Part shown: positions 1 through 64,000 of the stretch, piece by piece
How the letters are laid out: every line of letters begins with the position of its first letter
How positions within the stretch are numbered: the stretch's first letter is position 1
Virus record (IMG/VR): IMGVR_UViG_3300028840_007026
Location: 17,356 to 81,355 of that record
Length of the DNA stretch: 64,000 bases
Direction: 5' to 3' (one strand)
Source of the DNA: a virus
Program-made: the position numbers and the translations under genes
The notes under the pieces: generated by a model
Database searches by the model: none
What the model was told of the DNA's origin: nothing
What the model saw: the letters and a program-made list of their open reading frames with translations, nothing else

Positions 1-485
1 GAAATCAAATCTTTTGCATCGTCCTTGGTCAGTTCGAATGTCACCTCCGGAATGGAAGTAAACTGGTCCCAATAATCTTGTTCATCATCTTCATCCATTC
101 TGAGACGAGTAGAAATCATTTCCGGATTGGATGTGAGATAACTGAGTTTCCGAACAAAATTTTTATTTCCAATAAACAGCCTTTCCTTTTCTTCGCTCAT
201 TTCTGTAAAAATCTTTTCAGTGTTGATGGAGCCGAGAAATTTGATAACCGTTTCAATATTCCCCAAACCGACGTGAAGGGAAACCCCCTTAGAAGCTACT
301 GAGGCTGTTTTAGTTAATACGATTATGTTGTTTGTTATGTCTACAACTTCGGCCAGAGCTACGCCTCCTTCGATGGTCAAAACACATTCGTTTATGGCTC
401 CGCCGAGATAAATCTTTCGCAGGGTTGAAAGTAGTTGGTTTCTTACGATGGTGGACTTTTCACGTTTTTTTAATTTCTTTCCCAT
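1..485 (-). CDS. Sliding-clamp-like protein (partial, 3' end outside window)
   Basis: About 161 codons are visible; the ATG is fixed by a GGAG box 9-12 bases upstream and the reading frame runs off the left edge. The protein has the look of a DNA polymerase processivity clamp (T4 gp45/PCNA type): a strand with LTIEGG near residues 36-41, then VVDITNN, a helix-like VGLGNIETVIKFL segment near 72-84, and a second-domain opening FELTKDDAKDL near 150-160. It is the last visible gene of a minus-strand replication run with helicase and primase, which fits. No catalytic residues exist in this family to confirm it, so the call rests on fold-like pattern and context; another small replication factor is possible. 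Confidence 0.45.
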   Translation of the reverse strand, partial: MGKKLKKREKSTIVRNQLLSTLRKIYLGGAINECVLTIEGGVALAEVVDITNNIIVLTKTASVASKGVSLHVGLGNIETVIKFLGSINTEKIFTEMSEEKERLFIGNKNFVRKLSYLTSNPEMISTRLRMDEDDEQDYWDQFTSIPEVTFELTKDDAKDLI

Positions 486-512
486 TGAGTATTTCTCCTT
501 CGAATAAAAGAG

Positions 513-562
513 TCAAAAAAAAGACCACCGACCTCCAAGAATGGAAAGGAAACCGGTGGTCT
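513..562 (-). terminator. Intrinsic terminator after the acidic repeat gene
   Basis: On the minus strand a 9-bp stem (AGACCACCG pairing with CGGTGGTCT, positions 554-562 and 522-530) closes a 23-base loop and is followed by eight T. It lies 32 bases after the stop of the acidic repeat gene and just before the clamp-like gene, so that gene may be transcribed separately or by read-through. Confidence 0.75.
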
Positions 563-593
563 AAATTGTAATACTATTGGCGAACGTTATTGC

Positions 594-1697
594 TTAGTCA
601 CCGAGTGTCGCAATCACGCCTCCATCGGTTCCGCTGCCGTCCGTGGTGAGGACAACCGTGCAGCTTTTGCCAATGTTGCGAATGAGATTCCGCATGACCA
701 AACCGTACAATTGGCTCGGCTCCTTTTTCTTCTCCTTCGCAATGGGTTTGGCGATTTCATGGATGGTGGCACCCTCCCGAATTGCGTCGTAGATTCTCGC
801 CGGAATGGAATCCCGTCGCATACCCTTGGGGTAGTCGTCTCCACCCTTGTCTTTGCCTTTTCCCTTCTTTCCCTTTTTCTCGTCTTCGTCTTCGTCACCG
901 GATTTCTCTTCCATAGCCTCAACGATTTCCTCAATCTTATCGTCAAGGTTTTTCTTCGTGACTTTGATTTTCAGGTTATTCTCCTTGACAAAAGCCTTTA
1001 CTTCTTTAAGGCTCATGTCTTCGAGCTCCTCGGTCAAGGCGTCGGCGTCGAATTCCTCGGCCTCGTCGTCGGCGTCGTCGTCGTCGTCTTCTTCGGCACC
1101 GGATTTCTCTTCCATGGCCTCGACGATTTCTTCGACCTTGTCTTCCATATTCTTCTTTGTGACCTTGATCCCCAAGTCATTCTCCTTGATGAAAGCTTTC
1201 AGCTCCTTGAGGGACATTTCCTCGAGTTCTTCGGTCAATTCGTCGGCGTCGAATTCCCCGGCGTCGGCCTCGTCGTCGTCTTCTTCTTCTTCTTCTCCAT
1301 CGGAGCTTTTTTCTTCCATGGCCTCGACGATTTCCTCGATCTTCTCATCGAGGTTTTTCTTCGTGACCTTGATCCCCAAGTCGTTCTTTTTCACGAAAGC
1401 CTTTACTTCCTTGAGGCTCATTTCCTCGAGTTCTTCGGTCAATTCGTCGGCGTCGAAGTCGTCGGCGTCGTCGTCATCATCATCGGCTTTCTTTTTTGTG
1501 TCAGGCACCTGATCCTCATAGAAATCGAGAATTTCATCGGGAATCTTCCCGAGCTTCCCGTCGTCGTCCATCTTCTCGATGGCGGACATGAAGTCTTCCA
1601 GGAGGTCTTCGACGTCAGATTTGATGTTGATCTTCTTTTTGAGAAGACGGTTCAGTGCCTTGACATGTTTCTTCAGTTCTTTCTTGTCGATCGCCAT
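594..1697 (-). CDS. Acidic triple-repeat protein with SAP/HeH-like repeats
   Basis: A 367-residue protein with a helical basic N-terminus (1-70), three tandem units at about 81-131, 149-199 and 216-266 (period 67-68), and a basic C-terminal domain (290-367). Each unit reads FDAD.LTEEL..MSLKE.KAF.K..L.IKVTKKN...K.EEIVEAMEEK, a helix-turn-helix pattern resembling SAP or HeH helix-extension-helix domains, and units are joined by runs of Asp/Glu. The C-terminal part (SIPARIYDAIREGATIHEIA) looks like a winged helix. A role in DNA or protein scaffolding during replication is an inference. Clear Shine-Dalgarno AAGGAG precedes the ATG. Upstream, 1740-1756 holds a short GGGAA/TTCCC palindrome. Confidence 0.8.
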   Translation of the reverse strand: MAIDKKELKKHVKALNRLLKKKINIKSDVEDLLEDFMSAIEKMDDDGKLGKIPDEILDFYEDQVPDTKKKADDDDDDADDFDADELTEELEEMSLKEVKAFVKKNDLGIKVTKKNLDEKIEEIVEAMEEKSSDGEEEEEDDDEADAGEFDADELTEELEEMSLKELKAFIKENDLGIKVTKKNMEDKVEEIVEAMEEKSGAEEDDDDDADDEAEEFDADALTEELEDMSLKEVKAFVKENNLKIKVTKKNLDDKIEEIVEAMEEKSGDEDEDEKKGKKGKGKDKGGDDYPKGMRRDSIPARIYDAIREGATIHEIAKPIAKEKKKEPSQLYGLVMRNLIRNIGKSCTVVLTTDGSGTDGGVIATLGD

Positions 1698-1792
1698 TTT
1701 TCTCTCCTTAATTAATAATGAATGTTTTGCCCTTTATTGGGCGATTGGGAAACGTTCCCGACAAATGTGACTGAATGATAACAGGTGAAATA

Positions 1793-3451
1793 TTAATTTT
1801 CTTGTGAAACTCGATATTTTTTTTCTTTTTCCCAAATCCTAACATTTTCCAGTATCGGCTGGCTGGTAGCCAATCTCTGAGTTATTAAAACTTCGTTTGA
1901 AATGGCAAATTCCTGGTGTCTGTGGAAAAGTACACCAATCCTTGCGATTCCCAATTTCTTCTCGTGGTCCATTTGGTTTAAAGCAATTCGCAAATCCAAG
2001 TGAGCATCTTTAGTTTTACTTTCACTCGTTGATAATTGATCCAATTGGTATTGAGTTCTTGAAGCCTTGTTCGCTTGATCCGCATTAATAACTAAGCAGT
2101 TTAATTCACCAGCGAGTTGAGAAGCCTGTTTCCATTTCCTGTCAACTTCATGCCTCATATTATCATCACTTGACTTCCCACTATTTGCTGTAATGTCAAG
2201 GTAGTCGAGTAAAATTATTTCTGGGACCCATTGGTGTTTTTCAATATATCTGTAAATGTAATTCTTTATTTCTTCAAATGTACGAGAAAACCTTGGGAAG
2301 CACTTGACTCTAAAGTTTGCAAGTGCTTTTTCTCTATATTGTCTAATGGTTTTTTTAACTATGCTTGGATGTAAAGCTTTAAGTCGAGAGGAATCAAACC
2401 ATATCGTTGGAAGGAATCTTTTTGTTTTGTGGGCATTGCTTCTAATTTTTGGATTATTGAGACATTCGGTACAACTATTCCATCCACGGTTGTTTATATA
2501 TGAGTAATTTGCTCCCGGATTTTCTATTAAATGGTGACCTCTTCTTTTAAATTTTCTTGCCATTTTCGGAATTCTACATGTTCCAAATTGATTATTTTCA
2601 CAATCGAGAATTGGATAGATCATTCTACCAGCTTTATGTGGGTCAACTGTGCGTGAGATTCTTTTCTGCATTCTCATTCTTTGAAGGGATTCTGATAGCT
2701 CTAAGTTGATTTTAAGTACTTTTCTCCCTTGATATAATGCAGCATCATACCCAATTTCATCGAGTAAAAAACTTTTACCACCCTTCTCAACTGCCGTTAC
2801 AGCGACTAACCAAGATCGCCTCAGCGGGCCGATTAACCTGCCCAGATCACCTTCAAACTCATAGACAACTTCGGAATTAAGATTCCCGGCAATGGCCGAC
2901 TCTTCTACATCTCTTTGTGAAAACGGTAGTATTATCCCCATGTTCTCATCTTCGATTTCATCGGAATCTATATCTGTCCATCCGCTGAATACTTTCGAAG
3001 CCTTTTCCACTTCATCATGAGCCAATAAATCTTGGGCTTTTTCTATTCTCAGGGATAACTCGCATATCCTAATAAAATTTGGAAGATCAAAAAGTATTAC
3101 ATCTTTCGTATTAGTTCCTTCGTCTTCGAAAATATCGTACAGGTCAGATAGGCTCGAAAGGTTTTTCTCCATTACATCCCGTGCAGATTTACTACCAAAC
3201 TGTTTTCCCCTTTTCTTGTGTTCCCAAATTTGTTGAATTCCATGAGCCGGTTGTCTACCAGTTTTTGCGTAGTACTTAATCACCCATTGAAAAATCTTTT
3301 TGTTATCGTTTGTAAAGTAATTTGATTTCAATTCACCTGCAACATACCTCCTGTAACATGCATCGCAAACATCATTGTCCATAATCATGTAACTGAGAAC
3401 TTTTGCTTCCTTCTCGAAATGAGTATTTAAACTTTTTTTCTCAATTATCAT
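1793..3451 (-). CDS. DnaB-like replicative DNA helicase with zinc-ribbon-like insertion
   Basis: 552 residues. The N-terminus (1-110) resembles the DnaB N-terminal helical domain; the C-terminal RecA-like domain starts near 205 with Walker A AVEKGGKS and continues to a Walker B strand IILLDYLD near residue 415 and an NADQ motif typical of DnaB-type helicases. Between them is an unusual insertion with CENNQFGTC and, about 35 residues on, CTECLNN, forming a possible four-cysteine zinc site. It should unwind DNA at the phage fork with the primase encoded at 4692-5624. The ATG overlaps the stop of the preceding gene by 4 bases (ATGA), with AGGAG upstream. Confidence 0.85.
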   Translation of the reverse strand: MIIEKKSLNTHFEKEAKVLSYMIMDNDVCDACYRRYVAGELKSNYFTNDNKKIFQWVIKYYAKTGRQPAHGIQQIWEHKKRGKQFGSKSARDVMEKNLSSLSDLYDIFEDEGTNTKDVILFDLPNFIRICELSLRIEKAQDLLAHDEVEKASKVFSGWTDIDSDEIEDENMGIILPFSQRDVEESAIAGNLNSEVVYEFEGDLGRLIGPLRRSWLVAVTAVEKGGKSFLLDEIGYDAALYQGRKVLKINLELSESLQRMRMQKRISRTVDPHKAGRMIYPILDCENNQFGTCRIPKMARKFKRRGHHLIENPGANYSYINNRGWNSCTECLNNPKIRSNAHKTKRFLPTIWFDSSRLKALHPSIVKKTIRQYREKALANFRVKCFPRFSRTFEEIKNYIYRYIEKHQWVPEIILLDYLDITANSGKSSDDNMRHEVDRKWKQASQLAGELNCLVINADQANKASRTQYQLDQLSTSESKTKDAHLDLRIALNQMDHEKKLGIARIGVLFHRHQEFAISNEVLITQRLATSQPILENVRIWEKEKKYRVSQEN

Positions 3452-4419
3452 TTCTTTGTTATCTCCTTCCAGTTGTGGACAAAAACTTTATCGCCATATG
3501 ATGAACGGTTGAATTTGATCAATGCCTCCGGTAGTAAATGTGAATAGAAATTTTGATACTGGACAAATCGAAGTTGAGTAATTCTCAATGTTTTATATTT
3601 GCACAGTGCGTCACAAATAAAGTCTACCAGCCAAAACGGATCTTTGAAATCGTTTAGTTTAGCCCAATTGGAAAGATAATTTGACCAGCGAATAAATATT
3701 GATTTCTTCTCAGGTCCGTTAATATTTGAGACGTTTGGTTGATACTTTTTCCAAGCTACCATCAATGCTTCTGTCAACGGTTTATTTCTATCTTTCGGAA
3801 CGAATGAATATTTATCGTAAAGATATTTTCTGCCGTTGAGACTTTCTTCAAACCACGATCTGGGAATGTTTTTAAAAGCAGTTTTATTTACCAAACTTTC
3901 GTAATTACTTTTTTCATAACTGAAGAAGTCACCAAGTGTAAATCCGTAATTGGTGTATGCAAAGTAGTACTTGAAGTCCGGGCGACTGAATAACGAGTGA
4001 CAACTTTCAATTGCTGCTATAATCTCTGGAGTAGAGTGTTTTTTAAGTGCTTTCGTAATTTGATTCATAGCTCTTGAAGTTGTTTTTGAGATGACTGGTC
4101 TGTGATGAGCAAATATCCCTTTTTGACTAACCCATACTTTAAAAATCATGTAGTGAGAATTAGTTTCAAATTTTAATTTTCCACTACTCTTATCATTTCC
4201 ACTTCTTTTGAACAGGAATTCATTCCTTTCAACGTTTTTCTTATGCCTTTCAACCATTTTGCGACTCGCTTCGATGGATTCTTTTACCAGTGTTTCTGGT
4301 ATTGCATAAACTCTTCGATGAATTCTTCCACTACCGAATTTTGAGTCTTTTATCCAAATTACAGAGCCTCCCCGATTATACAGATATTTTTTTATCTCAA
4401 GCATAGTTTTTCTTTTCAT
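3448..4419 (-). CDS. Unknown 323-residue protein coupled to the helicase
   Basis: A basic, aromatic-rich protein without a motif I recognise. It begins after CGGAAGG and overlaps the helicase start by 4 bases, so the two are probably translationally coupled. Proteins in this position in phage replication operons are often helicase loaders or initiators, and the repeat-rich intergenic region directly upstream would suit an initiator, but nothing in the sequence (no Walker motif, no zinc cluster) demonstrates this. Confidence 0.75.
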   Translation of the reverse strand: MKRKTMLEIKKYLYNRGGSVIWIKDSKFGSGRIHRRVYAIPETLVKESIEASRKMVERHKKNVERNEFLFKRSGNDKSSGKLKFETNSHYMIFKVWVSQKGIFAHHRPVISKTTSRAMNQITKALKKHSTPEIIAAIESCHSLFSRPDFKYYFAYTNYGFTLGDFFSYEKSNYESLVNKTAFKNIPRSWFEESLNGRKYLYDKYSFVPKDRNKPLTEALMVAWKKYQPNVSNINGPEKKSIFIRWSNYLSNWAKLNDFKDPFWLVDFICDALCKYKTLRITQLRFVQYQNFYSHLLPEALIKFNRSSYGDKVFVHNWKEITKK

Positions 4420-4471
4420 GTCACTTACCTTCCGATCGTTATGTTCCAGATGTTTTTAATCGCCTCAACTA

Positions 4472-4492
4472 CCCCCCCTCAGACTCCCCCCC
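4472..4492 (-). other. Paired G7 runs (possible G-quadruplex)
   Basis: On the minus strand two runs of seven G are separated by AGTCTGA. Each run can supply two GGG blocks, giving a possible quadruplex with loops of 1, 7 and 1. It would be part of the 5' leader of the helicase operon RNA or of the non-template strand during transcription. Confidence 0.45.
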
Positions 4493-4612
4493 TTATGTTT
4501 ATATTTACTTCGTAAATTAATATAAACATTGGGGGTATTGAATAAAGTTTTAATGTTTTTAACACAACATCCCTTTTGACCTGATATTGAGTACTACCTG
4601 AACTCCACTCAC

Positions 4613-4679
4613 ACGACTGCTACGCTCGGCAGAGCCTCGCTCCGACAGTCGTTTGGGAACGCGCTGCGCGACGTTCCCC
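4613..4679. repeat. Two adjacent GC-rich hairpins
   Basis: ACGACTG (4613-4619) pairs with CAGTCGT (4646-4652), enclosing a smaller GAGC/GCTC stem; GGGAACG (4655-4661) pairs with CGTTCCC (4672-4678), enclosing CGC/GCG. They start 13 bases after the primase stop on the minus strand but no T-run follows, so they do not look like intrinsic terminators. Local GC is far above the surroundings. Confidence 0.6.
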
Positions 4680-4691
4680 AGAGGAAGTTTT

Positions 4692-5624
4692 TTATTTTTT
4701 AACAAGTTTTAATTCTCTCATGAGAAGATATGCATCCTCCTGGGATAAACTTCCTGGGTCGGACATTTCCTTGATTGAAATAATATTGATTTCCCTTGCT
4801 ATCGAAAAGCATTGTTTTGCGAGCATCCTTGCAGCACGAATCCCTGGATCGTCATTATCGAATAGGATATGGAGGGTAGTTAAATTCTTCCTGATCAATT
4901 CAGCTATTTGCTTCTCGTGGTACATAGTTCCAAAAAAACTAACACTACCGTCTCCAAGCCTCCAAACGTCTGTGGGTCCTTCCACAACTACTGCCGAGCC
5001 GCCTTCAGGAACCGAATCCAAGCCGTAAACAAAGTGTTTGGGGTTTGGGTAGTATTTCTGAGGCGCAGCCTTGTAACGGAGCTCTGAGGCGTCCGTAACA
5101 TCTCGTGAAGTAAACGTTATTATCCTGCCGTTTTTGATTACAGGAATGATAATTCTAAATTTGTAAGGACCATGTATTCCAACTGCTCGCAATTTATATT
5201 TGGGAATTATTTTGTGGGGATTGAAGTTTCTTGAGATGAGATAATTTGTATGAAGTTTTGGAAAGTGCCTAAGTGATTCTTCCGGTAGTTTTAGTGTTAT
5301 TTCTCCATTGACAATTTTGTCAATATAATTTTGTGAACTTGATTCATAACCGTCTTCTTCTGGTGGAATTTCTGTCTCATCGAAATCTCTTACATATTCT
5401 CGTGCTTCCTTCGATGAGATATTGCATACATTGGTGAGAACCCTAATTAGTGATTTACCTCCGCATTTCCAGCAACGACAGCGTAGCGTGGAAAGATTGA
5501 TTCCGAGATGATTACTACTATCATCACAAAATGGACAGGTTAAACCAATCCATCCCCGATTGACGTTTTTACCAGATGTCCAAATCCTCACGTCATGTTC
5601 TTCGAGAAGTTCAATTAGGTCCAT
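4692..5624 (-). CDS. DNA primase (CHC2-type zinc finger plus TOPRIM)
   Basis: 310 residues. The N-terminus has a zinc-binding motif: C30-x2-C33, then C49, C51 and C54 (CRCWKCGG). A TOPRIM domain follows with the acidic signature VVVEGPTD near residue 206 and FDNDDPG near 245, matching the glutamate and Asp-x-Asp that bind metal in DnaG-type primases. It is short compared with bacterial DnaG and lacks an obvious helicase-interaction domain, as is usual for phage primases. It should make RNA primers for the neighbouring DnaB-like helicase. GGAGG lies 10-14 bases before the ATG. Confidence 0.88.
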   Translation of the reverse strand: MDLIELLEEHDVRIWTSGKNVNRGWIGLTCPFCDDSSNHLGINLSTLRCRCWKCGGKSLIRVLTNVCNISSKEAREYVRDFDETEIPPEEDGYESSSQNYIDKIVNGEITLKLPEESLRHFPKLHTNYLISRNFNPHKIIPKYKLRAVGIHGPYKFRIIIPVIKNGRIITFTSRDVTDASELRYKAAPQKYYPNPKHFVYGLDSVPEGGSAVVVEGPTDVWRLGDGSVSFFGTMYHEKQIAELIRKNLTTLHILFDNDDPGIRAARMLAKQCFSIAREINIISIKEMSDPGSLSQEDAYLLMRELKLVKK

Positions 5625-5660
5625 TTGAAATACTCCTCCATACTACCGATTCTCTTTGAT

Positions 5661-7064
5661 TCATATCCATTTTTGTTCCATGTAAATCTGAATTCGTTGC
5701 ACGGTATGTTCGGCTAAGAAACGATATCCGTCGAGAAAATCGACTAAAGTAATTTTACTTTTCCCTACGGATGTTCTCAATCCTCTTCCCATTGCTTGTA
5801 GGATAATTCGCTCTGCTTTCATTCCATGTGCTAATATTATCTTGTTCAACGATGGTATATTCACCCCTTCCCGCCAAACTCTCGAACAAATTACTACTGG
5901 AATTTTTCGTTCCTTCAATTTGTTTTTAATTTTTGTTCTCACCTCCTTATCTGTGGCACCATAAACAAACGGAACTTTTATCCCTTTTAATCTTAACATA
6001 TGTTTCAGGTTTTCTCCATGCCGCGTGTTTTCTATGATTACAAGAACTGTATGCTTTTTCTTGACAGCTTTTAAAACTTCGGCAACAATCAACTCATTGC
6101 GATATTTGTTATTTGTAATCCCCTCATCGTACATTCCTTTGTAACTTCTACCAGCTTTCTCAACGACAGTATGTTCCAGTGGAACTGGTAGTAGTTTAAC
6201 CTCTGGCTTCGCAATGATACCTTTCCTAATTCCTTGCTGCATGCCGAGTTCCGCGATTATTGGCCCGAAAAAACCTTCACAAATTAGTCTTTCTTTTCCT
6301 TTTACTGGAGGAGTAGCACTCAACCCAATTTTAACTGGAGACAAATTGTATTCCATAGTTTTGCCGTATTGGGATTTTTTACTTGTTACTTTATGACATT
6401 CGTCTACAATTGTGACGTCAAAAAAATCGCACCATTCGGTAGGTGAGTACTTTGAAAATGTTTGGATTGTGGAGACAACAATAGGATTTTTAGTTTTTTT
6501 TATTTTACGGAAGGAAGGTTTGTATCCATCACCGAGTGCAAATACTTTTTGCTTTCCTGGTAATAGATTTATTTCTTCGATAGTTTGTGAGAGGAGGTCC
6601 TTCGTATGACATAGGAATAAACGAGGTGAGTTTCTATATAGTGAGAAAATGCCGAGGGCGATAATTGTCTTGCCAGTGCCAGTGGGAAACTTAATTATGC
6701 CTCTTGAGAGCCTTCTAACGGCTCTGATGGCTCGTTTCTGGTCACGGCGAAAGGTTATGCCTTTTAAACTTGGTCGGCTGTTAGATGGCCTGAGAATTTC
6801 GAGATTGCTCCGATCAATAGACAAAAAAAATCCGGTCCGTTCCGCGTACTTTTCAATACGTGGAAGCAGACCGGACAGTAGTGTTCCACCGGAGTTTTTA
6901 CTACCGGTGATTAAATGTTGTTTGGTGACCGTGTTCTTGCCACCAAATCTCCCCCTCCTCCAACTGACGTTTTCATACTCAAGGCAAGGAAGTAGTAATT
7001 CTCTTGCTTCTTTATTTGCCTTGGAATGAATACTGTCAAGTGCGGTTACAAGTGCTTTACCCAT
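5661..7064 (-). CDS. SF2 DNA helicase, UvsW/ERCC3-like
   Basis: 467 residues when started at the ATG at 7064; an upstream TTG at 7100 is possible but weaker and would deepen the overlap with the preceding gene. Motifs in order: FRRDQKRAI (Q-like), Walker A FPTGTGKT, a DECH box in VDECHK, GLSATPP (motif III region) and, near the C-terminus, QAMGRGLRT (motif VI). This is the layout of UvsW/RadD/ERCC3-type branch-migrating helicases, which in T4 act in recombination-dependent replication. It lies between primase and two small genes in one minus-strand run. Confidence 0.85.
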   Translation of the reverse strand: MGKALVTALDSIHSKANKEARELLLPCLEYENVSWRRGRFGGKNTVTKQHLITGSKNSGGTLLSGLLPRIEKYAERTGFFLSIDRSNLEILRPSNSRPSLKGITFRRDQKRAIRAVRRLSRGIIKFPTGTGKTIIALGIFSLYRNSPRLFLCHTKDLLSQTIEEINLLPGKQKVFALGDGYKPSFRKIKKTKNPIVVSTIQTFSKYSPTEWCDFFDVTIVDECHKVTSKKSQYGKTMEYNLSPVKIGLSATPPVKGKERLICEGFFGPIIAELGMQQGIRKGIIAKPEVKLLPVPLEHTVVEKAGRSYKGMYDEGITNNKYRNELIVAEVLKAVKKKHTVLVIIENTRHGENLKHMLRLKGIKVPFVYGATDKEVRTKIKNKLKERKIPVVICSRVWREGVNIPSLNKIILAHGMKAERIILQAMGRGLRTSVGKSKITLVDFLDGYRFLAEHTVQRIQIYMEQKWI

Positions 7065-7387
7065 TCTTGTATTTCCCTTATTATTTGCTGAGCAACCCAA
7101 TTGCTTTTGAAAACCTTTGCGAGATGTTTGTGAATACTTCTTACAGTAACTTCATGCCTACGTGGAGTAGCAATTAAATCGACTATTTCATTCGGGGAAT
7201 TGAGAATAATATCAATCAACTCTTTTGCTTCGTTACTCAATCTCTCCCATGCTTGAATCTTTATTAATGCCTTTTCTGCGGATATTTCTTTCGCCGGTAG
7301 TATTTCATCTTCCGGATCAGCAGAACAATCATTTTTAAAAATCTCATATGCTACTCTATAATCGTTTTCACTAAGTTTTATTGGCAT
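7046..7387 (-). CDS. Hypothetical protein, 113 residues
   Basis: A mostly helical protein; residues 70-113 (EVTVRSIHKHLAKVF and following) could form a helix-turn-helix. It overlaps the helicase start by 19 bases, suggesting coupling. No family recognised. Confidence 0.7.
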   Translation of the reverse strand: MPIKLSENDYRVAYEIFKNDCSADPEDEILPAKEISAEKALIKIQAWERLSNEAKELIDIILNSPNEIVDLIATPRRHEVTVRSIHKHLAKVFKSNWVAQQIIREIQEWVKHL

Positions 7388-7400
7388 TTCTGGTTTTCCG

Positions 7401-7895
7401 TTATCGCCTCCTTAATGTTCTTTTTTTCTCTGTGGGGCGACGTTTTAATGTTCTCGTTTTTGGTAAGAGTACATCAAATGCCTTTGTTAAGGGGGATTTA
7501 TTTTCTTTTCCATCTCTTCTTTTTAAAACCCTTTTTTGATTCCCCGGATCGGCTATTTCTTCTTTTCTCAGTAGCCTCCTCGGGGTTACAATAGGGACCA
7601 AATCGAGAAAATACCTCTCGATGATTGGTCTGATTTCTTTATCAAATTGTCTACAGTTTTTACACAACTCCCATGATAGTAAGTTTTTCTCATTCCTCCT
7701 TCGTGCTATACATTGGTTGTAATTGAGTCTGCAACCAAAGTTATCACAGTTGAAAATCGTTGGATTGAAGTACTTGCATTGCTTACTGTCAGCTTGTACT
7801 TTTTTCTTTGACGCGATGCACCGCTTAGTGTAGCCGTTGGATTCCCTTTTTACTACATCAGACCGGCACCACCAATGGCAGTTGGAACATGACAT
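7401..7895 (-). CDS. Cysteine-rich, LKRR-motif protein
   Basis: 164 residues. The N-terminal 95 residues hold about ten cysteines in pairs (CSNC, CKYF...CDNFGC, CKNC), suggesting one or two zinc sites. The C-terminal 70 residues are basic and disordered-looking and carry RVLKRR, RTLKRR and RTLRRR, a short motif that also occurs twice in the next upstream gene (7982-9106). Good Shine-Dalgarno AAAGGAG before ATG. Function unknown; the shared motif suggests a common binding partner. Confidence 0.75.
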   Translation of the reverse strand: MSCSNCHWWCRSDVVKRESNGYTKRCIASKKKVQADSKQCKYFNPTIFNCDNFGCRLNYNQCIARRRNEKNLLSWELCKNCRQFDKEIRPIIERYFLDLVPIVTPRRLLRKEEIADPGNQKRVLKRRDGKENKSPLTKAFDVLLPKTRTLKRRPTEKKRTLRRR

Positions 7896-7910
7896 TCTCT
7901 TCTCCTTTTT

Positions 7911-7940
7911 AAAAGGAAAAGCTCCGAATGACTCGGAGCT
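7911..7940 (-). terminator. Intrinsic terminator between two LKRR genes
   Basis: AGCTCCGA (plus 7920-7927) pairs with TCGGAGCT (7933-7940) over a 5-base loop; on the minus strand the stem is followed by TTTCCTTTT. It ends the unit coming from 7982-9106, 40 bases after its stop. Confidence 0.7.
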
Positions 7941-7981
7941 CTTGAGTATACCAAATTGTGCTATAAAAGTAAAGAGGCGCT

Positions 7982-9106
7982 CTATTCGGTGCTTTCCTGG
8001 TTTTCAATGATATCGTAAAAGTCATTTTCGGAAGACTTTTGCCTGATGATCATAACCGGAAAACCATCTTTGACCAGTTTCCTTATTACTGCTTTCAATT
8101 TTGCAGTGGTATCCCTTCGACTGCAATTGAATTGCTTTTCAACTGCTGAACACAATTCACCGTAGTAAACACCTTCGCTCATCATTTCAGAGATGAGTGC
8201 GTGAATGCTTTTCTTCCGGTAGCCGAAGCGGTTCAGACCGTAGCGGTTGTTTTCTCCGCGACGTTTCAGAACCCTTTCTTCCTTTTGCGAAGTTTCTTCC
8301 TTCTGTGGAGTTGGAGTTCTCCGTTTGAGAATTCTCGGAGCAGGAGTATTCGGATCAACTTTCATGTCAAGGTCAATGCCGTGACACTTGTTAGCTGCCT
8401 TGAATGCCGCTGCACAAGCGGATACGAAATCCTTCGGTGGAGTTTCGAATTTGTTCTCCCATCGGATTTTCATATTGTTGAGAAATTTGATTGCTGTCGG
8501 AACTACTTTTGCAGCAACACGATTGAATACTGTCGTTTTGGTTGGGATGTGAATGATACGTCCGAATTCATCACCGTCAGTTACATAGTAGGAATAGGAA
8601 AATTGCTTCCCTTCTACCGGACCGACTTCGTTCGACTTGGTACCTTCCTTCAGGAACTCTTTGTAGTTCTCTTCGGATAATTTCTTTTTGCTCACTTCTT
8701 TGGTACCAGTGGAATCCAGTTCATCTACCCGTTTGATAACGTTTTTAATCTTGCCAGACAGTTCATCCAGCTTTTTGATAATCAGGTCTGCGATAAACGG
8801 GTCCAGGTCCTGTTTTGGAGAGCCTTCAGGAGCCTCTTCAGGTTCCCTTTCGGGAGGCCTTTGGTTATGGTTGTCGGCTTCCGGTTTGCTTTCAGGATCT
8901 GCTTTCCCAGCTTGAGCTCTTGCCAATATTGCTCGCTTATGGTCAGCATACCGTTGACACTTCGAACAGGTGATTTCTTCCGGACTGGCTTCGATTGGTT
9001 TGAGTAATCTTCTACCGTCGCATCTTGCAACAACCAAACCATCCAGCATTTTACTGTAATGGATTACTTCGCCTTTGGTTGTTTTACCATACTTTGCATC
9101 AGCCAT
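7982..9106 (-). CDS. LKRR-motif protein with C-terminal winged-helix-like region
   Basis: 374 residues from the ATG at 9106, chosen because AAAGGAGG stands 8 bases upstream; an in-frame TTG at 9154 lacks such a site. A CSKCQRY pair sits near residue 48. A Pro/Glu-rich linker spans about 70-105, a helical segment (KKLDELSGKIKNVIKRVDEL) about 115-135, a globular middle 160-270, then a disordered stretch with PRILKRR and ERVLKRR. The last 75 residues (SIHALISEMMSEGVYYGELC...) resemble in spacing the C-terminus of the acidic repeat protein at 594-1697. Function unknown; DNA binding is an inference. Confidence 0.8.
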   Translation of the reverse strand: MADAKYGKTTKGEVIHYSKMLDGLVVARCDGRRLLKPIEASPEEITCSKCQRYADHKRAILARAQAGKADPESKPEADNHNQRPPEREPEEAPEGSPKQDLDPFIADLIIKKLDELSGKIKNVIKRVDELDSTGTKEVSKKKLSEENYKEFLKEGTKSNEVGPVEGKQFSYSYYVTDGDEFGRIIHIPTKTTVFNRVAAKVVPTAIKFLNNMKIRWENKFETPPKDFVSACAAAFKAANKCHGIDLDMKVDPNTPAPRILKRRTPTPQKEETSQKEERVLKRRGENNRYGLNRFGYRKKSIHALISEMMSEGVYYGELCSAVEKQFNCSRRDTTAKLKAVIRKLVKDGFPVMIIRQKSSENDFYDIIENQESTE

Positions 9107-9169
9107 TTTTAATCCTCCTTTGAGTGGGTTGAGTAAATACGTCAGTGTTAACAATATAACACGTTTCGC

Positions 9170-9211
9170 ATTAATTTAGTACGCCAAACTATTTTGGAAT
9201 ACTAAATTAAT
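9170..9211. repeat. 12-bp perfect inverted repeat upstream of 7982-9106
   Basis: ATTAATTTAGTA (9170-9181) and TACTAAATTAAT (9200-9211) are exact reverse complements, with an inner CCAAA/TTTGG pair in the spacer. It stands about 65 bases before the start of the downstream minus-strand gene and could be a regulator operator or an RNA hairpin. It is not a ribozyme: no CTGATGA core is present. Confidence 0.6.
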
Positions 9212-9231
9212 GGGGGAGCCGAAGCTCCCCA
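9212..9231 (-). terminator. GC hairpin with UUCG tetraloop after 9238-9468
   Basis: On the minus strand GGGGAGC, loop TTCG, GCTCCCC forms directly after the stop of the 76-residue gene. It is followed by an AT-rich stretch but no clear T-run, so it may be a 3'-end stabiliser or a weak terminator. Confidence 0.5.
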
Positions 9232-9237
9232 ATTGGG

Positions 9238-9468
9238 TTAAACATAGGGACTTCTCAACGGGACGTGAAGTCGAGACTTGCTACGCTTGGACGGATCCCT
9301 GCGAACTTCTCGAGCAGTTGCCATATAATGCTCTGTGATATCTCTCCAATGGTGGAAACAAAAAAGATGTTTTTGGGTCGGTTTCCGATCTGCGACGTTT
9401 TTCTTAATGGGTTTTCCACAGATCTCACATCGGCGATTGCTCATTTCGGTGTACGGAACCTTTTTCAT
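9238..9468 (-). CDS. Small zinc-binding-like protein, 76 residues
   Basis: Starts MKKVPYTEMSNRRCEICGKPI after AAGGAGAAG. CEIC and a later CFHHW could make a Cys2-His/Cys zinc knuckle. The C-terminus is basic. Its ATG overlaps the stop of the gene at 9465-9812 by 4 bases, and no ribozyme separates this pair. Function unknown. Confidence 0.7.
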   Translation of the reverse strand: MKKVPYTEMSNRRCEICGKPIKKNVADRKPTQKHLFCFHHWRDITEHYMATAREVRRDPSKRSKSRLHVPLRSPYV

Positions 9469-9812
9469 TTCTTCTCCTTAATTAGATATGACATTGAAAG
9501 TACTGCTTCCTTAATCGCTTTATGGCCGAGTTCGTAAAAGTAATAGAGTACAACGAACGTCTCATACGAACCTTGTTGAAGTGGAATATAATCGCCAATT
9601 AAAGAACGGAGAATGTCGGGATTGTCATATGCATCATCTGCTGCACAATCCCTTTCAGAACCGTAACCACGATGGTTGAAATCCTCATCTACTGCTACCA
9701 TATCGTAAACTGCTGACTGGAGCCAGTTGATGTAGTTCTCAACACCATCTTTGATTTGTTCTTCTGTGAGCTGCTTCATGGTTTCATAGTTTTGCAATTG
9801 TAGATCTACCAT
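9465..9812 (-). CDS. Hypothetical protein, 115 residues
   Basis: The start is the ATG at 9812 (MVDLQLQNYE) with AGGAGG 9 bases upstream; longer readings would translate hammerhead ribozyme HHR-a. Acidic and helical, no known motif. It is the first cistron after HHR-a and is coupled to the following 76-residue gene. Confidence 0.75.
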   Translation of the reverse strand: MVDLQLQNYETMKQLTEEQIKDGVENYINWLQSAVYDMVAVDEDFNHRGYGSERDCAADDAYDNPDILRSLIGDYIPLQQGSYETFVVLYYFYELGHKAIKEAVLSMSYLIKEKK

Positions 9813-9840
9813 AATAATCCTCCTATAAGTAGTAAAGGTT

Positions 9841-9904
9841 GCCTCATCAGTAATAGGGTTCCTATCCCTATCAGACGAGGGGAGCAATTTCCCCTCGTTT
9901 CGGC
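9841..9904 (-). ncRNA. Type II hammerhead ribozyme HHR-a
   Basis: Read on the minus strand: GCC (9904-9902), GAAA (9901-9898), stem III CGAGGGGA/UCCCCUCG with a 6-base loop, UC (9875-9874), stem I UGAUAGGG/CCCUAUUA with loop AUAGGAA, CUGAUGA (9850-9844), GGC (9843-9841). GGC pairs with GCC as the open stem II. Expected cleavage is between 9874 and 9873. The G of the upstream gene's UAG stop is the first base of the stem II strand; the downstream Shine-Dalgarno begins about 20 bases after the core. All invariant core bases of the hammerhead are present. Confidence 0.92.
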
Positions 9905-10086
9905 TACAATTTTTTCATGATCCAATCAGCATGAGTATATTGGTAATAATGCATCATGTGGACCAATTGGTTGTGAATCTCCATAACTCCGGCTGGACAA
10001 TGATCAGGGCTTTTCCATGTTGCTTCAATTTCTTCTATCTTTCCCATAAAGGTTTTTCTTTCTACCAGCATTATTCTTTCGTTCAT
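9904..10086 (-). CDS. Hypothetical protein, 60 residues
   Basis: The ATG at 10086 (MNERIMLVERKTF) follows AGGAG at 8 bases and is preferred to the ATG 15 bases upstream. The stop TAG abuts HHR-a. Contains a His/Tyr-rich tail (HMMHYYQYTHADW). No family recognised. Confidence 0.65.
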   Translation of the reverse strand: MNERIMLVERKTFMGKIEEIEATWKSPDHCPAGVMEIHNQLVHMMHYYQYTHADWIMKKL

Positions 10087-10090
10087 TTTT

Positions 10091-10423
10091 TTACTCCTCA
10101 TTTATAGAAGGTAGGTCTCTAATACTGTCCCACAAATTTCTCTTTTCCAGTTCGATAGCATTATGAATAATTCTTTCATAACACTTGATGAAACGTTTGA
10201 ACTTGGAAAGATCACCGTTTTCCCATGCGTAGACGATATGCATCGAAATTCCAACGAGCATCAATAACTGCTCATGTACTGTCGATTGAGTCTTTGCAAT
10301 CTTGAGATGATGGTAGCAAAGATCGTTTGGAATGTCTGTATCTTCTTTCCATTTTCTTTTTTCACAAACTTTTTCTTTAACCGGGACTTTCCTTGCCTTC
10401 CTTTTTGGTTTTTCTACTTTCAT
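10091..10423 (-). CDS. Hypothetical basic protein, 110 residues
   Basis: Starts MKVEKPKRKARKVPVKEK, chosen by AGGAGG 10 bases upstream; the long reading to 10465 would enter HHR-b. The N-terminal 25 residues are strongly basic, the rest helical. It lies 4 bases before the 60-residue gene, so the two form one unit bounded by HHR-b and HHR-a. Confidence 0.72.
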   Translation of the reverse strand: MKVEKPKRKARKVPVKEKVCEKRKWKEDTDIPNDLCYHHLKIAKTQSTVHEQLLMLVGISMHIVYAWENGDLSKFKRFIKCYERIIHNAIELEKRNLWDSIRDLPSINEE

Positions 10424-10455
10424 AATAAATCCTCCTGTTAGTTGGTAGTTATGAG

Positions 10456-10517
10456 CAAATCTCATCAGGCATGGTAGCTCATTTCCATGCGACTCCCCGA
10501 AGGGAGTTTCGAATTAA
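10456..10517 (-). ncRNA. Type II hammerhead ribozyme HHR-b
   Basis: Minus strand: GAAA (10510-10507), stem III CUCCC/GGGAG with a UUCG tetraloop, UC (10492-10491), stem I GCAUGG/CCAUGC with a 10-base loop, CUGAUGA (10468-10462). The open stem II is GAUUUG against UUAAUUC, with one U-U mismatch, and includes the UAA stop of the 30-residue upstream gene. Expected cleavage between 10491 and 10490. Stem II is weaker than in the other copies. Confidence 0.85.
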
Positions 10518-10606
10518 AGGTTAAACATGAGAATAGTAAAAATGTAGATGACAACGAGAATAAGAAGACCAGCGAAGATCTCAAGAATAATTTCCAGATC
10601 CTTCAT
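10514..10606 (-). CDS. 30-residue single-span membrane protein
   Basis: Reads MKDLEIILEIF followed by an uncharged stretch AGLLILVVIYIFTILMF, then NL and TAA. Almost all of it is one predicted membrane helix. Its ATG overlaps the TGA of the preceding gene (ATGA), so it is probably translated by coupling, and its stop lies within HHR-b. Small one-helix phage proteins often modulate host membrane complexes, but no function can be assigned. Confidence 0.6.
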   Translation of the reverse strand: MKDLEIILEIFAGLLILVVIYIFTILMFNL

Positions 10607-10911
10607 GTTGTTTCCCTTTCGTTAGAAATTTTGGCAATTTCCCTGAACGTGATTGGGTTCACATACATCTTGCAAAGTGGGGAGTATTTGTCTTTCGTGC
10701 CCTTTAAAGCAATTTTAAGGCATGATTGACAGTAATTCAAATCGTCGTAATATTGAAACTGCTTCACAAATGTTTTCTCAACCGGTTGGACGTAATAACA
10801 TCCACAAGCGATTGCACATCCGCATAAGGAATACTCTTCTCCAGTTTCTTCATCCGTTTCGAACAAATGAATCTTTCGGGTCAACCAATACTTCATTTGA
10901 TGGTATAACAT
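10603..10911 (-). CDS. Cysteine-rich hypothetical protein, 102 residues
   Basis: Has two cysteine groups, CGCAIACGC near residues 30-38 and CQSC near 62, which could bind zinc. Start is supported by AGGAGG 5 bases upstream, formed partly from the stop codon of the preceding gene. Followed by the coupled 30-residue membrane protein. Function unknown. Confidence 0.7.
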   Translation of the reverse strand: MLYHQMKYWLTRKIHLFETDEETGEEYSLCGCAIACGCYYVQPVEKTFVKQFQYYDDLNYCQSCLKIALKGTKDKYSPLCKMYVNPITFREIAKISNERETT

Positions 10912-11220
10912 TTAGCCTCCTATCACTCGACCGTAAGTAGTAATTAGTTCCCTTCCCACCGGAGTTTCAGTTGAAATCATAGAATCCTTGGAAAGGCAGT
11001 AAATACATTCCGTTTTTTTCGGTAGACAAATCCTCAATGCGGAATAGACTACTGCTATTGTGACGGTTATGACTGGGATGATGATAGTAAACCAGAACAT
11101 GATAAACGAGGCTGGTACAACAACAAACCAAGCGAGAATTTCGGTCCATATATCACCGAATCGCTCGTTCCTTGGTTTCCCGATTACTCCACAATTCTTG
11201 CAAATTAGTTCCTGTGACAT
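10912..11220 (-). CDS. Zinc-ribbon and two-span membrane protein, 102 residues
   Basis: Begins MSQELICKNCGVIG (CxxC), has two hydrophobic spans at about 28-46 and 47-65 and then CIYCLS (second CxxC), so a zinc ribbon could form across a membrane hairpin. AGGAGG precedes the ATG. It is the first cistron after HHR-c. Function unknown. Confidence 0.7.
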   Translation of the reverse strand: MSQELICKNCGVIGKPRNERFGDIWTEILAWFVVVPASFIMFWFTIIIPVITVTIAVVYSALRICLPKKTECIYCLSKDSMISTETPVGRELITTYGRVIGG

Positions 11221-11253
11221 GATAAATCCTCCTGTTAAGTAGTAATAAAGGGT

Positions 11254-11317
11254 ACCTCATCAGTGCGTAGTTCCCTAATCTACGCAGACGGGAGAAAAAA
11301 ATTTCTCCCGTTTCGGC
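11254..11317 (-). ncRNA. Type II hammerhead ribozyme HHR-c
   Basis: Minus strand: GCC (11317-11315), GAAA (11314-11311), stem III CGGGAGAAA/UUUCUCCCG (9 bp), UC (11288-11287), stem I UGCGUAG/CUACGCA with loop AUUAGGGAA, CUGAUGA (11263-11257), GGU (11256-11254). Stem II is GGU with GCC (one G-U pair). Expected cleavage between 11287 and 11286. The TAA stop of the upstream gene ends one base before GCC. Confidence 0.92.
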
Positions 11318-12187
11318 TTAGACGTCCAGTTTACGTTTTACCTTGAAGTCAGGAACAGCTTTAATTTGTTTTGCGATCTTCTCCATCTTTTTCGAAACTT
11401 CTCCACGGAAGTCCTCGCTGTTCCTAAGTTTGTCGGCAGAGGTTTTCTTCATTTGGATGCGAAGGGATCTCATTATGGATTTCATTTTCTTCCCATCAAT
11501 ATTGTCTTTCCAGAGATCATCCCACTTGCCAAGAAACTTATCAAGGGCATTAATCGTTCCAGCGTTGATCTTGTCATTGTCGCACTGTTCTTTTAATTTC
11601 TCAATGCGAGCGAGCAACGTGCTGCCAATGATATTGACAGCCATCATCTCCATCTCATTTGCCATGGATTGAAACTTCTCCCTTTCCCTTTTGTACATCG
11701 AAGCAGTTAGTATACCTGCATCTTTATCGGGAAGTTGAAACTGGAAAAATCTCCAAAAGAAATCATGTTTTGCTCTGATTGAATCTGCCGAAGGGTAGTT
11801 TGTTTCATCGTAGTACTCGGGGTACTTGGTTTTAAAGCTACGCTTTAATGACCCCATTTTCTTAACAAGCTTATCCGTGAGTTCAGCGTATTCGGCTTTG
11901 AGTTCAGTAAACACCTTGTCCAAATACTCAATCTTGTGTTTGGGTACCCAGAACACTCCGTCGACAGGAAACGGCATGGAACTATTGAGAAGTTCCCTTT
12001 TTGTTGCCCGTTTTACTGCGAGAAGATCGTCGATGATAGTTCTATCATCTACCAGATCCTGGACACCGCGAACGATTTCAGACGGAACATCAGGTCCCAG
12101 CTTGTCTTTACTCAGTTTGGTGTAAGCTCCCCAACGGCTAACTTTCAATTGACAAAGGACGCCTTCATTTAATTGTTCGACTTTCAT
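11318..12187 (-). CDS. Coiled-coil-rich hypothetical protein (DUF3150-like)
   Basis: 289 residues, helical, with long charged segments at about 85-115 and 195-290. Overall look and length resemble DUF3150 proteins, which occur beside AAA+ ATPase genes; here a Ycf46-type ATPase is two units upstream. ATG preceded by AGGAGG in the leader shared with neighbours. Flanked by HHR-d upstream and HHR-c downstream, so it would become a single-gene mRNA. The DUF assignment is from memory of the pattern and is uncertain. Confidence 0.65.
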   Translation of the reverse strand: MKVEQLNEGVLCQLKVSRWGAYTKLSKDKLGPDVPSEIVRGVQDLVDDRTIIDDLLAVKRATKRELLNSSMPFPVDGVFWVPKHKIEYLDKVFTELKAEYAELTDKLVKKMGSLKRSFKTKYPEYYDETNYPSADSIRAKHDFFWRFFQFQLPDKDAGILTASMYKREREKFQSMANEMEMMAVNIIGSTLLARIEKLKEQCDNDKINAGTINALDKFLGKWDDLWKDNIDGKKMKSIMRSLRIQMKKTSADKLRNSEDFRGEVSKKMEKIAKQIKAVPDFKVKRKLDV

Positions 12188-12217
12188 AAATCCTCCTATA
12201 AGTTAGTAGTAAAAGTT

Positions 12218-12273
12218 GCCTCATCAGATAACAAGTTCTTATCTTGCTATGACCGCCCGAAGGCGGTTTCGGC
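12218..12273 (-). ncRNA. Type II hammerhead ribozyme HHR-d
   Basis: Minus strand: GCC (12273-12271), GAAA (12270-12267), stem III CCGCC/GGCGG with UUCG tetraloop, UC (12252-12251), stem I AUAGCAAG/CUUGUUAU with loop AUAAGAA, CUGAUGA (12227-12221), GGC (12220-12218). Stem II GGC/GCC. Expected cleavage between 12251 and 12250. The last G of the upstream TAG stop is the first base of GCC. Confidence 0.93.
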
Positions 12274-12680
12274 TAATATTCCAATGTAATCAGAATATCC
12301 CCATTGGTGTCCTTCTCAGTAAATACACCCTCAATTTCCGTGTAGTCAATGTTCTTCAATACTACACTGGAATTGTACTTTTGGAGCGTCAACCCGAGCA
12401 AATCCATTGTTGAACATTCCTCACCGTATGGTCCTATTACTGTACGATCGCTACCAAAGTGATCATACCTAATACTACCGTCTGGACTTATTGCTAACGG
12501 GTATGCCCAGCCTTTGAGATGGACCTCTGCGATTGCATTGTTAACACTATTATGACCATAGTGTTTAACTGCAAAGGCTTTCCCACCCAAGTACTTTACT
12601 CGATGACCGAGTTCTTTACAGATGGTACAGAAAGTTTCAACGTCAGTCACTTTTTGTGCATAGCGAGTTGTATGGCTCAT
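12273..12680 (-). CDS. DUF1257 (Ycf35-like) protein
   Basis: 135 residues from the ATG at 12680 (MSHTTRYAQKVTDVETF), preceded by AAGGAAATAA; a longer reading to 12740 has no support. The MSH start, the LGHRVKY segment and the AFAVKHYGHNS / PLAISPDGSIRYDHFGS pattern match the DUF1257 family, related to Ycf35. In bacteria DUF1257, DUF2997 and Ycf46 ATPase genes are often neighbours, and all three are present here in consecutive positions. Biochemical role unknown. Ends in HHR-d. Confidence 0.75.
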   Translation of the reverse strand: MSHTTRYAQKVTDVETFCTICKELGHRVKYLGGKAFAVKHYGHNSVNNAIAEVHLKGWAYPLAISPDGSIRYDHFGSDRTVIGPYGEECSTMDLLGLTLQKYNSSVVLKNIDYTEIEGVFTEKDTNGDILITLEY

Positions 12681-12727
12681 TTTTATTTCCTTTTTAGTTT
12701 GGTAGTAAAATGTTTTTTGAGAATTAA

Positions 12728-12940
12728 TCATCCGCACCATTCACTCGGAAGACCATTTGAGATTGTTTCTTTGTTTTCCCAGTAGCTATCCTTATAGTTA
12801 CGCTGCTGGTCATTACCACCGAACAACTTGTCAAGGAATGCGGTTGCTTCTTCACAGCTACCGCCTTTAAAGTTGAATGCTTCGACACGTACTGAACCAT
12901 TTTTCCCTAAAGTGATTTTTACTTTACGTTTTTCTTCCAT
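12728..12940 (-). CDS. DUF2997 family protein
   Basis: 70 residues: VKITLGKNGSVRVEAFNFKGGSC then EEATAFLDKLFGG, the typical DUF2997 pattern of a short beta-hairpin, GxSC and a helix. AGGAGG before the ATG. Lies between the AAA+ ATPase and the DUF1257 gene. It probably acts with them, but the function of the trio is not known. Confidence 0.75.
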   Translation of the reverse strand: MEEKRKVKITLGKNGSVRVEAFNFKGGSCEEATAFLDKLFGGNDQQRNYKDSYWENKETISNGLPSEWCG

Positions 12941-12974
12941 TTTATCCTCCTATAAGTTAATTGTGTTATGGCTT

Positions 12975-13034
12975 GCCTCATCAGTGCTACCGTAGCCAGT
13001 GGTAGCAGACGGGCCTGAATCGGCCCGTTTCGGC
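12975..13034 (-). ncRNA. Type II hammerhead ribozyme HHR-e
   Basis: Minus strand: GCC (13034-13032), GAAA (13031-13028), stem III CGGGCC/GGCCCG with a 6-base loop, UC (13009-13008), stem I UGCUACC/GGUAGCA with loop ACUGGCUAC, CUGAUGA (12984-12978), GGC (12977-12975). Stem II GGC/GCC can extend past an A-C mismatch by two more pairs (AG with CU). Expected cleavage between 13008 and 13007. Stop TAA of the ATPase gene ends three bases before GCC. Confidence 0.93.
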
Positions 13035-13037
13035 GAG

Positions 13038-14450
13038 TTATTTATCGATGCGACGTCTTCCCGGCCGTTTAACTGTTCGCGTTTCCATAACGGTTTCAGC
13101 GGGTATCGTTCGGCCTTTTGCCCAATCCCTTAGTCTTGCAATGCTTTCCCCTGCCGTTTTTGCTTGTGGAATAATGGCTTTCGAAGCCTCAATAAGCGAT
13201 ACTCCTCTCATGTCGGCAATGTGAACCAATGCTTCGATTTCAGCGCCGGAGAAGTCAACAAGTGAAGGTGTTTTTTGTTTTGGGAGATTCGCATTTACCC
13301 TGTAGTGTTCCAGAATAGAACTTGCAACTTTTTGGGAAGGGTAGTCGATGAAAAAGGGAGATGAATCCCAGCGACCAGGACGCAAATACTCGTTTGGAAT
13401 TCCCTCAAAGCTATTTGCTGTCCCAACAATGTAAACCCCTTTCGGACGGTTTTGCAGAAAGTCTAACCACCGACCAGTCGCACGTCGTGTTGTACCACTA
13501 TCGAGCGAACCATCGCTATTACTACCAGCGAACTGCTTTTCGAATTCGTCGATGAGAACTACACATTCACCAATTGAACAAATGATTTCGATCGCAGTAT
13601 TGATATTCTGGTCGGTTTCCCCTTGAAACTTAGAAAATAACGAACCCATATTGATGGAAAGACCGAATTTCTTAGTCTCACCGACAATTGCTTTCATTAG
13701 GGTAGTCTTACAACATCCCGGAGGGCCGATCGTAATAATGCCTTTTGCTTTTGGATTATCGATCGTCGAAAGGATAAACTGCTTTATGTTATCGTATCCA
13801 ACCACATCCTTGAACGTAAGATTTCCATCGAGAACATCGAGAAAACCGGTTTTCCGTATTGCTTGAGCCTTGTGCTCGTTGATCGTCTCAATACTAAAAC
13901 CTTTTCCGTTCGACTCAACTAATGAAAGCGCGAGAACGTTATCAAGTTCACTTCGACTCAACCCCTTACAACTGTTAGCTACTTTCGTTATTTCTTCGGG
14001 TGAAAGGTTTTTGTCTGCCATTTCTTGAATCGCGGTAGTAATTTCAGGACCGTTAGGAAGTGGAAGATCAATAAGAACATACTCTTTTTCCAGCTCCACC
14101 GGTAGTTTTTTTGAATGGGACACGCAGATAATTGCTTTCCCCTGAGATGACCAGAGTTTAGCATTGTCTTTTATGTGCTGAATGACCTGAGGCTTTTCAG
14201 CAAACCAGTGCCAATTGTAAAGAAAAATAACCGTTAATTCTTCGGCCTGATCCAGAACCTGAAGCGGTTCTCTCGGGTCGTTTCCTTTTGCCAAGGACCA
14301 TTCCCTGACGGAGTACTTCCCGCCATCTTTACGTTCAAAGTTTTTAATGGTTTCATACACCTTTTCCCTTACGAAGTCATGCTCAGAAGTTCGGAGCCAA
14401 AACGTTGAAAAACCTGCACGTAGATAATTAATGATCTTGTCAGCTTTCAT
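13038..14450 (-). CDS. Ycf46-type AAA+ ATPase with altered Walker A
   Basis: 470 residues. Residues 1-185 form the degenerate N-terminal domain typical of Ycf46 proteins (FSTFWLRTSEHD, VIFLYNWHWF, IICVSHSKKLP). The AAA+ core starts near 205 with FKDVVGYDNIKQ, then GPPGCCKTT (Walker A), VVLIDEFEKQF (Walker B with DE), GTANS (sensor 1) and LRPGRWDSSPF (arginine finger region). The Walker A glycine before the lysine is cysteine here, which is unusual and may alter nucleotide binding. It is followed by DUF2997 and DUF1257 genes, its usual partners. Flanked by HHR-f and HHR-e. Confidence 0.85.
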   Translation of the reverse strand: MKADKIINYLRAGFSTFWLRTSEHDFVREKVYETIKNFERKDGGKYSVREWSLAKGNDPREPLQVLDQAEELTVIFLYNWHWFAEKPQVIQHIKDNAKLWSSQGKAIICVSHSKKLPVELEKEYVLIDLPLPNGPEITTAIQEMADKNLSPEEITKVANSCKGLSRSELDNVLALSLVESNGKGFSIETINEHKAQAIRKTGFLDVLDGNLTFKDVVGYDNIKQFILSTIDNPKAKGIITIGPPGCCKTTLMKAIVGETKKFGLSINMGSLFSKFQGETDQNINTAIEIICSIGECVVLIDEFEKQFAGSNSDGSLDSGTTRRATGRWLDFLQNRPKGVYIVGTANSFEGIPNEYLRPGRWDSSPFFIDYPSQKVASSILEHYRVNANLPKQKTPSLVDFSGAEIEALVHIADMRGVSLIEASKAIIPQAKTAGESIARLRDWAKGRTIPAETVMETRTVKRPGRRRIDK

Positions 14451-14480
14451 AAATCCTCCTATAAGTTAGTAGTAAAGGTT

Positions 14481-14542
14481 ACCTCATCAGTACCCAAGTT
14501 CCTATCTTAGGTAAACGGGAGAAGTATTTCTCCCGTTTCGGC
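14481..14542 (-). ncRNA. Type II hammerhead ribozyme HHR-f (UU cleavage site)
   Basis: Minus strand: GCC (14542-14540), GAAA (14539-14536), stem III CGGGAGAA/UUCUCCCG with loop AUAC, UU (14515-14514), stem I UACCUAAG/CUUGGGUA with loop AUAGGAA, CUGAUGA (14490-14484), GGU (14483-14481). The cleavage triplet is GUU instead of GUC, still within the NUH rule but normally slower. Expected cleavage between 14514 and 14513. The TAA stop directly precedes GCC. Confidence 0.88.
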
Positions 14543-14866
14543 TTATGCTGTTTCAACTCTGTATCTTGGATCGTATTCCCAGTCACTACTGTCTGGGAAC
14601 AACCTCAAGAATATTTCGTAAGCTTTGTAACCGGAAGTTCTCCGGTTGTATTCTTTTTTGATTTCTTTCATGCTACGAATACCATACTCGGAAAACAGCC
14701 TTTCGAATTCGTTTTTTACTCCCTTGAAATAACCTCTGTACATATCCTGGAAACACTCTCCTGGTGCACCCCACAGAGACATATCATTATCCATTGCTTC
14801 TATGTCTTCCGCCATTTGATAGAATTTACTCAGGATCATTCCAAATGATTTTTTCCAATCTTTCAT
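14543..14866 (-). CDS. Hypothetical protein, 107 residues
   Basis: Start MKDWKKSFGMILSKFYQ at 14866, 4-5 bases after AGGAGG; the longer reading to 14899 would run into HHR-g. Helical, mixed charge, no motif recognised. Bounded by HHR-g and HHR-f, so predicted to become a single-gene RNA. Confidence 0.72.
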   Translation of the reverse strand: MKDWKKSFGMILSKFYQMAEDIEAMDNDMSLWGAPGECFQDMYRGYFKGVKNEFERLFSEYGIRSMKEIKKEYNRRTSGYKAYEIFLRLFPDSSDWEYDPRYRVETA

Positions 14867-14892
14867 AATTCCTCCTTTGTGGTTGTTGACTT

Positions 14893-14949
14893 GTCTCATC
14901 AGCGGTCAGGTTGTCACCCTGTACCGGACTCCCCAAAGGGAGTTTCGAC
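14893..14949 (-). ncRNA. Type II hammerhead ribozyme HHR-g
   Basis: Minus strand: GUC (14949-14947), GAAA (14946-14943), stem III CUCCC/GGGAG with loop UUUG, UC (14928-14927), stem I CGGU(A)CAGG/CCUGACCG with a bulged A and loop GUGACAA, CUGAUGA (14902-14896), GAC (14895-14893). Stem II is GAC/GUC, a compensatory change from the GGC/GCC of the other copies. Expected cleavage between 14927 and 14926. The upstream TAG supplies the first base of GUC. Confidence 0.88.
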
Positions 14950-15161
14950 TATGCTACTTGAAGATCGAGCGAAGCGTAATCAACACGAGCCCAAAACTCG
15001 TCCCATGATTCGTCTTCGTTTAACGGTTGAGAGTAGTAAACACATTTCCCGTTTTCTTCAATTTCAACATGCCACTCGTTCCACTTCTCAAGGTATCTCA
15101 GGATAAAGGTTTGTCCGTCGATAATTTCTTTTTCTTTGATTGAGCGATCGATCTTTTTCAT
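14949..15161 (-). CDS. Hypothetical protein, 70 residues
   Basis: MKKIDRSIKEKEIIDGQTF... acidic, with WNEWHVEIEENGKCVYY, a beta-sheet-like segment. AAGGAGG precedes the ATG. First gene of the ribozyme-separated early run; the operon promoter should lie upstream in the 15.2-16.2 kb region. Function unknown. Confidence 0.72.
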   Translation of the reverse strand: MKKIDRSIKEKEIIDGQTFILRYLEKWNEWHVEIEENGKCVYYSQPLNEDESWDEFWARVDYASLDLQVA

Positions 15162-15204
15162 AATGCCTCCTTAATAAGATTCATATATTTGCCTGTCCCA
15201 AACA

Positions 15205-15254
15205 CTTTAAAGCCTTCAAACGGCTCCTGAGGGCTCCACTCAAAGGCTTTAAGG
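15205..15254. repeat. 12-bp hairpin in divergent region
   Basis: CTTTAAAGCCTT (15205-15216) pairs with AAGGCTTTAAGG (15243-15254), one G-T pair, over a 26-base loop. It is close to the start of the early operon and is immediately followed by a second hairpin, so it may be part of the early leader RNA. Confidence 0.6.
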
Positions 15255-15255
15255 T

Positions 15256-15281
15256 GGAGGCGAATATAAATACTCGCCTCC
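15256..15281. repeat. 8-bp hairpin in divergent region
   Basis: GGAGGCGA (15256-15263) pairs with TCGCCTCC (15274-15281) over a 10-base AT-rich loop. Confidence 0.6.
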
Positions 15282-15570
15282 GGGTAGGCTCAACTTAAAA
15301 GGAGGAGGATATATTGCATAGCTGCGACAGTACTGAGAATATTCCTGTCGGTTTTCCAAATGATTCCGACTTGGTTTTACTTAACTTATTCAAACCAATT
15401 GTTCCTTGTCGGCACGTTTTTTTTCAAATGGGTTTCACTATGGCTTGCCAGCACATATTCAGCATAGTTTCAACCGGTGGCCGGTGGTTTTCTATGCTGC
15501 CTGGTATCAGAAGTTCGAGATTTTTTAATCTTGCGTTATCAACGGAATGTTTTTTTCTACCATATCCGAA

Positions 15571-15598
15571 TCCGGATTTTTATCCGGCCGTTTTTTTG
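15571..15598 (+). terminator. Terminator-like hairpin with T-run
   Basis: CCGGAT (15572-15577), loop TTTT, ATCCGG (15582-15587), then CCG and seven T. It would stop plus-strand RNA started in the 15.3 kb area, so a short non-coding RNA between about 15.3 and 15.6 kb is possible. Confidence 0.5.
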
Positions 15599-15774
15599 TT
15601 TCCTCGGAAACGTTTTCGGTCATGCAATTTTACTCACATGGAAAATGCGAACTTAGGTAGTAGTTCGATCCCGTTTTTTCAACCAGTATTTTAAAAGAAA
15701 AAAGTCGCAATATGTTTTGTTTTATCAACAGCCTTTCGGTCATTGAATAGCTGAACGCGACCAGTGCAGCGGGT

Positions 15775-15799
15775 GAACATGTTTTAAAAGAACATGTTC
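15775..15799. repeat. GAACATGTT inverted repeat
   Basis: GAACATGTT and AACATGTTC flank TTAAAAG. Size and symmetry suit a dimeric repressor or activator site. Confidence 0.5.
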
Positions 15800-15949
15800 T
15801 TGATATCACAATAAATTAAAAAACACAACATCTTTTTTTATTTTTTTTGAATAGGTGATCGTACGGAAAATAACACAATTCCAGCCATTTATATTTGATG
15901 TCAGGTTACCCCTAAAAATATTTTTTTGCACAAGTTAACATAATCCCTA

Positions 15950-15977
15950 TTGAATTAAGCCTGAAAATAGCTATATT
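15950..15977 (+). promoter_or_regulatory. Candidate late promoter (sigma70-like)
   Basis: TTGAAT, 16-base spacer, TATATT, about 240 bases before the terminase genes and pointing at them. Only the pattern and position support it. Confidence 0.35.
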
Positions 15978-16175
15978 ACAGCCAACCTACCTGGTAGCGG
16001 GTAACCCCTATCTGGCCTATGTTTTACTACCCCTTGAGACCAGTTAGAGCACAATACTATTTCGGCCTGAGAGAGACTATGTGTCAGTTCGCCAAGGGGG
16101 TTTTCGGCAAATCCTCATTTCGGTGATAAGGCAAATAAGGAAGATAGATATTGCCTTATGGAAAGGAGTGTTTTA

Positions 16176-16205
16176 ATGGGTCACTTTATAGTAGTAAACC
16201 TTTAG
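16176..16205 (+). CDS. Possible 9-codon leader peptide before terminase
   Basis: ATG after AAAGGAG at good spacing, reading MGHFIVVNL and TAG, ending 16 bases before the small terminase ATG, which itself has only a weak ribosome site. It may couple or attenuate terminase translation; chance occurrence cannot be excluded. Confidence 0.3.
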   Translation: MGHFIVVNL

Positions 16206-16221
16206 ATGTGAGAACTTGGAT

Positions 16222-16758
16222 ATGGCAAGACCGGGAAGACAACTAAGGAGAAGGCATACAGGGAGACAAAGAAACTTTACTCCACGAGTAAGGACTTTGT
16301 TGTATGCTGCAATTCGAGCAGATCTACCATATAAAAGGGCTTGTGAGATCTGTGGAGTCAACTACCGGAATTTCAATTATTGGATGCAAAGGGGAAAGAC
16401 GGATCCAGAACATAGTATATATACACAGTTCAGAAGATATATCCGTAGGATTGAGGCGAGAAAAGAAATCCAACTCCTTGAAGTAATTGATAAGGTAGCA
16501 GTCGGGAATTACAAGATAAGGGAAATGGAGATATCCTTTTCTCCTGATAAGGGACGCTCCTGGAAGACGAAGACGAAGATAATCAGGCCTGACTGGAAGG
16601 CAGCTGCATGGCGATTGGAGAGAAAATACAGAGATGACTATGGACAGTTTGATCCGACGGTGATTACTTCCAAGTCCCCTGAAGAAATAGCTCAGGAGAT
16701 AAGGGATGCAACACTTGAATTGGAAAGATCTGTTCCAACGGAGGAGGAAATAGCATGA
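16222..16758 (+). CDS. terS: Terminase small subunit-like protein
   Basis: 178 residues from the ATG at 16222 (MARPGRQLRRRHTGRQRNF). After a basic N-terminus comes a helix-turn-helix-like segment (YKRACEICGVNYRNFNYWMQRGK, residues 38-60), then a helical middle and RPDWKAAAWRLERKYRDDYG (about 123-142), a signature often seen in phage small terminases. It binds DNA at the packaging site and hands it to the large subunit, whose ATG overlaps this stop by 4 bases. Weak ribosome site, possibly dependent on the leader reading frame upstream. Confidence 0.75.
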   Translation: MARPGRQLRRRHTGRQRNFTPRVRTLLYAAIRADLPYKRACEICGVNYRNFNYWMQRGKTDPEHSIYTQFRRYIRRIEARKEIQLLEVIDKVAVGNYKIREMEISFSPDKGRSWKTKTKIIRPDWKAAAWRLERKYRDDYGQFDPTVITSKSPEEIAQEIRDATLELERSVPTEEEIA

Positions 16759-18155
16759 GCATTAATCCCCCTTCTATGAATTCTATTCTCAACGTGACGC
16801 CATTGCGATATCACCCTGTACAAGCGAAACTATGGAGAAGCAAAACCCGTTTTGATATAGTATATGCAGGGAGAAGATCAGGCAAAACGGAAATAAAAGG
16901 AAAGAGACAAGCAGCAAAAGCAGCATTAGAAGGAAACGAAGGTAGATTCCCTAATTGGAGAGGATTTGTCTCAGCTCCTACACGTGATCAGGCCAAAACT
17001 ATCTACTGGGAAGACCTTAAGAGATTACTACCTCCCCCGCTGAGAGCACGACCTGCCAGCGAATCCAAGTTAACCTTATATGTCTATAACAAGTACGGAA
17101 CGATTTCAGAACTCCACGTTTTAGGAATGGACAGGCCGGAACGTGTTGAGGGTAGTCCTTGGGACTGGGGATTACTTGATGAATATGGGAATATGAAACC
17201 GGAAACATGGGGAGCACATGTACGTCCGGCTCTATCAGATAGGAAAGGGAAGTGTTCGTTTATTGGTGTACCGGAAGGGAGAAATCATTATTATGATCTG
17301 GTTAAAGATGCTGAAGCGAGTACTTTAGTTGATTCCAGCGGGAATAAGGTATGGTCCACATATCATTGGTTGAGCGAAGATATATTAGATGCAGATGAAA
17401 TCATTCAGGCAAAACAGGATCTTGATGAACTGACATACGAGCAGGAGTATTGTGGATCGTTTGTAGTCTTCTCAGGTCTGGCATACTATAAGTTCAATTC
17501 CCACTTGCATACGTCTGGATGCAAAAAGCATTACGATCCATCTTCTCCGCTAATCTTTTGCTTCGACTTCAACGTTGCACCGGGAACTGCGAGTGTACTG
17601 CAAGAAATGTCGGATGTAGATGAATGGCCTATTTCGCAGGTTCCTATTGTCGGTCATACGATTACTTCCCAGATTGGAGAAGTTTATATAAAACGAAACT
17701 CCAACACTGAGAAGGTATGCGATAAACTGATCGATGACTGGGGGGATCATACAGGACTTGTTTTTATATATGGGGATGCGACTGGCGGTGCTGGTGGTTC
17801 TGCGAAGGTGAGAGGATCTGACTGGGATCTGGTGAAGCAGAAACTCTATCCACAATTTGGGAATCGGCTTGTATTCAAAATAAGAAAAAGTAACCCCAGA
17901 GAACGACGTAGAATTAATTGCGTGAATTCTCGTCTCATGTCCATGACAGGCAATATCCATTATCAGGTAGATAAATCTTGTGTAAACACAATAAAGGATT
18001 TTGAGGGAGTAAAGATCCTGGAAGGTAGTGTTGGAGAAATTGACAAGAAATCAGATCCAATGCTTTCCCACTTAACGGACGGAATTGGCTACTATATCGA
18101 ACGTGAGTTCCCGATTATTAAGTTGCAGCCACAGACGTCCAAATTTTGGAAGTAA
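16755..18155 (+). CDS. terL: Terminase large subunit
   Basis: 466 residues. ATPase domain: Walker A AGRRSGKT (residues 38-45) and Walker B WGLLDEYG with D142/E143. Nuclease domain: FCFDFN with D271 and, about 75 residues on, IYGDATGG, plus a C-terminal DPMLSHLTDGIGYY with a conserved-type Asp, as in RNase H-fold packaging nucleases. It pumps DNA into the prohead and cuts concatemers. Overlaps the small subunit stop by 4 bases. Confidence 0.92.
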   Translation: MSINPPSMNSILNVTPLRYHPVQAKLWRSKTRFDIVYAGRRSGKTEIKGKRQAAKAALEGNEGRFPNWRGFVSAPTRDQAKTIYWEDLKRLLPPPLRARPASESKLTLYVYNKYGTISELHVLGMDRPERVEGSPWDWGLLDEYGNMKPETWGAHVRPALSDRKGKCSFIGVPEGRNHYYDLVKDAEASTLVDSSGNKVWSTYHWLSEDILDADEIIQAKQDLDELTYEQEYCGSFVVFSGLAYYKFNSHLHTSGCKKHYDPSSPLIFCFDFNVAPGTASVLQEMSDVDEWPISQVPIVGHTITSQIGEVYIKRNSNTEKVCDKLIDDWGDHTGLVFIYGDATGGAGGSAKVRGSDWDLVKQKLYPQFGNRLVFKIRKSNPRERRRINCVNSRLMSMTGNIHYQVDKSCVNTIKDFEGVKILEGSVGEIDKKSDPMLSHLTDGIGYYIEREFPIIKLQPQTSKFWK

Positions 18156-18168
18156 AGGAGAAAAAGAA

Positions 18169-18618
18169 ATGGCGAACCCTTTTGAATACAACGACGTGGA
18201 GAAGGTTATTAATTACGCTTGTGGATCAAATAAACTATGCTTCTACCAGGATAGGGAAAGCGGAACGGAAGATTATCAGGTAGTATCGTATACTCAGATT
18301 GGTGGTTCACTTTCCCCTATCCCCTGTAAGTTTGAACCCTTTTGCGAATTCAAGCTCCCGAAGGCGAACATAAGACCGGTTCAGATAGTGAGGCACAATT
18401 TCGATTTTAAGAAGATGGCCGAGGCAATGGGATTGCATGATGAGAAGACCGATCCTCCATCTAACGATGGTCCCTTTCGCGGTGCGGAGTTTACGAAGGA
18501 GCACTTTGAATCGAATGCAGAAGAACTGCTTGAACGACTTAAGGACCGTCCACAGGAAAACCACGGACTCTTGAGAACTTCCGAAGACGTAGGTGTCCCG
18601 GATAAGGAAAGTAAATAA
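18169..18618 (+). CDS. Hypothetical protein, 149 residues
   Basis: Start MANPFEYNDVEKVI chosen because AAAGGAG stands 8 bases upstream; a longer reading would overlap terL. Acidic, N-terminal part beta-like, C-terminal 60 residues helical and charged. Its TAA overlaps the next ATG (TAATG). Probably a virion or chaperone protein for the adhesin-like gene that follows; no family recognised. Confidence 0.7.
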   Translation: MANPFEYNDVEKVINYACGSNKLCFYQDRESGTEDYQVVSYTQIGGSLSPIPCKFEPFCEFKLPKANIRPVQIVRHNFDFKKMAEAMGLHDEKTDPPSNDGPFRGAEFTKEHFESNAEELLERLKDRPQENHGLLRTSEDVGVPDKESK

Positions 18619-21600
18619 TGCCTGAAGTAAAAAGAACTGATCCCAAACGAAGACCGGACCTCTTTTATCTTCCCGATGGACAAGGCGAATATACTCTTGC
18701 ATCCGAAGAGGTAGATCCAATTCTTTTTACTCATTCCGTTGGGTCTATTAAAGTAGTAGCAAAAAAGGTTTTCGATGGGATTGCTTACTTTGTTTTCAAG
18801 TCAGACATAAGCCAAATATGGTGGAAAAGGGATGCATTAGCGAATCCAATACTGGTAGCAGAGTGTCAACTGGTTGGACAGGTTTATCTTAACGACTCAT
18901 GGAACAACTACCCCTTTGAATTCTCCGAAGCCAATGTCTCAAGCCAAGGAGACGGCCGATACCGTGCGATCCAAACACAAGGCAATAACCTATTTGCTAT
19001 GGAATGGGACTGGTCTCAGGGAAGTGGGAAGCAGTCCTTTTTTATTGATGTTCCTGGACAGCTTGTGCGTTTGAGATGGCAATGTAGGGTACTTGAAAGT
19101 GCTATCGCCAATCCGGAACAGGGGAAACAAGGTCTCAGTTATTCAACCCATGATTATCCCGGAAATGTAAATCACGGTAGTCAAGCAGATCCGGAGGAGG
19201 GATGGGTACAGCACTGGTGGACGTTCGAGCCAGACGGGTTTACTTGCGATGTAGAAGATGAAAGAACTCCTCTCCAACGTTATAATGAAGGAGCAGGACT
19301 GGTAGTCGATCCATATCTTGTTATAGATGAGCAAGCTACTTACGTAGATGTTACCTGTGACGGGTACGTCGCAAGGGTTCATTATGGAGGTGGTCAATAC
19401 CATGCTATAAGTATTCGGGATCCAAATAATGTTTCTACTGAGTGGATTCGTATGGGTTCACTGGTGAGACAATCAACTACCTCATATGCTCTTGCACAGG
19501 ATGCTGGTGTTGCTGTCACTATCAAGGAGATGAACAGTGTTCGGGTAGTAATCAAATTGACAGGGGATTTTGAAACCGGTGCATATGCGAGTCTGACTAA
19601 TGAATCGGGTTCGGAAATGTGGTACTACCTTTACACAGATCGTATCCTCCAAAGAATAAAGTTCAATGCTACTGGATCGATTACTTTCGATACATCTATT
19701 TATCATGGTCAGTGCTATGCAGATATCCAAACTGCAAACGTAGCAAATGAAGTTTCTAAGTATGAGTCTTCGGGAAGTGAAGCGACTCAAAGTGTAACAG
19801 CGGAAAGAAATGACGCTGATTATCTTGCCGTTCTATCTGATGAGATAGACATTATGGGAATCAATCTTCTTCACGATCTTGGAGGTGGTACTGCTCCTTA
19901 TACTCAAGTTCTGGTTACTGGTGGAGACAGAATAGGTTTTCGTTGGAGCAATGGTACTGTTACTGCTCTTTCTGAAATGGCTGTTTTATGGGTACTTGAT
20001 TCCGCGGATAGAAGCGGTTCAGCTAAGAAATACGACAGTACAAAACGACTTGCCATTGGGGACCAGTGGAAAGACCTAAATATTGAGAACTGGGATGATG
20101 CAACATACCATACCGATCTTGTTGGATACTGGACGTGTGATGATGATGCAGCGAGTACTACCATACTCGCCGAAGTAGGCAGCAATGGAGCGCTTGCAGG
20201 TGGGAGTAATACCGAAGACGTTTCAAGTGTAACTGCTCGACAAGGAACGAGCTTTTTGCTTGATGGTTCAGCGGACATTATAAACTTGTCAACTTGTTTC
20301 AATACCGATTTGACAAACAAGAATCTATTCACGGTAGTAATAAATGCAAGGCCTACGTTTGCCTATAACGTAGCAGTTGACCAGCTTTTACTCACAATAG
20401 GATCCTCTTCTACTAATCGCCTTATGATTGGCTATCGTGCATCTACTGATCAATGGACGATTTATAACGATATTGCTAATGCGGGAGTTACTACCTCATA
20501 TGGGAGAGTATATACTTCAAGCGTTCAAATGCAAAAATGGGTGACTGTAGTAGTGGCTGTTGACCTGACAAACGATGTGGTAGCACTGGCAGTTGATGGA
20601 AGAATACTTGCGACGGAATCTGTAACCCAGAGCTGGAGTGCTACTCCTACTTATCTCTATGTCGGTTCAAACATCTCAGAAAATACTTTTTGGACTGGGT
20701 ATATTGACGAGATTACTTTACTCGATGGATATCTTCCCTATCAGTTATCTCCTTATGTAGAAGTTTTTACTCCCGTAAGGGATTGCTATATTCCTAAGAA
20801 CCTGACGATCGATGGTTTTGCTTCCGATGGCGGATTACACGTTATTCCGAATTCAAACCATAAAGTAAAAGTAGTATGGGACCGATTGCGTTATAGCAAT
20901 ATTCTCGTACTTGATTCCACCAGTTTTCTTGATACATTAAATGTTGAACGACTTTCATCATGGTGGAGGTTTGATGATGATGCAGCGAGTACTACCATTC
21001 TGGCTGAGAATTATGGGTCCGGGAAAACCAACGGGACATTAGGCGGAGGGGACAACACTGAAGATAAGCAACAAGTTGGAGCACTTGGAGGTTCCTTTCT
21101 TTTTAATGGAACAGATGACTACGCGGATTTAAGCTCTGCTCTAAGTGATATTTCCTCAACAAATAAATTTACTGTTTCCTTGAGAGTAAAACCTAATTTC
21201 ACTTATTCGAATAGTACTTCCCGGATGATCTTAGAAATTGGGTCAAGTTCATCGGATAGAGTATTACTTTACTGGTCAACTGGTAATGCTATAGTTTTCC
21301 AAAATGATATATCGGATGCATCTACAGCCTACGATCTGGTTACAGTTTCTTCGACGTATGAGACTCAGCAATGGTGGGATATTCATTTAATGGTTAACCT
21401 GGATGCTGATTGCATCATCGTTGCCGTTAATGGGGTTGTAAAGCTGAGATTGGTTGCTACCGAAAGTTGGAATGCAACACCTACTTATTTCTATGTGGGA
21501 AGGAACATCTCGGGTTCCAGCAATTATTGGCCTGGATACGTTTGTGACGTTAAACTATATAATGGACCAATTTGTCTCGGTGGCGGAGGTCCACTACCGT

Positions 21601-22343
21601 TGAGCAATGATGATTCCGATTTCTCCATTGCGAATAGCGATGTAATCTTTCATACACTTCTCCGCGATATTACTTCCCCAACTGCGGAGGTGGCAGGTGG
21701 TTCTTCCACAATTACAGTCGGGGGAAGTCCTTCTCTCGAAAGCGATATGAATGGGGTATCAAATGCTTCCATTCTATTTGATGCGAGTGGGGATATTCTT
21801 ACTTTTCCCACTTCTGGGAATCTGGATATTTCTCAGGGTTCGATCATGTTTTGGTGGAAGAGTGTTTCTGCATTTGATGATAGTAATGATCGAGTACTTT
21901 TTGGTGGACGTGGAGCAAGTAATGATGCGGGGGATTTTGTTATCATCAAAACAAGTACTCCACAGTTGTATCTTTTGACTGTGGATAGTTCTTCTAATAT
22001 AATTTATATCTATTTCAATGCTGCGCAAATAACTGCTTGGACGACTTGGACTTCGCTTCGGTTTGTTTGGAGTTCAAGTGTTCCTGTTTATAGTACTCAC
22101 CATATGGCAATGTTCATTGACGGTCAGTATCGTACTCCTGCAGGTGGTTCAAATCATACTTCTCCCTGGACGGCAGGTACACCTCAGACAACACAAGGGA
22201 TTGGGAATGATCAGCAAGATACCGCCGACTTTGCGAACGGTTATATGTCCCGCTTGAGTATTACTGATAATCCGTTTACTCCCGAAAATTGGTCCTCTTA
22301 TGGAATTCCTTTAAGGACTCTTTTATTGGACGTGAGGGAATAA
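18618..22343 (+). CDS. Large LamG-domain adhesin-like virion protein
   Basis: 1241 residues. Residues 1-500 are beta-rich without recognised domain. Three LamG/concanavalin-A-like domains follow at about 501-705, 780-975 and 1010-1235. The first two start with nearly the same motif (W..DDDAASTTILAE), and the DNA encoding it is duplicated with almost no change (near 20136 and 20973), so the domains arose by recent duplication. LamG domains bind glycans; the protein is likely a surface-exposed appendage or receptor-binding protein. Unusually it sits between terminase and portal. Confidence 0.8.
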   Translation: MPEVKRTDPKRRPDLFYLPDGQGEYTLASEEVDPILFTHSVGSIKVVAKKVFDGIAYFVFKSDISQIWWKRDALANPILVAECQLVGQVYLNDSWNNYPFEFSEANVSSQGDGRYRAIQTQGNNLFAMEWDWSQGSGKQSFFIDVPGQLVRLRWQCRVLESAIANPEQGKQGLSYSTHDYPGNVNHGSQADPEEGWVQHWWTFEPDGFTCDVEDERTPLQRYNEGAGLVVDPYLVIDEQATYVDVTCDGYVARVHYGGGQYHAISIRDPNNVSTEWIRMGSLVRQSTTSYALAQDAGVAVTIKEMNSVRVVIKLTGDFETGAYASLTNESGSEMWYYLYTDRILQRIKFNATGSITFDTSIYHGQCYADIQTANVANEVSKYESSGSEATQSVTAERNDADYLAVLSDEIDIMGINLLHDLGGGTAPYTQVLVTGGDRIGFRWSNGTVTALSEMAVLWVLDSADRSGSAKKYDSTKRLAIGDQWKDLNIENWDDATYHTDLVGYWTCDDDAASTTILAEVGSNGALAGGSNTEDVSSVTARQGTSFLLDGSADIINLSTCFNTDLTNKNLFTVVINARPTFAYNVAVDQLLLTIGSSSTNRLMIGYRASTDQWTIYNDIANAGVTTSYGRVYTSSVQMQKWVTVVVAVDLTNDVVALAVDGRILATESVTQSWSATPTYLYVGSNISENTFWTGYIDEITLLDGYLPYQLSPYVEVFTPVRDCYIPKNLTIDGFASDGGLHVIPNSNHKVKVVWDRLRYSNILVLDSTSFLDTLNVERLSSWWRFDDDAASTTILAENYGSGKTNGTLGGGDNTEDKQQVGALGGSFLFNGTDDYADLSSALSDISSTNKFTVSLRVKPNFTYSNSTSRMILEIGSSSSDRVLLYWSTGNAIVFQNDISDASTAYDLVTVSSTYETQQWWDIHLMVNLDADCIIVAVNGVVKLRLVATESWNATPTYFYVGRNISGSSNYWPGYVCDVKLYNGPICLGGGGPLPLSNDDSDFSIANSDVIFHTLLRDITSPTAEVAGGSSTITVGGSPSLESDMNGVSNASILFDASGDILTFPTSGNLDISQGSIMFWWKSVSAFDDSNDRVLFGGRGASNDAGDFVIIKTSTPQLYLLTVDSSSNIIYIYFNAAQITAWTTWTSLRFVWSSSVPVYSTHHMAMFIDGQYRTPAGGSNHTSPWTAGTPQTTQGIGNDQQDTADFANGYMSRLSITDNPFTPENWSSYGIPLRTLLLDVRE

Positions 22344-22344
22344 A

Positions 22345-23754
22345 ATGACTGAGATCAAATACGGGACTGAATTTAAAACAGTTTGGCTACCAGACGGTAG
22401 ACGATTGTTTGTTCAATCTGATGGTAATACTCAAACGACAGGTGACATTTGGAATATAGCGTTTGATATAACCACGACCACGACCACGAGTACAACGACA
22501 ACAACTACGAGTACATCAACTACAACTACTACCAGTACCACGAGTACTACGAGTACTACGACAACTACGGAGCCTCCGCTTTATGCTTGGGATCCTGATA
22601 AGTGCTCATCGAACATAACTCTCAGCAATGGCAATCGAACAGCAGAATGTACCGTTGATACGACTGTAAGTTCCGTTATTTCTAAGTGGGATAAGAGTTC
22701 AGGTAAGTGGTACTGGGAAATTGAAATTGATGCCGTCAACGGTTACTTTCAATCGTTTGGCATTTGCGATCAAGACATTGGAACCGACTTTGACAAAGAC
22801 ATTCGGACCGGATGGAATGAGTCTTGGTCGCTTTTTCGGTATCTATCAACGACGGCACGCGCTTATCATGACGGCATTTATGGCACTTATAGTATTAGCT
22901 TCGGTGCTGCCGGAACCGTCATTATGCTTGCGCTTGACCTTGACAACAATCGGTTTTATGCTGGAGTTGACGGGACATGGGTGAACAGCGGCGATCCGGC
23001 GGCCGGAACCGGGTATCTTTACGAAGACGCCACTATAGACGCGGTTATTGCAGCTTGTTACTCACCTCGTTATGATGGAGATATAATAACATCCTGTTTT
23101 AGAAATAGCGAATTAAATTATACTCCTCCGACTGGGTATGTTGCTCCGGATCAAGAGCAACCGACTACAACTACAACTACTACCAGTACCAGTACCACGA
23201 GTACTACATCAACTACAACTACTACCAGTACCACGAGTACTACGAGTACTACGACAACTGCACCTCCGACGACGACGAGCACTACGTCAACCAGTACTAC
23301 GTCAACCACGAGCACTACGACAACAACTGTTCCACCGACAACAACCACTACCACTACATCGACTACCAGTACTACCAGTACTACATCAACAACGAGTACG
23401 ACCAGCACGACAACGACCAGCACGACAACGACGAGTACAACAAGTTCTACTACATCAACGTCAACAACGAGTACTACATCAACGTCAACAACGAGTACTA
23501 CATCAACGTCAACGACGAGTACTACGTCAACGACGAGTACAACAAGTTCCACTACGAGTACGACGGTCAGCACGACAACCACGACTGGAACAACTACTAC
23601 CAGTACGACGGTCACGACCACTACGATTGATCCGAATACTATTGCTGTAAGCGTGAGTGCTACTGTAAAATTGCCTACTATTTTAGGAAGCAGCAAACAA
23701 CCGAGCATTCTGGCAACTGTTTCACAACCAACTATCACTGTAACGGGAGATTAA
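22345..23754 (+). CDS. SPRY-domain protein with two Thr/Ser tracts
   Basis: 469 residues. Order: N-terminal 42 residues; Thr/Ser tract 43-75; a B30.2/SPRY-like domain about 85-265 (ITLSNGNRTAEC, KWYWEIEIDA, FYAGVDGTWV); a second Thr/Ser tract 274-427, broken only by a few Pro, Ala, Val and Gly; then a 42-residue tail. The tract uses all four Thr codons in mixed order, so selection acts on protein composition. SPRY-like domains recur at the C-terminus of the J-like protein and in 48007-49149. Part of the SPRY region has higher GC than the rest of the gene. Likely a surface fibre or adhesin. Confidence 0.8.
   Translation: MTEIKYGTEFKTVWLPDGRRLFVQSDGNTQTTGDIWNIAFDITTTTTTSTTTTTTSTSTTTTTSTTSTTSTTTTTEPPLYAWDPDKCSSNITLSNGNRTAECTVDTTVSSVISKWDKSSGKWYWEIEIDAVNGYFQSFGICDQDIGTDFDKDIRTGWNESWSLFRYLSTTARAYHDGIYGTYSISFGAAGTVIMLALDLDNNRFYAGVDGTWVNSGDPAAGTGYLYEDATIDAVIAACYSPRYDGDIITSCFRNSELNYTPPTGYVAPDQEQPTTTTTTTSTSTTSTTSTTTTTSTTSTTSTTTTAPPTTTSTTSTSTTSTTSTTTTTVPPTTTTTTTSTTSTTSTTSTTSTTSTTTTSTTTTSTTSSTTSTSTTSTTSTSTTSTTSTSTTSTTSTTSTTSSTTSTTVSTTTTTGTTTTSTTVTTTTIDPNTIAVSVSATVKLPTILGSSKQPSILATVSQPTITVTGD
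23164..23625 (+). repeat. Long Thr/Ser-coding low-complexity tract
   Basis: 154 codons that are almost all Thr or Ser. A unit close to ACGAGTACTACATCAACGTC is repeated in tandem near 23467-23526, so the tract can expand or shrink by recombination. Confidence 0.85.
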
Positions 23755-23757
23755 AAG

Positions 23758-24111
23758 ATGGCGGTAACACTTAAAACACGAGCGAAGGAAGGTTCTCAGT
23801 ATGTTATAAGCCTCACTTTCAAAAACAGTGCCGGAGCACTCGCTGTACCAAGTGCAGTCAGATGGACATTGACCAATTGCGACAGAGAAGTAATTAACAA
23901 TAGGCGACACGTAGTAGTAGCACCTGCAGCCAATATTGACGTAGTCTTGTCTGGGGCTGACCTTGGAGTCACGGAGTTTGGCTCCACAGCAACGAGGAAG
24001 TTCCTTGTGGAAGCAGTTGATAATGGTTTACCGATAGTGGAAGAATTTACTTTCAAGATTGAGCAATCACTTATTTATCCGATAACTACTACCACATCAA
24101 CTACCATATAG
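23758..24111 (+). CDS. Ig-like virion protein with short Thr tail
   Basis: 117 residues. Beta-sandwich-like pattern (YVISLTFKNSAGA, VRWTLTNCD, IDVVLSGADL, EEFTFKIEQS) typical of small phage immunoglobulin-like or head/tail decoration proteins. The C-terminus is TTTTSTTI, a short form of the Thr tails found on other virion proteins here. Good ribosome site GGAG before ATG. Confidence 0.7.
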   Translation: MAVTLKTRAKEGSQYVISLTFKNSAGALAVPSAVRWTLTNCDREVINNRRHVVVAPAANIDVVLSGADLGVTEFGSTATRKFLVEAVDNGLPIVEEFTFKIEQSLIYPITTTTSTTI

Positions 24112-24120
24112 GAGAAGCGA

Positions 24121-24978
24121 ATGGAAATCATTAATCTCGGCGACGGTTCTTATAAGAATTGCCATATATACGAAGATGAGAATACTCATGAAGCGTATAT
24201 GGCCGTCACCGATATGCTAAATGGTGGAATTACTGTTTTTCGTAGAACCAGTGGAATACTCGAATGGGAATTCGTTAAAACCTTTTACATGGGATGGGGA
24301 GCAATGTGGGCTCCTTACGTAGTGAAGATCGAAGACAAAATATGGATTTATGTTTGTGATACCGCTGGAGTAAATCCATATTACGAAACCATGAGAATTT
24401 ATCGTTTCATGGTGTCGGATACGTTTGACAATGTTGAACTTGATATTGAACGAGTAAACGTAAACATGGATCGGGACCACCTTGCAATGATAGATCCCTG
24501 TATGTTTTACTACCAAGGATGGTGGTATCTCGCGGTAGCAATATTATGGGATCCGGAGAACTTACGATGGTGGGATATTGCCGTATTTGCTTCACGCAAT
24601 CCTCATGGTCCATTTGAATTGGAAACGATGCAATACATTGGGATAGGCGATCAACATTTGATACCGGATGTTGTCAATATTGATGAGGCTTTTAAATTTA
24701 TCCCTTCGTTTGATAATCATCTCCATTGTGTTTACTCATGCGGGGATTCTGGTGTGAAGACTGGTTATTCAGTGCTTGGACATATGGTTTCCGAGGGTAT
24801 GTTCAGCGAAGGCTACCTTGACTGGGTAGTTAAACCGGTAAGACTTCTTAGAAATTATGAACGGTTAATTACTGCTCCAACATATTATCAAGGGAAGATG
24901 TTCGCCACTACTTCTGAGAATGAGGTGACCGGTTTGCAAACTGGTTTTGATATAGCTGTTTTGTCTGAATTCGATTAG
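24121..24978 (+). CDS. GH43-like five-bladed propeller protein
   Basis: 285 residues with repeated blades: MWAPYVVKIEDKIWIYVCDT, then LAMIDPCMFYYQGWWYLAVA and ASRNPHGPFELE, LIPDVV, and ITAPTYYQGKMFATT. This matches the pattern of glycoside hydrolase family 43/32-type five-bladed beta-propellers. An Asp in MIDP and a Glu in PFELE are candidates for acid residues, but catalytic identity is uncertain. Likely a surface glycan-binding or -cleaving protein (depolymerase-like). Confidence 0.6.
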   Translation: MEIINLGDGSYKNCHIYEDENTHEAYMAVTDMLNGGITVFRRTSGILEWEFVKTFYMGWGAMWAPYVVKIEDKIWIYVCDTAGVNPYYETMRIYRFMVSDTFDNVELDIERVNVNMDRDHLAMIDPCMFYYQGWWYLAVAILWDPENLRWWDIAVFASRNPHGPFELETMQYIGIGDQHLIPDVVNIDEAFKFIPSFDNHLHCVYSCGDSGVKTGYSVLGHMVSEGMFSEGYLDWVVKPVRLLRNYERLITAPTYYQGKMFATTSENEVTGLQTGFDIAVLSEFD

Positions 24979-24989
24979 GAGATTAAATC

Positions 24990-26576
24990 ATGGCAACAAA
25001 GAATGAGAAGAGAACAGCAACACCAAAAAACCCTGACTTGACCGTCGATGAGTTGAAAGCAACACACGAACTCCACCAGCTATTTAAAAGCGAATGGGAG
25101 TTCTTATATGCTGCTTATCAGGGAGCGCGAGAACTTGTTAATCTTGGTTACCTTGTAAAGCACGAGCGTGAAACCAGTGAGAATTACGAAGCTCGTAAAA
25201 AACAGGCATATGGTTTCGGTTATTCTCAGTCGATTGTGGATACATTGAACTTCTACCTGAACAAGAAAGCAACAAAGAGAACAGTTCCTCAAAAGATTGA
25301 AAGCGATGCACTGTACGAATTGTTTTCTGAGGATTGCAATTTGGAAGGTGATGGGATCGACGAGTTTATTACCGAGCAGAGTAGGCTCGCTTCCATTATG
25401 GGTTACACGGGAGTACTTGTTGACAAACCTTCTACCGTGTTTTTTAATCGACAAGAGCAAATAGATATGGAAGTACATCCGTATCTTTGCTCATACTATC
25501 CACAAGCTATTCTGGATTGGAAGATTGAACGGGATCAGTTTGGTCGGCCCGTTTTAACTTACCTGAAACTTCTCCAGGACAGTGGACAATATTTGCTTTG
25601 GTTTCAGGATCAATTTGAGATTTGGGAAATACCATTCGATGAAGATGGTAGCCCAAGAACAGATCAGGAAAAGGCCGAGTTGGTCGAATGTAGAACTCAT
25701 ACTCTGAATGAGATTCCGTTTGTTTTTATCATCAATAAGAAGTGGAGAATTCGCCCCATCGGTAAATCGGATATATCTGACATAGCAAGAATTGATGTGA
25801 GTATTATCCGGAACCTTTCACAAGGAGAGGAAGTTATTGACTACTCCGCGTTTCCAATGATGAGAAAAGCTGCATTGGAAGGTCGCCCTGATCAGGTGGT
25901 AGACAAATCGGATGAAACTGGTCCGACGGCAGTACTCAGTTTTGATCCGGACAATCCGGATTCCAAGCCTGACTGGTTGCAGTCCGAATCCAAGGATCCG
26001 ATTGATGCAATTGTTGTATGGATTGGGTTAAAGATAGCAGAGATCTACCGTGCGAGTAACATTGGCGGGATGGCTGCAAACGAAGTTTCCACGGTAGCAA
26101 AGTCTGGTTCTGCTCTCCAGTCCGAGTTCCAACTTCTCAATTCCAGCCTTGTGAGAAAAGCAGTCAATCTTGAGAAGGCGGAGTCGAGAATATATTGGTT
26201 CTACTACAAGTGGGAATTTGAGGGAGAAGAAAAAGAACTTATCAAGGAAACGAAGATTGAGCGTGAGCGCACATACGACGTGGAGAACTTGGCTCAGGAC
26301 CTTGATAACGTTATTACTTCCACGAGCATAGTTGTCAGCAACAAATTTAAAGAAGCGATGCAAAAGAAAACTGCTCGCAAAATGCTACCTTCCTGGAACG
26401 ATACTCAGATGCAAGAAATTGACGATGAGATCGAACAGGGAATTGAAGAGGAGGCGAACAGGCCGAAGCCTGGAGATCCAGATTACTACGATCCATTTAT
26501 GGAAAAACCTGAAACGGACGATAGTGAAGACAAAGTACTCCCATTTCAGAAAAAGACTTCCGGCGAGAAGGAGTAA
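24990..26576 (+). CDS. Portal protein
   Basis: 528 residues. N-terminal helical clip and ELF.DCNLEGDGIDEFI segment, a central beta region (GVLVDKPS, YPQAILDWKIERDQ), and a long helical stem with SGSALQSEFQLLNSSLVRKAVNLEKAESRIYW near 370-405 match phage portal proteins. The C-terminus is acidic. It forms the ring at the capsid vertex through which DNA passes; the MuF-type protein follows directly, as in many siphoviruses. Confidence 0.85.
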   Translation: MATKNEKRTATPKNPDLTVDELKATHELHQLFKSEWEFLYAAYQGARELVNLGYLVKHERETSENYEARKKQAYGFGYSQSIVDTLNFYLNKKATKRTVPQKIESDALYELFSEDCNLEGDGIDEFITEQSRLASIMGYTGVLVDKPSTVFFNRQEQIDMEVHPYLCSYYPQAILDWKIERDQFGRPVLTYLKLLQDSGQYLLWFQDQFEIWEIPFDEDGSPRTDQEKAELVECRTHTLNEIPFVFIINKKWRIRPIGKSDISDIARIDVSIIRNLSQGEEVIDYSAFPMMRKAALEGRPDQVVDKSDETGPTAVLSFDPDNPDSKPDWLQSESKDPIDAIVVWIGLKIAEIYRASNIGGMAANEVSTVAKSGSALQSEFQLLNSSLVRKAVNLEKAESRIYWFYYKWEFEGEEKELIKETKIERERTYDVENLAQDLDNVITSTSIVVSNKFKEAMQKKTARKMLPSWNDTQMQEIDDEIEQGIEEEANRPKPGDPDYYDPFMEKPETDDSEDKVLPFQKKTSGEKE

Positions 26577-26583
26577 TCCTTAA

Positions 26584-29500
26584 GTGGATCCGAAAAAGAA
26601 AATAGGTCCGAAGCAGGTCCAGGTTGTATCGGAGAAAACCGATTCATTCCTTGGTCAAGCTGTCGGAAGAAATCAAGATCGAATGGCGACCGCGATTAGG
26701 AATCTTGAGAGAAAAATGATCAACTCCTTAAGATTAATCGAGACGGACAGAACTGGTCGTATTGAAAGCGTGAAAGTAAATCTGAAACAAACACAAGCTG
26801 TCCACAAGGAAATGCTCAAGAACTTCGAAGAGACATATGGGGTAGCAGCCAGACAGCTTGTTTCGGACTTTGATGATATTGACAATTTTATTCAGAGTTC
26901 TTGGACGTACTTGAATGAAAGTGCTGACTTTACTGGTATTGAAAAGAATATGAATCGTTCTCTCCGTAGGAGTACAGCGAGAACTTTTGAGCAGTTTGGA
27001 ACGGAAGCCCAAAGGAGAATAGATGATGCACTTTACTCTTCCATAGTCGGTGGAACATCCTATTCAACATTGGTTGCTGCTGTAACTGGAGCACTCACGG
27101 GACATAGGGATGCTCGCGGTAGATCAATGGCTGCATATGCGAAGCAATATGCTTTTGACGCGACAATGAACTACCACAATGATGTCAACTTAGGGAAAGC
27201 GGAAGGGTTAGGAATATTTCATTTTCTTTATGTTGGTGACATTATTGGTAGTACTCGTAAATTTTGTCGTAGGCGAGCAGGGAAGGTTTATACACGAGGA
27301 CAAATCAACTCATGGAATCAGCACCAATGGGAAGGGAAAGCAGGGCCAGCATTTACTCATAGAGGCGGATACAATTGTCGCCATCATTGGCGTCCAGTTA
27401 GACCGGAATGGCTCGGTGATCGCACTCAGGTAGATATAGCCGATTGGAGAATAGGGGATACAATTGGTGCGAAACCATCTCATTTGAAGAAGACCGAAGG
27501 TGCACGTGGATGGCTTGACTACACTAAAACTGAGAGAAATTATCTTTCAATTTTACATAAAGTTTCAAAGCGCGGAGGTGAAGGGTTAACTTCGAAACAG
27601 CGGTATGTGAAGTTTTTTCACAATGGCATGAATGCTGAGGAGAGGAGACTTTTCAGAGAAGCATTGGAAGCAGAGGGAATAGAGGTCCCTGAGATATTAA
27701 GGAGCAAGGGCAAAACCATTAAGCCGAAGCCGATCGAGCCTTCACCTCCGCCTCCCAAGCCTGAGAAGGTGATTAAACCACAGCCGGATAACATGGTCAA
27801 GCCGAAACCAAAAAAAGGAAAACCGGACCCGAATTTAAAGACTTTAAAGCAGTATCCACCGGAAGTGCAAAAGAAGTTGAAGAGTATTCGGCACAAGCTT
27901 GTGAAGGGATATGACTTTAAACCTAATTCTCCACTAACAAAATATTGGTTTGATTTGGATATAGCTGATAGGGAGAACTTGGTAGCATTATGGGAAAGCG
28001 AGGGATTGATAGTCCCGAAAGATATAAGAAAGGGAGTTGGATTAGTAAAACCTTCGCCGAATAGAAAATTAACTCCGACAAAACCAAAGGAAGATAAACT
28101 TACACCGAAGAAAGTAGCTCCACCTCCAACACCGAACAAGAAAGAGGTGGTAGTAAAACGAGACAAGTATCTTCCACCGGGAGCAGAAATAGATCGCAAT
28201 CTTCCAAATATGGATTTCAAGTTTAAGGATCCGAATACGATCCATATTTTGAATGAGGATTTCGAGTCCGTTGGTAACGTTAGATTTTTTACTCTCATGG
28301 ACGGGGATCATAAAGAATTTTTCATCGATATGATCTACGTAGATAAAAAGTATCAGGGGAAGGGATATGGTACAGCACTTATAGATGATCTACTCGAACT
28401 TGCAGACCAGCATGGAGTGACAAGATTAGGTGGAGAATCCATGACTTCTGCATTGAGAAAAGTACTCGATAAGAAATTGGGGAAACCAATCTTTATTGGG
28501 GATCCAGACTACATAAAGAAAGATTTGTCGGGGATCGATGTAATCTATGAGGTGAAGCCAAAAGTTAAAAAAGTAAAAGTTGATCCAGTTAAAGTAGCAA
28601 GGGACAAGTTTGAAGTAGCACAGAAGAAATATTTAGGTGCCAAAACTCGGACAGCGAAGAAAAAAGCACTTGTGGAGTATGAGGAGGCGAGAAGGGATTA
28701 TGCTGTAGTAGCACCGAGTGATGTGCATAATCAGTTGAGAAAAGATATTATCGGCGAAATGGGAATGCTTTCCTATAAAGAAGAGGAAGTAATATTCAAA
28801 GGCACAAGACATCTTGGATACGAAGTTCTCACTGAGATGAAATTGTCTGGACTAAGAATTGATGTAGCACAGTTAGGACGTGCAAGTTATAATCCAGATT
28901 CCAAAACGTTAAGCTTTTTCCACTACCGGAATATAGGGAAAAAAGAATTTGGCACGAGAGTAATAGCTCATGAAGTGGGTCATGCCGTGGATTCCTATAT
29001 GTCCAACAAGGGAAGGGATCTTAACTGGAAACTTGGTTTTTGGGATGATACAAATCCGTGGGCAGGGAAAAGGGATGCAATAAAATACCATAAATGGTAT
29101 GAGGATAGCAGGGTAGGAGGAAAAGCATGGTTCAATAATGGTGATGGACAGTATCACATTGGGAACTGGGTAAGTGATTATGAAGGGAGAATTTATCCAC
29201 ATCCAACGGCGAGGCATCCAGAGTTTTTCTCAATGGGTTCTGAGCGTTATGCCAAGGCACTTGAATCTGAGTTGAATGATCTTAAAAGTAGATTGAGACT
29301 TGTCGCACTTGATGAAGATGCTTTTTATGGTGATTTAGAGAGAGTAAGGGAATCGCTGAAAGGTCCAGTAAAGAAAGCAGATCGTCTGAAATTAGATCAA
29401 TCGAAGAAAAGATTGAGAAATTGGGTTCATGCTGCTCGTTTGGCTACTGGCAAGACGGATTTGGAAGACTATTTAGGGAAGAGACTTTCTAATCCAAAAA

Positions 29501-29712
29501 ACTTTGACCACCTTCCATGGGGAAAGCAAATAAAGCATTATCCAGAATATGCTCAATGGATGCAGGATTTCTATCGTAAAACGAGAAAAACACGTCCACT
29601 CACTGGTGGAGACGCCTTTGAAGAACTTTTTGAAGAAGTAGAGCAATCAGGAAAGAGTCATCTTGAAAAAGTAGCAAATACTGACCTTGAGAAATTGGGG
29701 ATCAAATTATGA
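26584..29712 (+). CDS. MuF-type head protein fused to GNAT and HExxH domains
   Basis: 1042 residues, GTG start after AAGGAG. The N-terminal 280 residues end in the MuF signature (FCRRRAGKVYTRGQIN, GGYNCRHHWRPV; about 227-275). A Pro/Lys-rich linker follows, with two short repeats (KYYVKFFHN...ERRLFREALEAEG and similar, near 340-370 and 440-470). At about 548-655 is a GNAT acetyltransferase-like domain with acetyl-CoA loop QGKGYGTA. Near 796 an HEVGH motif (H796, E797, H800) indicates a zinc metallopeptidase-like domain. MuF proteins with extra C-terminal enzyme domains are known as polymorphic toxins or ejected effectors; ejection here is an inference. Confidence 0.85.
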   Translation: MDPKKKIGPKQVQVVSEKTDSFLGQAVGRNQDRMATAIRNLERKMINSLRLIETDRTGRIESVKVNLKQTQAVHKEMLKNFEETYGVAARQLVSDFDDIDNFIQSSWTYLNESADFTGIEKNMNRSLRRSTARTFEQFGTEAQRRIDDALYSSIVGGTSYSTLVAAVTGALTGHRDARGRSMAAYAKQYAFDATMNYHNDVNLGKAEGLGIFHFLYVGDIIGSTRKFCRRRAGKVYTRGQINSWNQHQWEGKAGPAFTHRGGYNCRHHWRPVRPEWLGDRTQVDIADWRIGDTIGAKPSHLKKTEGARGWLDYTKTERNYLSILHKVSKRGGEGLTSKQRYVKFFHNGMNAEERRLFREALEAEGIEVPEILRSKGKTIKPKPIEPSPPPPKPEKVIKPQPDNMVKPKPKKGKPDPNLKTLKQYPPEVQKKLKSIRHKLVKGYDFKPNSPLTKYWFDLDIADRENLVALWESEGLIVPKDIRKGVGLVKPSPNRKLTPTKPKEDKLTPKKVAPPPTPNKKEVVVKRDKYLPPGAEIDRNLPNMDFKFKDPNTIHILNEDFESVGNVRFFTLMDGDHKEFFIDMIYVDKKYQGKGYGTALIDDLLELADQHGVTRLGGESMTSALRKVLDKKLGKPIFIGDPDYIKKDLSGIDVIYEVKPKVKKVKVDPVKVARDKFEVAQKKYLGAKTRTAKKKALVEYEEARRDYAVVAPSDVHNQLRKDIIGEMGMLSYKEEEVIFKGTRHLGYEVLTEMKLSGLRIDVAQLGRASYNPDSKTLSFFHYRNIGKKEFGTRVIAHEVGHAVDSYMSNKGRDLNWKLGFWDDTNPWAGKRDAIKYHKWYEDSRVGGKAWFNNGDGQYHIGNWVSDYEGRIYPHPTARHPEFFSMGSERYAKALESELNDLKSRLRLVALDEDAFYGDLERVRESLKGPVKKADRLKLDQSKKRLRNWVHAARLATGKTDLEDYLGKRLSNPKNFDHLPWGKQIKHYPEYAQWMQDFYRKTRKTRPLTGGDAFEELFEEVEQSGKSHLEKVANTDLEKLGIKL

Positions 29713-30026
29713 TTATTCGTATTCCAGTAATGGACATGACCAATGGAAATGAAGGGATTCTCCAATACGACGATAATCCGGATCAGAAGTTTATTCAATG
29801 GGGATTATTGGACGGGACGGAAGCACTCCGTGAGAAGTTGCAGAAGTATTTCAGCACGGAAAGGAAATTCGATATCCCCGATAATGCTTCGATAGATGGG
29901 TATGAGGAGCACAGTGGGAAACCGATTTCGGATATTGATTTCTTTCAACTCAGTTTATGTGGATTGTTTAGGGATATTGATGTGAAACTCGGGAAAGCCT
30001 TAAACATAAGGGAAACGGAAGAATAA
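29709..30026 (+). CDS. Acidic hypothetical protein, 105 residues
   Basis: Overlaps the end of the MuF-fusion gene by 4 bases (ATGA) and the start of the next gene (TAATG). Acidic, alpha/beta pattern. A small acidic protein coupled to a multi-enzyme effector gene is where an immunity protein would be encoded, but there is no sequence proof and it may be a simple structural protein. Confidence 0.65.
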   Translation: MIIRIPVMDMTNGNEGILQYDDNPDQKFIQWGLLDGTEALREKLQKYFSTERKFDIPDNASIDGYEEHSGKPISDIDFFQLSLCGLFRDIDVKLGKALNIRETEE

Positions 30027-30508
30027 TGGGATGGGAAGTAAATCATAGAACCGGGATGGGAGTATATGTCCCGGAATATTTCAAGGTTGTGGAAGTATTC
30101 CCTCCTGAAATGGAACCGTTTTTCCACGAGAATCTTGTTTGGCTCTATATCGATTCAAGAGTACTCGTAACAATGGATCGTTTACGGAGCCGATACGGAC
30201 CTGCTATCATGAATACATGGGGTCTAAGCGAAGCGACACGTGAGAAGTTTGGCACTCATCAATGGAGGGGATGGCGTCCACGGAATTGTCCGGTGGGAGC
30301 AGAACTCTCATATCATAAAATTGGTAGTGCTGTTGATATGGTGTTCACCGATGTCAGTGCGGAAACAGTGAGAAGAGAGCTTTTGGAAAATCCTTTTGAT
30401 GAGACGTTTCAGTTTGTAACGTCTATTGAAATGACTACCAATTGGTTTCACTTCGCCGTCTGTCCACACGACAAGGTGAACAATGGGGTGGAGAAGTTCT
30501 ACCCCTGA
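30026..30508 (+). CDS. M15-type peptidase (endolysin-like)
   Basis: 160 residues. GWRPRNCPVGAELSYHKIGSAVD contains the peptidase M15 zinc signature SxHxxGxAxD (H97, D104), and NWFHFAV supplies the third ligand H142. This fold cleaves peptidoglycan stem peptides (L-Ala-D-Glu or D-Ala-D-Ala). No signal peptide or binding domain. Its place among head genes, not in the lysis region, suggests either a lysin or a virion-associated peptidase. Confidence 0.75.
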   Translation: MGWEVNHRTGMGVYVPEYFKVVEVFPPEMEPFFHENLVWLYIDSRVLVTMDRLRSRYGPAIMNTWGLSEATREKFGTHQWRGWRPRNCPVGAELSYHKIGSAVDMVFTDVSAETVRRELLENPFDETFQFVTSIEMTTNWFHFAVCPHDKVNNGVEKFYP

Positions 30509-30551
30509 TTTATTCACTTTTTCGCTCTCTGAGCAAAAAGGAGGCATGGAC

Positions 30552-31427
30552 ATGCCAACGAAAGAATGGAAGCTGAAAATGACAGAGGATGGAGCACCGG
30601 TAGTTGATGGTACGAAAGTAGTTTACATCGATCCCGATGGGAAAGATGTAGCGCTTGATCCCGTAGCAATGTACGGGAAGATTATCGTGCTCAACAAGGA
30701 GTCGAAAACCAATCGCCAGAAGGTTGAAGCGGCAGAAGGTATTACTTCCCTTTTTAAGGGAGTGGAAGATGTCGCTGAGTACAAAAAGCGAGCGGATGAG
30801 GCTCTGGAAACTGTGGCAAATTTCAATGACAAGGACTACCTGAAGGCTGACAAAGTGGAGAAGTTGAAACAAGATATGTCTTCGTCCTATGAGCAGAAGT
30901 TGGAAACCCAGAAGAATTCTTTTCAGGGTGCCCTTGCGAAAAAAGACGAGGTTATTTCGAGTAAGGACAGCCAGATCCACAAGCTTTTGGTGTCCAATAA
31001 CTTTGCCGTGCATCCTCTTTTTGGTGGTGCAAATCCGAAGACTCATCTCAACCCTGCTATGGCCGAAGCCTACTTCGCGAAGCACTACCGCGTAGAGGTA
31101 GCCGATGATGGGGTTGAGTTACTGCTCCGTGCTTATAAGGATCCTGGGAAGTATGAGGATCCGATTTACTCACGTGAGAATCCCGGCGAGTATGCCACTT
31201 TTCAAGAGGCTATGAACGAACTCTGGGACAAGTTCCCTGGGAAGGACGCCCTTATGAGTGCAGGTAAACCGGGTAGTGGATCGGGTAGTGGATCGGGTGA
31301 GCATACCGAAAGTGACGACGAATTGGCTTCCCTCAAAAAAGCCCATGCAAAAGCTCATGAAGAGGGAAGAGCAAAAGATGCAATTGCTCTGAAGAACAGA
31401 ATTTTTCGTTTGGAAAATCCCAAATAA
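30552..31427 (+). CDS. Scaffolding protein
   Basis: 291 residues from the ATG at 30552, 7-8 bases after AAAGGAGG; an earlier in-frame start overlaps the peptidase gene and lacks a site. Central coiled coil about 55-145 (EYKKRADEALETV... SYEQKLETQKN), a conserved-looking region NNFAVHPLFGGANPKTHLNP, a GSGSGSG linker and a charged helical C-terminus. Position just before the major capsid gene and this composition are standard for scaffolding proteins. Confidence 0.75.
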   Translation: MPTKEWKLKMTEDGAPVVDGTKVVYIDPDGKDVALDPVAMYGKIIVLNKESKTNRQKVEAAEGITSLFKGVEDVAEYKKRADEALETVANFNDKDYLKADKVEKLKQDMSSSYEQKLETQKNSFQGALAKKDEVISSKDSQIHKLLVSNNFAVHPLFGGANPKTHLNPAMAEAYFAKHYRVEVADDGVELLLRAYKDPGKYEDPIYSRENPGEYATFQEAMNELWDKFPGKDALMSAGKPGSGSGSGSGEHTESDDELASLKKAHAKAHEEGRAKDAIALKNRIFRLENPK

Positions 31428-31482
31428 AAGCTTTTCATGGCAGCGTTAATTTACTTATAAACCGAAATAAGGAGAAGAAAAA

Positions 31483-32445
31483 ATGGCGAATACAAACGCT
31501 GCTGCAACTTCCTGGAATTGCCCCAACTACACCGGTGAACTTTTTCTCATTGGTGCCAATCAGACGCCTTTCCTGAACATGATCGGAGGGCTTCAAGGGA
31601 ATTCCATTCGTGTGACCGCGGACTTCCAGTTCCCGCTGGGACAGCCTTGGGCGCTGGAGTCTGCTTCTCAACCGGCGGTGACGGAAACCGCTTCCATGAC
31701 GGCTCCGACGGCGTGGACCTATGTCCGCGATCAGGATGTCAACACCTGTCAGATTTTCCATCGGTCCGTTACCGTCAGCTACGCAAAACAGTCCGTTGTC
31801 GGCCAGATCACCGCCGACAGTACTACCGGTTTGGTCGATCGGACCGATCCGCAACCCGTCCAGAATGAACTGGACTTCCAGATCTCCGCTCATATGCGGC
31901 AGATCGCGGTGAATACCGAGTACACTTTTCTCAACGGTGCCTACCAGCAGGCAACATCCGCTGCGGTCGCCGCGAAAAGTCGTGGAATCATCACCGCATG
32001 TACTACCAACACCGTCAATGCAGCTGCCGCCGCGTTGAGCAAAACCCTCCTGGATCAACTGCTCAGAACGATGGCCGGTAGTGGAGCGGAGTTCTCCAAT
32101 CCCGTGATTTTCGTGAATGCCCTGAACAAACAACGGCTCAGCGAGATCTACGGGTATGCTCCGCAGTCGCGCAATGTCGGCGGTTTTAACATCAACCAGA
32201 TCGAAACCGACTTCGCAGTACTCGGAGTGATCTGGGCTCCGCATGTTCCTGCAGGTACTCTGCTCATTGCCGATCTGGCTTACTGCTCCCCCGTGTTCCT
32301 GCCGGTTCCCGGGAAGGGAGTACTGTTCTACGAAGAGCTGAGCAAAACTGGTGCCGCTGAGAAGGGACAGATCTACGGTCAAATCGGTCTTGACTACGGC
32401 CCGGAAGAGTATCACGGAACCATTACGAATCTCGCAACCACGTAG
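31483..32445 (+). CDS. Major capsid protein
   Basis: 320 residues, HK97-fold-like pattern: N-terminal arm, an E-loop-like region (PLGQPWALESASQPAVTETASM), helix DFQISAHMRQIAVNTEYTFLNG (spine helix), and P-domain strands with GVIWAPHVPAGTLLIADLAYC near the C-terminus. The gene has higher GC and more C-ending codons than its neighbours, as expected for the most highly expressed virion gene. AAGGAG before ATG. Confidence 0.88.
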   Translation: MANTNAAATSWNCPNYTGELFLIGANQTPFLNMIGGLQGNSIRVTADFQFPLGQPWALESASQPAVTETASMTAPTAWTYVRDQDVNTCQIFHRSVTVSYAKQSVVGQITADSTTGLVDRTDPQPVQNELDFQISAHMRQIAVNTEYTFLNGAYQQATSAAVAAKSRGIITACTTNTVNAAAAALSKTLLDQLLRTMAGSGAEFSNPVIFVNALNKQRLSEIYGYAPQSRNVGGFNINQIETDFAVLGVIWAPHVPAGTLLIADLAYCSPVFLPVPGKGVLFYEELSKTGAAEKGQIYGQIGLDYGPEEYHGTITNLATT

Positions 32446-32507
32446 TAAACGCGAGGTGAGTAAACGGCTATAGTCAAAATTGATAACTTCTCACAGGAGG
32501 ATTTCAC

Positions 32508-32666
32508 ATGGGAGCACGTGACCGAATTAACATGGAAACCAATCCCGGTCTGGAGCCGTCTTTTCGCAGATGGGCGAAGGATGTCAACGACGCCATTGCA
32601 GCCGGAACGGGATGGGTTACGACAACCACTACCACGACTACATCGACGACCACAACGACAGCGTAG
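32508..32666 (+). CDS. 52-residue capsid-adjacent protein with Thr tail
   Basis: Starts MGARDRINMETNPGLEP after AGGAGG; 37 residues of ordinary sequence (LEPSFRRWAKDVNDAIAAG) then VTTTTTTTSTTTTTA and TAG. Its base composition matches the major capsid gene just upstream, suggesting similar high expression. Likely a small decoration or minor head protein whose tail is exposed; no family recognised. Confidence 0.7.
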   Translation: MGARDRINMETNPGLEPSFRRWAKDVNDAIAAGTGWVTTTTTTTTSTTTTTA

Positions 32667-32693
32667 TAGTCTGGTCTAAGTAGGAGAAGAAAA

Positions 32694-33245
32694 ATGGCAA
32701 AGTCACAACAGAAACTGTATCGGTTTTATCGTTCAAACCTTGCTACAATTGTATGGAACCCTGAGAAGAACAAAGCACTGTGCGAATTCGTTGATGGACA
32801 GTACTACACGGAAGATGCACAGGTCGCTCAAAAACTGGCTGATCTGGGTTATCCGCAAATTCCGCTGGATCTGGACGAACCTCCTGATGTGTTTTTTCAG
32901 AAGGGAAAGAGTCTGGAAGAGGGTGAGAATATCCCTATCATGTCCCGCGGAGTTACGGAAGATGTACTCTTGGAACAGGAGCAGAAACGGGCTGAGCAAG
33001 AAAGGCTGATTGCGAAGAGTAAAGCTACCTCTGTGGAAGGCTCAGAGCCCACTGACAGCGCGATCACATCACCCGCTGACATTGCCCTTGGCCGGGAAAA
33101 AGATAAACCGAAAACAGAAACGAAGGTGTCAAAACCCAAACGAGCAAAACGGTCGCCGACGAAGAAAAAGGCTCCGGTGAAGAAGTCCGAAAAGAAACCG
33201 GAGAGAAAAGTGAAAAGGCGACTGAGAAAACCCAAAAAGGAATAG
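32694..33245 (+). CDS. Head-region protein with Lys/Arg-rich C-terminus
   Basis: 183 residues. Residues 1-75 look globular (LYRFYRSNLATIVW, ADLGYPQIPLDLD); residues 120-183 are almost entirely Lys, Arg, Pro, Ser and Thr, ending VKRRLRKPKKE. The basic tail could bind DNA inside the capsid. AGGAG before ATG. Function unknown. Confidence 0.7.
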   Translation: MAKSQQKLYRFYRSNLATIVWNPEKNKALCEFVDGQYYTEDAQVAQKLADLGYPQIPLDLDEPPDVFFQKGKSLEEGENIPIMSRGVTEDVLLEQEQKRAEQERLIAKSKATSVEGSEPTDSAITSPADIALGREKDKPKTETKVSKPKRAKRSPTKKKAPVKKSEKKPERKVKRRLRKPKKE

Positions 33246-33253
33246 GTGAGTAA

Positions 33254-33691
33254 ATGCCTTATTCAACGGATCAAGACATTGCAGCAATCAGACCGAATAT
33301 CCTTGAGTTTGGGGTTACGGACTGGACTGCAATGCACGTAAAGGCAGCTGAGAAGATAAATCGAACTCTTATCCGACGTTGGTATAAAACGGCTGCACAG
33401 GAGTACTCACTCGATTGGCGTGACAATGAGTTCTCATCTGAACTGATAGATGCTAATCAAGTTAAGGACCTGTCCAGTTATAAAGCGTTGGAGCTCATCT
33501 ACCTTTACTTGATGAAAGATTCCCCAGAAGCCGATGGTTTTGAACGCGAGATGAAGATTTTCCGTGACCTGTACAATCAGGAATTGGAAGAAGTACTCGC
33601 GACCGGCGTGAATTACGACTGGGATGGCTCTGGGGCTATTGTGGACACAGAGAAGTATCACCATGTACCAAGGAGACTTGTTCGTGTCTGA
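33254..33691 (+). CDS. Head-tail connector protein
   Basis: 145 residues, mostly helical (HVKAAEKINRTLIRRWYKTAA, SYKALELIYLYLMKD, EREMKIFRDLYNQELEEVL), a pattern and size typical of gp6/gp15-like connectors that bind below the portal. Located between capsid genes and tail completion genes, as expected. Confidence 0.7.
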   Translation: MPYSTDQDIAAIRPNILEFGVTDWTAMHVKAAEKINRTLIRRWYKTAAQEYSLDWRDNEFSSELIDANQVKDLSSYKALELIYLYLMKDSPEADGFEREMKIFRDLYNQELEEVLATGVNYDWDGSGAIVDTEKYHHVPRRLVRV

Positions 33692-34145
33692 ACCTGTAAC
33701 AATATTCGGATTAAGGGATGTAATTCTCGATTTGCTGTTCTTACGAACGCACATTGAGAGTGAACCCATAATGCGTGAGATTGGTCTGTTCTTAACTTCT
33801 CAGATCCAAATTAGAACGGCCGAAGGTAGGGATGTACATGGCGAACCGTTTGAACCTTATTCTGAAGGATATGCCGAATTGAGAAGACGGTCCGGACGGT
33901 CTGCTAACAAGGTTAACCTTTTCATGACTGGTTCTATGATGTCTTCAATGGATTTTAACACAACCGAAAACACGGTTGAACTATTCTTTCAGGGTAGTAA
34001 AGATCCAACTGGAATGAGCAATCCTGAAAAGGCTTATTACCTTAATGAGAACCGTGAGTTTTTTGCTGTTAGTGAAGAGGACAGGATAAGAGTTAGAGAA
34101 ATTATCCGTAATCACATTCGCCGTATCCGGCGACGAAGGAGATAA
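33684..34145 (+). CDS. Virion morphogenesis / tail completion protein (gpG-like)
   Basis: 153 residues if started at GTG 33684, which has AAGGAG 8 bases upstream; ATG 33663 is an alternative. The segment RTAEGRDVHGEPFEPYSEGYA, then LFMTGSMMSSMDF, matches phage virion morphogenesis proteins of the Mu gpG type. Overlaps the connector gene by 8 bases. C-terminus is Arg-rich. Confidence 0.75.
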   Translation: MSEPVTIFGLRDVILDLLFLRTHIESEPIMREIGLFLTSQIQIRTAEGRDVHGEPFEPYSEGYAELRRRSGRSANKVNLFMTGSMMSSMDFNTTENTVELFFQGSKDPTGMSNPEKAYYLNENREFFAVSEEDRIRVREIIRNHIRRIRRRRR

Positions 34146-34148
34146 AAG

Positions 34149-34601
34149 ATGGCTGCGAACTCAAAACGTGAGCAAATCATCGTAAGCGTAAAGGAGGATT
34201 TGGAAACGATTCCCTCTATTGCTACCGTAAAAAGGTCACTGCCGACGTTGAAGGATTTGGAGAACTTTGCAGTCACCCAATTTCCGGTAATCGCAATGGT
34301 TGCAGGTTTGCCAGTTCCAAGGCCTCACGTAGTTGGCAGACGTACAGCGGGAAAGGATGTGTTTATTTCAGATTTGAACATCTCACTTTACTGCTATTTC
34401 CAAGACAATGTGGAACCCGATACACAACTCAGCAACATACTCGACGACCTTTGGGCAACACTTTATGCGGATCCAACGAGGGGAGAACTTGCTATCGGCA
34501 CTACGTTAAAACCCGAATTTTATAGAGGTTACTGGGAGCCTTTCTATGCTTTCAGAGTAGACGTTGTAATACAATATTCTCACAAAACAGGAGGGATATA
34601 A
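34149..34601 (+). CDS. Tail terminator-like protein
   Basis: 150 residues with alternating helices and strands (REQIIVSVKEDLETI, FPVIAMVAG, FISDLNISLYCYF, YAFRVDVVIQY), the pattern of tail terminator proteins that cap the tail tube. Its stop overlaps the start of the tail tube gene. Assignment rests mainly on position and size. Confidence 0.65.
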   Translation: MAANSKREQIIVSVKEDLETIPSIATVKRSLPTLKDLENFAVTQFPVIAMVAGLPVPRPHVVGRRTAGKDVFISDLNISLYCYFQDNVEPDTQLSNILDDLWATLYADPTRGELAIGTTLKPEFYRGYWEPFYAFRVDVVIQYSHKTGGI

Positions 34602-35149
34602 TGGCAACTCCGCATTCAACCGATAACTACGTCGTTGGAAAGGGTATCCTTTACATCGGCGAATGGACAGGGACTACTCCCCCTACGGATCCTTCGGGGT
34701 TTACCGATTTGGGGAACTGTCCGAGTTTGGAAATCGAGCCTTCTGTAGAACGGCTCCCTCACTACTCCTCCAGAACAGGGTTGAGAACAAGGGACAAAAA
34801 CCCGATCATCCAGTCCGAGTACTCACTCAACTTCGATCTGGACGAGTTCGCGGCAGTAAACCTCGCCCGTTTTCTCATGGGCGAAACCAGTGGGAATCTG
34901 GTCTACGCGCTGACTCAACCGGACAAGGAATACGCTTTGAAATTCATTTCCGACAACCCTTTGGGACCCCAGTACACATGGAGATTCCATCGGGTGACTC
35001 TATCCCCAAACGGTGCCCTGCAACTGATTGGAGAAGAGTATTTGGTTATGTCGATTTCGGCGGAAGGGTTGTCGGATACGGCGAACAATCCAAACAGTCC
35101 GTATGTGACAACCACCTTCGTGACCACCACGACAACCACTACCGTCTAA
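34601..35149 (+). CDS. Major tail tube protein with Thr tail
   Basis: 182 residues: GKGILYIGEWTG start typical of tail tube proteins, GNCPSLEIEPSVERLPHYSS, SEYSLNFDLDEF, and WRFHRVTLSPNGALQLIGEEYLVM strands forming the tube barrel. The last 14 residues are VTTTFVTTTTTTTV. Because the tube has many subunits, this would place very many Thr-rich tails along the tail surface (or lumen). High-GC codon choice like the capsid gene. Confidence 0.85.
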   Translation: MATPHSTDNYVVGKGILYIGEWTGTTPPTDPSGFTDLGNCPSLEIEPSVERLPHYSSRTGLRTRDKNPIIQSEYSLNFDLDEFAAVNLARFLMGETSGNLVYALTQPDKEYALKFISDNPLGPQYTWRFHRVTLSPNGALQLIGEEYLVMSISAEGLSDTANNPNSPYVTTTFVTTTTTTTV

Positions 35150-35169
35150 TAAAAGGAGTACTTCTAAAA

Positions 35170-35613
35170 ATGAGATTGACTGAGCGTATAAAAATTGATG
35201 ACAAGGAATACACCGTTAGAGAATTAACAGTTGAGGAAATTATCAATCTTTTTTCCAGTCAACCATCCTCTAACGACAGCAATCCCACCGAAAGATCCAT
35301 TGAGAAAAAGGTAGAAAATGTAATTGGCGATTTCTTTGATGGTGGTGGATATCTTTCAACTTTTCTCAAGCTCGCCATGCCCGGAACTACCCTTGGGGAT
35401 CTTATCAAACTTGCACCTTCCGAGCTGATGCAAATTTGGGAGAAGGTAAAGGAAGTCAACAAGTATTTTTTCGATCTGGCCCAGACACTGGAGCTGGGCA
35501 AGCAACTCACGAAGGCTGGAAGAGAGCTGCTGGAGAACTTTTCTCAACTTGCTGTCAGCTTATCGAAGCGGGTCATGGAGAAGGAGTATTTAGATATGGA
35601 TATTCCTTCCTAA
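35170..35613 (+). CDS. Tail assembly chaperone, short form
   Basis: 147 residues: LTERIKIDDKEYTVRELTVEEIINLF is the usual opening of tail assembly chaperones (gpG-like). Start chosen by AAAGGAG before ATG; longer frames run into the tail tube gene. An open frame in -1 continues past its end (see the next entry), as in most siphoviruses, where a programmed frameshift makes a longer form for tape measure assembly. Confidence 0.75.
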   Translation: MRLTERIKIDDKEYTVRELTVEEIINLFSSQPSSNDSNPTERSIEKKVENVIGDFFDGGGYLSTFLKLAMPGTTLGDLIKLAPSELMQIWEKVKEVNKYFFDLAQTLELGKQLTKAGRELLENFSQLAVSLSKRVMEKEYLDMDIPS

Positions 35614-35738
35614 TCAATGCTCTAAATGCTCACCAGAGATTGAGAATTAGAAGACAACAGGATATCGGTGAAGCATTTAGGATCGCCCGTTTTGCAAATA
35701 AAAAAGAATGGCGAAAGTTTATAAGGCAAAGGACTTAA
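35472..35738 (+). CDS. Tail assembly chaperone, -1 frameshift extension
   Basis: In the -1 frame, open from before the candidate slip site to TAA just ahead of the tape measure gene, ending NALNAHQRLRIRRQQDIGEAFR and following. T TTT TTC at 35466-35472 fits the XXXYYYZ rule in the right register. The part before about 35585 looks less protein-like than the part after, so the true slip could lie nearer 35580, where I see no canonical site. There is no ribosome site for independent translation. Confidence 0.5.
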   Translation, partial: RSGPDTGAGQATHEGWKRAAGELFSTCCQLIEAGHGEGVFRYGYSFLINALNAHQRLRIRRQQDIGEAFRIARFANKKEWRKFIRQRT

Positions 35739-35741
35739 AAA

Positions 35742-38612
35742 ATGGCAGATGAACAGATCACAATACTTGTCCGGCTGAGGAATCTCGCCGGGAAGCAAAT
35801 TGGTGCGATTCAAAAGGGGATGAAAGGTCTCCAGAAAAGCGTTTATTCTGTGGGGAAAGCATTTACTTCCCTTCAAGCTAAAGTCGCCGGACTCGGCTTG
35901 ACTCTTAGTGCTGGACTTATAACGCGATCTGTTATCAATACTTTTAAGGAATACGATGATACACTACGTGCCGCTGGTGCGGTAACAGGCGCGACCGCGG
36001 AAGAGTTTAAGACTCTGGGGCAGGTTGCTGAGAAAATGGGTAAAACTACTAAATTCTCAGCGGCTCAGGCGGCCGATGGCTTGCGATTACTTGGTATGGC
36101 AGGGTTTAGTGTTATCGAAGCAACCGAAGCCCTTCCTGGGGTTCTCCAGCTTGCTGCCGCTGGAGCGTTAGAATTAGGACAGGCTGCAGACATTGCTACT
36201 AATGTTCTCGCTGGTTTCGGTCTCGAAGTAGAAGATTTATCCGCAGTAAATGATGTTCTCGCCAAAACATTTACTTCCAGTAACTCCACTCTGGTAGAAC
36301 TTGGGGAAGCCTTTAAACTCGTTGGTCCGATTGCAGCTGGTGTAGGTTCTGATTTCGAAGACTTAGTTGGGTCACTTGGCAAGTTGCATGATGCTGGTTT
36401 GAAGGGAACCCTTGCAGGTACTGCTCTTCGTGGAGCTATTGATGCTCTTCTCAATCCAACAAAAGAAGAAGCGAAGTTGATGAAGGAACTTGAGCAACGA
36501 ATGGGGGGAGTAGCACTCCGAGTTAGGGATAATGAAGGCAATTTCATCGGCTTCGTGGAAATTATAAGACAACTTGAAGCGGCAGGATTGAAAGGTGATG
36601 AAGCATTGAAGCTTTTTGGACTCCGTGCTGGTCCTGGTATGGCAGCACTTCTCAGCGTTGGATCCAAAGAGCTTGATAAATACGTTGATGATCTTAAGGA
36701 TGCTGGTGGAACTGCGAAGCAAATAGCTGAAGATATGGAAGCAGGGATCGGAGGTGCTTCAAGGAGAACCGCTGCAGCAATGGAAGGAGTAAAAATAGCA
36801 CTTGGCAGAGCCTTTGAAGAGGAGTTGATTCAAGGGTTTGACTATATAACTGAGAAAATATCTGCTTTCATAGAAGAAATCGATCGTCTCGATAGAGAGG
36901 GAACCCTTGAGGAATGGGGAAAAGTCGCAAAGGAAAGTATTCAGGTAGTAATGAAGTTCCTTGGGAAATTGATTGAAGAAGTGATGATCGTTGGACGTGC
37001 AATGGGAACGGTAGCACTTGCGATTGAAGGTTTGTTCACCGGCAACTTTACTGCTGCCGGTGAATCTCTTCGGGGCGTGAGTAAAGCGTTCCACGAATTT
37101 GCAGGACTACCTTGGAAGGAATCTGGAGATGATGTAATTGAAGTTTTTCACAAAATAGATGAGCAGGGAAACGTAGTTTCCAAAAATATCATTAACCGCA
37201 GCAAACAAGAAAGGGAAGCACTTGAGAAGGACATAAGTGCTCTTGATCGTGCTCTTGAGTCAATGAGAAATAAGACCGAAGGGAAGACCGGTCCAATCGG
37301 TCGAAGGCCTACGAAAACAACTGTCACCGCTGAAATCAAGCCCGAAATAACCGATGTAACCCAATTAAAAACAGAAGCAATGAAGATCAAGTCCATTATC
37401 GAGCGAGAACTTGTGGAACTTGATGCAGCCTACGCTGGTGGATTGGTTACTTTGGAAGATTACTTCAAAGAACGTGAGCGGAAAATAATTGAGGCAGCGG
37501 AATCAGAAATCAAAGTACTACAAATTTCCGCTGATCGTGAAACGGATATAAATAAACGGGCATTAATGGATGCGAGGATCTTCACAATGAGGCAAGAGTT
37601 AAAACAAAACCTGTTTGAGTTGGAACAGGAAGCACTTGCCGAACGTGATAAGTTGAGACAGGAAGAAGTAGAGCTTGAGAAAAAGGCAGCACTTGCAAAA
37701 GAAATAATTGCGAGACAATTTAATAACGTTAAAGCGAGACTTGCATCGATGGAAGGTGCAGGTCTTGAAACCCAATTCGCAAAGGAGATTGCAGATCTAC
37801 AGGAACGTCAAGATCGTGAAATAGCAATGCTTGAAGAGCATAATGCAAAAAAGGAGCAAATAAACGAGCTCTATAGGCAACATGAATTGGAGAAGCAAAA
37901 GGTAGCGGAGGATCAAGCGAGAAGAGAACTCCAATACAGGTTAACTACTGCTTCGGAAGTAGCTGGTGGACTTGCCAATATCATGGAGGAAATGTACGAT
38001 CTTTCCGGCAAGAAATCGAAGGAAATGTTCTACCTCGTTAAGGCAGCGAAGATTGCTGAGGCGACAATCAATGTGGCAAATGCTGTCACCGGAGCACTTG
38101 GAGCTCCACCTTATAGCACTGGAGCAATTGTAAACGCTTCGATTATAGGTGCAATGGGAGCAGTACAAATAGCAAAGATCGCAGCGACAAACCTTGCTGA
38201 AGGTGGAGAAGTTCCTGGGCATTCCCCTCACAAAAAAGCGGATAATATTCCGGCTCATTTGACTGCCGGTGAATGGGTTCAGCCGGTTGATACAGTGAGA
38301 TACTACGGTACAGGTATTATGGAAGCATTGAGAAAAAGATTAATTCCCAGAGAACTTTTCTCAGGGTTTTCCATGCCGTCTGTACCACGTTCAACAAGGG
38401 TGGCTCGTTTCGCTGAAGGTGGTGCAGTAGCTGGTCCGCAGATGGTGACGCCAGAAGCAGGTGCGAAAGAGGAGAAAATTGACATTGTGAATGTAATTGA
38501 CCAATCTGTTTTTGACCGGTACTTATCTTCTACTCCAGGTAAGAAAACCGTTTTCAATGTCATTAGAGGCAATGCCTACGAACTTAAAAATATATTAGCG
38601 ACGGAGGTCTAA
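35742..38612 (+). CDS. Tape measure protein (TP901-type)
   Basis: 956 residues. N-terminal domain with DDTLRAAGAVTGATAEEFKTL, KFSAAQAADGLRLLGMAGF and LVELGEAFKLVGPIA (residues 65-210) is the TP901 tape measure signature; long coiled coils at about 540-740; hydrophobic region 770-815 (AEATINVANAVTGALGAPPYSTGAI) and a C-terminal AEGGEVPGHSPHKKADNIPAHLTAGEWV loop. It sets tail length and enters the host membrane during ejection. Using about 0.15 nm per residue suggests a tail near 140 nm. Confidence 0.9.
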   Translation: MADEQITILVRLRNLAGKQIGAIQKGMKGLQKSVYSVGKAFTSLQAKVAGLGLTLSAGLITRSVINTFKEYDDTLRAAGAVTGATAEEFKTLGQVAEKMGKTTKFSAAQAADGLRLLGMAGFSVIEATEALPGVLQLAAAGALELGQAADIATNVLAGFGLEVEDLSAVNDVLAKTFTSSNSTLVELGEAFKLVGPIAAGVGSDFEDLVGSLGKLHDAGLKGTLAGTALRGAIDALLNPTKEEAKLMKELEQRMGGVALRVRDNEGNFIGFVEIIRQLEAAGLKGDEALKLFGLRAGPGMAALLSVGSKELDKYVDDLKDAGGTAKQIAEDMEAGIGGASRRTAAAMEGVKIALGRAFEEELIQGFDYITEKISAFIEEIDRLDREGTLEEWGKVAKESIQVVMKFLGKLIEEVMIVGRAMGTVALAIEGLFTGNFTAAGESLRGVSKAFHEFAGLPWKESGDDVIEVFHKIDEQGNVVSKNIINRSKQEREALEKDISALDRALESMRNKTEGKTGPIGRRPTKTTVTAEIKPEITDVTQLKTEAMKIKSIIERELVELDAAYAGGLVTLEDYFKERERKIIEAAESEIKVLQISADRETDINKRALMDARIFTMRQELKQNLFELEQEALAERDKLRQEEVELEKKAALAKEIIARQFNNVKARLASMEGAGLETQFAKEIADLQERQDREIAMLEEHNAKKEQINELYRQHELEKQKVAEDQARRELQYRLTTASEVAGGLANIMEEMYDLSGKKSKEMFYLVKAAKIAEATINVANAVTGALGAPPYSTGAIVNASIIGAMGAVQIAKIAATNLAEGGEVPGHSPHKKADNIPAHLTAGEWVQPVDTVRYYGTGIMEALRKRLIPRELFSGFSMPSVPRSTRVARFAEGGAVAGPQMVTPEAGAKEEKIDIVNVIDQSVFDRYLSSTPGKKTVFNVIRGNAYELKNILATEV

Positions 38613-38614
38613 TC

Positions 38615-39631
38615 ATGATTCTCACCCCTCAATTTAAAACAGGAACGGTTCCCGGTTTTGCTGGTGGGAATAACGTAGGCTTATTGCAAACCCTTGTGAC
38701 ATGGTTAACGAGCAACCCTGGAGTGAGTGGATTAGACTGGTCCTTGGAATTTGATGATGAGGCAAGAGATGATGATGGGACCACTTCGTCTTATGGTTCG
38801 ACGTATAGGGAAGTAATTCTCTATAATGATGGGCTGAGTGGAAATGAGAACATCTTCATTGGAATGCGAGAATTCTATTATATCAGTTCTCAGCTTTATG
38901 GGTGGAACTTGAATGGATATACTTCCCTTCCGTCCACGTGGAACGGTGCTGCTGCAACAACTCACCAATTGAGCGACTTTAGTTCTACTACCAAAAGTTG
39001 GACAATGCTGCCTTCGCTTCAGTTGTTTAATGCCGAGATGGCTTACTGGTTTTATGCTACCTCAGAGTTTGTATTCGTTGCTGTTCGTGTCGGTTCGAGT
39101 TATTACCAGTGCTACCTTGGGAACGGGGCGAGATTAGGCTCTCCTGAGTCCTACCCATATCCTCTCGTAATAGCTGGGAGTGAAAGAGGGGATACCAGCT
39201 ATCAGGATGGTGGATTTGGACCAGTGAGACCGATGAATGATATAAATGAGTGCTCCAATTTTATAGTGGATCCAGCGGGTACATTTAAAAAGTTTAGTGG
39301 GGATCTTCTCGTTATTCCCATGCAGGCGAATACAAATACTTCTCCTTTGGTAACATCACCGAATGGTGCTGCTATTCTCATGCCTGTTTTTTATATAACA
39401 GACACGAATGTCACTTGTGTCCAGCTTTATAACGTAGCTGCCTACCGGAATTTGAATACCCAGAGTGAAGAGGAAGTAGTTGATAGCGACAGCAACCTTT
39501 GGAGAATATTTGCACAGGGTAAAAACGACTATGAGTATGATTGGCTCGCTGTTTTAGAGCAACAAAATTATACTACCACTACCACTACGGTTACATCAAC
39601 AAGTTCTACCACCACTACGACGACGGTTTAA
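38615..39631 (+). CDS. Minor tail protein with Thr tail, paralogue A
   Basis: 338 residues, beta- and aromatic-rich. The layout (N-terminal LLQTLVTWLTSN, W.LE.D, then long stretches describing a beta sandwich) resembles the next gene, suggesting paralogy. The C-terminus is YTTTTTTVTSTSSTTTTTTV. Located right after the tape measure, so a distal tail or tail-tip protein. No family name recalled. Confidence 0.65.
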   Translation: MILTPQFKTGTVPGFAGGNNVGLLQTLVTWLTSNPGVSGLDWSLEFDDEARDDDGTTSSYGSTYREVILYNDGLSGNENIFIGMREFYYISSQLYGWNLNGYTSLPSTWNGAAATTHQLSDFSSTTKSWTMLPSLQLFNAEMAYWFYATSEFVFVAVRVGSSYYQCYLGNGARLGSPESYPYPLVIAGSERGDTSYQDGGFGPVRPMNDINECSNFIVDPAGTFKKFSGDLLVIPMQANTNTSPLVTSPNGAAILMPVFYITDTNVTCVQLYNVAAYRNLNTQSEEEVVDSDSNLWRIFAQGKNDYEYDWLAVLEQQNYTTTTTTVTSTSSTTTTTTV

Positions 39632-39641
39632 GGAGTAAACC

Positions 39642-40763
39642 ATGATATTAGATTATATTACCCATGTCAATGTACCCGATGGAGTAGAAGCAATGGATTA
39701 TGTTCGCCAATTTGCTGTTTCCAAAGGTTGGTCGCAAATTGAGTGGAGAAAATGGTTTGATTGGGAATATAATTCTACCCTCGGTGTGAATGAATGGAGT
39801 AGTGATTCAAGTGCTGCTTACCTTTGCCTTCAAAGTTCCGGTTACGGTTCGACGGTCCTTAGGTTTAAAATGGCTTTGACTCTTGGTAGAAGAACTCATG
39901 TTCATCATTACTTTCATATTGCTGGTGTTTCTAACACTACTTACGTTTCAGGTGATAGTTCATATAGGTTACATCCATATTGTCAATATGCTTTAACTTC
40001 TCCCAAACTTACAACGGATTATCCCTATGAAAGAGATCCAGCAATGGACCTTTCATATTCCACGATTGATAAAATGTGGATCTTTGGGGATGATAAATGG
40101 ATATGTGCTTTCGTTGATTTTGATGGGAACAATGTTCATGCTTTCCACTTTGGTCAATTTGAGATGTTTGAAACTGCTCCTACCTCCGGTATGGTTTTCG
40201 GCCATCATACCCAGTACAGTACCAGTGTTGCTCCGGTTCTATATGAACACCATAATGTAAGTAGTACTGATTCTGGATCTGCATTCTGGCCGAAAGTATA
40301 TTCTACTTATTTGTCTCGCAGAGTATCAAGTATGGATTTTTGCTATGATACATCCGGTAGTGGAAACGGTGCCAGTCATATATTTGCTGCCAGTCCTTAT
40401 ATAACGTTAGCTTGTAATGTGACTCCGCGGTATTCAGGGTGGAATGGTGTAGGTGCAGGTAGAATATGGGATTATGTGAGTGGACTTCAACTACTCACTA
40501 CTGATCCAAACACAAGTATTCCAAACCTTATCAATGCAGTTAGCCCGAACACCTATTCGAACAGACGCGTGATGATGAAGCCGGTTTTCTTTACCTATGA
40601 TGGTGCTACTACCTATGTTCCATTCTGCAAAGCGAATTACTATATTATTCCATGGGGTGGATTGTCAATTGGGGAAATACTCACCTACGGTACTGAGCAA
40701 TATGTAGCATTTCCGCTCGGTCACATTACAGATCCTTACGGAGTAGCTATAAGGATAGCATAA
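39642..40763 (+). CDS. Minor tail protein, paralogue B
   Basis: 373 residues. MDYVRQFAVSKGWSQIEWRKWF corresponds to the opening of paralogue A, and later segments (SMDFCYDTSGSGNGASHIFA, VMMKPVFFTYDGATTYVPF) parallel it, but no Thr tail is present. Stop overlaps the next ATG. Tail-tip structural protein by position. Confidence 0.65.
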   Translation: MILDYITHVNVPDGVEAMDYVRQFAVSKGWSQIEWRKWFDWEYNSTLGVNEWSSDSSAAYLCLQSSGYGSTVLRFKMALTLGRRTHVHHYFHIAGVSNTTYVSGDSSYRLHPYCQYALTSPKLTTDYPYERDPAMDLSYSTIDKMWIFGDDKWICAFVDFDGNNVHAFHFGQFEMFETAPTSGMVFGHHTQYSTSVAPVLYEHHNVSSTDSGSAFWPKVYSTYLSRRVSSMDFCYDTSGSGNGASHIFAASPYITLACNVTPRYSGWNGVGAGRIWDYVSGLQLLTTDPNTSIPNLINAVSPNTYSNRRVMMKPVFFTYDGATTYVPFCKANYYIIPWGGLSIGEILTYGTEQYVAFPLGHITDPYGVAIRIA

Positions 40764-41839
40764 TGCCAAATTATTTTCTCACATCGAATGATGATATGGT
40801 AGCCGTATCCGGCGAATCCACAACTGTTGCAAGAGATCAAAGCAGTGATCTTGGAGTAGGTGGAGTTCCATGGGATACACTTTACTACCCATTTCACAGT
40901 ATGTCTTTTGACTATACTCATAAGGCTCTTAGGTTTCCCGGTAATGCGATTTATATGAATAATTATGCTTATGATTTCATTTACAATCGCATATGGGTCA
41001 CTTCTCTCATTGAATTTGGATTGATTTCAGAGCTGAGTACTGGATACGTTTACATTTGGAATTCAAACCTGACATTTTCTGTGGCTCTCACCTCCTTTAC
41101 AGATCCGGGTGATGTGGGAATACAAATTGATACTGTTACAGTGCCGACTTATATTACACCTAATAACTATATCAGCTACGCGGTATATGTTCCCATTGCT
41201 GGTCCGGCTGAACAGGATACTACTTACGAATGGGTAGTATATGGACAAAGCAGGGAAACACGCGTGACCGCGACACGGCTAATTCCGTTTGTCTACGACA
41301 TTGATTGGGTGAATGATGAGGATTTGCTCTATGAGTATTTTACTTCTGTTTATAGAGCGAAAACAACTCATGAGCAGAGAAGATCGATGATCAATAGTCC
41401 GATAAGAAAATCGACTTTTATCATCACTTTAGAAAAACAGCTTGCGAACCATTTCCAAGGGAAGATGAGAGGTTCCATTGGAAAGTATTTTGTTGTACCT
41501 ATTTACAGTGAATTCTTTACTACCTCAACAAGTTTGTCCGGTGCGACTACCATTATTGGAAATGAAGATTTGACATACTACTGGAATCTTCAAAAGTATT
41601 GTGACTACATTTTGATCGTTGACCATGAATCAAGGTTGGTTGAATCGAAATCTATTTCCGGTATTGCAGGTAGTACTATATCTCTCTACAATGCAGTTAA
41701 TAAAACATTTGATAATACGAGGGTAGTCATATATCCAGCTTATGTTGGAGTGATTTCTAATCTGACGATGAGAAATTATACGAGCAATATAGTTCGGGCA
41801 AATATTAGTTTTCAGGAGGTGAGAGCGAATGGCGTCTGA
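40763..41839 (+). CDS. Distal tail structural protein
   Basis: 358 residues, beta-rich. The C-terminal 180 residues (VNDEDLLYEYFTSVYRAKTTHEQRRS, LADHES-like VDHESRLVESKSISGIAGSTISL) look like a distal tail/baseplate ring protein, and the end (NYTSNIVRANISFQEV) resembles strands in the following gene. Overlaps that gene by 11 bases. Exact family uncertain. Confidence 0.6.
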   Translation: MPNYFLTSNDDMVAVSGESTTVARDQSSDLGVGGVPWDTLYYPFHSMSFDYTHKALRFPGNAIYMNNYAYDFIYNRIWVTSLIEFGLISELSTGYVYIWNSNLTFSVALTSFTDPGDVGIQIDTVTVPTYITPNNYISYAVYVPIAGPAEQDTTYEWVVYGQSRETRVTATRLIPFVYDIDWVNDEDLLYEYFTSVYRAKTTHEQRRSMINSPIRKSTFIITLEKQLANHFQGKMRGSIGKYFVVPIYSEFFTTSTSLSGATTIIGNEDLTYYWNLQKYCDYILIVDHESRLVESKSISGIAGSTISLYNAVNKTFDNTRVVIYPAYVGVISNLTMRNYTSNIVRANISFQEVRANGV

Positions 41840-42458
41840 TATTCAAACATTAGATGACTTGGAAATATTTCCATTCTACCCCAATTATGACAAGGGAGTA
41901 GATGTAAACATTTTGGGGGGATATGAAGTAACCCAATTTGGAAGATATTCCCCTATGGATATCGTGGAAGATACGGCAGACAAGCAATTAACAGTGTTGA
42001 TGAATTTAGTACTTACCACGAAACAAGAGAAGTACAATTTTCTCCAATTCATGGATGATCACAAAGGACAGTTGAAGAAGTTTTGGCTCTATGCAAATGT
42101 AAATGAATTCAATTTGAAAGAAGCAATTGCAGCAAGTGCTTCCACAATGCTCGTTGAGGATACTGAATATCATAGTTATTACAAGGTTGGGGATCGAATA
42201 TACTTTTACTTAAAAACGGGTGACGTGATTGTAAGAAAAGTTCAATCCGTAACATACGATGCAATTGGAGAAGATATTACAATCACGTTTACTACCCAGA
42301 TGCCAGCATATGAAATCGGTTTGAACGATGTGTATGAAATCGGCAGAGTGCTCTGCTGCCGTTTTGATCACGACTCTTTTGAAGTTCCGAATAAGAATAC
42401 TACCGTAGCAACAACGAAAGTCCGGTTTTTAGAATTACCAAAGGAGTATCCATCATGA
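41829..42458 (+). CDS. Distal tail protein, DUF2460-position
   Basis: 209 residues, ATG after AGGAGG. Features LVLTTKQEKYNFLQFMDDHKGQLKKFW and SVTYDAIGEDITITF. It occupies the place of the gp12 (DUF2460) protein in the gene transfer agent-type tail module, before the BR0599-type hub protein. Overlaps that gene by 4 bases. Confidence 0.65.
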   Translation: MASDIQTLDDLEIFPFYPNYDKGVDVNILGGYEVTQFGRYSPMDIVEDTADKQLTVLMNLVLTTKQEKYNFLQFMDDHKGQLKKFWLYANVNEFNLKEAIAASASTMLVEDTEYHSYYKVGDRIYFYLKTGDVIVRKVQSVTYDAIGEDITITFTTQMPAYEIGLNDVYEIGRVLCCRFDHDSFEVPNKNTTVATTKVRFLELPKEYPS

Positions 42459-43255
42459 CGGATTATAGTAGCAATTTGGCAGCGGTTGAGCAAATACCTT
42501 TCATAGAACTATATAAGTTCCAGAGAGGTTTTGAGTACTTTCGGTACACCAATCATGAAGCAGATGTAGTGTTTCAAGATGAGAGTTATATATCGGCAGC
42601 CATTACGAGAGGCGAATTCAACGTCGATACAAACTTGTCTACCGTTTCAACTACTGTGGGAGCAGCCATCTTCGATGACTTTGGAGTTTACATTGCTACT
42701 CAACCATCCAATAGAACAAGGTTGTCGATTCGCAGAGCAGTATCAGATGATCTAACTGAGTTTGTAGTTATATTTGATGGATGGGTGACCGGAGTACAAT
42801 TTAATGAGAATAACGAAGCGTCCTTGTCTGTAGAACAGAAGTCAAATGTTCTCAGTAAGGAAGTGGATATGTTTACTCATTCTTGTGTATGTAATCATAA
42901 TATCTTCTACGGTGGATGTTCTCTTGATGTAATCCAATATCGTCTCGTTACAAGCAATATAACAGTAATCGGTTCCGACATTTATAGTACCGAAGTGGAT
43001 ACTTATGATGATGGATATTTTACTGGTGGTGAGGTTTTCGTAACCGACGATTCCCGCATGATCACAAATCATGTGGGTAATAAGCTAACTTTACACGTAC
43101 CGTTTGATTCACGCGTTGTGACGGGCTCTGAGATAACAATTCTTCCCGGTTGTGACCGTTTAATTACTACCTGTATAAATAAGTTTGATAATTTGGTCGA
43201 TTTCCTTGGAATGCCTTTGATCCCAAGTAAAAATCCAGTTATATGGGGATTCTAA
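42455..43255 (+). CDS. Tail hub protein with BR0599/DUF2163-like domains
   Basis: 266 residues. EADVVFQDESYISAAITRGEF and SIRRAVSDDLTEFVVIFDGWV match the DUF2163 N-terminal part; the cysteines CNHNIFYGGC and the ending LITTCINKFDNLVDFLGMPLIP match the Phage_BR0599 C-terminal part. In gene transfer agents this protein (gp13 type) forms the hub that carries an iron-sulfur or zinc site with such cysteines. Followed by NlpC/P60 and J-like genes as in that module. Confidence 0.82.
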   Translation: MTDYSSNLAAVEQIPFIELYKFQRGFEYFRYTNHEADVVFQDESYISAAITRGEFNVDTNLSTVSTTVGAAIFDDFGVYIATQPSNRTRLSIRRAVSDDLTEFVVIFDGWVTGVQFNENNEASLSVEQKSNVLSKEVDMFTHSCVCNHNIFYGGCSLDVIQYRLVTSNITVIGSDIYSTEVDTYDDGYFTGGEVFVTDDSRMITNHVGNKLTLHVPFDSRVVTGSEITILPGCDRLITTCINKFDNLVDFLGMPLIPSKNPVIWGF

Positions 43256-43260
43256 TTCAA

Positions 43261-43770
43261 ATGGAATACAGACCAGCATTTACAAATAATGAAGCACTTT
43301 GGAAGCAATTCCAGGAAGAACTTTATTCCTGGAAAGCGACTGAGTATAAATGGTTGCAGGTTGCGAAAGGGATGTATGCCGATTGCTCAACATACATTTG
43401 TCAATCCCTTGTCAATATAAAAATACTTAGGCAATTTGACTTCCCTAAAACCGTTAGCAGGGTTTGGTTTCGGGATCCCAATGACGACCAAATCTTTCAA
43501 CACATGGATGAAAATTTTAAGCGTTATTCGGACAGTAAATTCTCATGGCAATTTTTTAGAGTAGATGAGGAATTCGATTCGTATCTCAAGGGCGACATTG
43601 TTTTGTTTATTGTCAGGAGAAATATAAGAGTATTTAATCATGCAGGAGTTTATTTAGGCAATGAGAAAATGATACATAACAGTGAGGGATCATGTGTGAG
43701 ATTTTCTGATTTTGATCATCGGTGGAAAAGAGTTTGTAAGGGAATCTTTCGTTTACAGGAGTGGATATAA
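43261..43770 (+). CDS. NlpC/P60-type tail peptidase
   Basis: 169 residues from ATG 43261 (another ATG at 43243 overlaps the hub gene). ADCSTYICQSL supplies the catalytic Cys, and NHAGVYLGNEKMIH the catalytic His and second polar residue, with KGDIVLF between them: the NlpC/P60 papain-like fold. In tail tips it cuts peptidoglycan for DNA entry. The stop overlaps the next ATG. Confidence 0.82.
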   Translation: MEYRPAFTNNEALWKQFQEELYSWKATEYKWLQVAKGMYADCSTYICQSLVNIKILRQFDFPKTVSRVWFRDPNDDQIFQHMDENFKRYSDSKFSWQFFRVDEEFDSYLKGDIVLFIVRRNIRVFNHAGVYLGNEKMIHNSEGSCVRFSDFDHRWKRVCKGIFRLQEWI

Positions 43771-46700
43771 TGGCATTACTACCGTACCTCGGATATGCTT
43801 TGATGGTAATAGGTCTCGCCTATAGTGTTTATATGATGACTAAAGGTGGACCGGAGATGGATTCTTTAGATCCATCCACCATCGATGACTTTGCTATTAC
43901 TACCGCAGATGAGGGTTCCAAGGTTCCTCTCATTTATGGTATCAAAAAGGTTACTGGAAATATCATCTACTATGGTGGACTGCGAGCAAAACCGATAACT
44001 GAAACAGTTCAGTCAGGTTGTAGTTCTGAAAAAGTAATCGTTGGTTATGACTACTACATTGACATTTGGATGACTTTAGCTCATGGACCTGTTTCACTGC
44101 TTGCAACTTATGTTAATGAGGAATTGACTGGAGTACTTGGAACAGGAGAAATTTCATATCATCAGAGAATATTTTCTAACGGTGTTCCGGGAAATGGCGT
44201 GGATGCTCCTATTGCTGGACAGAGCCCACTACCAGGTATTGCTTGGATTTACTATGAGCAGTTGTACCTTGGAGAAAATGTTCAGTCAGTTCCAACAATA
44301 CATTATGTACTTCAATGCCTTCCAACTGCTCACCCGTTTTCCTATGTTGAAACTGGAAATGGTGGAGTGAACCCTGCTACCGTAGTTTATGATTTGTTGG
44401 TGAGAAGTGGAGTTGATTATGACGGTGTAAATGCTACCTCTTTTGAAAATGCTTCCCTGTACTGGTTCAATAAGGAGTATGGGTTGCATATGGTTTATAA
44501 AAATGCGATCAAGTGTAGAGACGCAATAAAAAAGGCATTGCAGGTAGTTGGTGGATCATTTACGGAAGATACTGACGGGAAGTTTTATCTGATTCCGTTT
44601 GATGAAACAGAAACATCTTCTGCTACTCTTGATTTCGATCAAGGAGAAGTGAGAAATTTTAAATTTTATCGCCCAATGTGGGATACGTTATATTCTGATT
44701 TTGTTGCAACATATATTGATAGAAATAAGGACTATTCAAAGAGAACCGTAAGGGCTTATAATCCGGCACTTCACAGAATTCTTGGTAGAAGAGTTGAACA
44801 AGCTGTAGACTTAAAACATTTTATTGATTTAGATGTAGCGAGTAAACGTGTATGGGAGATAATGAAAGAAGCGACTTATCCTGGAGCTCAAATTGAATGT
44901 GAAGTTCCATTTAGATTTTCTGGACTTCTCGTTGGACAAGTTGTAACAGTAAATAATTCTCGCTTCGGAATTTCCAATGCCAAATTCCGGTTGATGACAA
45001 AAAACATAAAGGGTTTGGACGAGAACTTTTTCGGTGTTTCCCTTAAACAGATGACCGAAGAGTTATACGATTCAAATTGGGAAACCAGTGGAGGTAGTAA
45101 TTGGGAAATTCCAGACTATACTCCTGACCCACTTTACAAAGCGAGTGTTTGGCAATTACCTTTTAACCACATGACAGGGACTGGGGATTACAATACTGGT
45201 TTTTACCTTGTTCTCGCTGCTCGTAAGAACTTGCATGAATCAGGTTACTACCTGAGATATTCCCAAAATGGGAACGTTTATGATCCAGTTGCAGGGGATG
45301 CATTTTCTCAGTATGGGACACTTGATGAGGCTTACGGTATAACGAATGAAATTGATGAAACGGTAGGATTCACATATACACCGTATAGAGAAGATCCAGC
45401 ATTCGATAGTATAGCGATTGAAGATGCTATTAATATGAATCGAATGGCTCTCATCGAAGATGAGTTGATTGGTTTTACTACCGTTACAAATAATGCGAAT
45501 GGAAGCATTACTCTTACCGGTATTATTAGGGGAATGTTGGGTACCACGATTGCAGCACATAACTCAGGGGTAGATATTTGGATATTTACCCCGACAACTC
45601 CTGGCTTGATCTTCTCAAGTGCAGATTCAAGTTTTTATCTAATGTTCCAACCACATTCAATTTCAGGAGTAGTCGCAACTGAAGATGCAACGGTTATAAA
45701 TGTCACGAAGGATTCCACTAAACTTGTTCCTCCGGCTCCAGTAGTAAGTGTTGAGAGAACTGCGACGGATGACTTTACTATCACATGGTATCCATTTACG
45801 GGAGCTTTTATAGGTGCAGGTCAAACGGGAGAAGAGTCGTTCAATACTGCCGTTCCTTATGCTGGTCCGGGAGCAGGATTGAATGCTTACAAATTTAATT
45901 ATACTGCAATTGTCTACCACTACCAAACCAAGTCCGTGGACTTCACTTATCCCTATGCCACATATGATTTAAGGGCTACGTGGAAGTTGAACAATAATGC
46001 TGTTACGGCCGAAGCGAGACCATCATTACCTTCAGTTGGTAGTACAACTTGGGCAGGTAGAAATATTCCAAACGCTACCACTGGCTTGTTGAAGATTGAT
46101 TATGGAATGGAGAACTTTATAGAATTCATTGACTACAATGCTGATATTATTGATAACTTTTTTAATATGGCAAGTCTTCTGGATGTGAGTTTGACTTCTC
46201 TTGCAGATGAAGATTACCTTATGTATGACCATGCTTCAGGAAAGTTTGTCAATGTCGATTTGGCTACAATGAATGTAGAAGTGACCACCACTACATCCAC
46301 GACAACTACTACCACTACGAGTACAACTACTACGTCAACAACCACCACGACAGCAACGACAACCACCGGGACTACTGTTCCTGGCGGGACAACTACTACG
46401 GCTCCACCGGAAGCATATTCTACCGGTTTGAGTTTAATTGACGATACTTCCCCTCTTACAAGTACGCTGGACTATAGAGCTTCGGCGGTTGACGGAAACT
46501 ACGATACAAAGATTTTCTCATCTGCCCCGTCTGGAGTTGATGAACCTGATTTCCAGGAAAGGGAAGGTTGGTTGAGCGACAGGTCCATCGGTAAGAATCT
46601 TGAATCTCCGACTCTCTGTTATGGAATGAAGATAGTGATGCGAGCAACGGATTCGAAAGTACTCGCCAATCACTATGATCCTTCACCATTGAGAAATTAC

Positions 46701-47783
46701 ATGTACGCTTACCGTAGTGCAACTGGTAGTATTTGGACAACTCTAAGAACGTACAACGAGATACGAGAATTCGGATACGAGTATTTTGAAGCATGTATGG
46801 GAAATAACTTTAGAACAGATATAGTTGATATTGGTGGTGGACAATTTGAAACCGTTGAACAGGGTGAGAATTATGTGAAAGTACTCCTGTGGTTTACTAC
46901 TCCTGTTACATACCAGTATTTCAAGGCTCTTACCATTAGTCATGCTGTTCTGGAAAAACAATATCATCCGGTTGAGATTGAGATGATGACTTCTTCCACT
47001 CAACAGCAACCAACCATAGGGTGGATGGATTACATTCCTGGATCACAAGCTGTCATTCCTCCCAATGTTGTTTTCTACTGGTTTTACTCTAAGGGTGATT
47101 GGAGTATTACCTATGGTACAGGCAACTATTCTCTTGGGTATACAAGTGCCCCATATGGTTATAGAGACGCGATCAATACCGGTGTTTGGACTAATAACCA
47201 TTTGATTGTGGAAGAGCCGAAACAAACCGGGAAGTATTACGTTGAGTTTACTTTTGACAATTTGCTTGATGAAGAAGATGGTTTGGATACTACTAAAAAA
47301 GTTGCCTTTGGTGTAGCACAAGAGCACTTTTGGAATGGTTCATATTGGCCGGTAAGCGACACTGTAGGTCAAGTGATGCATACAAATCTTGATATAACCT
47401 ACTTCGCTTGTGGATATAGAAGTAATGGGAATCTGGTAACTGGCAGCACTGGAGAAGTATATTTTGGAGCCGGTTCATTTAATCGTGGAGATAAGATTGG
47501 GATAGCTATAGACATTGATAATGAGAAAATTTGGTTTTCCAAAAACGGTGCATGGTCGGGTAATCCGGCACTTGGAATTGGAGAAGCATTTTCCGGTTGG
47601 ATGCAAAAGGGATCGTATACTTATCATGGTAGGACGTATTACTTCTATGATGATTATGTAACACCAATGGTTGAGATTCAGAATTCTGATGGCTCTAACA
47701 CGATGGAAAGGGTAGAAGTTCATTGTCATAGCTGGCAGATGAGCTATGCAGCACCATCAGGCTTTACTCCATGGGGGGATTAA
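43770..47783 (+). CDS. J-like tail tip / host specificity protein with Thr tract and SPRY domain
   Basis: 1337 residues from ATG 43770 (AGGAG 8 bases upstream). A hydrophobic N-terminus (LLPYLGYALMVIGLAYSVYMM), then the hub region (KVPLIYGIKKVTGNIIYYGG, VVYDLLVRSGVDYDGV, KKALQVVGGSF) typical of gene transfer agent gp15/lambda J-like proteins to about residue 700. Near 815 a fibre-type motif (SLADEDYLMYDHASGKF), then a Thr/Ser tract about 839-877, a beta-sandwich-like region, and a SPRY-like domain about 1110-1337. The C-terminal part is the probable receptor-binding region. Confidence 0.85.
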   Translation: MALLPYLGYALMVIGLAYSVYMMTKGGPEMDSLDPSTIDDFAITTADEGSKVPLIYGIKKVTGNIIYYGGLRAKPITETVQSGCSSEKVIVGYDYYIDIWMTLAHGPVSLLATYVNEELTGVLGTGEISYHQRIFSNGVPGNGVDAPIAGQSPLPGIAWIYYEQLYLGENVQSVPTIHYVLQCLPTAHPFSYVETGNGGVNPATVVYDLLVRSGVDYDGVNATSFENASLYWFNKEYGLHMVYKNAIKCRDAIKKALQVVGGSFTEDTDGKFYLIPFDETETSSATLDFDQGEVRNFKFYRPMWDTLYSDFVATYIDRNKDYSKRTVRAYNPALHRILGRRVEQAVDLKHFIDLDVASKRVWEIMKEATYPGAQIECEVPFRFSGLLVGQVVTVNNSRFGISNAKFRLMTKNIKGLDENFFGVSLKQMTEELYDSNWETSGGSNWEIPDYTPDPLYKASVWQLPFNHMTGTGDYNTGFYLVLAARKNLHESGYYLRYSQNGNVYDPVAGDAFSQYGTLDEAYGITNEIDETVGFTYTPYREDPAFDSIAIEDAINMNRMALIEDELIGFTTVTNNANGSITLTGIIRGMLGTTIAAHNSGVDIWIFTPTTPGLIFSSADSSFYLMFQPHSISGVVATEDATVINVTKDSTKLVPPAPVVSVERTATDDFTITWYPFTGAFIGAGQTGEESFNTAVPYAGPGAGLNAYKFNYTAIVYHYQTKSVDFTYPYATYDLRATWKLNNNAVTAEARPSLPSVGSTTWAGRNIPNATTGLLKIDYGMENFIEFIDYNADIIDNFFNMASLLDVSLTSLADEDYLMYDHASGKFVNVDLATMNVEVTTTTSTTTTTTTSTTTTSTTTTTATTTTGTTVPGGTTTTAPPEAYSTGLSLIDDTSPLTSTLDYRASAVDGNYDTKIFSSAPSGVDEPDFQEREGWLSDRSIGKNLESPTLCYGMKIVMRATDSKVLANHYDPSPLRNYMYAYRSATGSIWTTLRTYNEIREFGYEYFEACMGNNFRTDIVDIGGGQFETVEQGENYVKVLLWFTTPVTYQYFKALTISHAVLEKQYHPVEIEMMTSSTQQQPTIGWMDYIPGSQAVIPPNVVFYWFYSKGDWSITYGTGNYSLGYTSAPYGYRDAINTGVWTNNHLIVEEPKQTGKYYVEFTFDNLLDEEDGLDTTKKVAFGVAQEHFWNGSYWPVSDTVGQVMHTNLDITYFACGYRSNGNLVTGSTGEVYFGAGSFNRGDKIGIAIDIDNEKIWFSKNGAWSGNPALGIGEAFSGWMQKGSYTYHGRTYYFYDDYVTPMVEIQNSDGSNTMERVEVHCHSWQMSYAAPSGFTPWGD
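46284..46400 (+). repeat. Thr/Ser-coding tract in the J-like gene
   Basis: 39 codons, nearly all Thr, some Ser/Ala, with a GTTVPGG break; separates tail hub from the C-terminal adhesin-like half. Confidence 0.8.
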
Positions 47784-47786
47784 AAA

Positions 47787-48005
47787 ATGGTACAAAGGAC
47801 GACAAACACTGGTTTTTTCAAACTTGAGGACGATGCTCAAAACTGGCATCATTACTACAATGCGAATATTGATCTTCTCAATAATACCGCATTGAAGTTG
47901 CAGGGATTGGCCGATGTGGATGTGAAAGTTCTCAAGGATAAATCCATTTTGAAATTCAATCATGCAACAAGTAAATGGGATGTGGTAGTAAAGAGAGGTA
48001 TCTAA
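47787..48005 (+). CDS. Small fibre-motif protein, 72 residues
   Basis: Contains ALKLQGLADVDVKVLKDKSIL followed by KFNHATSKWDVV, the widespread phage fibre motif (L.DV......D.L.Y...T.KW), also present in the J-like protein and at the start of the next gene. Probably an attachment adaptor or short fibre segment. Good ribosome site GGGGGATTAAAAAATG. Confidence 0.7.
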   Translation: MVQRTTNTGFFKLEDDAQNWHHYYNANIDLLNNTALKLQGLADVDVKVLKDKSILKFNHATSKWDVVVKRGI

Positions 48006-48006
48006 A

Positions 48007-49149
48007 ATGGCAATTACTATAGTCATTCCGGGTGATCAATCAGATTGGGTTGGAGCAAATAATGATAATTGGGATGAATTAGATTCGCTGAGTGTAAGCG
48101 ATCTTACTGATACCAATATTGCTTCTGAAAAAGAGGGTGATCTTTTACGATGGAACACTTCCACGCCAGCATGGGAAAATTACACCTTCTGGTCAACCAC
48201 TACTACTACGTCCACTACAACTACTACCACTGTGACAGGATCCACTACGACGTCGACAACCGCATCGACAACCTCAACCTCTACAACGACGGTTACTGGA
48301 AGTACTACTTCGACGACAAGTACGACAACAACTGGATCGACAACCACTACAACAACTGGTAGTACGACCACTACGACAGTTGCACCAGCAACTACTACTA
48401 CCACATCAACCACGAGTACAACTACTTCAACAACCACGTCAACAACCACGTCAACCAGCACTACGTCAACGACGAGTACTACAAGTACCAGTACAACGAC
48501 AGTGACAACACCTGCTACCACGACTACTGCTCCTCCGTCTGCATTTAGGTTTAATGAAAATGATAAGAGTGCAGATGTTACTCTCAGCAATGGTGATATG
48601 ACTGCTACCCATACAGGAGCACTTGACGGACAGGATGCAGTTAGATCAGTATCTTCATGTAATTCTCGTAAGGTTTATTATGAGATGCATATTGATGCGA
48701 AATCAGCGAATAATATAACTATCGGCTGGATGGATTCTTCTCATAGTTTAACTAATAGGGTCGGAGAAGATGGATCGAACGTTGGTGTTGGATGGTGGAC
48801 GGCTGGTAGATTGTATCGTGATGGTGGTTTTGTTACTCTAAGCGGTACGGCGGGAACTGATGACTATGTTCAGGTAGCAGTTGATTTTGCAACTGGAGAT
48901 ATTTGGTTTGGTATTAATAATTCATGGTTAGGATCCGGGTCTCCAGATCCAGCAACCGGCACAGATCCTAATATGACTGAAACTGAATTTACTTCGGGTG
49001 ATTACTACATTGCAGCAACACTTTATGATAAAGATCCCGCACATGTAGTCACGATTAGGACTTCTCAAAGTGAGATGGAAGGTACAATTCCCACTGGTTT
49101 TGTTTGTCCTGATGATTACACAGAGGCGACCACTACAACAACGGTTTAA
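48007..49149 (+). CDS. SPRY-domain fibre protein with long Thr/Ser tract and Thr tail
   Basis: 380 residues. Fibre motif at 25-60 (SLSVSDLTDTNI, KEGDLLRWNTSTPAWENY), Thr/Ser tract 63-174, SPRY-like domain about 180-370 (SADVTLSNGDMTATHTG, RKVYYEMHIDA, FGINNSWLGSGSP), and C-terminal EATTTTTV. The same order of tract and SPRY occurs in 22345-23754 and the J-like protein, so this looks like a mobile receptor-binding module. Confidence 0.8.
   Translation: MAITIVIPGDQSDWVGANNDNWDELDSLSVSDLTDTNIASEKEGDLLRWNTSTPAWENYTFWSTTTTTSTTTTTTVTGSTTTSTTASTTSTSTTTVTGSTTSTTSTTTTGSTTTTTTGSTTTTTVAPATTTTTSTTSTTTSTTTSTTTSTSTTSTTSTTSTSTTTVTTPATTTTAPPSAFRFNENDKSADVTLSNGDMTATHTGALDGQDAVRSVSSCNSRKVYYEMHIDAKSANNITIGWMDSSHSLTNRVGEDGSNVGVGWWTAGRLYRDGGFVTLSGTAGTDDYVQVAVDFATGDIWFGINNSWLGSGSPDPATGTDPNMTETEFTSGDYYIAATLYDKDPAHVVTIRTSQSEMEGTIPTGFVCPDDYTEATTTTTV
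48193..48528 (+). repeat. Thr/Ser-coding tract in fibre gene
   Basis: 112 codons of Thr/Ser with sparse Gly, Val, Ala, Pro; codons for Thr are mixed. Confidence 0.85.
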
Positions 49150-49203
49150 ATCGGCCAGTAGCTTAGTCAGTATTTTACTAACAGTATCGAAAAGGAGAAG
49201 AGT

Positions 49204-49806
49204 ATGACTTCACGGAAAGAGTACAGGAAAACGAACATCATCGACAGTTTTACTAACACTGTCCCATTTCTGCCGGAGGAGCATTTACTGGTACATGCTG
49301 CAAAATTGTGGGATGTACAGTATGTCGGTGCTTCTGTGGCAAGTGCGAGCAGTATTGAAATGTTCATCAGAACCAGCAATACCCGACAATTGCTTCACAT
49401 GCTTTTCACCTTTCAATCATCTCTTCTCGCAGATTTTTATATCTATGAGGGGACATCGAAGACGTATGCCAGTGGAAATGCCCTTACTTCTTACAACCGG
49501 AATCGGTACGAGTCGAATCCTCTCAAGGCTGCACCTCAGATTTGTCATACACCGGCTGGATCTGGCGATGGAACTTTACTGTTCCAAGGAATCCTCGGCG
49601 GTGGTGCAGGACCCCGAAACTTCGGGGGTGAGGGGCGAGATGCAAATGAAATATTGCTGGCACCTAATACTGCCTACCTGCTGCGGCTCACCTCCAGAGC
49701 AGCTTCTAACAGGCTTCAGATTAATGCTGAATATTATGAGCGGTTCCACGATGATGCAGCAACCACCACTACCACTACCAGTACTACCACGACAACCACA
49801 GTCTAA
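49204..49806 (+). CDS. Virion protein with Thr tail, 200 residues
   Basis: Beta-rich: DVQYVGASVASASSIEMFIRT, LHMLFTFQSSLLADFYIYEG, TAYLLRLTSRAASNRLQINAE; pattern of a jelly-roll-like decoration or fibre protein. Ends ATTTTTTSTTTTTTV. AAAGGAG before ATG. Similar in size and general pattern to the next gene. No family recognised. Confidence 0.7.
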   Translation: MTSRKEYRKTNIIDSFTNTVPFLPEEHLLVHAAKLWDVQYVGASVASASSIEMFIRTSNTRQLLHMLFTFQSSLLADFYIYEGTSKTYASGNALTSYNRNRYESNPLKAAPQICHTPAGSGDGTLLFQGILGGGAGPRNFGGEGRDANEILLAPNTAYLLRLTSRAASNRLQINAEYYERFHDDAATTTTTTSTTTTTTV

Positions 49807-49830
49807 CGTTATTTAATAGGGGGAATTATC

Positions 49831-50466
49831 ATGGGGAAAACCATCCAGTTATTAGGAGTAGATGGCAATTCTCACCCTGTGTTGATAAATGCTGATGGCG
49901 AGATAGTTGTGAGAAATGGACACGATCAAGCGGTAATGGAAGGGCAAATTTGGTACTCTTCAAATTTTGCCACTCTAAGTGGAGAGGGTGATACTAAGTA
50001 CTTTTATCTGAATATTCCACAAGTTGAAAATCAAGTGTATGGTGAGAACTACTTTCAGTTACATATGCACTGGAAAATCGATGCTGACTCTGGCATGATT
50101 CTGCGGACATATGTGAATCCAACCGTTACAGCAAAAGGTGATCCTTTAGTTGTGAGAAATAAAAACGGTTGGTTTTCTGGTAATCCTCATTATGCTGATT
50201 TTCGAGTTGATGCTGTTTTTTCAGATCTTGGGACTGAAGTTTGGGCCGATATAGTTGGCACAGAGAAGTCAAACGAAGCAGGTCATGGGTTTGCTGGTGA
50301 GTTTATACTGCCCGGAGGATTGTCCTATGCAATGAAAATTGAAAAACAAGCTTCCGGGGATGGATGGGTTTCATGGCACTGGTATTGGAGCGAAGAAGTT
50401 GTTGGAATCAATTCCGTTATTCCTATCACAACTACCAGTACTACCACCACTACCACTACAGTTTGA
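49831..50466 (+). CDS. Virion protein with Thr tail, 211 residues
   Basis: Starts MGKTIQLLGVDGNSHPVLINADGEIVV, a small beta domain common at the N-terminus of phage appendage proteins, then a beta-rich body. Ends TTTSTTTTTTTV and TGA. Directly follows another protein of the same type; both may be appendage subunits. Confidence 0.7.
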   Translation: MGKTIQLLGVDGNSHPVLINADGEIVVRNGHDQAVMEGQIWYSSNFATLSGEGDTKYFYLNIPQVENQVYGENYFQLHMHWKIDADSGMILRTYVNPTVTAKGDPLVVRNKNGWFSGNPHYADFRVDAVFSDLGTEVWADIVGTEKSNEAGHGFAGEFILPGGLSYAMKIEKQASGDGWVSWHWYWSEEVVGINSVIPITTTSTTTTTTTV

Positions 50467-50480
50467 TAGGAGGTAGGGAA

Positions 50481-50663
50481 ATGCCTAAAGGAACAAGAGT
50501 ACACAGGTGAGTCGGTTATCTCACCCGTAGGTACGGGAAAGGAAAGGCGATAGCAATCTGTCAGGCTTCAACAAAACAAGGATATAAGAGTGGAAGGTCT
50601 CTTGTTGGTAGAAAAGGATCTTCCAAAGGGAGACGAAGAAAAAGAAAAAAGAGTAGAAGTTAA
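50481..50663 (+). CDS. Small basic phage protein with in-frame TGA at a usual Cys position
   Basis: Reads MPKGTRVHR, TGA (50508-50510), VGYLTRRYGKGKAIAICQAST and a basic tail ending in TAA: 60 codons in one frame. Small phage proteins of this pattern usually have VHRCV...AICQ, so TGA stands where Cys is expected. Strong AGGAGG 7 bases before the ATG. The distal TAA overlaps the next gene's ATG (TAATG), as expected if the whole frame is translated. TGA lies in a GGTGAG/CTCACC hairpin. TGA is a normal stop in other genes, so this is either read-through or selenocysteine insertion, a recent null mutation, or a sequencing error. Confidence 0.55.
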
Positions 50664-50932
50664 TGAATTATTGGGAAACGACTTACCAACCTGGAGCAGA
50701 ATCAATGAGTGATTTTTTAGAAGTAATTCAGATTGTAAAAGATCCGTTTTTGGTTTTTCTCCTTCTATTATTCGCACTCCTTGGTTGGATAATAATTGCT
50801 CAGCATAAAATTATTAAGGAACATGTTACCTATGAGCGTGAGTTGATGGGTCAACTTAATGAGAATTCTACAACCCTTGCGAGACTAACAGCATTGATTG
50901 AAACCCTTGTTCACGGAAGAGGGGGGACATGA
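50663..50932 (+). CDS. Holin-like single-span membrane protein
   Basis: 89 residues: a short N-terminus, one membrane helix at about 28-46 (PFLVFLLLLFALLGWIIIA), then a charged coiled coil with heptads (GQLNENSTTLARLTALIETL). Resembles BhlA/UviB-type holin-like proteins in layout. Position after the tail genes and before other membrane proteins fits a lysis region. Alternative start at the second ATG is possible. Confidence 0.6.
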   Translation: MNYWETTYQPGAESMSDFLEVIQIVKDPFLVFLLLLFALLGWIIIAQHKIIKEHVTYERELMGQLNENSTTLARLTALIETLVHGRGGT

Positions 50933-51159
50933 AAATGAATATAGTAAAAAAAATCATATCCCTCTTCTCACAAAAAGATACAAAAGAATTTGATCTGAAG
51001 CGAAAGATGAGTATCGAAATGGCGAAGGATAAAAGGAAAGAAGCAGAAAGTAGAATTAATAATATGATTGCTCAGATAAATGGATGCGGTGATCGATGGT
51101 TTCTACAACCAATGAAGTCAGTTGATGAGTGCAATGAGAAGGTCAATGGAGAACGATAA
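50929..51159 (+). CDS. Hypothetical basic protein, 76 residues
   Basis: Overlaps the preceding gene by 4 bases (ATGA). Amphipathic basic N-terminal helix, then a charged helix and CGDRWFLQPMKSVDEC with two cysteines 17 apart. No family recognised; probably part of the lysis/membrane set by position. Confidence 0.65.
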   Translation: MKMNIVKKIISLFSQKDTKEFDLKRKMSIEMAKDKRKEAESRINNMIAQINGCGDRWFLQPMKSVDECNEKVNGER

Positions 51160-52038
51160 ATGAAAGCATTTCATATTTATTTTATAACTTCCATCATTTG
51201 TCTGTATGGTTTTTTGTTGTTTATTTGGTGGTGGAGGAAAACAGGTAAGGCGACAGAAGTATACAAGTACATAACTGTTCTTTTCTTTGCTGAGTTTATT
51301 GAGAAATTAGTTTTCACTTTACTCAGGTATGCTTCTCAGTATGGAAGTGAATCAGGAATGGAACTCCATCGTCAGATTGTTACTCATTACTTATGGTGGA
51401 CGATTGGGATTCCTACTGCAATAGCTTTCGGGTTGATTGTAGTAGCAATGACACTTCGGGTAAGGAAAACACTTTACAATATAAAAAATACTACTTACCC
51501 TACCCCTAAAATTAAGTATGACAGGCCGAAGCGGAATGTTGGAGTTCTTTCCCCAAATGAGAAAACACGTTCAGCACTTAACATCGCGTTCGGGGAAAAC
51601 GATATAACATGTTACGCTCTTAGTTCTCTATTAGATGGCTTCAGTCTGATTATAGATAAGAAATACGTTTCGGTTTTGATGATAGATTTGGATGCATTTG
51701 AGAATTCCGTTCATACAGCAAAAGAGGTAGTGGAAATTATAAGGCGGGAGAATCCATGGTGCGTGATTGTCGCTATTTCTGATTCACCAAATGTTTGGGA
51801 GTTATTTGGCGCGAGAAGAGCAGCCTTTGATGACTACCTTTACTTGCCGATTGATGCCGGAATTCTCATTGCAACTTATAATAGATGGTATAGCAAAGTT
51901 AAGAGATGGAGGCATATTGAAACCAAAGATAGGAGGGTGAGAAAAGGGAAAATATTTGATAGAAAATGTTCTAATTGCGAAGAGTGTAGGAAAGAAGATA
52001 AATTCAAAAAAAATGGGGAAGAAAATGAAAACAATTAA
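51160..52038 (+). CDS. Membrane protein with receiver-like (CheY-fold) domain
   Basis: 292 residues. Three predicted membrane spans (about 5-25, 36-55, 78-98) followed by an alpha/beta domain 124-235 laid out like a response-regulator receiver: VGVLSPNEKTRS, SVLMIDLDAFE with D176/D178 at the phosphoacceptor strand, VIVAISDS, and FDDYLYLPI where true receivers have a conserved Lys but here Leu. The missing Lys suggests a pseudo-receiver. A CSNCEEC cluster is near the C-terminus. Very unusual in a phage late operon; role unknown. Overlaps the next gene. Confidence 0.6.
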   Translation: MKAFHIYFITSIICLYGFLLFIWWWRKTGKATEVYKYITVLFFAEFIEKLVFTLLRYASQYGSESGMELHRQIVTHYLWWTIGIPTAIAFGLIVVAMTLRVRKTLYNIKNTTYPTPKIKYDRPKRNVGVLSPNEKTRSALNIAFGENDITCYALSSLLDGFSLIIDKKYVSVLMIDLDAFENSVHTAKEVVEIIRRENPWCVIVAISDSPNVWELFGARRAAFDDYLYLPIDAGILIATYNRWYSKVKRWRHIETKDRRVRKGKIFDRKCSNCEECRKEDKFKKNGEENENN

Positions 52039-52705
52039 CTTCTTATTTTTTCTACTGTTATTCACATTTTCCTTTTCGATTTCCAATGCCGAATTTACTA
52101 TCGATTGGGATGAAAATGATCCTCTTCCGGATGGATATCGGCTGTTTTCAAAGATCGTTGGAAGTGAATATGATTACTCATCTCCTATTTGGGAAGGGCT
52201 TGTTCATCCAGTCACGATAAATACTTTGGTTCCGTCGTTGCCCGAAATGCCTGTACCTGTGGATTTGACCGCGAGTTATGAAAAGACTACTAATGAAGTT
52301 ACAGCGACATGGGTTCAGCCTCCTGATCCAATTGCTACTGAAAATTACAATCTCGTTGTTCGTGCCTATCTCAACACTGGAGAAGAATCGGCGGATTCCA
52401 ATGAAGTTGAAGTTGAACAGTCAAAGAGAAATGCTTTATCCAAATGGGAAGTGTATTACAGTGAAACGGCAGGAGGGCCGTACATTTCTCTTGGAGAAGT
52501 ATTAGGTGGAACTCCTGGAATTACTCAACCAATTACTGCCGTCGCCGAAGGGGAAATTAAAACCATTTACTTTACAGTGGTCGCTTTTGGGGAAAGTGGG
52601 TCATTTAGTGCGAATTCCTCGGAAACGTCGGTAGTAATTGATCGTCGGGTAACACCAGTTCCACCGCAAAATATCAACGTGACCGTGACAATTCCGGTCC
52701 AATAA
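52025..52705 (+). CDS. Secreted fibronectin type III-like protein
   Basis: 226 residues from ATG 52025, with a clear signal peptide (KTINFLFFLLLFTFSFSISNA, cleavage after SNA). The mature part contains fibronectin type III-like beta segments (PVPVDLTASYEKTTNEVTATW, WEVYYSETAGGPY, IYFTVVAFGESGSFS). It would be exported from the infected cell rather than built into the virion core; a role in surface modification or lysis is possible but unproven. Earlier in-frame starts overlap the previous gene and lack a ribosome site. Confidence 0.7.
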   Translation: MKTINFLFFLLLFTFSFSISNAEFTIDWDENDPLPDGYRLFSKIVGSEYDYSSPIWEGLVHPVTINTLVPSLPEMPVPVDLTASYEKTTNEVTATWVQPPDPIATENYNLVVRAYLNTGEESADSNEVEVEQSKRNALSKWEVYYSETAGGPYISLGEVLGGTPGITQPITAVAEGEIKTIYFTVVAFGESGSFSANSSETSVVIDRRVTPVPPQNINVTVTIPVQ

Positions 52706-52721
52706 AAAAGGAGGAGTAAAT

Positions 52722-53135
52722 ATGTATAGACAAATGCTTACTGGTGTTGTAACAGTGCTTCTCAATCTTCTCAGCTCGGAGTTGTTTAAGAAGTTTACGG
52801 ATGTGATATTCAAATTCGCCGAAGATTATGTCCTGGAAACAAAGTCCCTGGTAGATGACAAGATGGTTCTTCCCATTCTTGCATCGATGAGAAATTCGAT
52901 GGCTATACCAACAGGAACAGATGTTAAAACGTTGTTTCCCAGCCTGATTGAGATGCTCTTCTCATTATTCGATTCAAATCTTCTTAAAGAATTCGCCGAC
53001 AAGATACTCGACTTCGCTGAGGACTACGTCCTGGGAACCAAGTCGGAAATCGACGATCTTCTCATCTTGCCATTATGCAAATTGATTCGTGTGACATTTG
53101 ACATTCCGGATAACGATCTGAAACCGGATGTTTAA
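52722..53135 (+). CDS. Tandem-repeat protein, 137 residues
   Basis: Two copies of a roughly 60-residue unit: SELFKKFTDVIFKFAEDYVL followed by ETKSLVDDKMVLPILASMRNS, and SNLLKEFADKILDFAEDYVL followed by GTKSEIDDLLILPLCKLIR. Both are helical. Single-unit relatives appear near lysis genes in other phages as far as I recall. AAGGAGG before ATG. Last gene before a terminator. Function unknown. Confidence 0.75.
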   Translation: MYRQMLTGVVTVLLNLLSSELFKKFTDVIFKFAEDYVLETKSLVDDKMVLPILASMRNSMAIPTGTDVKTLFPSLIEMLFSLFDSNLLKEFADKILDFAEDYVLGTKSEIDDLLILPLCKLIRVTFDIPDNDLKPDV

Positions 53136-53169
53136 AAGGTTTTAAGCATGTTATAATTAAAGCAACTTT

Positions 53170-53194
53170 CGGGATCCCTTCGGGATCCCGTTTT
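53170..53194 (+). terminator. Intrinsic terminator of the late operon
   Basis: CGGGATCCC and GGGATCCCG pair over a 3-base loop, followed by TTTT. It separates the virion/lysis genes from the glycosyltransferase cluster. Confidence 0.85.
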
Positions 53195-53243
53195 ACCATT
53201 AACGGTCACTCGCAAGAGAACGACCAATGGAAGGAGAAGTAAT

Positions 53244-54707
53244 ATGAGTATCCGGAATGTAGCCATCCTAACCAATTTTCAAGATTTCAATCCGGGTTAT
53301 TCGCTTACGGGAATTGTTCTCGATCAATGTGAAATGCTTCTCAAGTATGGACACAATGTTCATCTACTTGTGAATGAGAACTTTCGAGCAGATCATGTTG
53401 ATCAGATTCACAGGAGACTTTTGAGCGTAGGCGAAGAAGTTGTTATGGAAAGATTTTCTCTTCGCAAGATTGTCCCTTTCGCCCACCTGACAGATTATAT
53501 TTCAGCGATCAACTGGAGCACAGACCACAAATATACTTCCGTTAGAGTTTGTGATGCTCTGGTTCCGTATTTCAAAGAAAACCATATCGACGTCGCTTTT
53601 ACTCACGACTGGATTTTTACTGGATGGAATTTGCCCTATGCTGGAGGGATACGTTTTACTTCATCTGTCCTTCCGAATATGGCATGGTTACATTGGGTGC
53701 ATTCTGTCCCGTCTGTAATGCGTGATTGGTGGGAGTTGAAAGCATATGGACCTGCCCACAGAATTGTATTCCCAAATGCTTCCGATCGCAGACGAGTAGC
53801 AGAGCAATTCAGAACAAGTGAGCAGAACGTAGCTGTAATTCCTCACATCAAAGATCCGCGGACATGGTACAAAATGTCGGATGAAACCAAAGAACTTATA
53901 GACGCGTATCCAGCAATTCTCAGCGCTGAAATGGTTCAGTTTTATCCTGCATCCTGCGATAGATTGGCAGCAAAAGGTGTCCAATATTTGATTAAAATAT
54001 TCGGTGCCTGGAAAGCACATGGAATTTCCGTTTTTCTCGCCATTGCAAACCAGTGGGCAACCGGCCGGCAGCGGAAAGAAGATATTAGCAAGTACATCAA
54101 GATGGCGCGAGACGTTGGATTAACCGAGGAGGAGTTCTGTTTCACCAGTGAGTTTGATAAAAAATACGAGACCGGAATCCCCTCAAACATGCTAATGGAA
54201 CTTATGCACTTGCAAAGTGTTTTTATTTTTCCGACAAGGGAGGAATCCTTTGGTCTCGTTGGGCCTGAGGCGGCGCTGAGCGGCTGTTTGATGGTTCTTA
54301 ATGGTAGCTTAACTATGATGAGAGAAGTCTTTGGAAACATGGGGATGTACTTCGACTTCGGTTCATTTCATAGTGGTTTTGAACCGGTGCAAGGTATGGA
54401 TAAGTATTTGGAAGCGGTAGCAATGGTCATTTTCAACAAGTACAAATTGGATCCGAGTATTTGTACCAAGGTTATTTGCAGGCAGCAATACAACATGGAT
54501 TACTTGTACCGTTCCAGCTATGTTCCGGCAATGAATGACATTGTCGTTTCTGCTTCTAACATAAAAGTAACAGAAAGGGATATCGAATCTTCCATTAACT
54601 ACATAGAGGAATTCCGGAAATTGTGGGAATCCGAACAAGAGAAGAAAAGAGTTGAACGAAAAAATAAGGAGAATGAAGAATGCACTTCGATCCAACGATC
54701 CGAATAG
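53244..54707 (+). CDS. GT-B glycosyltransferase (GT4-like)
   Basis: 487 residues. N-terminal Rossmann domain with NPGYSLTGIVLDQCEMLLKYGHNVHLL, a linker with HWVHSVPS, and a C-terminal nucleotide-sugar domain with GVQYLIKIFGAWKAHGISVFLA, IFPTREESFGLVGPEAALSGC (GT4 E-x7-E type motif). It should transfer a sugar from a nucleotide donor. AAGGAG before ATG. First gene of a cluster with two acyltransferases, three more glycosyltransferase-like genes and a methyltransferase-like gene; probable targets are virion proteins or host surface glycans. Confidence 0.82.
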   Translation: MSIRNVAILTNFQDFNPGYSLTGIVLDQCEMLLKYGHNVHLLVNENFRADHVDQIHRRLLSVGEEVVMERFSLRKIVPFAHLTDYISAINWSTDHKYTSVRVCDALVPYFKENHIDVAFTHDWIFTGWNLPYAGGIRFTSSVLPNMAWLHWVHSVPSVMRDWWELKAYGPAHRIVFPNASDRRRVAEQFRTSEQNVAVIPHIKDPRTWYKMSDETKELIDAYPAILSAEMVQFYPASCDRLAAKGVQYLIKIFGAWKAHGISVFLAIANQWATGRQRKEDISKYIKMARDVGLTEEEFCFTSEFDKKYETGIPSNMLMELMHLQSVFIFPTREESFGLVGPEAALSGCLMVLNGSLTMMREVFGNMGMYFDFGSFHSGFEPVQGMDKYLEAVAMVIFNKYKLDPSICTKVICRQQYNMDYLYRSSYVPAMNDIVVSASNIKVTERDIESSINYIEEFRKLWESEQEKKRVERKNKENEECTSIQRSE

Positions 54708-55228
54708 GTAATAACGTCAAGATTGGGAAAAACGTTGCAATCGGGCCTTATACGATGATATGGGATGATGTTACAATTGAAGACAATTCTACCATCGGTA
54801 GTTTTTGTGTTATTAAACGTCATACCTACATATCGAGTAGTGTTTTCTTCGATGACTTTTGCATAAGTTCCGGTAAATGCTTTATTGGAGAAGGTTCACA
54901 GATCAGATACCAATCCATCATTGCGAGAAATGTGGTGATTGGAAGAAATGTCTTTTTCTGTGCCGGTGTCAAAACAGCATATTTGGATCATGCTGGATTG
55001 CCCTCAAAGGATGTCATGAGAATTGGAGATGAAGTATTTGTTGGGGATAACTCCACCATCCTTGCAGGGAAGCAGATTGCGAAAGGGGTAGTAATTGGAG
55101 CTCATTCTTTGGTAACAAAAAATTTGGATAATGTTGATGGTGTTTATATGGGATGTCCTGCGAAATTTGTGAGAAGTTTGGGCACCTCTGAAATTTCCAG
55201 AAGGGAAAGGAGGATTTCAACACGATGA
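54680..55228 (+). CDS. Hexapeptide-repeat acyltransferase 1
   Basis: 182 residues of left-handed beta-helix repeats (IRIGNNVKIGKNVAIGPYT, VTIEDNSTIGSF, VVIGRNVFFCAGV, VVIGAHSLVTKNLDNVDGVYMGCPAKFV), as in WbbJ/WbpD-type sugar O- or N-acetyltransferases. The DHAG segment contains a candidate catalytic His. Overlaps the glycosyltransferase by 28 bases and the next acyltransferase by 4. Confidence 0.82.
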   Translation: MHFDPTIRIGNNVKIGKNVAIGPYTMIWDDVTIEDNSTIGSFCVIKRHTYISSSVFFDDFCISSGKCFIGEGSQIRYQSIIARNVVIGRNVFFCAGVKTAYLDHAGLPSKDVMRIGDEVFVGDNSTILAGKQIAKGVVIGAHSLVTKNLDNVDGVYMGCPAKFVRSLGTSEISRRERRISTR

Positions 55229-55848
55229 TAAATCCATATATCACCATAAAAGAAAATGGACACAAGTACCTTTACACCAGTGAGTACTTTGGATTTATAC
55301 ATCCGACAGTCCAATTTCTCGGCCCAGTCACTCTTGGGCTGGGAGTGATTATCGAAGAAAATTGTATCCTCCATGGAGGTAATTTTCTTGGGCATCAAGC
55401 AGTAATGAGACCAGGATGTGTACTTGGGAAAGGTTCTGAACTGAGAGTAAAAGCATGGATGGCTGAGAATTCTTGGGTAGGTCAAAATAGCGTGATTTAT
55501 AACTATGCGAATGTGTCCATGGGAACAGTAATTGAAGACTACGTTTATTTCGGCGTCCGTAGTACTACAACGAATGCGAATGATATAGTATTGCACAGGA
55601 ATCGGCCGTTTATACCGAATCCTGTGAGAATCAAAAGCGGGACCAGGATTGCTACCCATGTATGTATCAATCCGGGAGTCACCATTGGTAGAAATTCTCT
55701 GGTAGGTGCTGGATCCCTTGTAACTAAGGATGTTCCCAGTCATGAAATATGGTTTGGAAGTCCGGCAAGTAAAAGGGGAGAAGTTGATAAAAATGATAAA
55801 CCGTCTGCATGGATGGATTCAGAGGTGGAGAAGGCAAATCGGAGGTGA
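55225..55848 (+). CDS. Hexapeptide-repeat acyltransferase 2
   Basis: 207 residues, left-handed beta-helix (VQFLGPVTLGLGVIIEENCIL, SWVGQNSVIYNYANVSMGTVIEDYV, TRIATHVCINPGVTIGRNSLVGAGSLVTKDVPSHEIWFGSPA). The ending VTKDVP...GSPA is typical of sugar acetyltransferases. Probably acts with the upstream copy on sugars added by the neighbouring glycosyltransferases. Confidence 0.8.
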   Translation: MINPYITIKENGHKYLYTSEYFGFIHPTVQFLGPVTLGLGVIIEENCILHGGNFLGHQAVMRPGCVLGKGSELRVKAWMAENSWVGQNSVIYNYANVSMGTVIEDYVYFGVRSTTTNANDIVLHRNRPFIPNPVRIKSGTRIATHVCINPGVTIGRNSLVGAGSLVTKDVPSHEIWFGSPASKRGEVDKNDKPSAWMDSEVEKANRR

Positions 55849-55850
55849 TA

Positions 55851-56030
55851 ATGAATCAAGGTGACCTTTTTGAACAGGCATTAAAACGACCAAGATGGTA
55901 TAACTCCATGACAGATAGGGAACAATGGCTTACCGATAAAAGATTAGGCATCTTAGATTGGGACGGTAGTTGTTCTCATAGCAATGGAGTGCCTTGCAAA
56001 GAATGTGAAGAACGCTACTTGAATAGGTGA
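55851..56030 (+). CDS. Small Cys-containing protein, 59 residues
   Basis: ATG at 55851 after GGAGGTGAT (MNQGDLFEQALKRPRWY). CSHSNGVPCKEC could bind zinc. Lies within the glycosylation cluster. No family recognised. Confidence 0.6.
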   Translation: MNQGDLFEQALKRPRWYNSMTDREQWLTDKRLGILDWDGSCSHSNGVPCKECEERYLNR

Positions 56031-56034
56031 TGAA

Positions 56035-56982
56035 ATGAAAATACTTTTTCTTAGTCCAAATCAAAGAACAAGATGGAACCCTGGACACCAGCATTTTAGA
56101 GATGAAATTGGTGTTACAAATGACGTGAAATACTACGGTCCCGGATATAGGGATCATCAACTTCTCGATAAACTAAATTACATTCCGCGTATTCTTGAAT
56201 ATTATGAGAATGAGATGAACTGGATACCGGATGTAATTATGACTTATGGGTTGAGGTATACCATTCCCTTCATCGGTTTTAAAAAAGTAAAGTTGCCGAA
56301 GATTCATTTTATATGTGACTTTACTCCCTTCGTTCCCAACAAATGGCCCGGAACCATCGGGACATATAAGGCAATGCTTGATTCCCATGAGTATGATTTA
56401 CATTTTTCTCTTTCTTATCAAGTCATGAATTGGTTTGCTAAGAACGACCGTTCGAAGTGTATCAGATATTTACCTTTTGGCGTAGATGAGAAGGTTTTTT
56501 ATCCCAAAAAGCTTACGAAAATGTGGGATGTCTATGTCGGCTGGTCTAACCACGATACGCTTTATCCATTTAGAAAACCGCTTCAAGATGAGTTGAAGAA
56601 TCAGGCGACAAATGGTCTCAGAGTTCTTATCAAAAGGGTTTTCCAACAAGGCTTTGTTGAGACGATGAATATGTCCAACATAGTTCTCAATACTTCAAAT
56701 ATCTTCAACACAATGAACATGAAAACCTTTGAGGTGATGGCTTGTGCTTCCCTTCTGCTGACTGAGTATACTCAGGAACTGGAAGATCTCGGCTATGAGG
56801 ATATGATCCACTACGTTAGTTATTCAAATATAACGGAGTGTATGGAGAAGATCTATATGCTTTTAAACAACCCTGAAATGATGCAAGATATTGCAGACGA
56901 GGGGTATCGTTTAACTGTGAGTCAAAATACAAATGCTCACAGGGTTTCTAAAATGATGGAGATGATTCATGAAACTTTATAA
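56035..56982 (+). CDS. CgeB-like GT-B glycosyltransferase
   Basis: 315 residues. The C-terminal half (LNTSNIFNTMNMKTFEVMAC, LLTEYTQELEDLGYEDMIHYV, LLNNPEMMQDIADEGYRLT) is the typical CgeB/Glyco_trans_1_2 domain, which binds the nucleotide sugar. N-terminal part MKILFLSPNQRTRWNPGHQHFRDE. Overlaps the next glycosyltransferase by 14 bases. Confidence 0.78.
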   Translation: MKILFLSPNQRTRWNPGHQHFRDEIGVTNDVKYYGPGYRDHQLLDKLNYIPRILEYYENEMNWIPDVIMTYGLRYTIPFIGFKKVKLPKIHFICDFTPFVPNKWPGTIGTYKAMLDSHEYDLHFSLSYQVMNWFAKNDRSKCIRYLPFGVDEKVFYPKKLTKMWDVYVGWSNHDTLYPFRKPLQDELKNQATNGLRVLIKRVFQQGFVETMNMSNIVLNTSNIFNTMNMKTFEVMACASLLLTEYTQELEDLGYEDMIHYVSYSNITECMEKIYMLLNNPEMMQDIADEGYRLTVSQNTNAHRVSKMMEMIHETL

Positions 56983-57745
56983 AATTTTAGTACTCACTCC
57001 TGCGACCATACGCCCAAGTATATTCCGTCGAACCTATAGATCATTTGACAACCATTTATTTCGGGATAATGAAGTTGATGGGGTAGTTTTTGTTTGTGGT
57101 CTTCATGTCGATCCAGTCGGTAGAAAAGACACTGAATATACTGCTATGGACATAAAACTAAGTGCCAATAGGGTTTTGCCTATTTTATTTTCGAAAGTTA
57201 ACTACAAAGGTTCTCACAGCCTCTCCTCAGCTTTTAAATGGTTATGGGATATGGCTTCAACGTCAGAAGTGGATTATGTCTTCTACCTGGAAGACGACTG
57301 GGAACTCACAAAGTATGTTGACATAAAGAAAATGATCCGGATAATGGAAGAGTATCCCAAACTTGCCACATTGAGACTTCCATTCAAACCATTGGGGATG
57401 GCACATTCGAAAAATTGGGCACATTTCTTTCCGTGGAATGGGAGTTATTTCCACTGTCCTGAAACCCTTAAAGGTAGTATTGGATGGTGCGGACATCCTT
57501 CTCTTGTAAGAATGGATTTCATTAAGGAGACAAATGAATTCCTGACTGCGAACTGGTGCCCTGAAAGGCAAATGAAAATTTACAAGCAATTTGGAACACC
57601 AATGGGGAAAGTAATCTCCAAATGGGATTATGGAGTATATGGATATCCAGCCGAATCCGAATATGTAAAGGATATTGGAAGGGTATGGAGAACTCAAAAC
57701 AGTATTACAAAGCTGAAGAATACTTCATGGGAGGTTTCAAAGTAA
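56969..57745 (+). CDS. GT-A-like glycosyltransferase
   Basis: 258 residues. YVFYLEDDWELTKYVDIKKM contains an EDDWE acidic motif placed like the DxD metal/donor site of GT-A enzymes, with LPFKPLGM and GWCGHPSLVRMDF after it. N-terminal KILVLTPATIRPSIFRRTYRS resembles a GT2 opening. Part of the cluster; sugar and acceptor unknown. Confidence 0.7.
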   Translation: MKLYKILVLTPATIRPSIFRRTYRSFDNHLFRDNEVDGVVFVCGLHVDPVGRKDTEYTAMDIKLSANRVLPILFSKVNYKGSHSLSSAFKWLWDMASTSEVDYVFYLEDDWELTKYVDIKKMIRIMEEYPKLATLRLPFKPLGMAHSKNWAHFFPWNGSYFHCPETLKGSIGWCGHPSLVRMDFIKETNEFLTANWCPERQMKIYKQFGTPMGKVISKWDYGVYGYPAESEYVKDIGRVWRTQNSITKLKNTSWEVSK

Positions 57746-58309
57746 ATGGAATACGATATTCATAACCAGGAGAAGAAAATCAAAGGTCGTTTTACTCATG
57801 ACTTTAAACACTCTTCCGGTGTTGGTTTCACAATGAAACACGAACGTAAATTGGTATCACATACCATCGAAGTAATTCAAAAAATGGATGTTCCACTCAT
57901 TATCGAGTTTGGTACTTTCAAAGCAGGGTTTACCAAACTCCTTGAAGACGGGACGGAAGCGGAAATTCATACTTTTGATTTGATTGATCATTGTCCGAAA
58001 ATCAAAAAACATTTCTCACCACGAGTTGTTTTCCATGTGGAAGTAAATGTCTTGGAAGCCGACAATCATGAAGTAGTAGAATTGATAAAAAGACCTGAGA
58101 AAAAACTTCTGTACTGCGACAACGGAAGAAAAAAACAGGAAGTGGAGATGTACTCCAAATTGCTGCGGAGTGGTGATTTCATTGGTGTCCACGACTGGGG
58201 AAATGAAATATTTTGGAGTGATGTTGAACCCTATGTTGGTACCTGGGAGAAGTTTTGTTGGAGTGAATTGGAAGAAGTCGGTGTAACATCAAGATTCTGG
58301 AGGAAATAA
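57746..58309 (+). CDS. SAM-dependent methyltransferase-like protein
   Basis: 187 residues. LIIEFGTFKAGFTKLL occupies the place of the methyltransferase motif I (ExGxxxG, here EFGTFKAG), followed by IHTFDLIDH (acidic end of strand 2), LLYCDNGRKKQEVEMY and GDFIGVHDWG, a pattern seen in class I methyltransferases of the cephalosporin hydroxylase-like group. Likely modifies a sugar or peptide in the same pathway. Confidence 0.65.
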   Translation: MEYDIHNQEKKIKGRFTHDFKHSSGVGFTMKHERKLVSHTIEVIQKMDVPLIIEFGTFKAGFTKLLEDGTEAEIHTFDLIDHCPKIKKHFSPRVVFHVEVNVLEADNHEVVELIKRPEKKLLYCDNGRKKQEVEMYSKLLRSGDFIGVHDWGNEIFWSDVEPYVGTWEKFCWSELEEVGVTSRFWRK

Positions 58310-58310
58310 A

Positions 58311-59387
58311 ATGAATAAAAAAATTTCGGTCATAATGCCTTTTGTAAATGAATGGCCTCAAATTGCTTTTACGATTCGAGCAGTCAGGGAAGAATTAGAA
58401 GGCTTTTGTGACTACGAGATTATTGCGATAGATAATTATTGCAAGGAAGTGGAAGAACAAGGACAAGTGCCCGACAGAGCTCATGATGGCTATGTCCTAA
58501 ACAAAAAGAGAATACCCATGTATGGGGAAACCATACATCCCGAAGCACAGTATTCTCAAGGTCATATAAAGGCTCAAGCTTACCAGCATGATTGGCTGAA
58601 GTACTATTCCTACGATTCAAAATTGAGTCATTGGAATGCAAAGAATTATGGAGTATCAAAGTCGACTGGAGAAATACTACTTTTCCTTGATGCTCATGTA
58701 ATGCCGTCTTATCACAGTTTGGTATATGCTGCCTGCTATTATAACGCAATGATGGGTCATAAGGAATTTCAAAACGACACATTACATTTGCCTTTGTCCT
58801 ATCATATCCTTGAGAATAAACGTCTCGCTTACAAACTGGTTTACCAACCGAGATTAGGGAATGTACATTATTCATTTACTTCCTTTTTGGAGAAGGATGG
58901 GGAAGAACCTGGGATTAGTGAATGTCTTGGACCGGATAACCTGAAAGAGTATATAACGGAACTTCCCTGCATGAGTACATGTGGGATGTTTATGTCAAGG
59001 AAGTTGTACGACAAACTCGGTGGATGGCCTGAAGTAATGGGGATCTACGGAGGTGGTGAGAATTTCATTAATTTCTCACTCGCTATTATTGGTGGAAGAA
59101 AGTTTATCAGCAATTATGGAACTCTTCACCATCACGGCGACAGGAGAAATTATCACTACAATTGGGCTGACTACCATACAAATCGGATGGCTGCTACCCA
59201 TTGTTTTGGTGGTATGGAATGGGTGAACAAATACAGAACAGCACTTGGGAATCCTGGGAATAAAGGTGTTAATATGATGCTCGAAAGAGCAGTTATGGGA
59301 ACCCATGATCATCGTAGAAATTTGAAAGAAAATCAAGTTTTGGGAATTGAGGAGTGGGCTTCCAAGTGGGGGGAGAAAAATGGATGA
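58311..59387 (+). CDS. GT2-family glycosyltransferase
   Basis: 358 residues. ISVIMPFVNEWPQIAFTIRAV is a GT2 opening; GVSKSTGEILLFLDAHVMPS has the typical acidic donor/metal motif (DAH). Then MSTCGMFMSRKLYDKLGGWPEVMGIYGGGE is the acceptor-site region, similar to polypeptide GalNAc-transferase-like GT27/GT2 enzymes with a DxH motif and GGxxE-type region. That resemblance is notable because such enzymes glycosylate Thr/Ser, but the assignment is by eye. Confidence 0.75.
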   Translation: MNKKISVIMPFVNEWPQIAFTIRAVREELEGFCDYEIIAIDNYCKEVEEQGQVPDRAHDGYVLNKKRIPMYGETIHPEAQYSQGHIKAQAYQHDWLKYYSYDSKLSHWNAKNYGVSKSTGEILLFLDAHVMPSYHSLVYAACYYNAMMGHKEFQNDTLHLPLSYHILENKRLAYKLVYQPRLGNVHYSFTSFLEKDGEEPGISECLGPDNLKEYITELPCMSTCGMFMSRKLYDKLGGWPEVMGIYGGGENFINFSLAIIGGRKFISNYGTLHHHGDRRNYHYNWADYHTNRMAATHCFGGMEWVNKYRTALGNPGNKGVNMMLERAVMGTHDHRRNLKENQVLGIEEWASKWGEKNG

Positions 59388-59805
59388 GAATGAAAGGCTT
59401 CGCACGTTTTCGAGTTATATGGAGAAAATCGAACAGAGAATCATGATTCCATGTGTAGTAAACGGAACCTTCAAAAACAAAATAATGGTATCCGTGAAGA
59501 AGTCGAAGTTCCTTGGAACCGATTTTGGGGACTTTGTTGGAGAAGTATTTGAAGATGATAGGTTGATTGCCTTCAATTACTATGGAATGGTGAAGATCTC
59601 AACAGCATATGTGAGAAAAGTCCAAAAGCTTGAGAACCAAGGTGTCAGTGTGAAGTCTTTGGAGTGTTCGGTAGCATATTTCAGTGCAATAAAAATGTCC
59701 CACCTGGATAAGTATGCTCCTGAATTAATTGAGAAGTTTAGTCGATTTAAAGAATTCCTCGTTAAATTGCGAGCTTTTCCGGCTTCCGGAGAAGCCCGGA
59801 AATAA
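59380..59805 (+). CDS. Hypothetical protein, 141 residues
   Basis: ATG at 59380 (MDENERLRTFSSYMEKIEQ) preceded by GGGGGAGAAAA, overlapping the previous gene by 8 bases. N-terminal helix, beta-rich middle (MIPCVVNGTFKNKIMVSVKKSKF), C-terminal helices. Last plus-strand gene before the convergent terminator. No family recognised. Confidence 0.7.
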   Translation: MDENERLRTFSSYMEKIEQRIMIPCVVNGTFKNKIMVSVKKSKFLGTDFGDFVGEVFEDDRLIAFNYYGMVKISTAYVRKVQKLENQGVSVKSLECSVAYFSAIKMSHLDKYAPELIEKFSRFKEFLVKLRAFPASGEARK

Positions 59806-59840
59806 ACGATCGAAAAGAATTAAGGGTAACATATAGGCGC

Positions 59841-59882
59841 AAAAAAGGCCTCCTTTAGTAGTTTTTATTGGAGGCCTTTTTT
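59841..59882. terminator. Bidirectional terminator between convergent genes
   Basis: GGCCTCC (59847-59853) pairs with GGAGGCC (59870-59876), flanked by six A on the left and six T on the right, so it can end both plus- and minus-strand transcripts. Confidence 0.9.
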
Positions 59883-59884
59883 AT

Positions 59885-60136
59885 TCACGGACAATGGTTT
59901 AAATACTGTTCCGGCGATTCGAATGGACCGAGCCATTCGCCATGAGAAAAATACCAGAGGTTGTAGGAACGTGCTGGACTTAGGAATGCCCTACCTCTTT
60001 TTTTGTCTACGAGTAGTAATAGATTTACGATTGCTCCGCTCCTTGTCACTCCTTTGTACTGATAAAAACCGCTTGATCCCGGTCTTTCTTTCGACCAATT
60101 TAGGCTCTGAAATTTCTCTTCCTGGTTCTTGTTCAT
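59885..60136 (-). CDS. Hypothetical protein, 83 residues
   Basis: SSGFYQYKGVTRSGAIVNLLLL and YNLWYFSHGEWLGPFESPEQYL show a small beta protein common in phages (PGxYxY...). AAAGGA precedes the ATG. Its first half overlaps the end of the nuclease gene by 146 bases in another frame, unusually long for a phage. Confidence 0.6.
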   Translation of the reverse strand: MNKNQEEKFQSLNWSKERPGSSGFYQYKGVTRSGAIVNLLLLVDKKRGRAFLSPARSYNLWYFSHGEWLGPFESPEQYLNHCP

Positions 60137-60749
60137 ATGGTAATCCTTTCATACGTCTATGGATTCTTCTACCAATTGTTTCCGGTTCGCACCAAAAAAG
60201 AAAATCATCCAGTAGCATTACCACAAAGTCAACATCATAAGCCAAAATTAATGCAGTCGGTCCAAAAGGCGGATTATAATACTTCTTTACATTTCTCGTT
60301 TTTAAATAGGACCACGTTTCCAATGAGAATGCAATGCAAGCATTTTTCCTGTCACGTTTAAAGATAATAAAACCGTGAGATTTTTTATGGTCTTTCATCT
60401 CAAGAAATAGTTTTTTAAACCATTGGATAAGGAGTGGTTCCTTTTCCTTTGCGAGTTTGTCAAGAATCGGGATAAGAGAAATACTCATATTCGCATTCTT
60501 TTTTGAAGTATATCCCCGCTTGAATTCCCATATGGAATTTGATGTTAACTTTAACCCTTCATCCCCAAGCGAACACATATCTCCGGCGCTGTCGTTGGTG
60601 CATTTACCACTTTTCATGCGGACCGTTGCACGTGCTCCACTACCAGCGGTTCTCCAAAATATATCGTCGCGTTTCCCATGAGAATACCAGAGGGATAACT
60701 TTTTGCACATTTCTCTTTCGAACGCTCCACCTTTGAGACTTTTTGGCAT
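59991..60749 (-). CDS. PD-(D/E)xK-type nuclease, resolvase-like
   Basis: 252 residues. GGAFEREMCKKLSLWYS, RTAGSGARAT, AGDMCSLG and SIWEFKRG give E...GD...ExK spacing typical of Holliday-junction-resolvase-like and other PD-(D/E)xK phage nucleases. The last 40 residues are basic. Located at the start of a second minus-strand early block with an SbcC-like gene; likely acts in recombination or DNA processing. Confidence 0.7.
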   Translation of the reverse strand: MPKSLKGGAFEREMCKKLSLWYSHGKRDDIFWRTAGSGARATVRMKSGKCTNDSAGDMCSLGDEGLKLTSNSIWEFKRGYTSKKNANMSISLIPILDKLAKEKEPLLIQWFKKLFLEMKDHKKSHGFIIFKRDRKNACIAFSLETWSYLKTRNVKKYYNPPFGPTALILAYDVDFVVMLLDDFLFWCEPETIGRRIHRRMKGLPYEQEPGREISEPKLVERKTGIKRFLSVQRSDKERSNRKSITTRRQKKR

Positions 60750-60751
60750 GA

Positions 60752-61423
60752 CTACCCCATATTTGTTTCAATATTTATACTTATGGTGATTTTGAAATGG
60801 ATTTCCTGTTCAATGGGAGGATTTACAACTGGTGATTCAACTACCTTTGCAACAATTTTAGGTTTGGTGACAGGAGGTTTATCATTTTTCTTCGGTGTTT
60901 TTATCATAAGCATATTTACTGCTTCCATAAAATTCAATTCAGGATCGGTGATCTGGTAAGTCATTACTCTCTTTTTGTAAAGATCATAATTCATGGATGC
61001 GTTGAATACTTCATTAAGTTTGGATTTTTTTATAATCCCAATACAGGTGCGAACGGAATAGGGCTTGAAGTAAAATTTCTCATGATGTTCTTTCAAGCAT
61101 TCCTGGATTTTTGAGGTAATATGATGGCCGGAAATTGGTTGTTTTTGAGTGAGAAGTACTGCTACTATTGCTCTTGCTACATCCTTCTCCTTAATGGCTT
61201 CAATAACACGGTCCTTTACCATTCTAACATTAATTTCATGAATGTTATGAATCACTTTTCCTGATCTCCCTTTACTTCTGTAAGTTAACTTTGGTCGATG
61301 ATATAAAGAGGGTGTTTTCGATTCCGAAGTATATTCATCGGGCTGACTGTTTTCAATTGTTTCAACTACTGTTTCCAATGGCTGATTATTGATTGTAATT
61401 CCCGATCTTGATTTCTTTTCCAT
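60752..61423 (-). CDS. Hypothetical DNA-binding-like protein, 223 residues
   Basis: Residues 75-155 (VKDRVIEAIKEKDVARAIVAVL, QPISGHHITSKIQECLKEHH, YSVRTCIGIIKKSKL) have the helix pattern of a winged helix. N- and C-terminal regions are low complexity with Pro and Lys. AGAGGTAG before ATG. No family recognised. Confidence 0.65.
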   Translation of the reverse strand: MEKKSRSGITINNQPLETVVETIENSQPDEYTSESKTPSLYHRPKLTYRSKGRSGKVIHNIHEINVRMVKDRVIEAIKEKDVARAIVAVLLTQKQPISGHHITSKIQECLKEHHEKFYFKPYSVRTCIGIIKKSKLNEVFNASMNYDLYKKRVMTYQITDPELNFMEAVNMLMIKTPKKNDKPPVTKPKIVAKVVESPVVNPPIEQEIHFKITISINIETNMG

Positions 61424-61428
61424 GTCTG

Positions 61429-61695
61429 CTACCTCTTGTTTAACTCCTGGTATAGCATGTTTCCTGGGTTAACGGCATTCGTTGCAAGAGAAATGCAATG
61501 TGCGAGTCCCTGCAAATCCGGATGTGCAAGAATGAGAACTCCAACAAACAATGTTCCACCGCACCTTACACATTTATCTTGCAAAATTTGAGCAACATTA
61601 TCCTTGAATGGAGTGATGTCAATGAGAATTTCACTTTTACAGTGGGAACAAATAATCTTCGGTTTGGAATATCTTTCTACGATTTCAATTGGCAT
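61429..61695 (-). CDS. Zinc-ribbon protein, 88 residues
   Basis: CSHC (residues 16-19) and CVRCGG (42-47) form a classic two-CxxC zinc ribbon. The C-terminus is hydrophobic. AAAGGAG before ATG. Function unknown. Confidence 0.72.
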   Translation of the reverse strand: MPIEIVERYSKPKIICSHCKSEILIDITPFKDNVAQILQDKCVRCGGTLFVGVLILAHPDLQGLAHCISLATNAVNPGNMLYQELNKR

Positions 61696-61740
61696 TTTCT
61701 TCTCCTTTTATTTGGTTGATTTACTACCCATTATAACATA

Positions 61741-62328
61741 TTAAAAATCGTTTACTGGAGCAATCCCACCATCAAGTGCTGCTTTCGTTTCTTCTTCGGT
61801 GAGTTCTTTTTTCTTGGAAAGCCTGTTTACTAAATCATAGAAATGTGGATATTTTTCTTGCAAATACTCTTCGGTGAAGTCTGCCATTAACATTCCTTTG
61901 ATAGTATTCATTCCACTATCAATATTCTTTCTATCAGAAATTTTCCCAAAAAATGATTTCCGATACATTTCTAAGGAGTGAGTACGATTCCACCAGTATG
62001 CATATGCAAGCTTGAGATGAGTTTTTAGTTTTTGTTTTCCTAATATATCATCTCTCTCAAATTCATTCGTGGCATGTTCTAAAGGGGTGATTTCAATGTT
62101 TATTCGTTTCCTCAGAATAGTATTCATATCCCTTGACCATACTCCCCAGCGAATGAGTACTTCTCGAAGATCGGTAAAAGCCCTGCCTGTTTTTTTGATG
62201 TAAACAATCATGCTATTATAATTCTTATCGATCAGCTTAACAAAGTCGATCGGAAGTGCTGTTTCATATTGTATGGTTGTCCAGTGTTCGATTGTGGGAA
62301 CCGGAATACTCTTCTTTTTATTCTTCAT
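61741..62328 (-). CDS. Hypothetical protein, 195 residues
   Basis: Helical, with WGVWSRDMNTILRKRINIEI and a long segment KTHLKLAYAYWWNRTHSLEMYRK. Overlaps the upstream 82-residue gene by 11 bases. No family recognised. Confidence 0.7.
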   Translation of the reverse strand: MKNKKKSIPVPTIEHWTTIQYETALPIDFVKLIDKNYNSMIVYIKKTGRAFTDLREVLIRWGVWSRDMNTILRKRINIEITPLEHATNEFERDDILGKQKLKTHLKLAYAYWWNRTHSLEMYRKSFFGKISDRKNIDSGMNTIKGMLMADFTEEYLQEKYPHFYDLVNRLSKKKELTEEETKAALDGGIAPVNDF

Positions 62329-62566
62329 CTTTTATTTCCTCCATTCTTTTATAAAAGGCTTTTTCTGCTTGTTGATAGGTTTTGTGTAGATCCTCCTGGT
62401 CAAAATCCATCATAAGTGCTTCATTGTCAAGAGAAGTATGGAACCAAACTTTAACTTCTTCTGTTTGCGGATTAATACTAAGATGATCCACGATAACACT
62501 TTTTATCGTAGCACCAAACTCAGAGACATAAAACGCAACATTTCCGGGTTTGAATCGTAGTCTCAT
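62318..62566 (-). CDS. Hypothetical protein, 82 residues
   Basis: Small beta domain (RFKPGNVAFYVSEFGATIKSVIV, VKVWFHTSLD) followed by a charged helix. GGAG before ATG; coupled to the next gene. Function unknown. Confidence 0.65.
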   Translation of the reverse strand: MRLRFKPGNVAFYVSEFGATIKSVIVDHLSINPQTEEVKVWFHTSLDNEALMMDFDQEDLHKTYQQAEKAFYKRMEEIKDEE

Positions 62567-62570
62567 TTTC

Positions 62571-62753
62571 TCACTCCATTTCTAAATGTACGGTTGGAAG
62601 GATGAAGGTTTCACCTTCAATATTTTTTATCTCAGTAGTAATATGAAGGGTTTTCAATTTATTCTTGTCGTAAGTACAGAGAATTATCTCTGTTATCGCT
62701 TGCATTACTATTCCTAATTCAACACAAGTACGATTATTTTTAAGTTTCATCAT
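62571..62753 (-). CDS. Hypothetical protein, 60 residues
   Basis: MMKLKNNRTCVELGIVMQAITEI... beta-rich, two adjacent ATG codons, AAGGGA upstream. No family recognised. Confidence 0.5.
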   Translation of the reverse strand: MMKLKNNRTCVELGIVMQAITEIILCTYDKNKLKTLHITTEIKNIEGETFILPTVHLEME

Positions 62754-62779
62754 TGAGTCCCTTCCATCTTTATTTCTCC

Positions 62780-62995
62780 TTAATCATCCGAATCATCAAT
62801 GTGCCAATTAAACGATTCCCTCCATGAAAGTTCTTTATCACATGCTTCACAGATTGCTTTATGGAGAGGAGTATCTTCATCTAAATTCTCAGCAATCCAT
62901 CTCAAATAATTATCTGGAATTTGTTCAATCTTCTTCCCTTTGTACATACCAAATGGAAGTTTATATGATGGTTTGATTGTCCATTTTGTTTCCAT
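62780..62995 (-). CDS. DUF3820-like protein, 71 residues
   Basis: LPFGMYKGKKIEQIPDNYLRWIAEN matches the DUF3820 signature (PFGKYKGK...IPxxYLxW), a small domain common in phages and sometimes fused to nucleases. GGAGG before ATG. Biochemical role unknown. Confidence 0.75.
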   Translation of the reverse strand: METKWTIKPSYKLPFGMYKGKKIEQIPDNYLRWIAENLDEDTPLHKAICEACDKELSWRESFNWHIDDSDD

Positions 62996-63008
62996 TTTCT
63001 ACCTCCAT

Positions 63009-63206
63009 TCAATAGTTGATCTTTTTATAGATTCTCCTACCTCCTAATATTCCGCAGGAAATAAAGTACTCCTGATCTACATCGTCAATATAGGCAACCG
63101 GTTCACTCATTATATATTCTTTTCCATTGTGAACAAATAGATCAAGATTGTACAAGTATCCGGTGTAACGTGAGATTTTTAAAAGCTTGAAATCATGGCT
63201 CGACAT
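63009..63206 (-). CDS. Hypothetical protein, 65 residues
   Basis: Start MSSHDFKLLKISRYTGYLYN at 63206, after AGGAGAAG; a longer reading overlaps the upstream gene. Beta-rich. No family recognised. Confidence 0.6.
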   Translation of the reverse strand: MSSHDFKLLKISRYTGYLYNLDLFVHNGKEYIMSEPVAYIDDVDQEYFISCGILGGRRIYKKINY

Positions 63207-63207
63207 T

Positions 63208-63444
63208 TTACTTCTCCTCAGTTTCAACCATGTCAACTTCTTTTATTCTATCTTTAGGAACTTTAAATCCAAGGAATTTTGTGGAGTGGTGTTGCAGTGA
63301 TTTGATTGCATTGTTTTTACTTACAGTGATCAATCTTCTCGTTTTGATTATGGATGCAGGGGTAGCAATTTCCCATCTCCACCCAATCAATTCTTGTTGC
63401 TGATTTCTAACTGTGATTACTGTGTATAGGTTGGTCGGAGCCAT
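63208..63444 (-). CDS. Hypothetical protein, 78 residues
   Basis: Beta-rich N-terminal half (LYTVITVRNQQQELIGWRWEIATPA) and basic helical C-terminal half. AAGGAGG before ATG. No family recognised. Confidence 0.62.
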   Translation of the reverse strand: MAPTNLYTVITVRNQQQELIGWRWEIATPASIIKTRRLITVSKNNAIKSLQHHSTKFLGFKVPKDRIKEVDMVETEEK

Positions 63445-63453
63445 TTTTCCTCC

Positions 63454-63618
63454 TTAGTTTTGAGTCGATATAGCGACCCACATCCCATCTGGAAAAACTT
63501 GAATGACTGCTCTTTCAAGGAGACAAATTCCAAAGTGGGGAAACATGAGAACAAATACAACTTCTCCAAAACCGTATCGAGCTATGTCGTAACTGACTTC
63601 AAAGAATTCCTGTTCCAT
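63454..63618 (-). CDS. Hypothetical protein, 54 residues
   Basis: MEQEFFEVSYDIARYGFGE then a hydrophobic stretch VVFVLMFPHFGICLL and VFPDGMWVAIS. AGAGGAAA before ATG; its stop is 9 bases before the next gene's ATG. Overlaps the upstream gene by 20 bases. Might have a short membrane-associated segment. Confidence 0.55.
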   Translation of the reverse strand: MEQEFFEVSYDIARYGFGEVVFVLMFPHFGICLLERAVIQVFPDGMWVAISTQN

Positions 63619-63817
63619 TCTTTATTTCCTCTCTTTTTCTCTTCCTGAATTCACGATTGTACTTCAATTTTTTCTTATACCTTTTGGGTGATTTATTGTA
63701 ATCACTGATACATGTTTTGCATGGTTTTCTCCATCCACATTTTCTCGTCTCCCAATAAAAACCTTCACTTGGATCATCATACTTCACGCCACATTTTTTG
63801 CATGTTACACTATCCAT
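63599..63817 (-). CDS. Zinc-finger-like protein, 72 residues
   Basis: Start MDSVTCKKCGVKYDD at 63817 after AGGAGG. CKKC and, about 25 residues on, CGWRKPCKTC give a probable Cys4 zinc site similar to HNH-associated or GcrA-like small phage zinc proteins; the C-terminus is strongly basic. Overlaps the SbcC-like stop by 8 bases. Confidence 0.68.
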   Translation of the reverse strand: MDSVTCKKCGVKYDDPSEGFYWETRKCGWRKPCKTCISDYNKSPKRYKKKLKYNREFRKRKREEIKNGTGIL

Positions 63818-64000
63818 TTCTCCTCCTAATTTTCCTTTCATACTTTTTAATTAATGAAGTAATACTTTTATTCCCTATCCTTGTTACTTTATAAACCTGA
63901 TCGCATATTGCTATTAGTTCATCATCATGGGAAACCATAATTACTTGTATTCCCAGGTTGGTTGACAGGAACTTGAGCATTTGACCGGTTTTTGTAATTA
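63810..64000 (-). CDS. SbcC/Rad50-like ATPase, C-terminal fragment at window edge
   Basis: Only the last 63 codons are visible. GQMLKFLSTNLGIQVIMVSHD followed by DELIAICDQVYKV is the end of an SMC/RecF/Rad50-type ABC ATPase, including the H-loop SHD and the final strands. In T4-like phages the homologous gp46 works with the gp47 nuclease in end resection. The 5' end is outside the window. Confidence 0.75.
   Translation of the reverse strand, partial: ITKTGQMLKFLSTNLGIQVIMVSHDDELIAICDQVYKVTRIGNKSITSLIKKYERKIRRRNG

Follow-up and report, generated by a model that had tools for sequence, protein, structure and literature searches.

Why would a phage place a potentially self-cleaving RNA at one gene junction after another of a single operon? 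The question is raised by a 64-kb stretch of DNA (the window) from the 81.4-kb record of an uncultivated phage, in which a first-pass annotation had described type II hammerhead ribozymes separating the genes of one operon. Seven complete type II hammerheads are indeed present, all on the minus strand. They were searched with a descriptor made of GAAA, a closed stem III, UH, a closed stem I, CUGANGA and an open stem II, with minima of 4, 4 and 2 pairs. On both strands of the 64 kb this descriptor matches the seven sites and no others, and the 0.01 matches per 64 kb expected from first-order Markov resamples of the window rule out a chance origin. All seven have the element order 5'-II-GAAA-III-UH-I-CUGANGA-II-3', with stems I and III loop-closed and stem II open, as seen from both the descriptor scan and pair covariation. 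The invariant core (CUGANGA, GAAA, UH at the cleavage site and the A15.1-U16.1 pair) is intact in every copy. H17 is C in six of them and U at site 14514; hammerheads with U at this position are usually slower. A covariance model (R1), built from 17 sequences that all come from relatives and none from the window, recovers the seven sites at 37.4–54.2 bits (E 2e-11 to 4e-7) in the whole 81.4-kb record, where it gives no further match at E <= 1. The positions and predicted cleavage sites agree with those of the first-pass annotation. Its expectation of seven matches to the Rfam Hammerhead_II model was not borne out at that model's own threshold: one site (12966–13035, 38.8 bits) exceeds the gathering score of RF02276, and four reach E <= 0.001 (28.6–38.8 bits) in the whole record. 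Compared with RF02276, the phage copies have the same core, element order, stem II of 2–3 pairs and loop I–tail pseudoknot, and no defining difference, with six of the seven below the gathering score.

The hammerheads and their flanking genes all lie on the minus strand, and the seven sites probably belong to one leftward transcript. Hammerhead 7 (14883–14949, cleavage at 14927/14926; R1 49.2 bits, RF02276 28.6 bits; pseudoknot UGAC with GUCA) lies between a 70-aa gene (stop 14951–14949, 2 nt before GAAA) and a 107-aa gene (start 14866). Hammerhead 6 (14471–14542, cleavage at 14514/14513; R1 54.2 bits, RF02276 33.1 bits; pseudoknot AGG with CCU), with a stop codon 3 nt before GAAA, precedes the gene for a 470-aa AAA+ ATPase (13038–14450; Pfam AAA, E 8.7e-18; phrog_8638, E 1e-52). 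The stop of this gene (13038) is 6 nt before the GAAA of hammerhead 5 (12965–13034, cleavage at 13008/13007; R1 54.2 bits, RF02276 38.8 bits; pseudoknot UGGCU with AGCCA). A 70-aa gene (start 12940) follows, in a two-gene unit (12728–12940 and 12273–12680) with a short, ribozyme-free gap. Hammerhead 4 (12208–12273, cleavage at 12251/12250; R1 49.2 bits, RF02276 31.7 bits; short A/U-rich pseudoknot), 2 nt after a stop codon, precedes the gene for a 289-aa DUF3150 protein (11318–12187, start 12187; Pfam DUF3150, E 7.9e-11). The stop of the DUF3150 gene (11318) is 3 nt before the GAAA of hammerhead 3 (11244–11317, cleavage at 11287/11286; R1 47.6 bits; pseudoknot AGGG with CCCU). Three abutting or overlapping genes without a ribozyme inside come next, from the 102-aa gene (10912–11220, start 11220) through 10603–10911 to a 30-aa gene (10514–10606), whose stop is 3 nt before the GAAA of hammerhead 2 (10449–10513, cleavage at 10491/10490; R1 37.4 bits; pseudoknot AUGAGC with GCUCAU). 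Two tightly packed genes, again without a ribozyme inside, are the 110-aa gene (10091–10423, start 10423) and the 60-aa gene (9904–10086, stop 9906–9904). The latter ends 2 nt before the GAAA of hammerhead 1 (9831–9904, cleavage at 9874/9873; R1 53.2 bits), which has 8 pairs in stem I, 8 in stem III and 3 in stem II, with loop I AGG(G) facing tail CCU(U), and is followed by a 115-aa gene (start 9812). Directly past the last gene of the operon lies a terminator-like hairpin, GGGGAGC-UUCG-GCUCCCC followed by an AU-rich stretch (9213–9230, minus strand; consensus scan; junction fold z = -3.5). The genes may be early ones, since the operon begins next to a divergent intergenic region and runs in the direction of replication genes.

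This arrangement follows a simple rule. In a junction census, each of the operon's seven wide junctions (82–97 nt) held a ribozyme and none of the five overlapping or short ones did. GAAA starts 2–6 nt past the upstream stop codon at the seven sites, and 29–38 nt separate the core from the next start codon. A stop codon 0–8 nt before GAAA is also found at 33 of 46 sites in the clade, 27 of 44 in other arrays and 53 of 65 single or paired sites, versus 6–8% of random positions. The leaders predicted after cleavage are 60–67 nt long, resemble one another throughout the window and carry a strong Shine-Dalgarno site. Hidden promoters do not account for the wide junctions: a consensus scan gave 18 matches versus 16.9 expected, and the gaps are filled by the stop codon, the ribozyme and the ribosome binding site. 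We also rejected the release of the Shine-Dalgarno site by cleavage, since its predicted exposure showed no consistent change.

The first-pass observation that the stems differ while their pairing is kept could be extended to 28 distinct trimmed ribozymes from the phage group. Stem cells are paired in 97.4% of cases versus 66.3% in shuffles, a figure that is partly circular because a site is detected only if the first 4 pairs form in both stem I and stem III. No such circularity affects the range of pair types: 13 of the 15 stem pairs have changes on both sides, and the covariation score is 0.867 versus 0.218, with none of 500 shuffles as high. Trimmed or length-matched sets were used because MAFFT misaligned stem III, which differs in length, on whole ribozymes. 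A pseudoknot between loop I and the tail, absent from the first-pass annotation, is backed by a swap test in which a ribozyme's own partners pair better than swapped ones (permutations as high as observed: 15 of 2000 in the window, 0 of 2000 in the clade). Two or three of the pseudoknots in the window have only about 3 pairs. According to Perreault et al. (2011, PMC3088659), in what they report on this contact, it is required for fast cleavage.

From the observed anatomy, covariation, placement and recurrence in relatives we infer cleavage in vivo, protection by hairpins and a purpose. It is likely that seven active hammerheads cut the polycistronic transcript co-transcriptionally and so divide it into mRNAs with one to three genes each, with shielded ends and uncoupled units. 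The transcript would cut itself during synthesis at each wide junction. Behind its stop codon, each upstream piece would have a short 3' UTR and then the hairpin of stem III, with a 2',3'-cyclic phosphate at the end. Each downstream piece would start at the closed hairpin of stem I, bearing a 5'-hydroxyl, and continue into the uniform leader. Type II would be the sole circular permutation that leaves a closed hairpin on both new ends, and each mRNA should therefore be protected against exonucleases and against decay that depends on the 5' end, which would uncouple the fate of each unit. The U at H17 of site 14514, the short pseudoknots, the ribozyme-free relative described below and the inconsistent Shine-Dalgarno exposure count against self-cleavage. 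In the assays given by Perreault et al. (PMC3088659), 14 of 18 consensus hammerheads were active, and some copies here may therefore not cut.

Clusters of this kind have precedents. Perreault et al. (PMC3088659) describe multiple hammerheads flanking prophage genes, in Clostridium scindens, Azorhizobium caulinodans and Agrobacterium tumefaciens, with a triple arrangement as the largest cluster stated there, and report that tandem copies cleave in vitro and in E. coli. As in those prophages, serial hammerheads lie here between genes of one transcript, for which processing to smaller mRNAs was already proposed. The first-pass remark that a serial array is not a standard description is thus correct only in part, and novelty is limited in that such clusters have been known since 2011. 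What goes further is the operon-wide scale (no wide junction of the 6-kb operon is left without one, with seven copies here and at least 14 in a relative), the regular placement by stop codons next to different genes, and the turnover with other hairpins in sister phages.

Cleavage could instead lower or grade expression through differential decay, rather than make stable gene-sized mRNAs. Pieces of a cut operon transcript can decay at different rates, and the length of stem III varies among the sites. However, both new ends would be hairpin-capped and the downstream pieces keep a strong Shine-Dalgarno site. With RiboJ, the hairpin left in the leader by a hammerhead insulator accompanies higher transcript and protein levels (PMC6206723). 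That element also lies upstream of a ribosome binding site and leaves a uniform hairpin-bearing leader, although it is synthetic and stands between promoter and gene, whereas the phage array is natural and stands between genes. We regard graded expression as unlikely.

Relatives were located with the AAA+ ATPase as marker gene; a further probe, the DUF3150 protein, gave no loci, and the array is missing from eight records of cultured phages whose AAA+ homologue is distant. Six AAA+ relatives have hammerheads: 7–10 in four records, at least 14 in one and 3 in a fragment. Arrays in the phage and its relatives range from 7 to about 15 copies. Near-identical copies occur within single genomes, with stems I and III common to most copies in L128 and L129 and whole stems repeated in L127. 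Together with the similar leader after every ribozyme of the window, and their absence from a close relative, this is what would be seen if hammerhead, leader and ribosome binding site were an efficiently spreading cassette that tolerates any junction, cleavage being merely harmless. But the copies in the window differ at nearly every stem position and yet retain core, stems and pseudoknot, overlapping junctions are skipped, and where relatives lack ribozymes, junctions of this kind hold strong hairpins of another sort. Such a cassette seems quite unlikely.

These other hairpins could suggest that the main role of the elements is that of paired hairpins, stabilising 3' or 5' ends or serving as ribosome-release spacers, and that they cut little in vivo, for example if stem II and GAAA are hidden by ribosomes that terminate at the neighbouring stop codon. 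At most sites this codon touches stem II or overlaps with it. In L126, the nearest relative by AAA+ protein, no ribozymes were found; its junctions have abutting GC and 17–22-bp hairpins, which were rejected as decayed hammerheads because they lack the core and any RF02276 match. The junctions of L133–L135, likewise without a hammerhead core, carry stem-loops with asymmetric internal loops, absent from L126. Across these four phages, 53 of 56 junctions fold more strongly than shuffles (z < -2), without an Rfam match. Hairpins alone would not preserve the full core of seven differing ribozymes, nor the loop–tail pairing, and the tandem sites for which Perreault et al. report cleavage in E. coli (PMC3088659) are comparable. 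This reading is therefore improbable.

The preferred reading, self-cleavage into gene-sized mRNAs, resembles the processing of T7 early mRNA, where a phage operon transcript is cut at gene junctions into hairpin-bordered mRNAs. A T7-type RNase III signal is an intergenic stem-loop of about 60 nt with an asymmetric internal loop. The stem-loops of L133–L135 resemble the R1.1 site described in PMC6121014. In contrast to RNase III processing, the RNA of the array would cut itself, without protein or a long double-stranded site, and would leave 5'-hydroxyl and cyclic phosphate ends instead of 5'-phosphate and 3'-hydroxyl. The related phages offer a natural comparison for how phages use hammerheads, a question since 2011: the same kind of junction retains a structured element, which is a self-cleaving ribozyme in some and an RNase III-like stem-loop in others. 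If cutting occurs in both cases, it is the division of the operon that is selected, with RNA and protein catalysis as interchangeable means. The regular unit of stop codon, ribozyme, leader and start codon is also a natural template for multi-gene constructs under one promoter.

RtcB-type ligases accept hammerhead ends as substrates, and hammerheads of retrozymes make circular RNAs. Ligation after cleavage into spliced or circular RNAs is nevertheless extremely unlikely here, as RNA ligase and RtcB (like RNase III) have no match in the record, which leaves no candidate phage enzyme, and Perreault et al. (PMC3088659), in their account of tandem prophage hammerheads, sought such products and found none.

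L133 and L135 also have a pseudoknot-like element, made up of a UAAUUGA strand holding the stop codon, hairpin A, and hairpin B, whose loop contains UCAAUUA. It is conceivable, though highly speculative, that in this phage group each uncoupled junction of the operon is served by one of several exchangeable RNA cutters, and that this element, as a self-cleaving RNA of an undescribed kind, folds under the control of ribosomes that terminate at its stop codon. For the internal-loop element of L135, identity with a known ribozyme was rejected, as Rfam gives no match; the element occurs in two contigs only in IMG/VR.

On the minus strand of the window, between 9831 and 14949, seven elements with the complete type II hammerhead layout were found, numbered here by rising coordinate (hammerhead 1 at 9831..9904, hammerhead 7 at 14883..14949). 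Cleavage is predicted after 9874, 10491, 11287, 12251, 13008, 14514 and 14927. The descriptor scan reproduced both the elements and the cleavage positions of the first-pass annotation, with no extra site in the 64 kb, for a chance expectation of 0.01 elements per 64 kb (first-order Markov resamples of the window, stricter descriptor). The seven Rfam matches that had also been expected were not obtained: RF02276, the type II hammerhead model, gave one site above gathering score, three in a local search and four at E ≤ 0.001 across the record. Rfam's own model is less sensitive for these elements. An independent covariance model trained on 17 ribozymes, all from relatives and none from the window, recovered all seven sites (37.4–54.2 bits, E 1.7e-11 to 3.6e-7) and no others over 81.4 kb.

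Covariation was assessed on a trimmed set of 28 distinct ribozymes from the phage group, of which the window supplied seven. Paired cells reach 97.4% versus 66.3% in shuffles, a percentage partly built in by the detector, which demanded four pairs in stems I and III; the variety of pair types is not. Both sides change at 13 of the 15 pairs, and the covariation score is 0.867, versus 0.218 in shuffles and 0.09–0.20 with strands slid. Loop I also pairs with the tail after stem II, a pseudoknot not previously mentioned for these elements, which is present in most type II members and required for fast cleavage (Perreault et al., PMC3088659). Hammerheads 2 (AUGAGC with GCUCAU), 3, 5 and 7 show it clearly, while it is short in the other three (1, 4 and 6). 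Pairing of each loop with its own tail has a mean weight of 10.6 in the window versus 8.1 when swapped (15 of 2000 permutations as high), and in the phage-group clade none of 2000 permutations is as high as the own-tail pairing.

The virus record that contains the window is 81,355 bp long. Starting at a divergent intergenic region (about 15.2–16.2 kb), the array operon extends leftward, and its products include an AAA+ ATPase and a DUF3150 protein; other minus-strand genes encode a primase, helicases, DNA polymerase III alpha, RecA and a clamp loader. That the operon genes are early, as initially annotated, is plausible from this setting, from which we only infer it. All seven wide operon junctions (82–97 nt) carry one ribozyme each, none of the five overlapping or short ones does, and no gene junction elsewhere in the window has any. 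A terminator-like hairpin lies 3' of the last operon gene, and a long imperfect hairpin (CUUAAAGCC...GGCUUUAAAG) is located at 15195-15255, upstream of the first. At locus L125 (record G000), the 1130-aa DNA polymerase III alpha (7272-10664) has a C-terminal domain resembling uracil-DNA glycosylase (residues 977-1120, E 3e-21). The replication gene cluster also holds, at 12052-15340, genes for two radical SAM proteins, one of which has a B12-binding domain; a role in nucleotide or DNA modification is possible.

Taken in order from hammerhead 7 down to 1, the upstream stop codon precedes GAAA by 2, 3, 6, 2, 3, 3 and 2 nt, so that it overlaps or abuts stem II; the next start codon follows the core by 29–38 nt. 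A stop 0–8 nt before GAAA is found widely: this phage group has it at 33 of 46 sites, other arrays have it at 27 of 44, and among single or paired IMG/VR sites it is seen at 53 of 65; only 6–8% of same-strand random positions satisfy this rule. Post-cleavage leaders measure 60–67 nt, and in most the predicted fold opens with the stem I hairpin.

Hammerhead cleavage leaves a 2',3'-cyclic phosphate beside stem III and a 5'-hydroxyl on stem I. From the known topologies, a closed hairpin would be absent from the downstream end in type I and from the upstream end in type III, so that only type II would cap both new ends. This is why we read the array as a putative protein-free device that would divide the operon transcript into mRNAs of one to three genes, each with its ends protected, and would spare closely packed genes from cutting. 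The RiboJ hammerhead insulator leaves a leader hairpin and in E. coli raises transcript levels roughly twofold and protein levels two- to tenfold (PMC6206723). Since the stop codon is in contact with stem II, a ribosome terminating there should sit over part of the core, and cutting may therefore wait for the end of the upstream gene's translation. Ligation of the cleaved RNAs is unlikely, as neither an RNA ligase nor RtcB was found in the record.

The window elements are members of the known type II family. Prophage genes flanked by multiple hammerheads have been described, with a proposed role in mRNA processing (Perreault et al. 2011, PMC3088659); cleavage was seen in vitro for three tandem arrangements and in E. 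coli for one (PMC3088659). The initial view that a serial array is not a standard description holds for its scale, but the idea of serial processing, and cleavage activity, were already published in 2011 (PMC3088659). A search mainly of open-access journal articles found no later paper on type II arrays. The novelty lies in the operon-wide scale, the placement rule for the stop codon and the swap for other hairpins between sister phages.

Searches with the AAA+ protein retrieved full-length relatives 44–65% identical. Six relatives have 9, 3 (a fragment), 7, 10, 8 and 14 RF02276 matches per whole record; nine other searched records have none, including four full-length homologues (L126, L133-L135). 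Rfam and descriptor combined give 15 hammerheads in the L132 record, where the AAA+ gene (9986-11403) is broken in its C-terminal third by an apparent frameshift, either a sequencing error or real. Arrays recur among uncultivated phages, since at least 10 further array records, with 2–10 Rfam matches each, were found among the matches listed in the pattern scan. In eight cultured phages whose AAA+ homologues are distant, no match was obtained. Many type II hammerheads at L131 406-3923 and L130 1717-3356 have CUGACGA and one extra nucleotide between core and stem II (CUGACGAUGG..), and are missed by a descriptor lacking that nucleotide. In the phage represented by L128 303-3356 and L129 1788-7592, most ribozymes have identical stems I and III, as though copying or homogenisation had been recent, in contrast with the diverged set of the window.

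In the AAA+ tree, L126, without ribozymes, is the sister of the window (support 99/98), and two changes of ribozyme label are needed; this is the tree of one gene, which gene exchange could mislead, and its L132 row combines two reading frames. Junctions at L126 2356-14991, the nearest AAA+ relative, consist of a GC hairpin, an abutting 17–22-bp hairpin and then the RBS. Those of L133, L134 and L135 carry stem-loops of about 60 nt with asymmetric internal loops, beginning at or near the stop codon. Junctions that fold more strongly than shuffles (z < -2) number 11 of 13 in L126, 14 of 14 in L133, 11 of 12 in L134 and 17 of 17 in L135, and none of these elements has an Rfam match. The L133-L135 elements resemble the RNase III site R1.1 of T7, a 60-nt RNA that comes from between genes 1.0 and 1.1 and has an asymmetric internal loop of 4/5 nt (PMC6121014), and by this analogy may be RNase III sites. 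Ribozymes and other hairpins can coexist, since some ribozyme-bearing relatives also have strong hairpins at ribozyme-free junctions.

A 60-nt element, UAAUUGAAACCGGGCA-(variable hairpin)-GCAGGUAUCUCAAUUA, is present in at least 14 copies at L135 4024-13650 (a contig shared with L145) and at L133 1229 and 3024, in two IMG/VR contigs only. The element begins at or near stop codons, and its downstream part can fold as an AGGUA...UACCU hairpin whose loop CAAUUA is complementary to the UAAUUG containing the stop codon. A second stem-loop type, at junctions of L133 2148-7950, UAAUUGUAU-..-AGGUA..hairpin..UACCU-UGCGAUU-AUACAAUUA, has this alternative downstream hairpin too (mean weight 15.6 versus 10.2 in shuffles). 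L134 3635-12736 adds other types of junction stem-loop whose internal loops are asymmetric (e.g. UUUAACU / GACGCUUG), and their 3' strand can likewise form a downstream hairpin.
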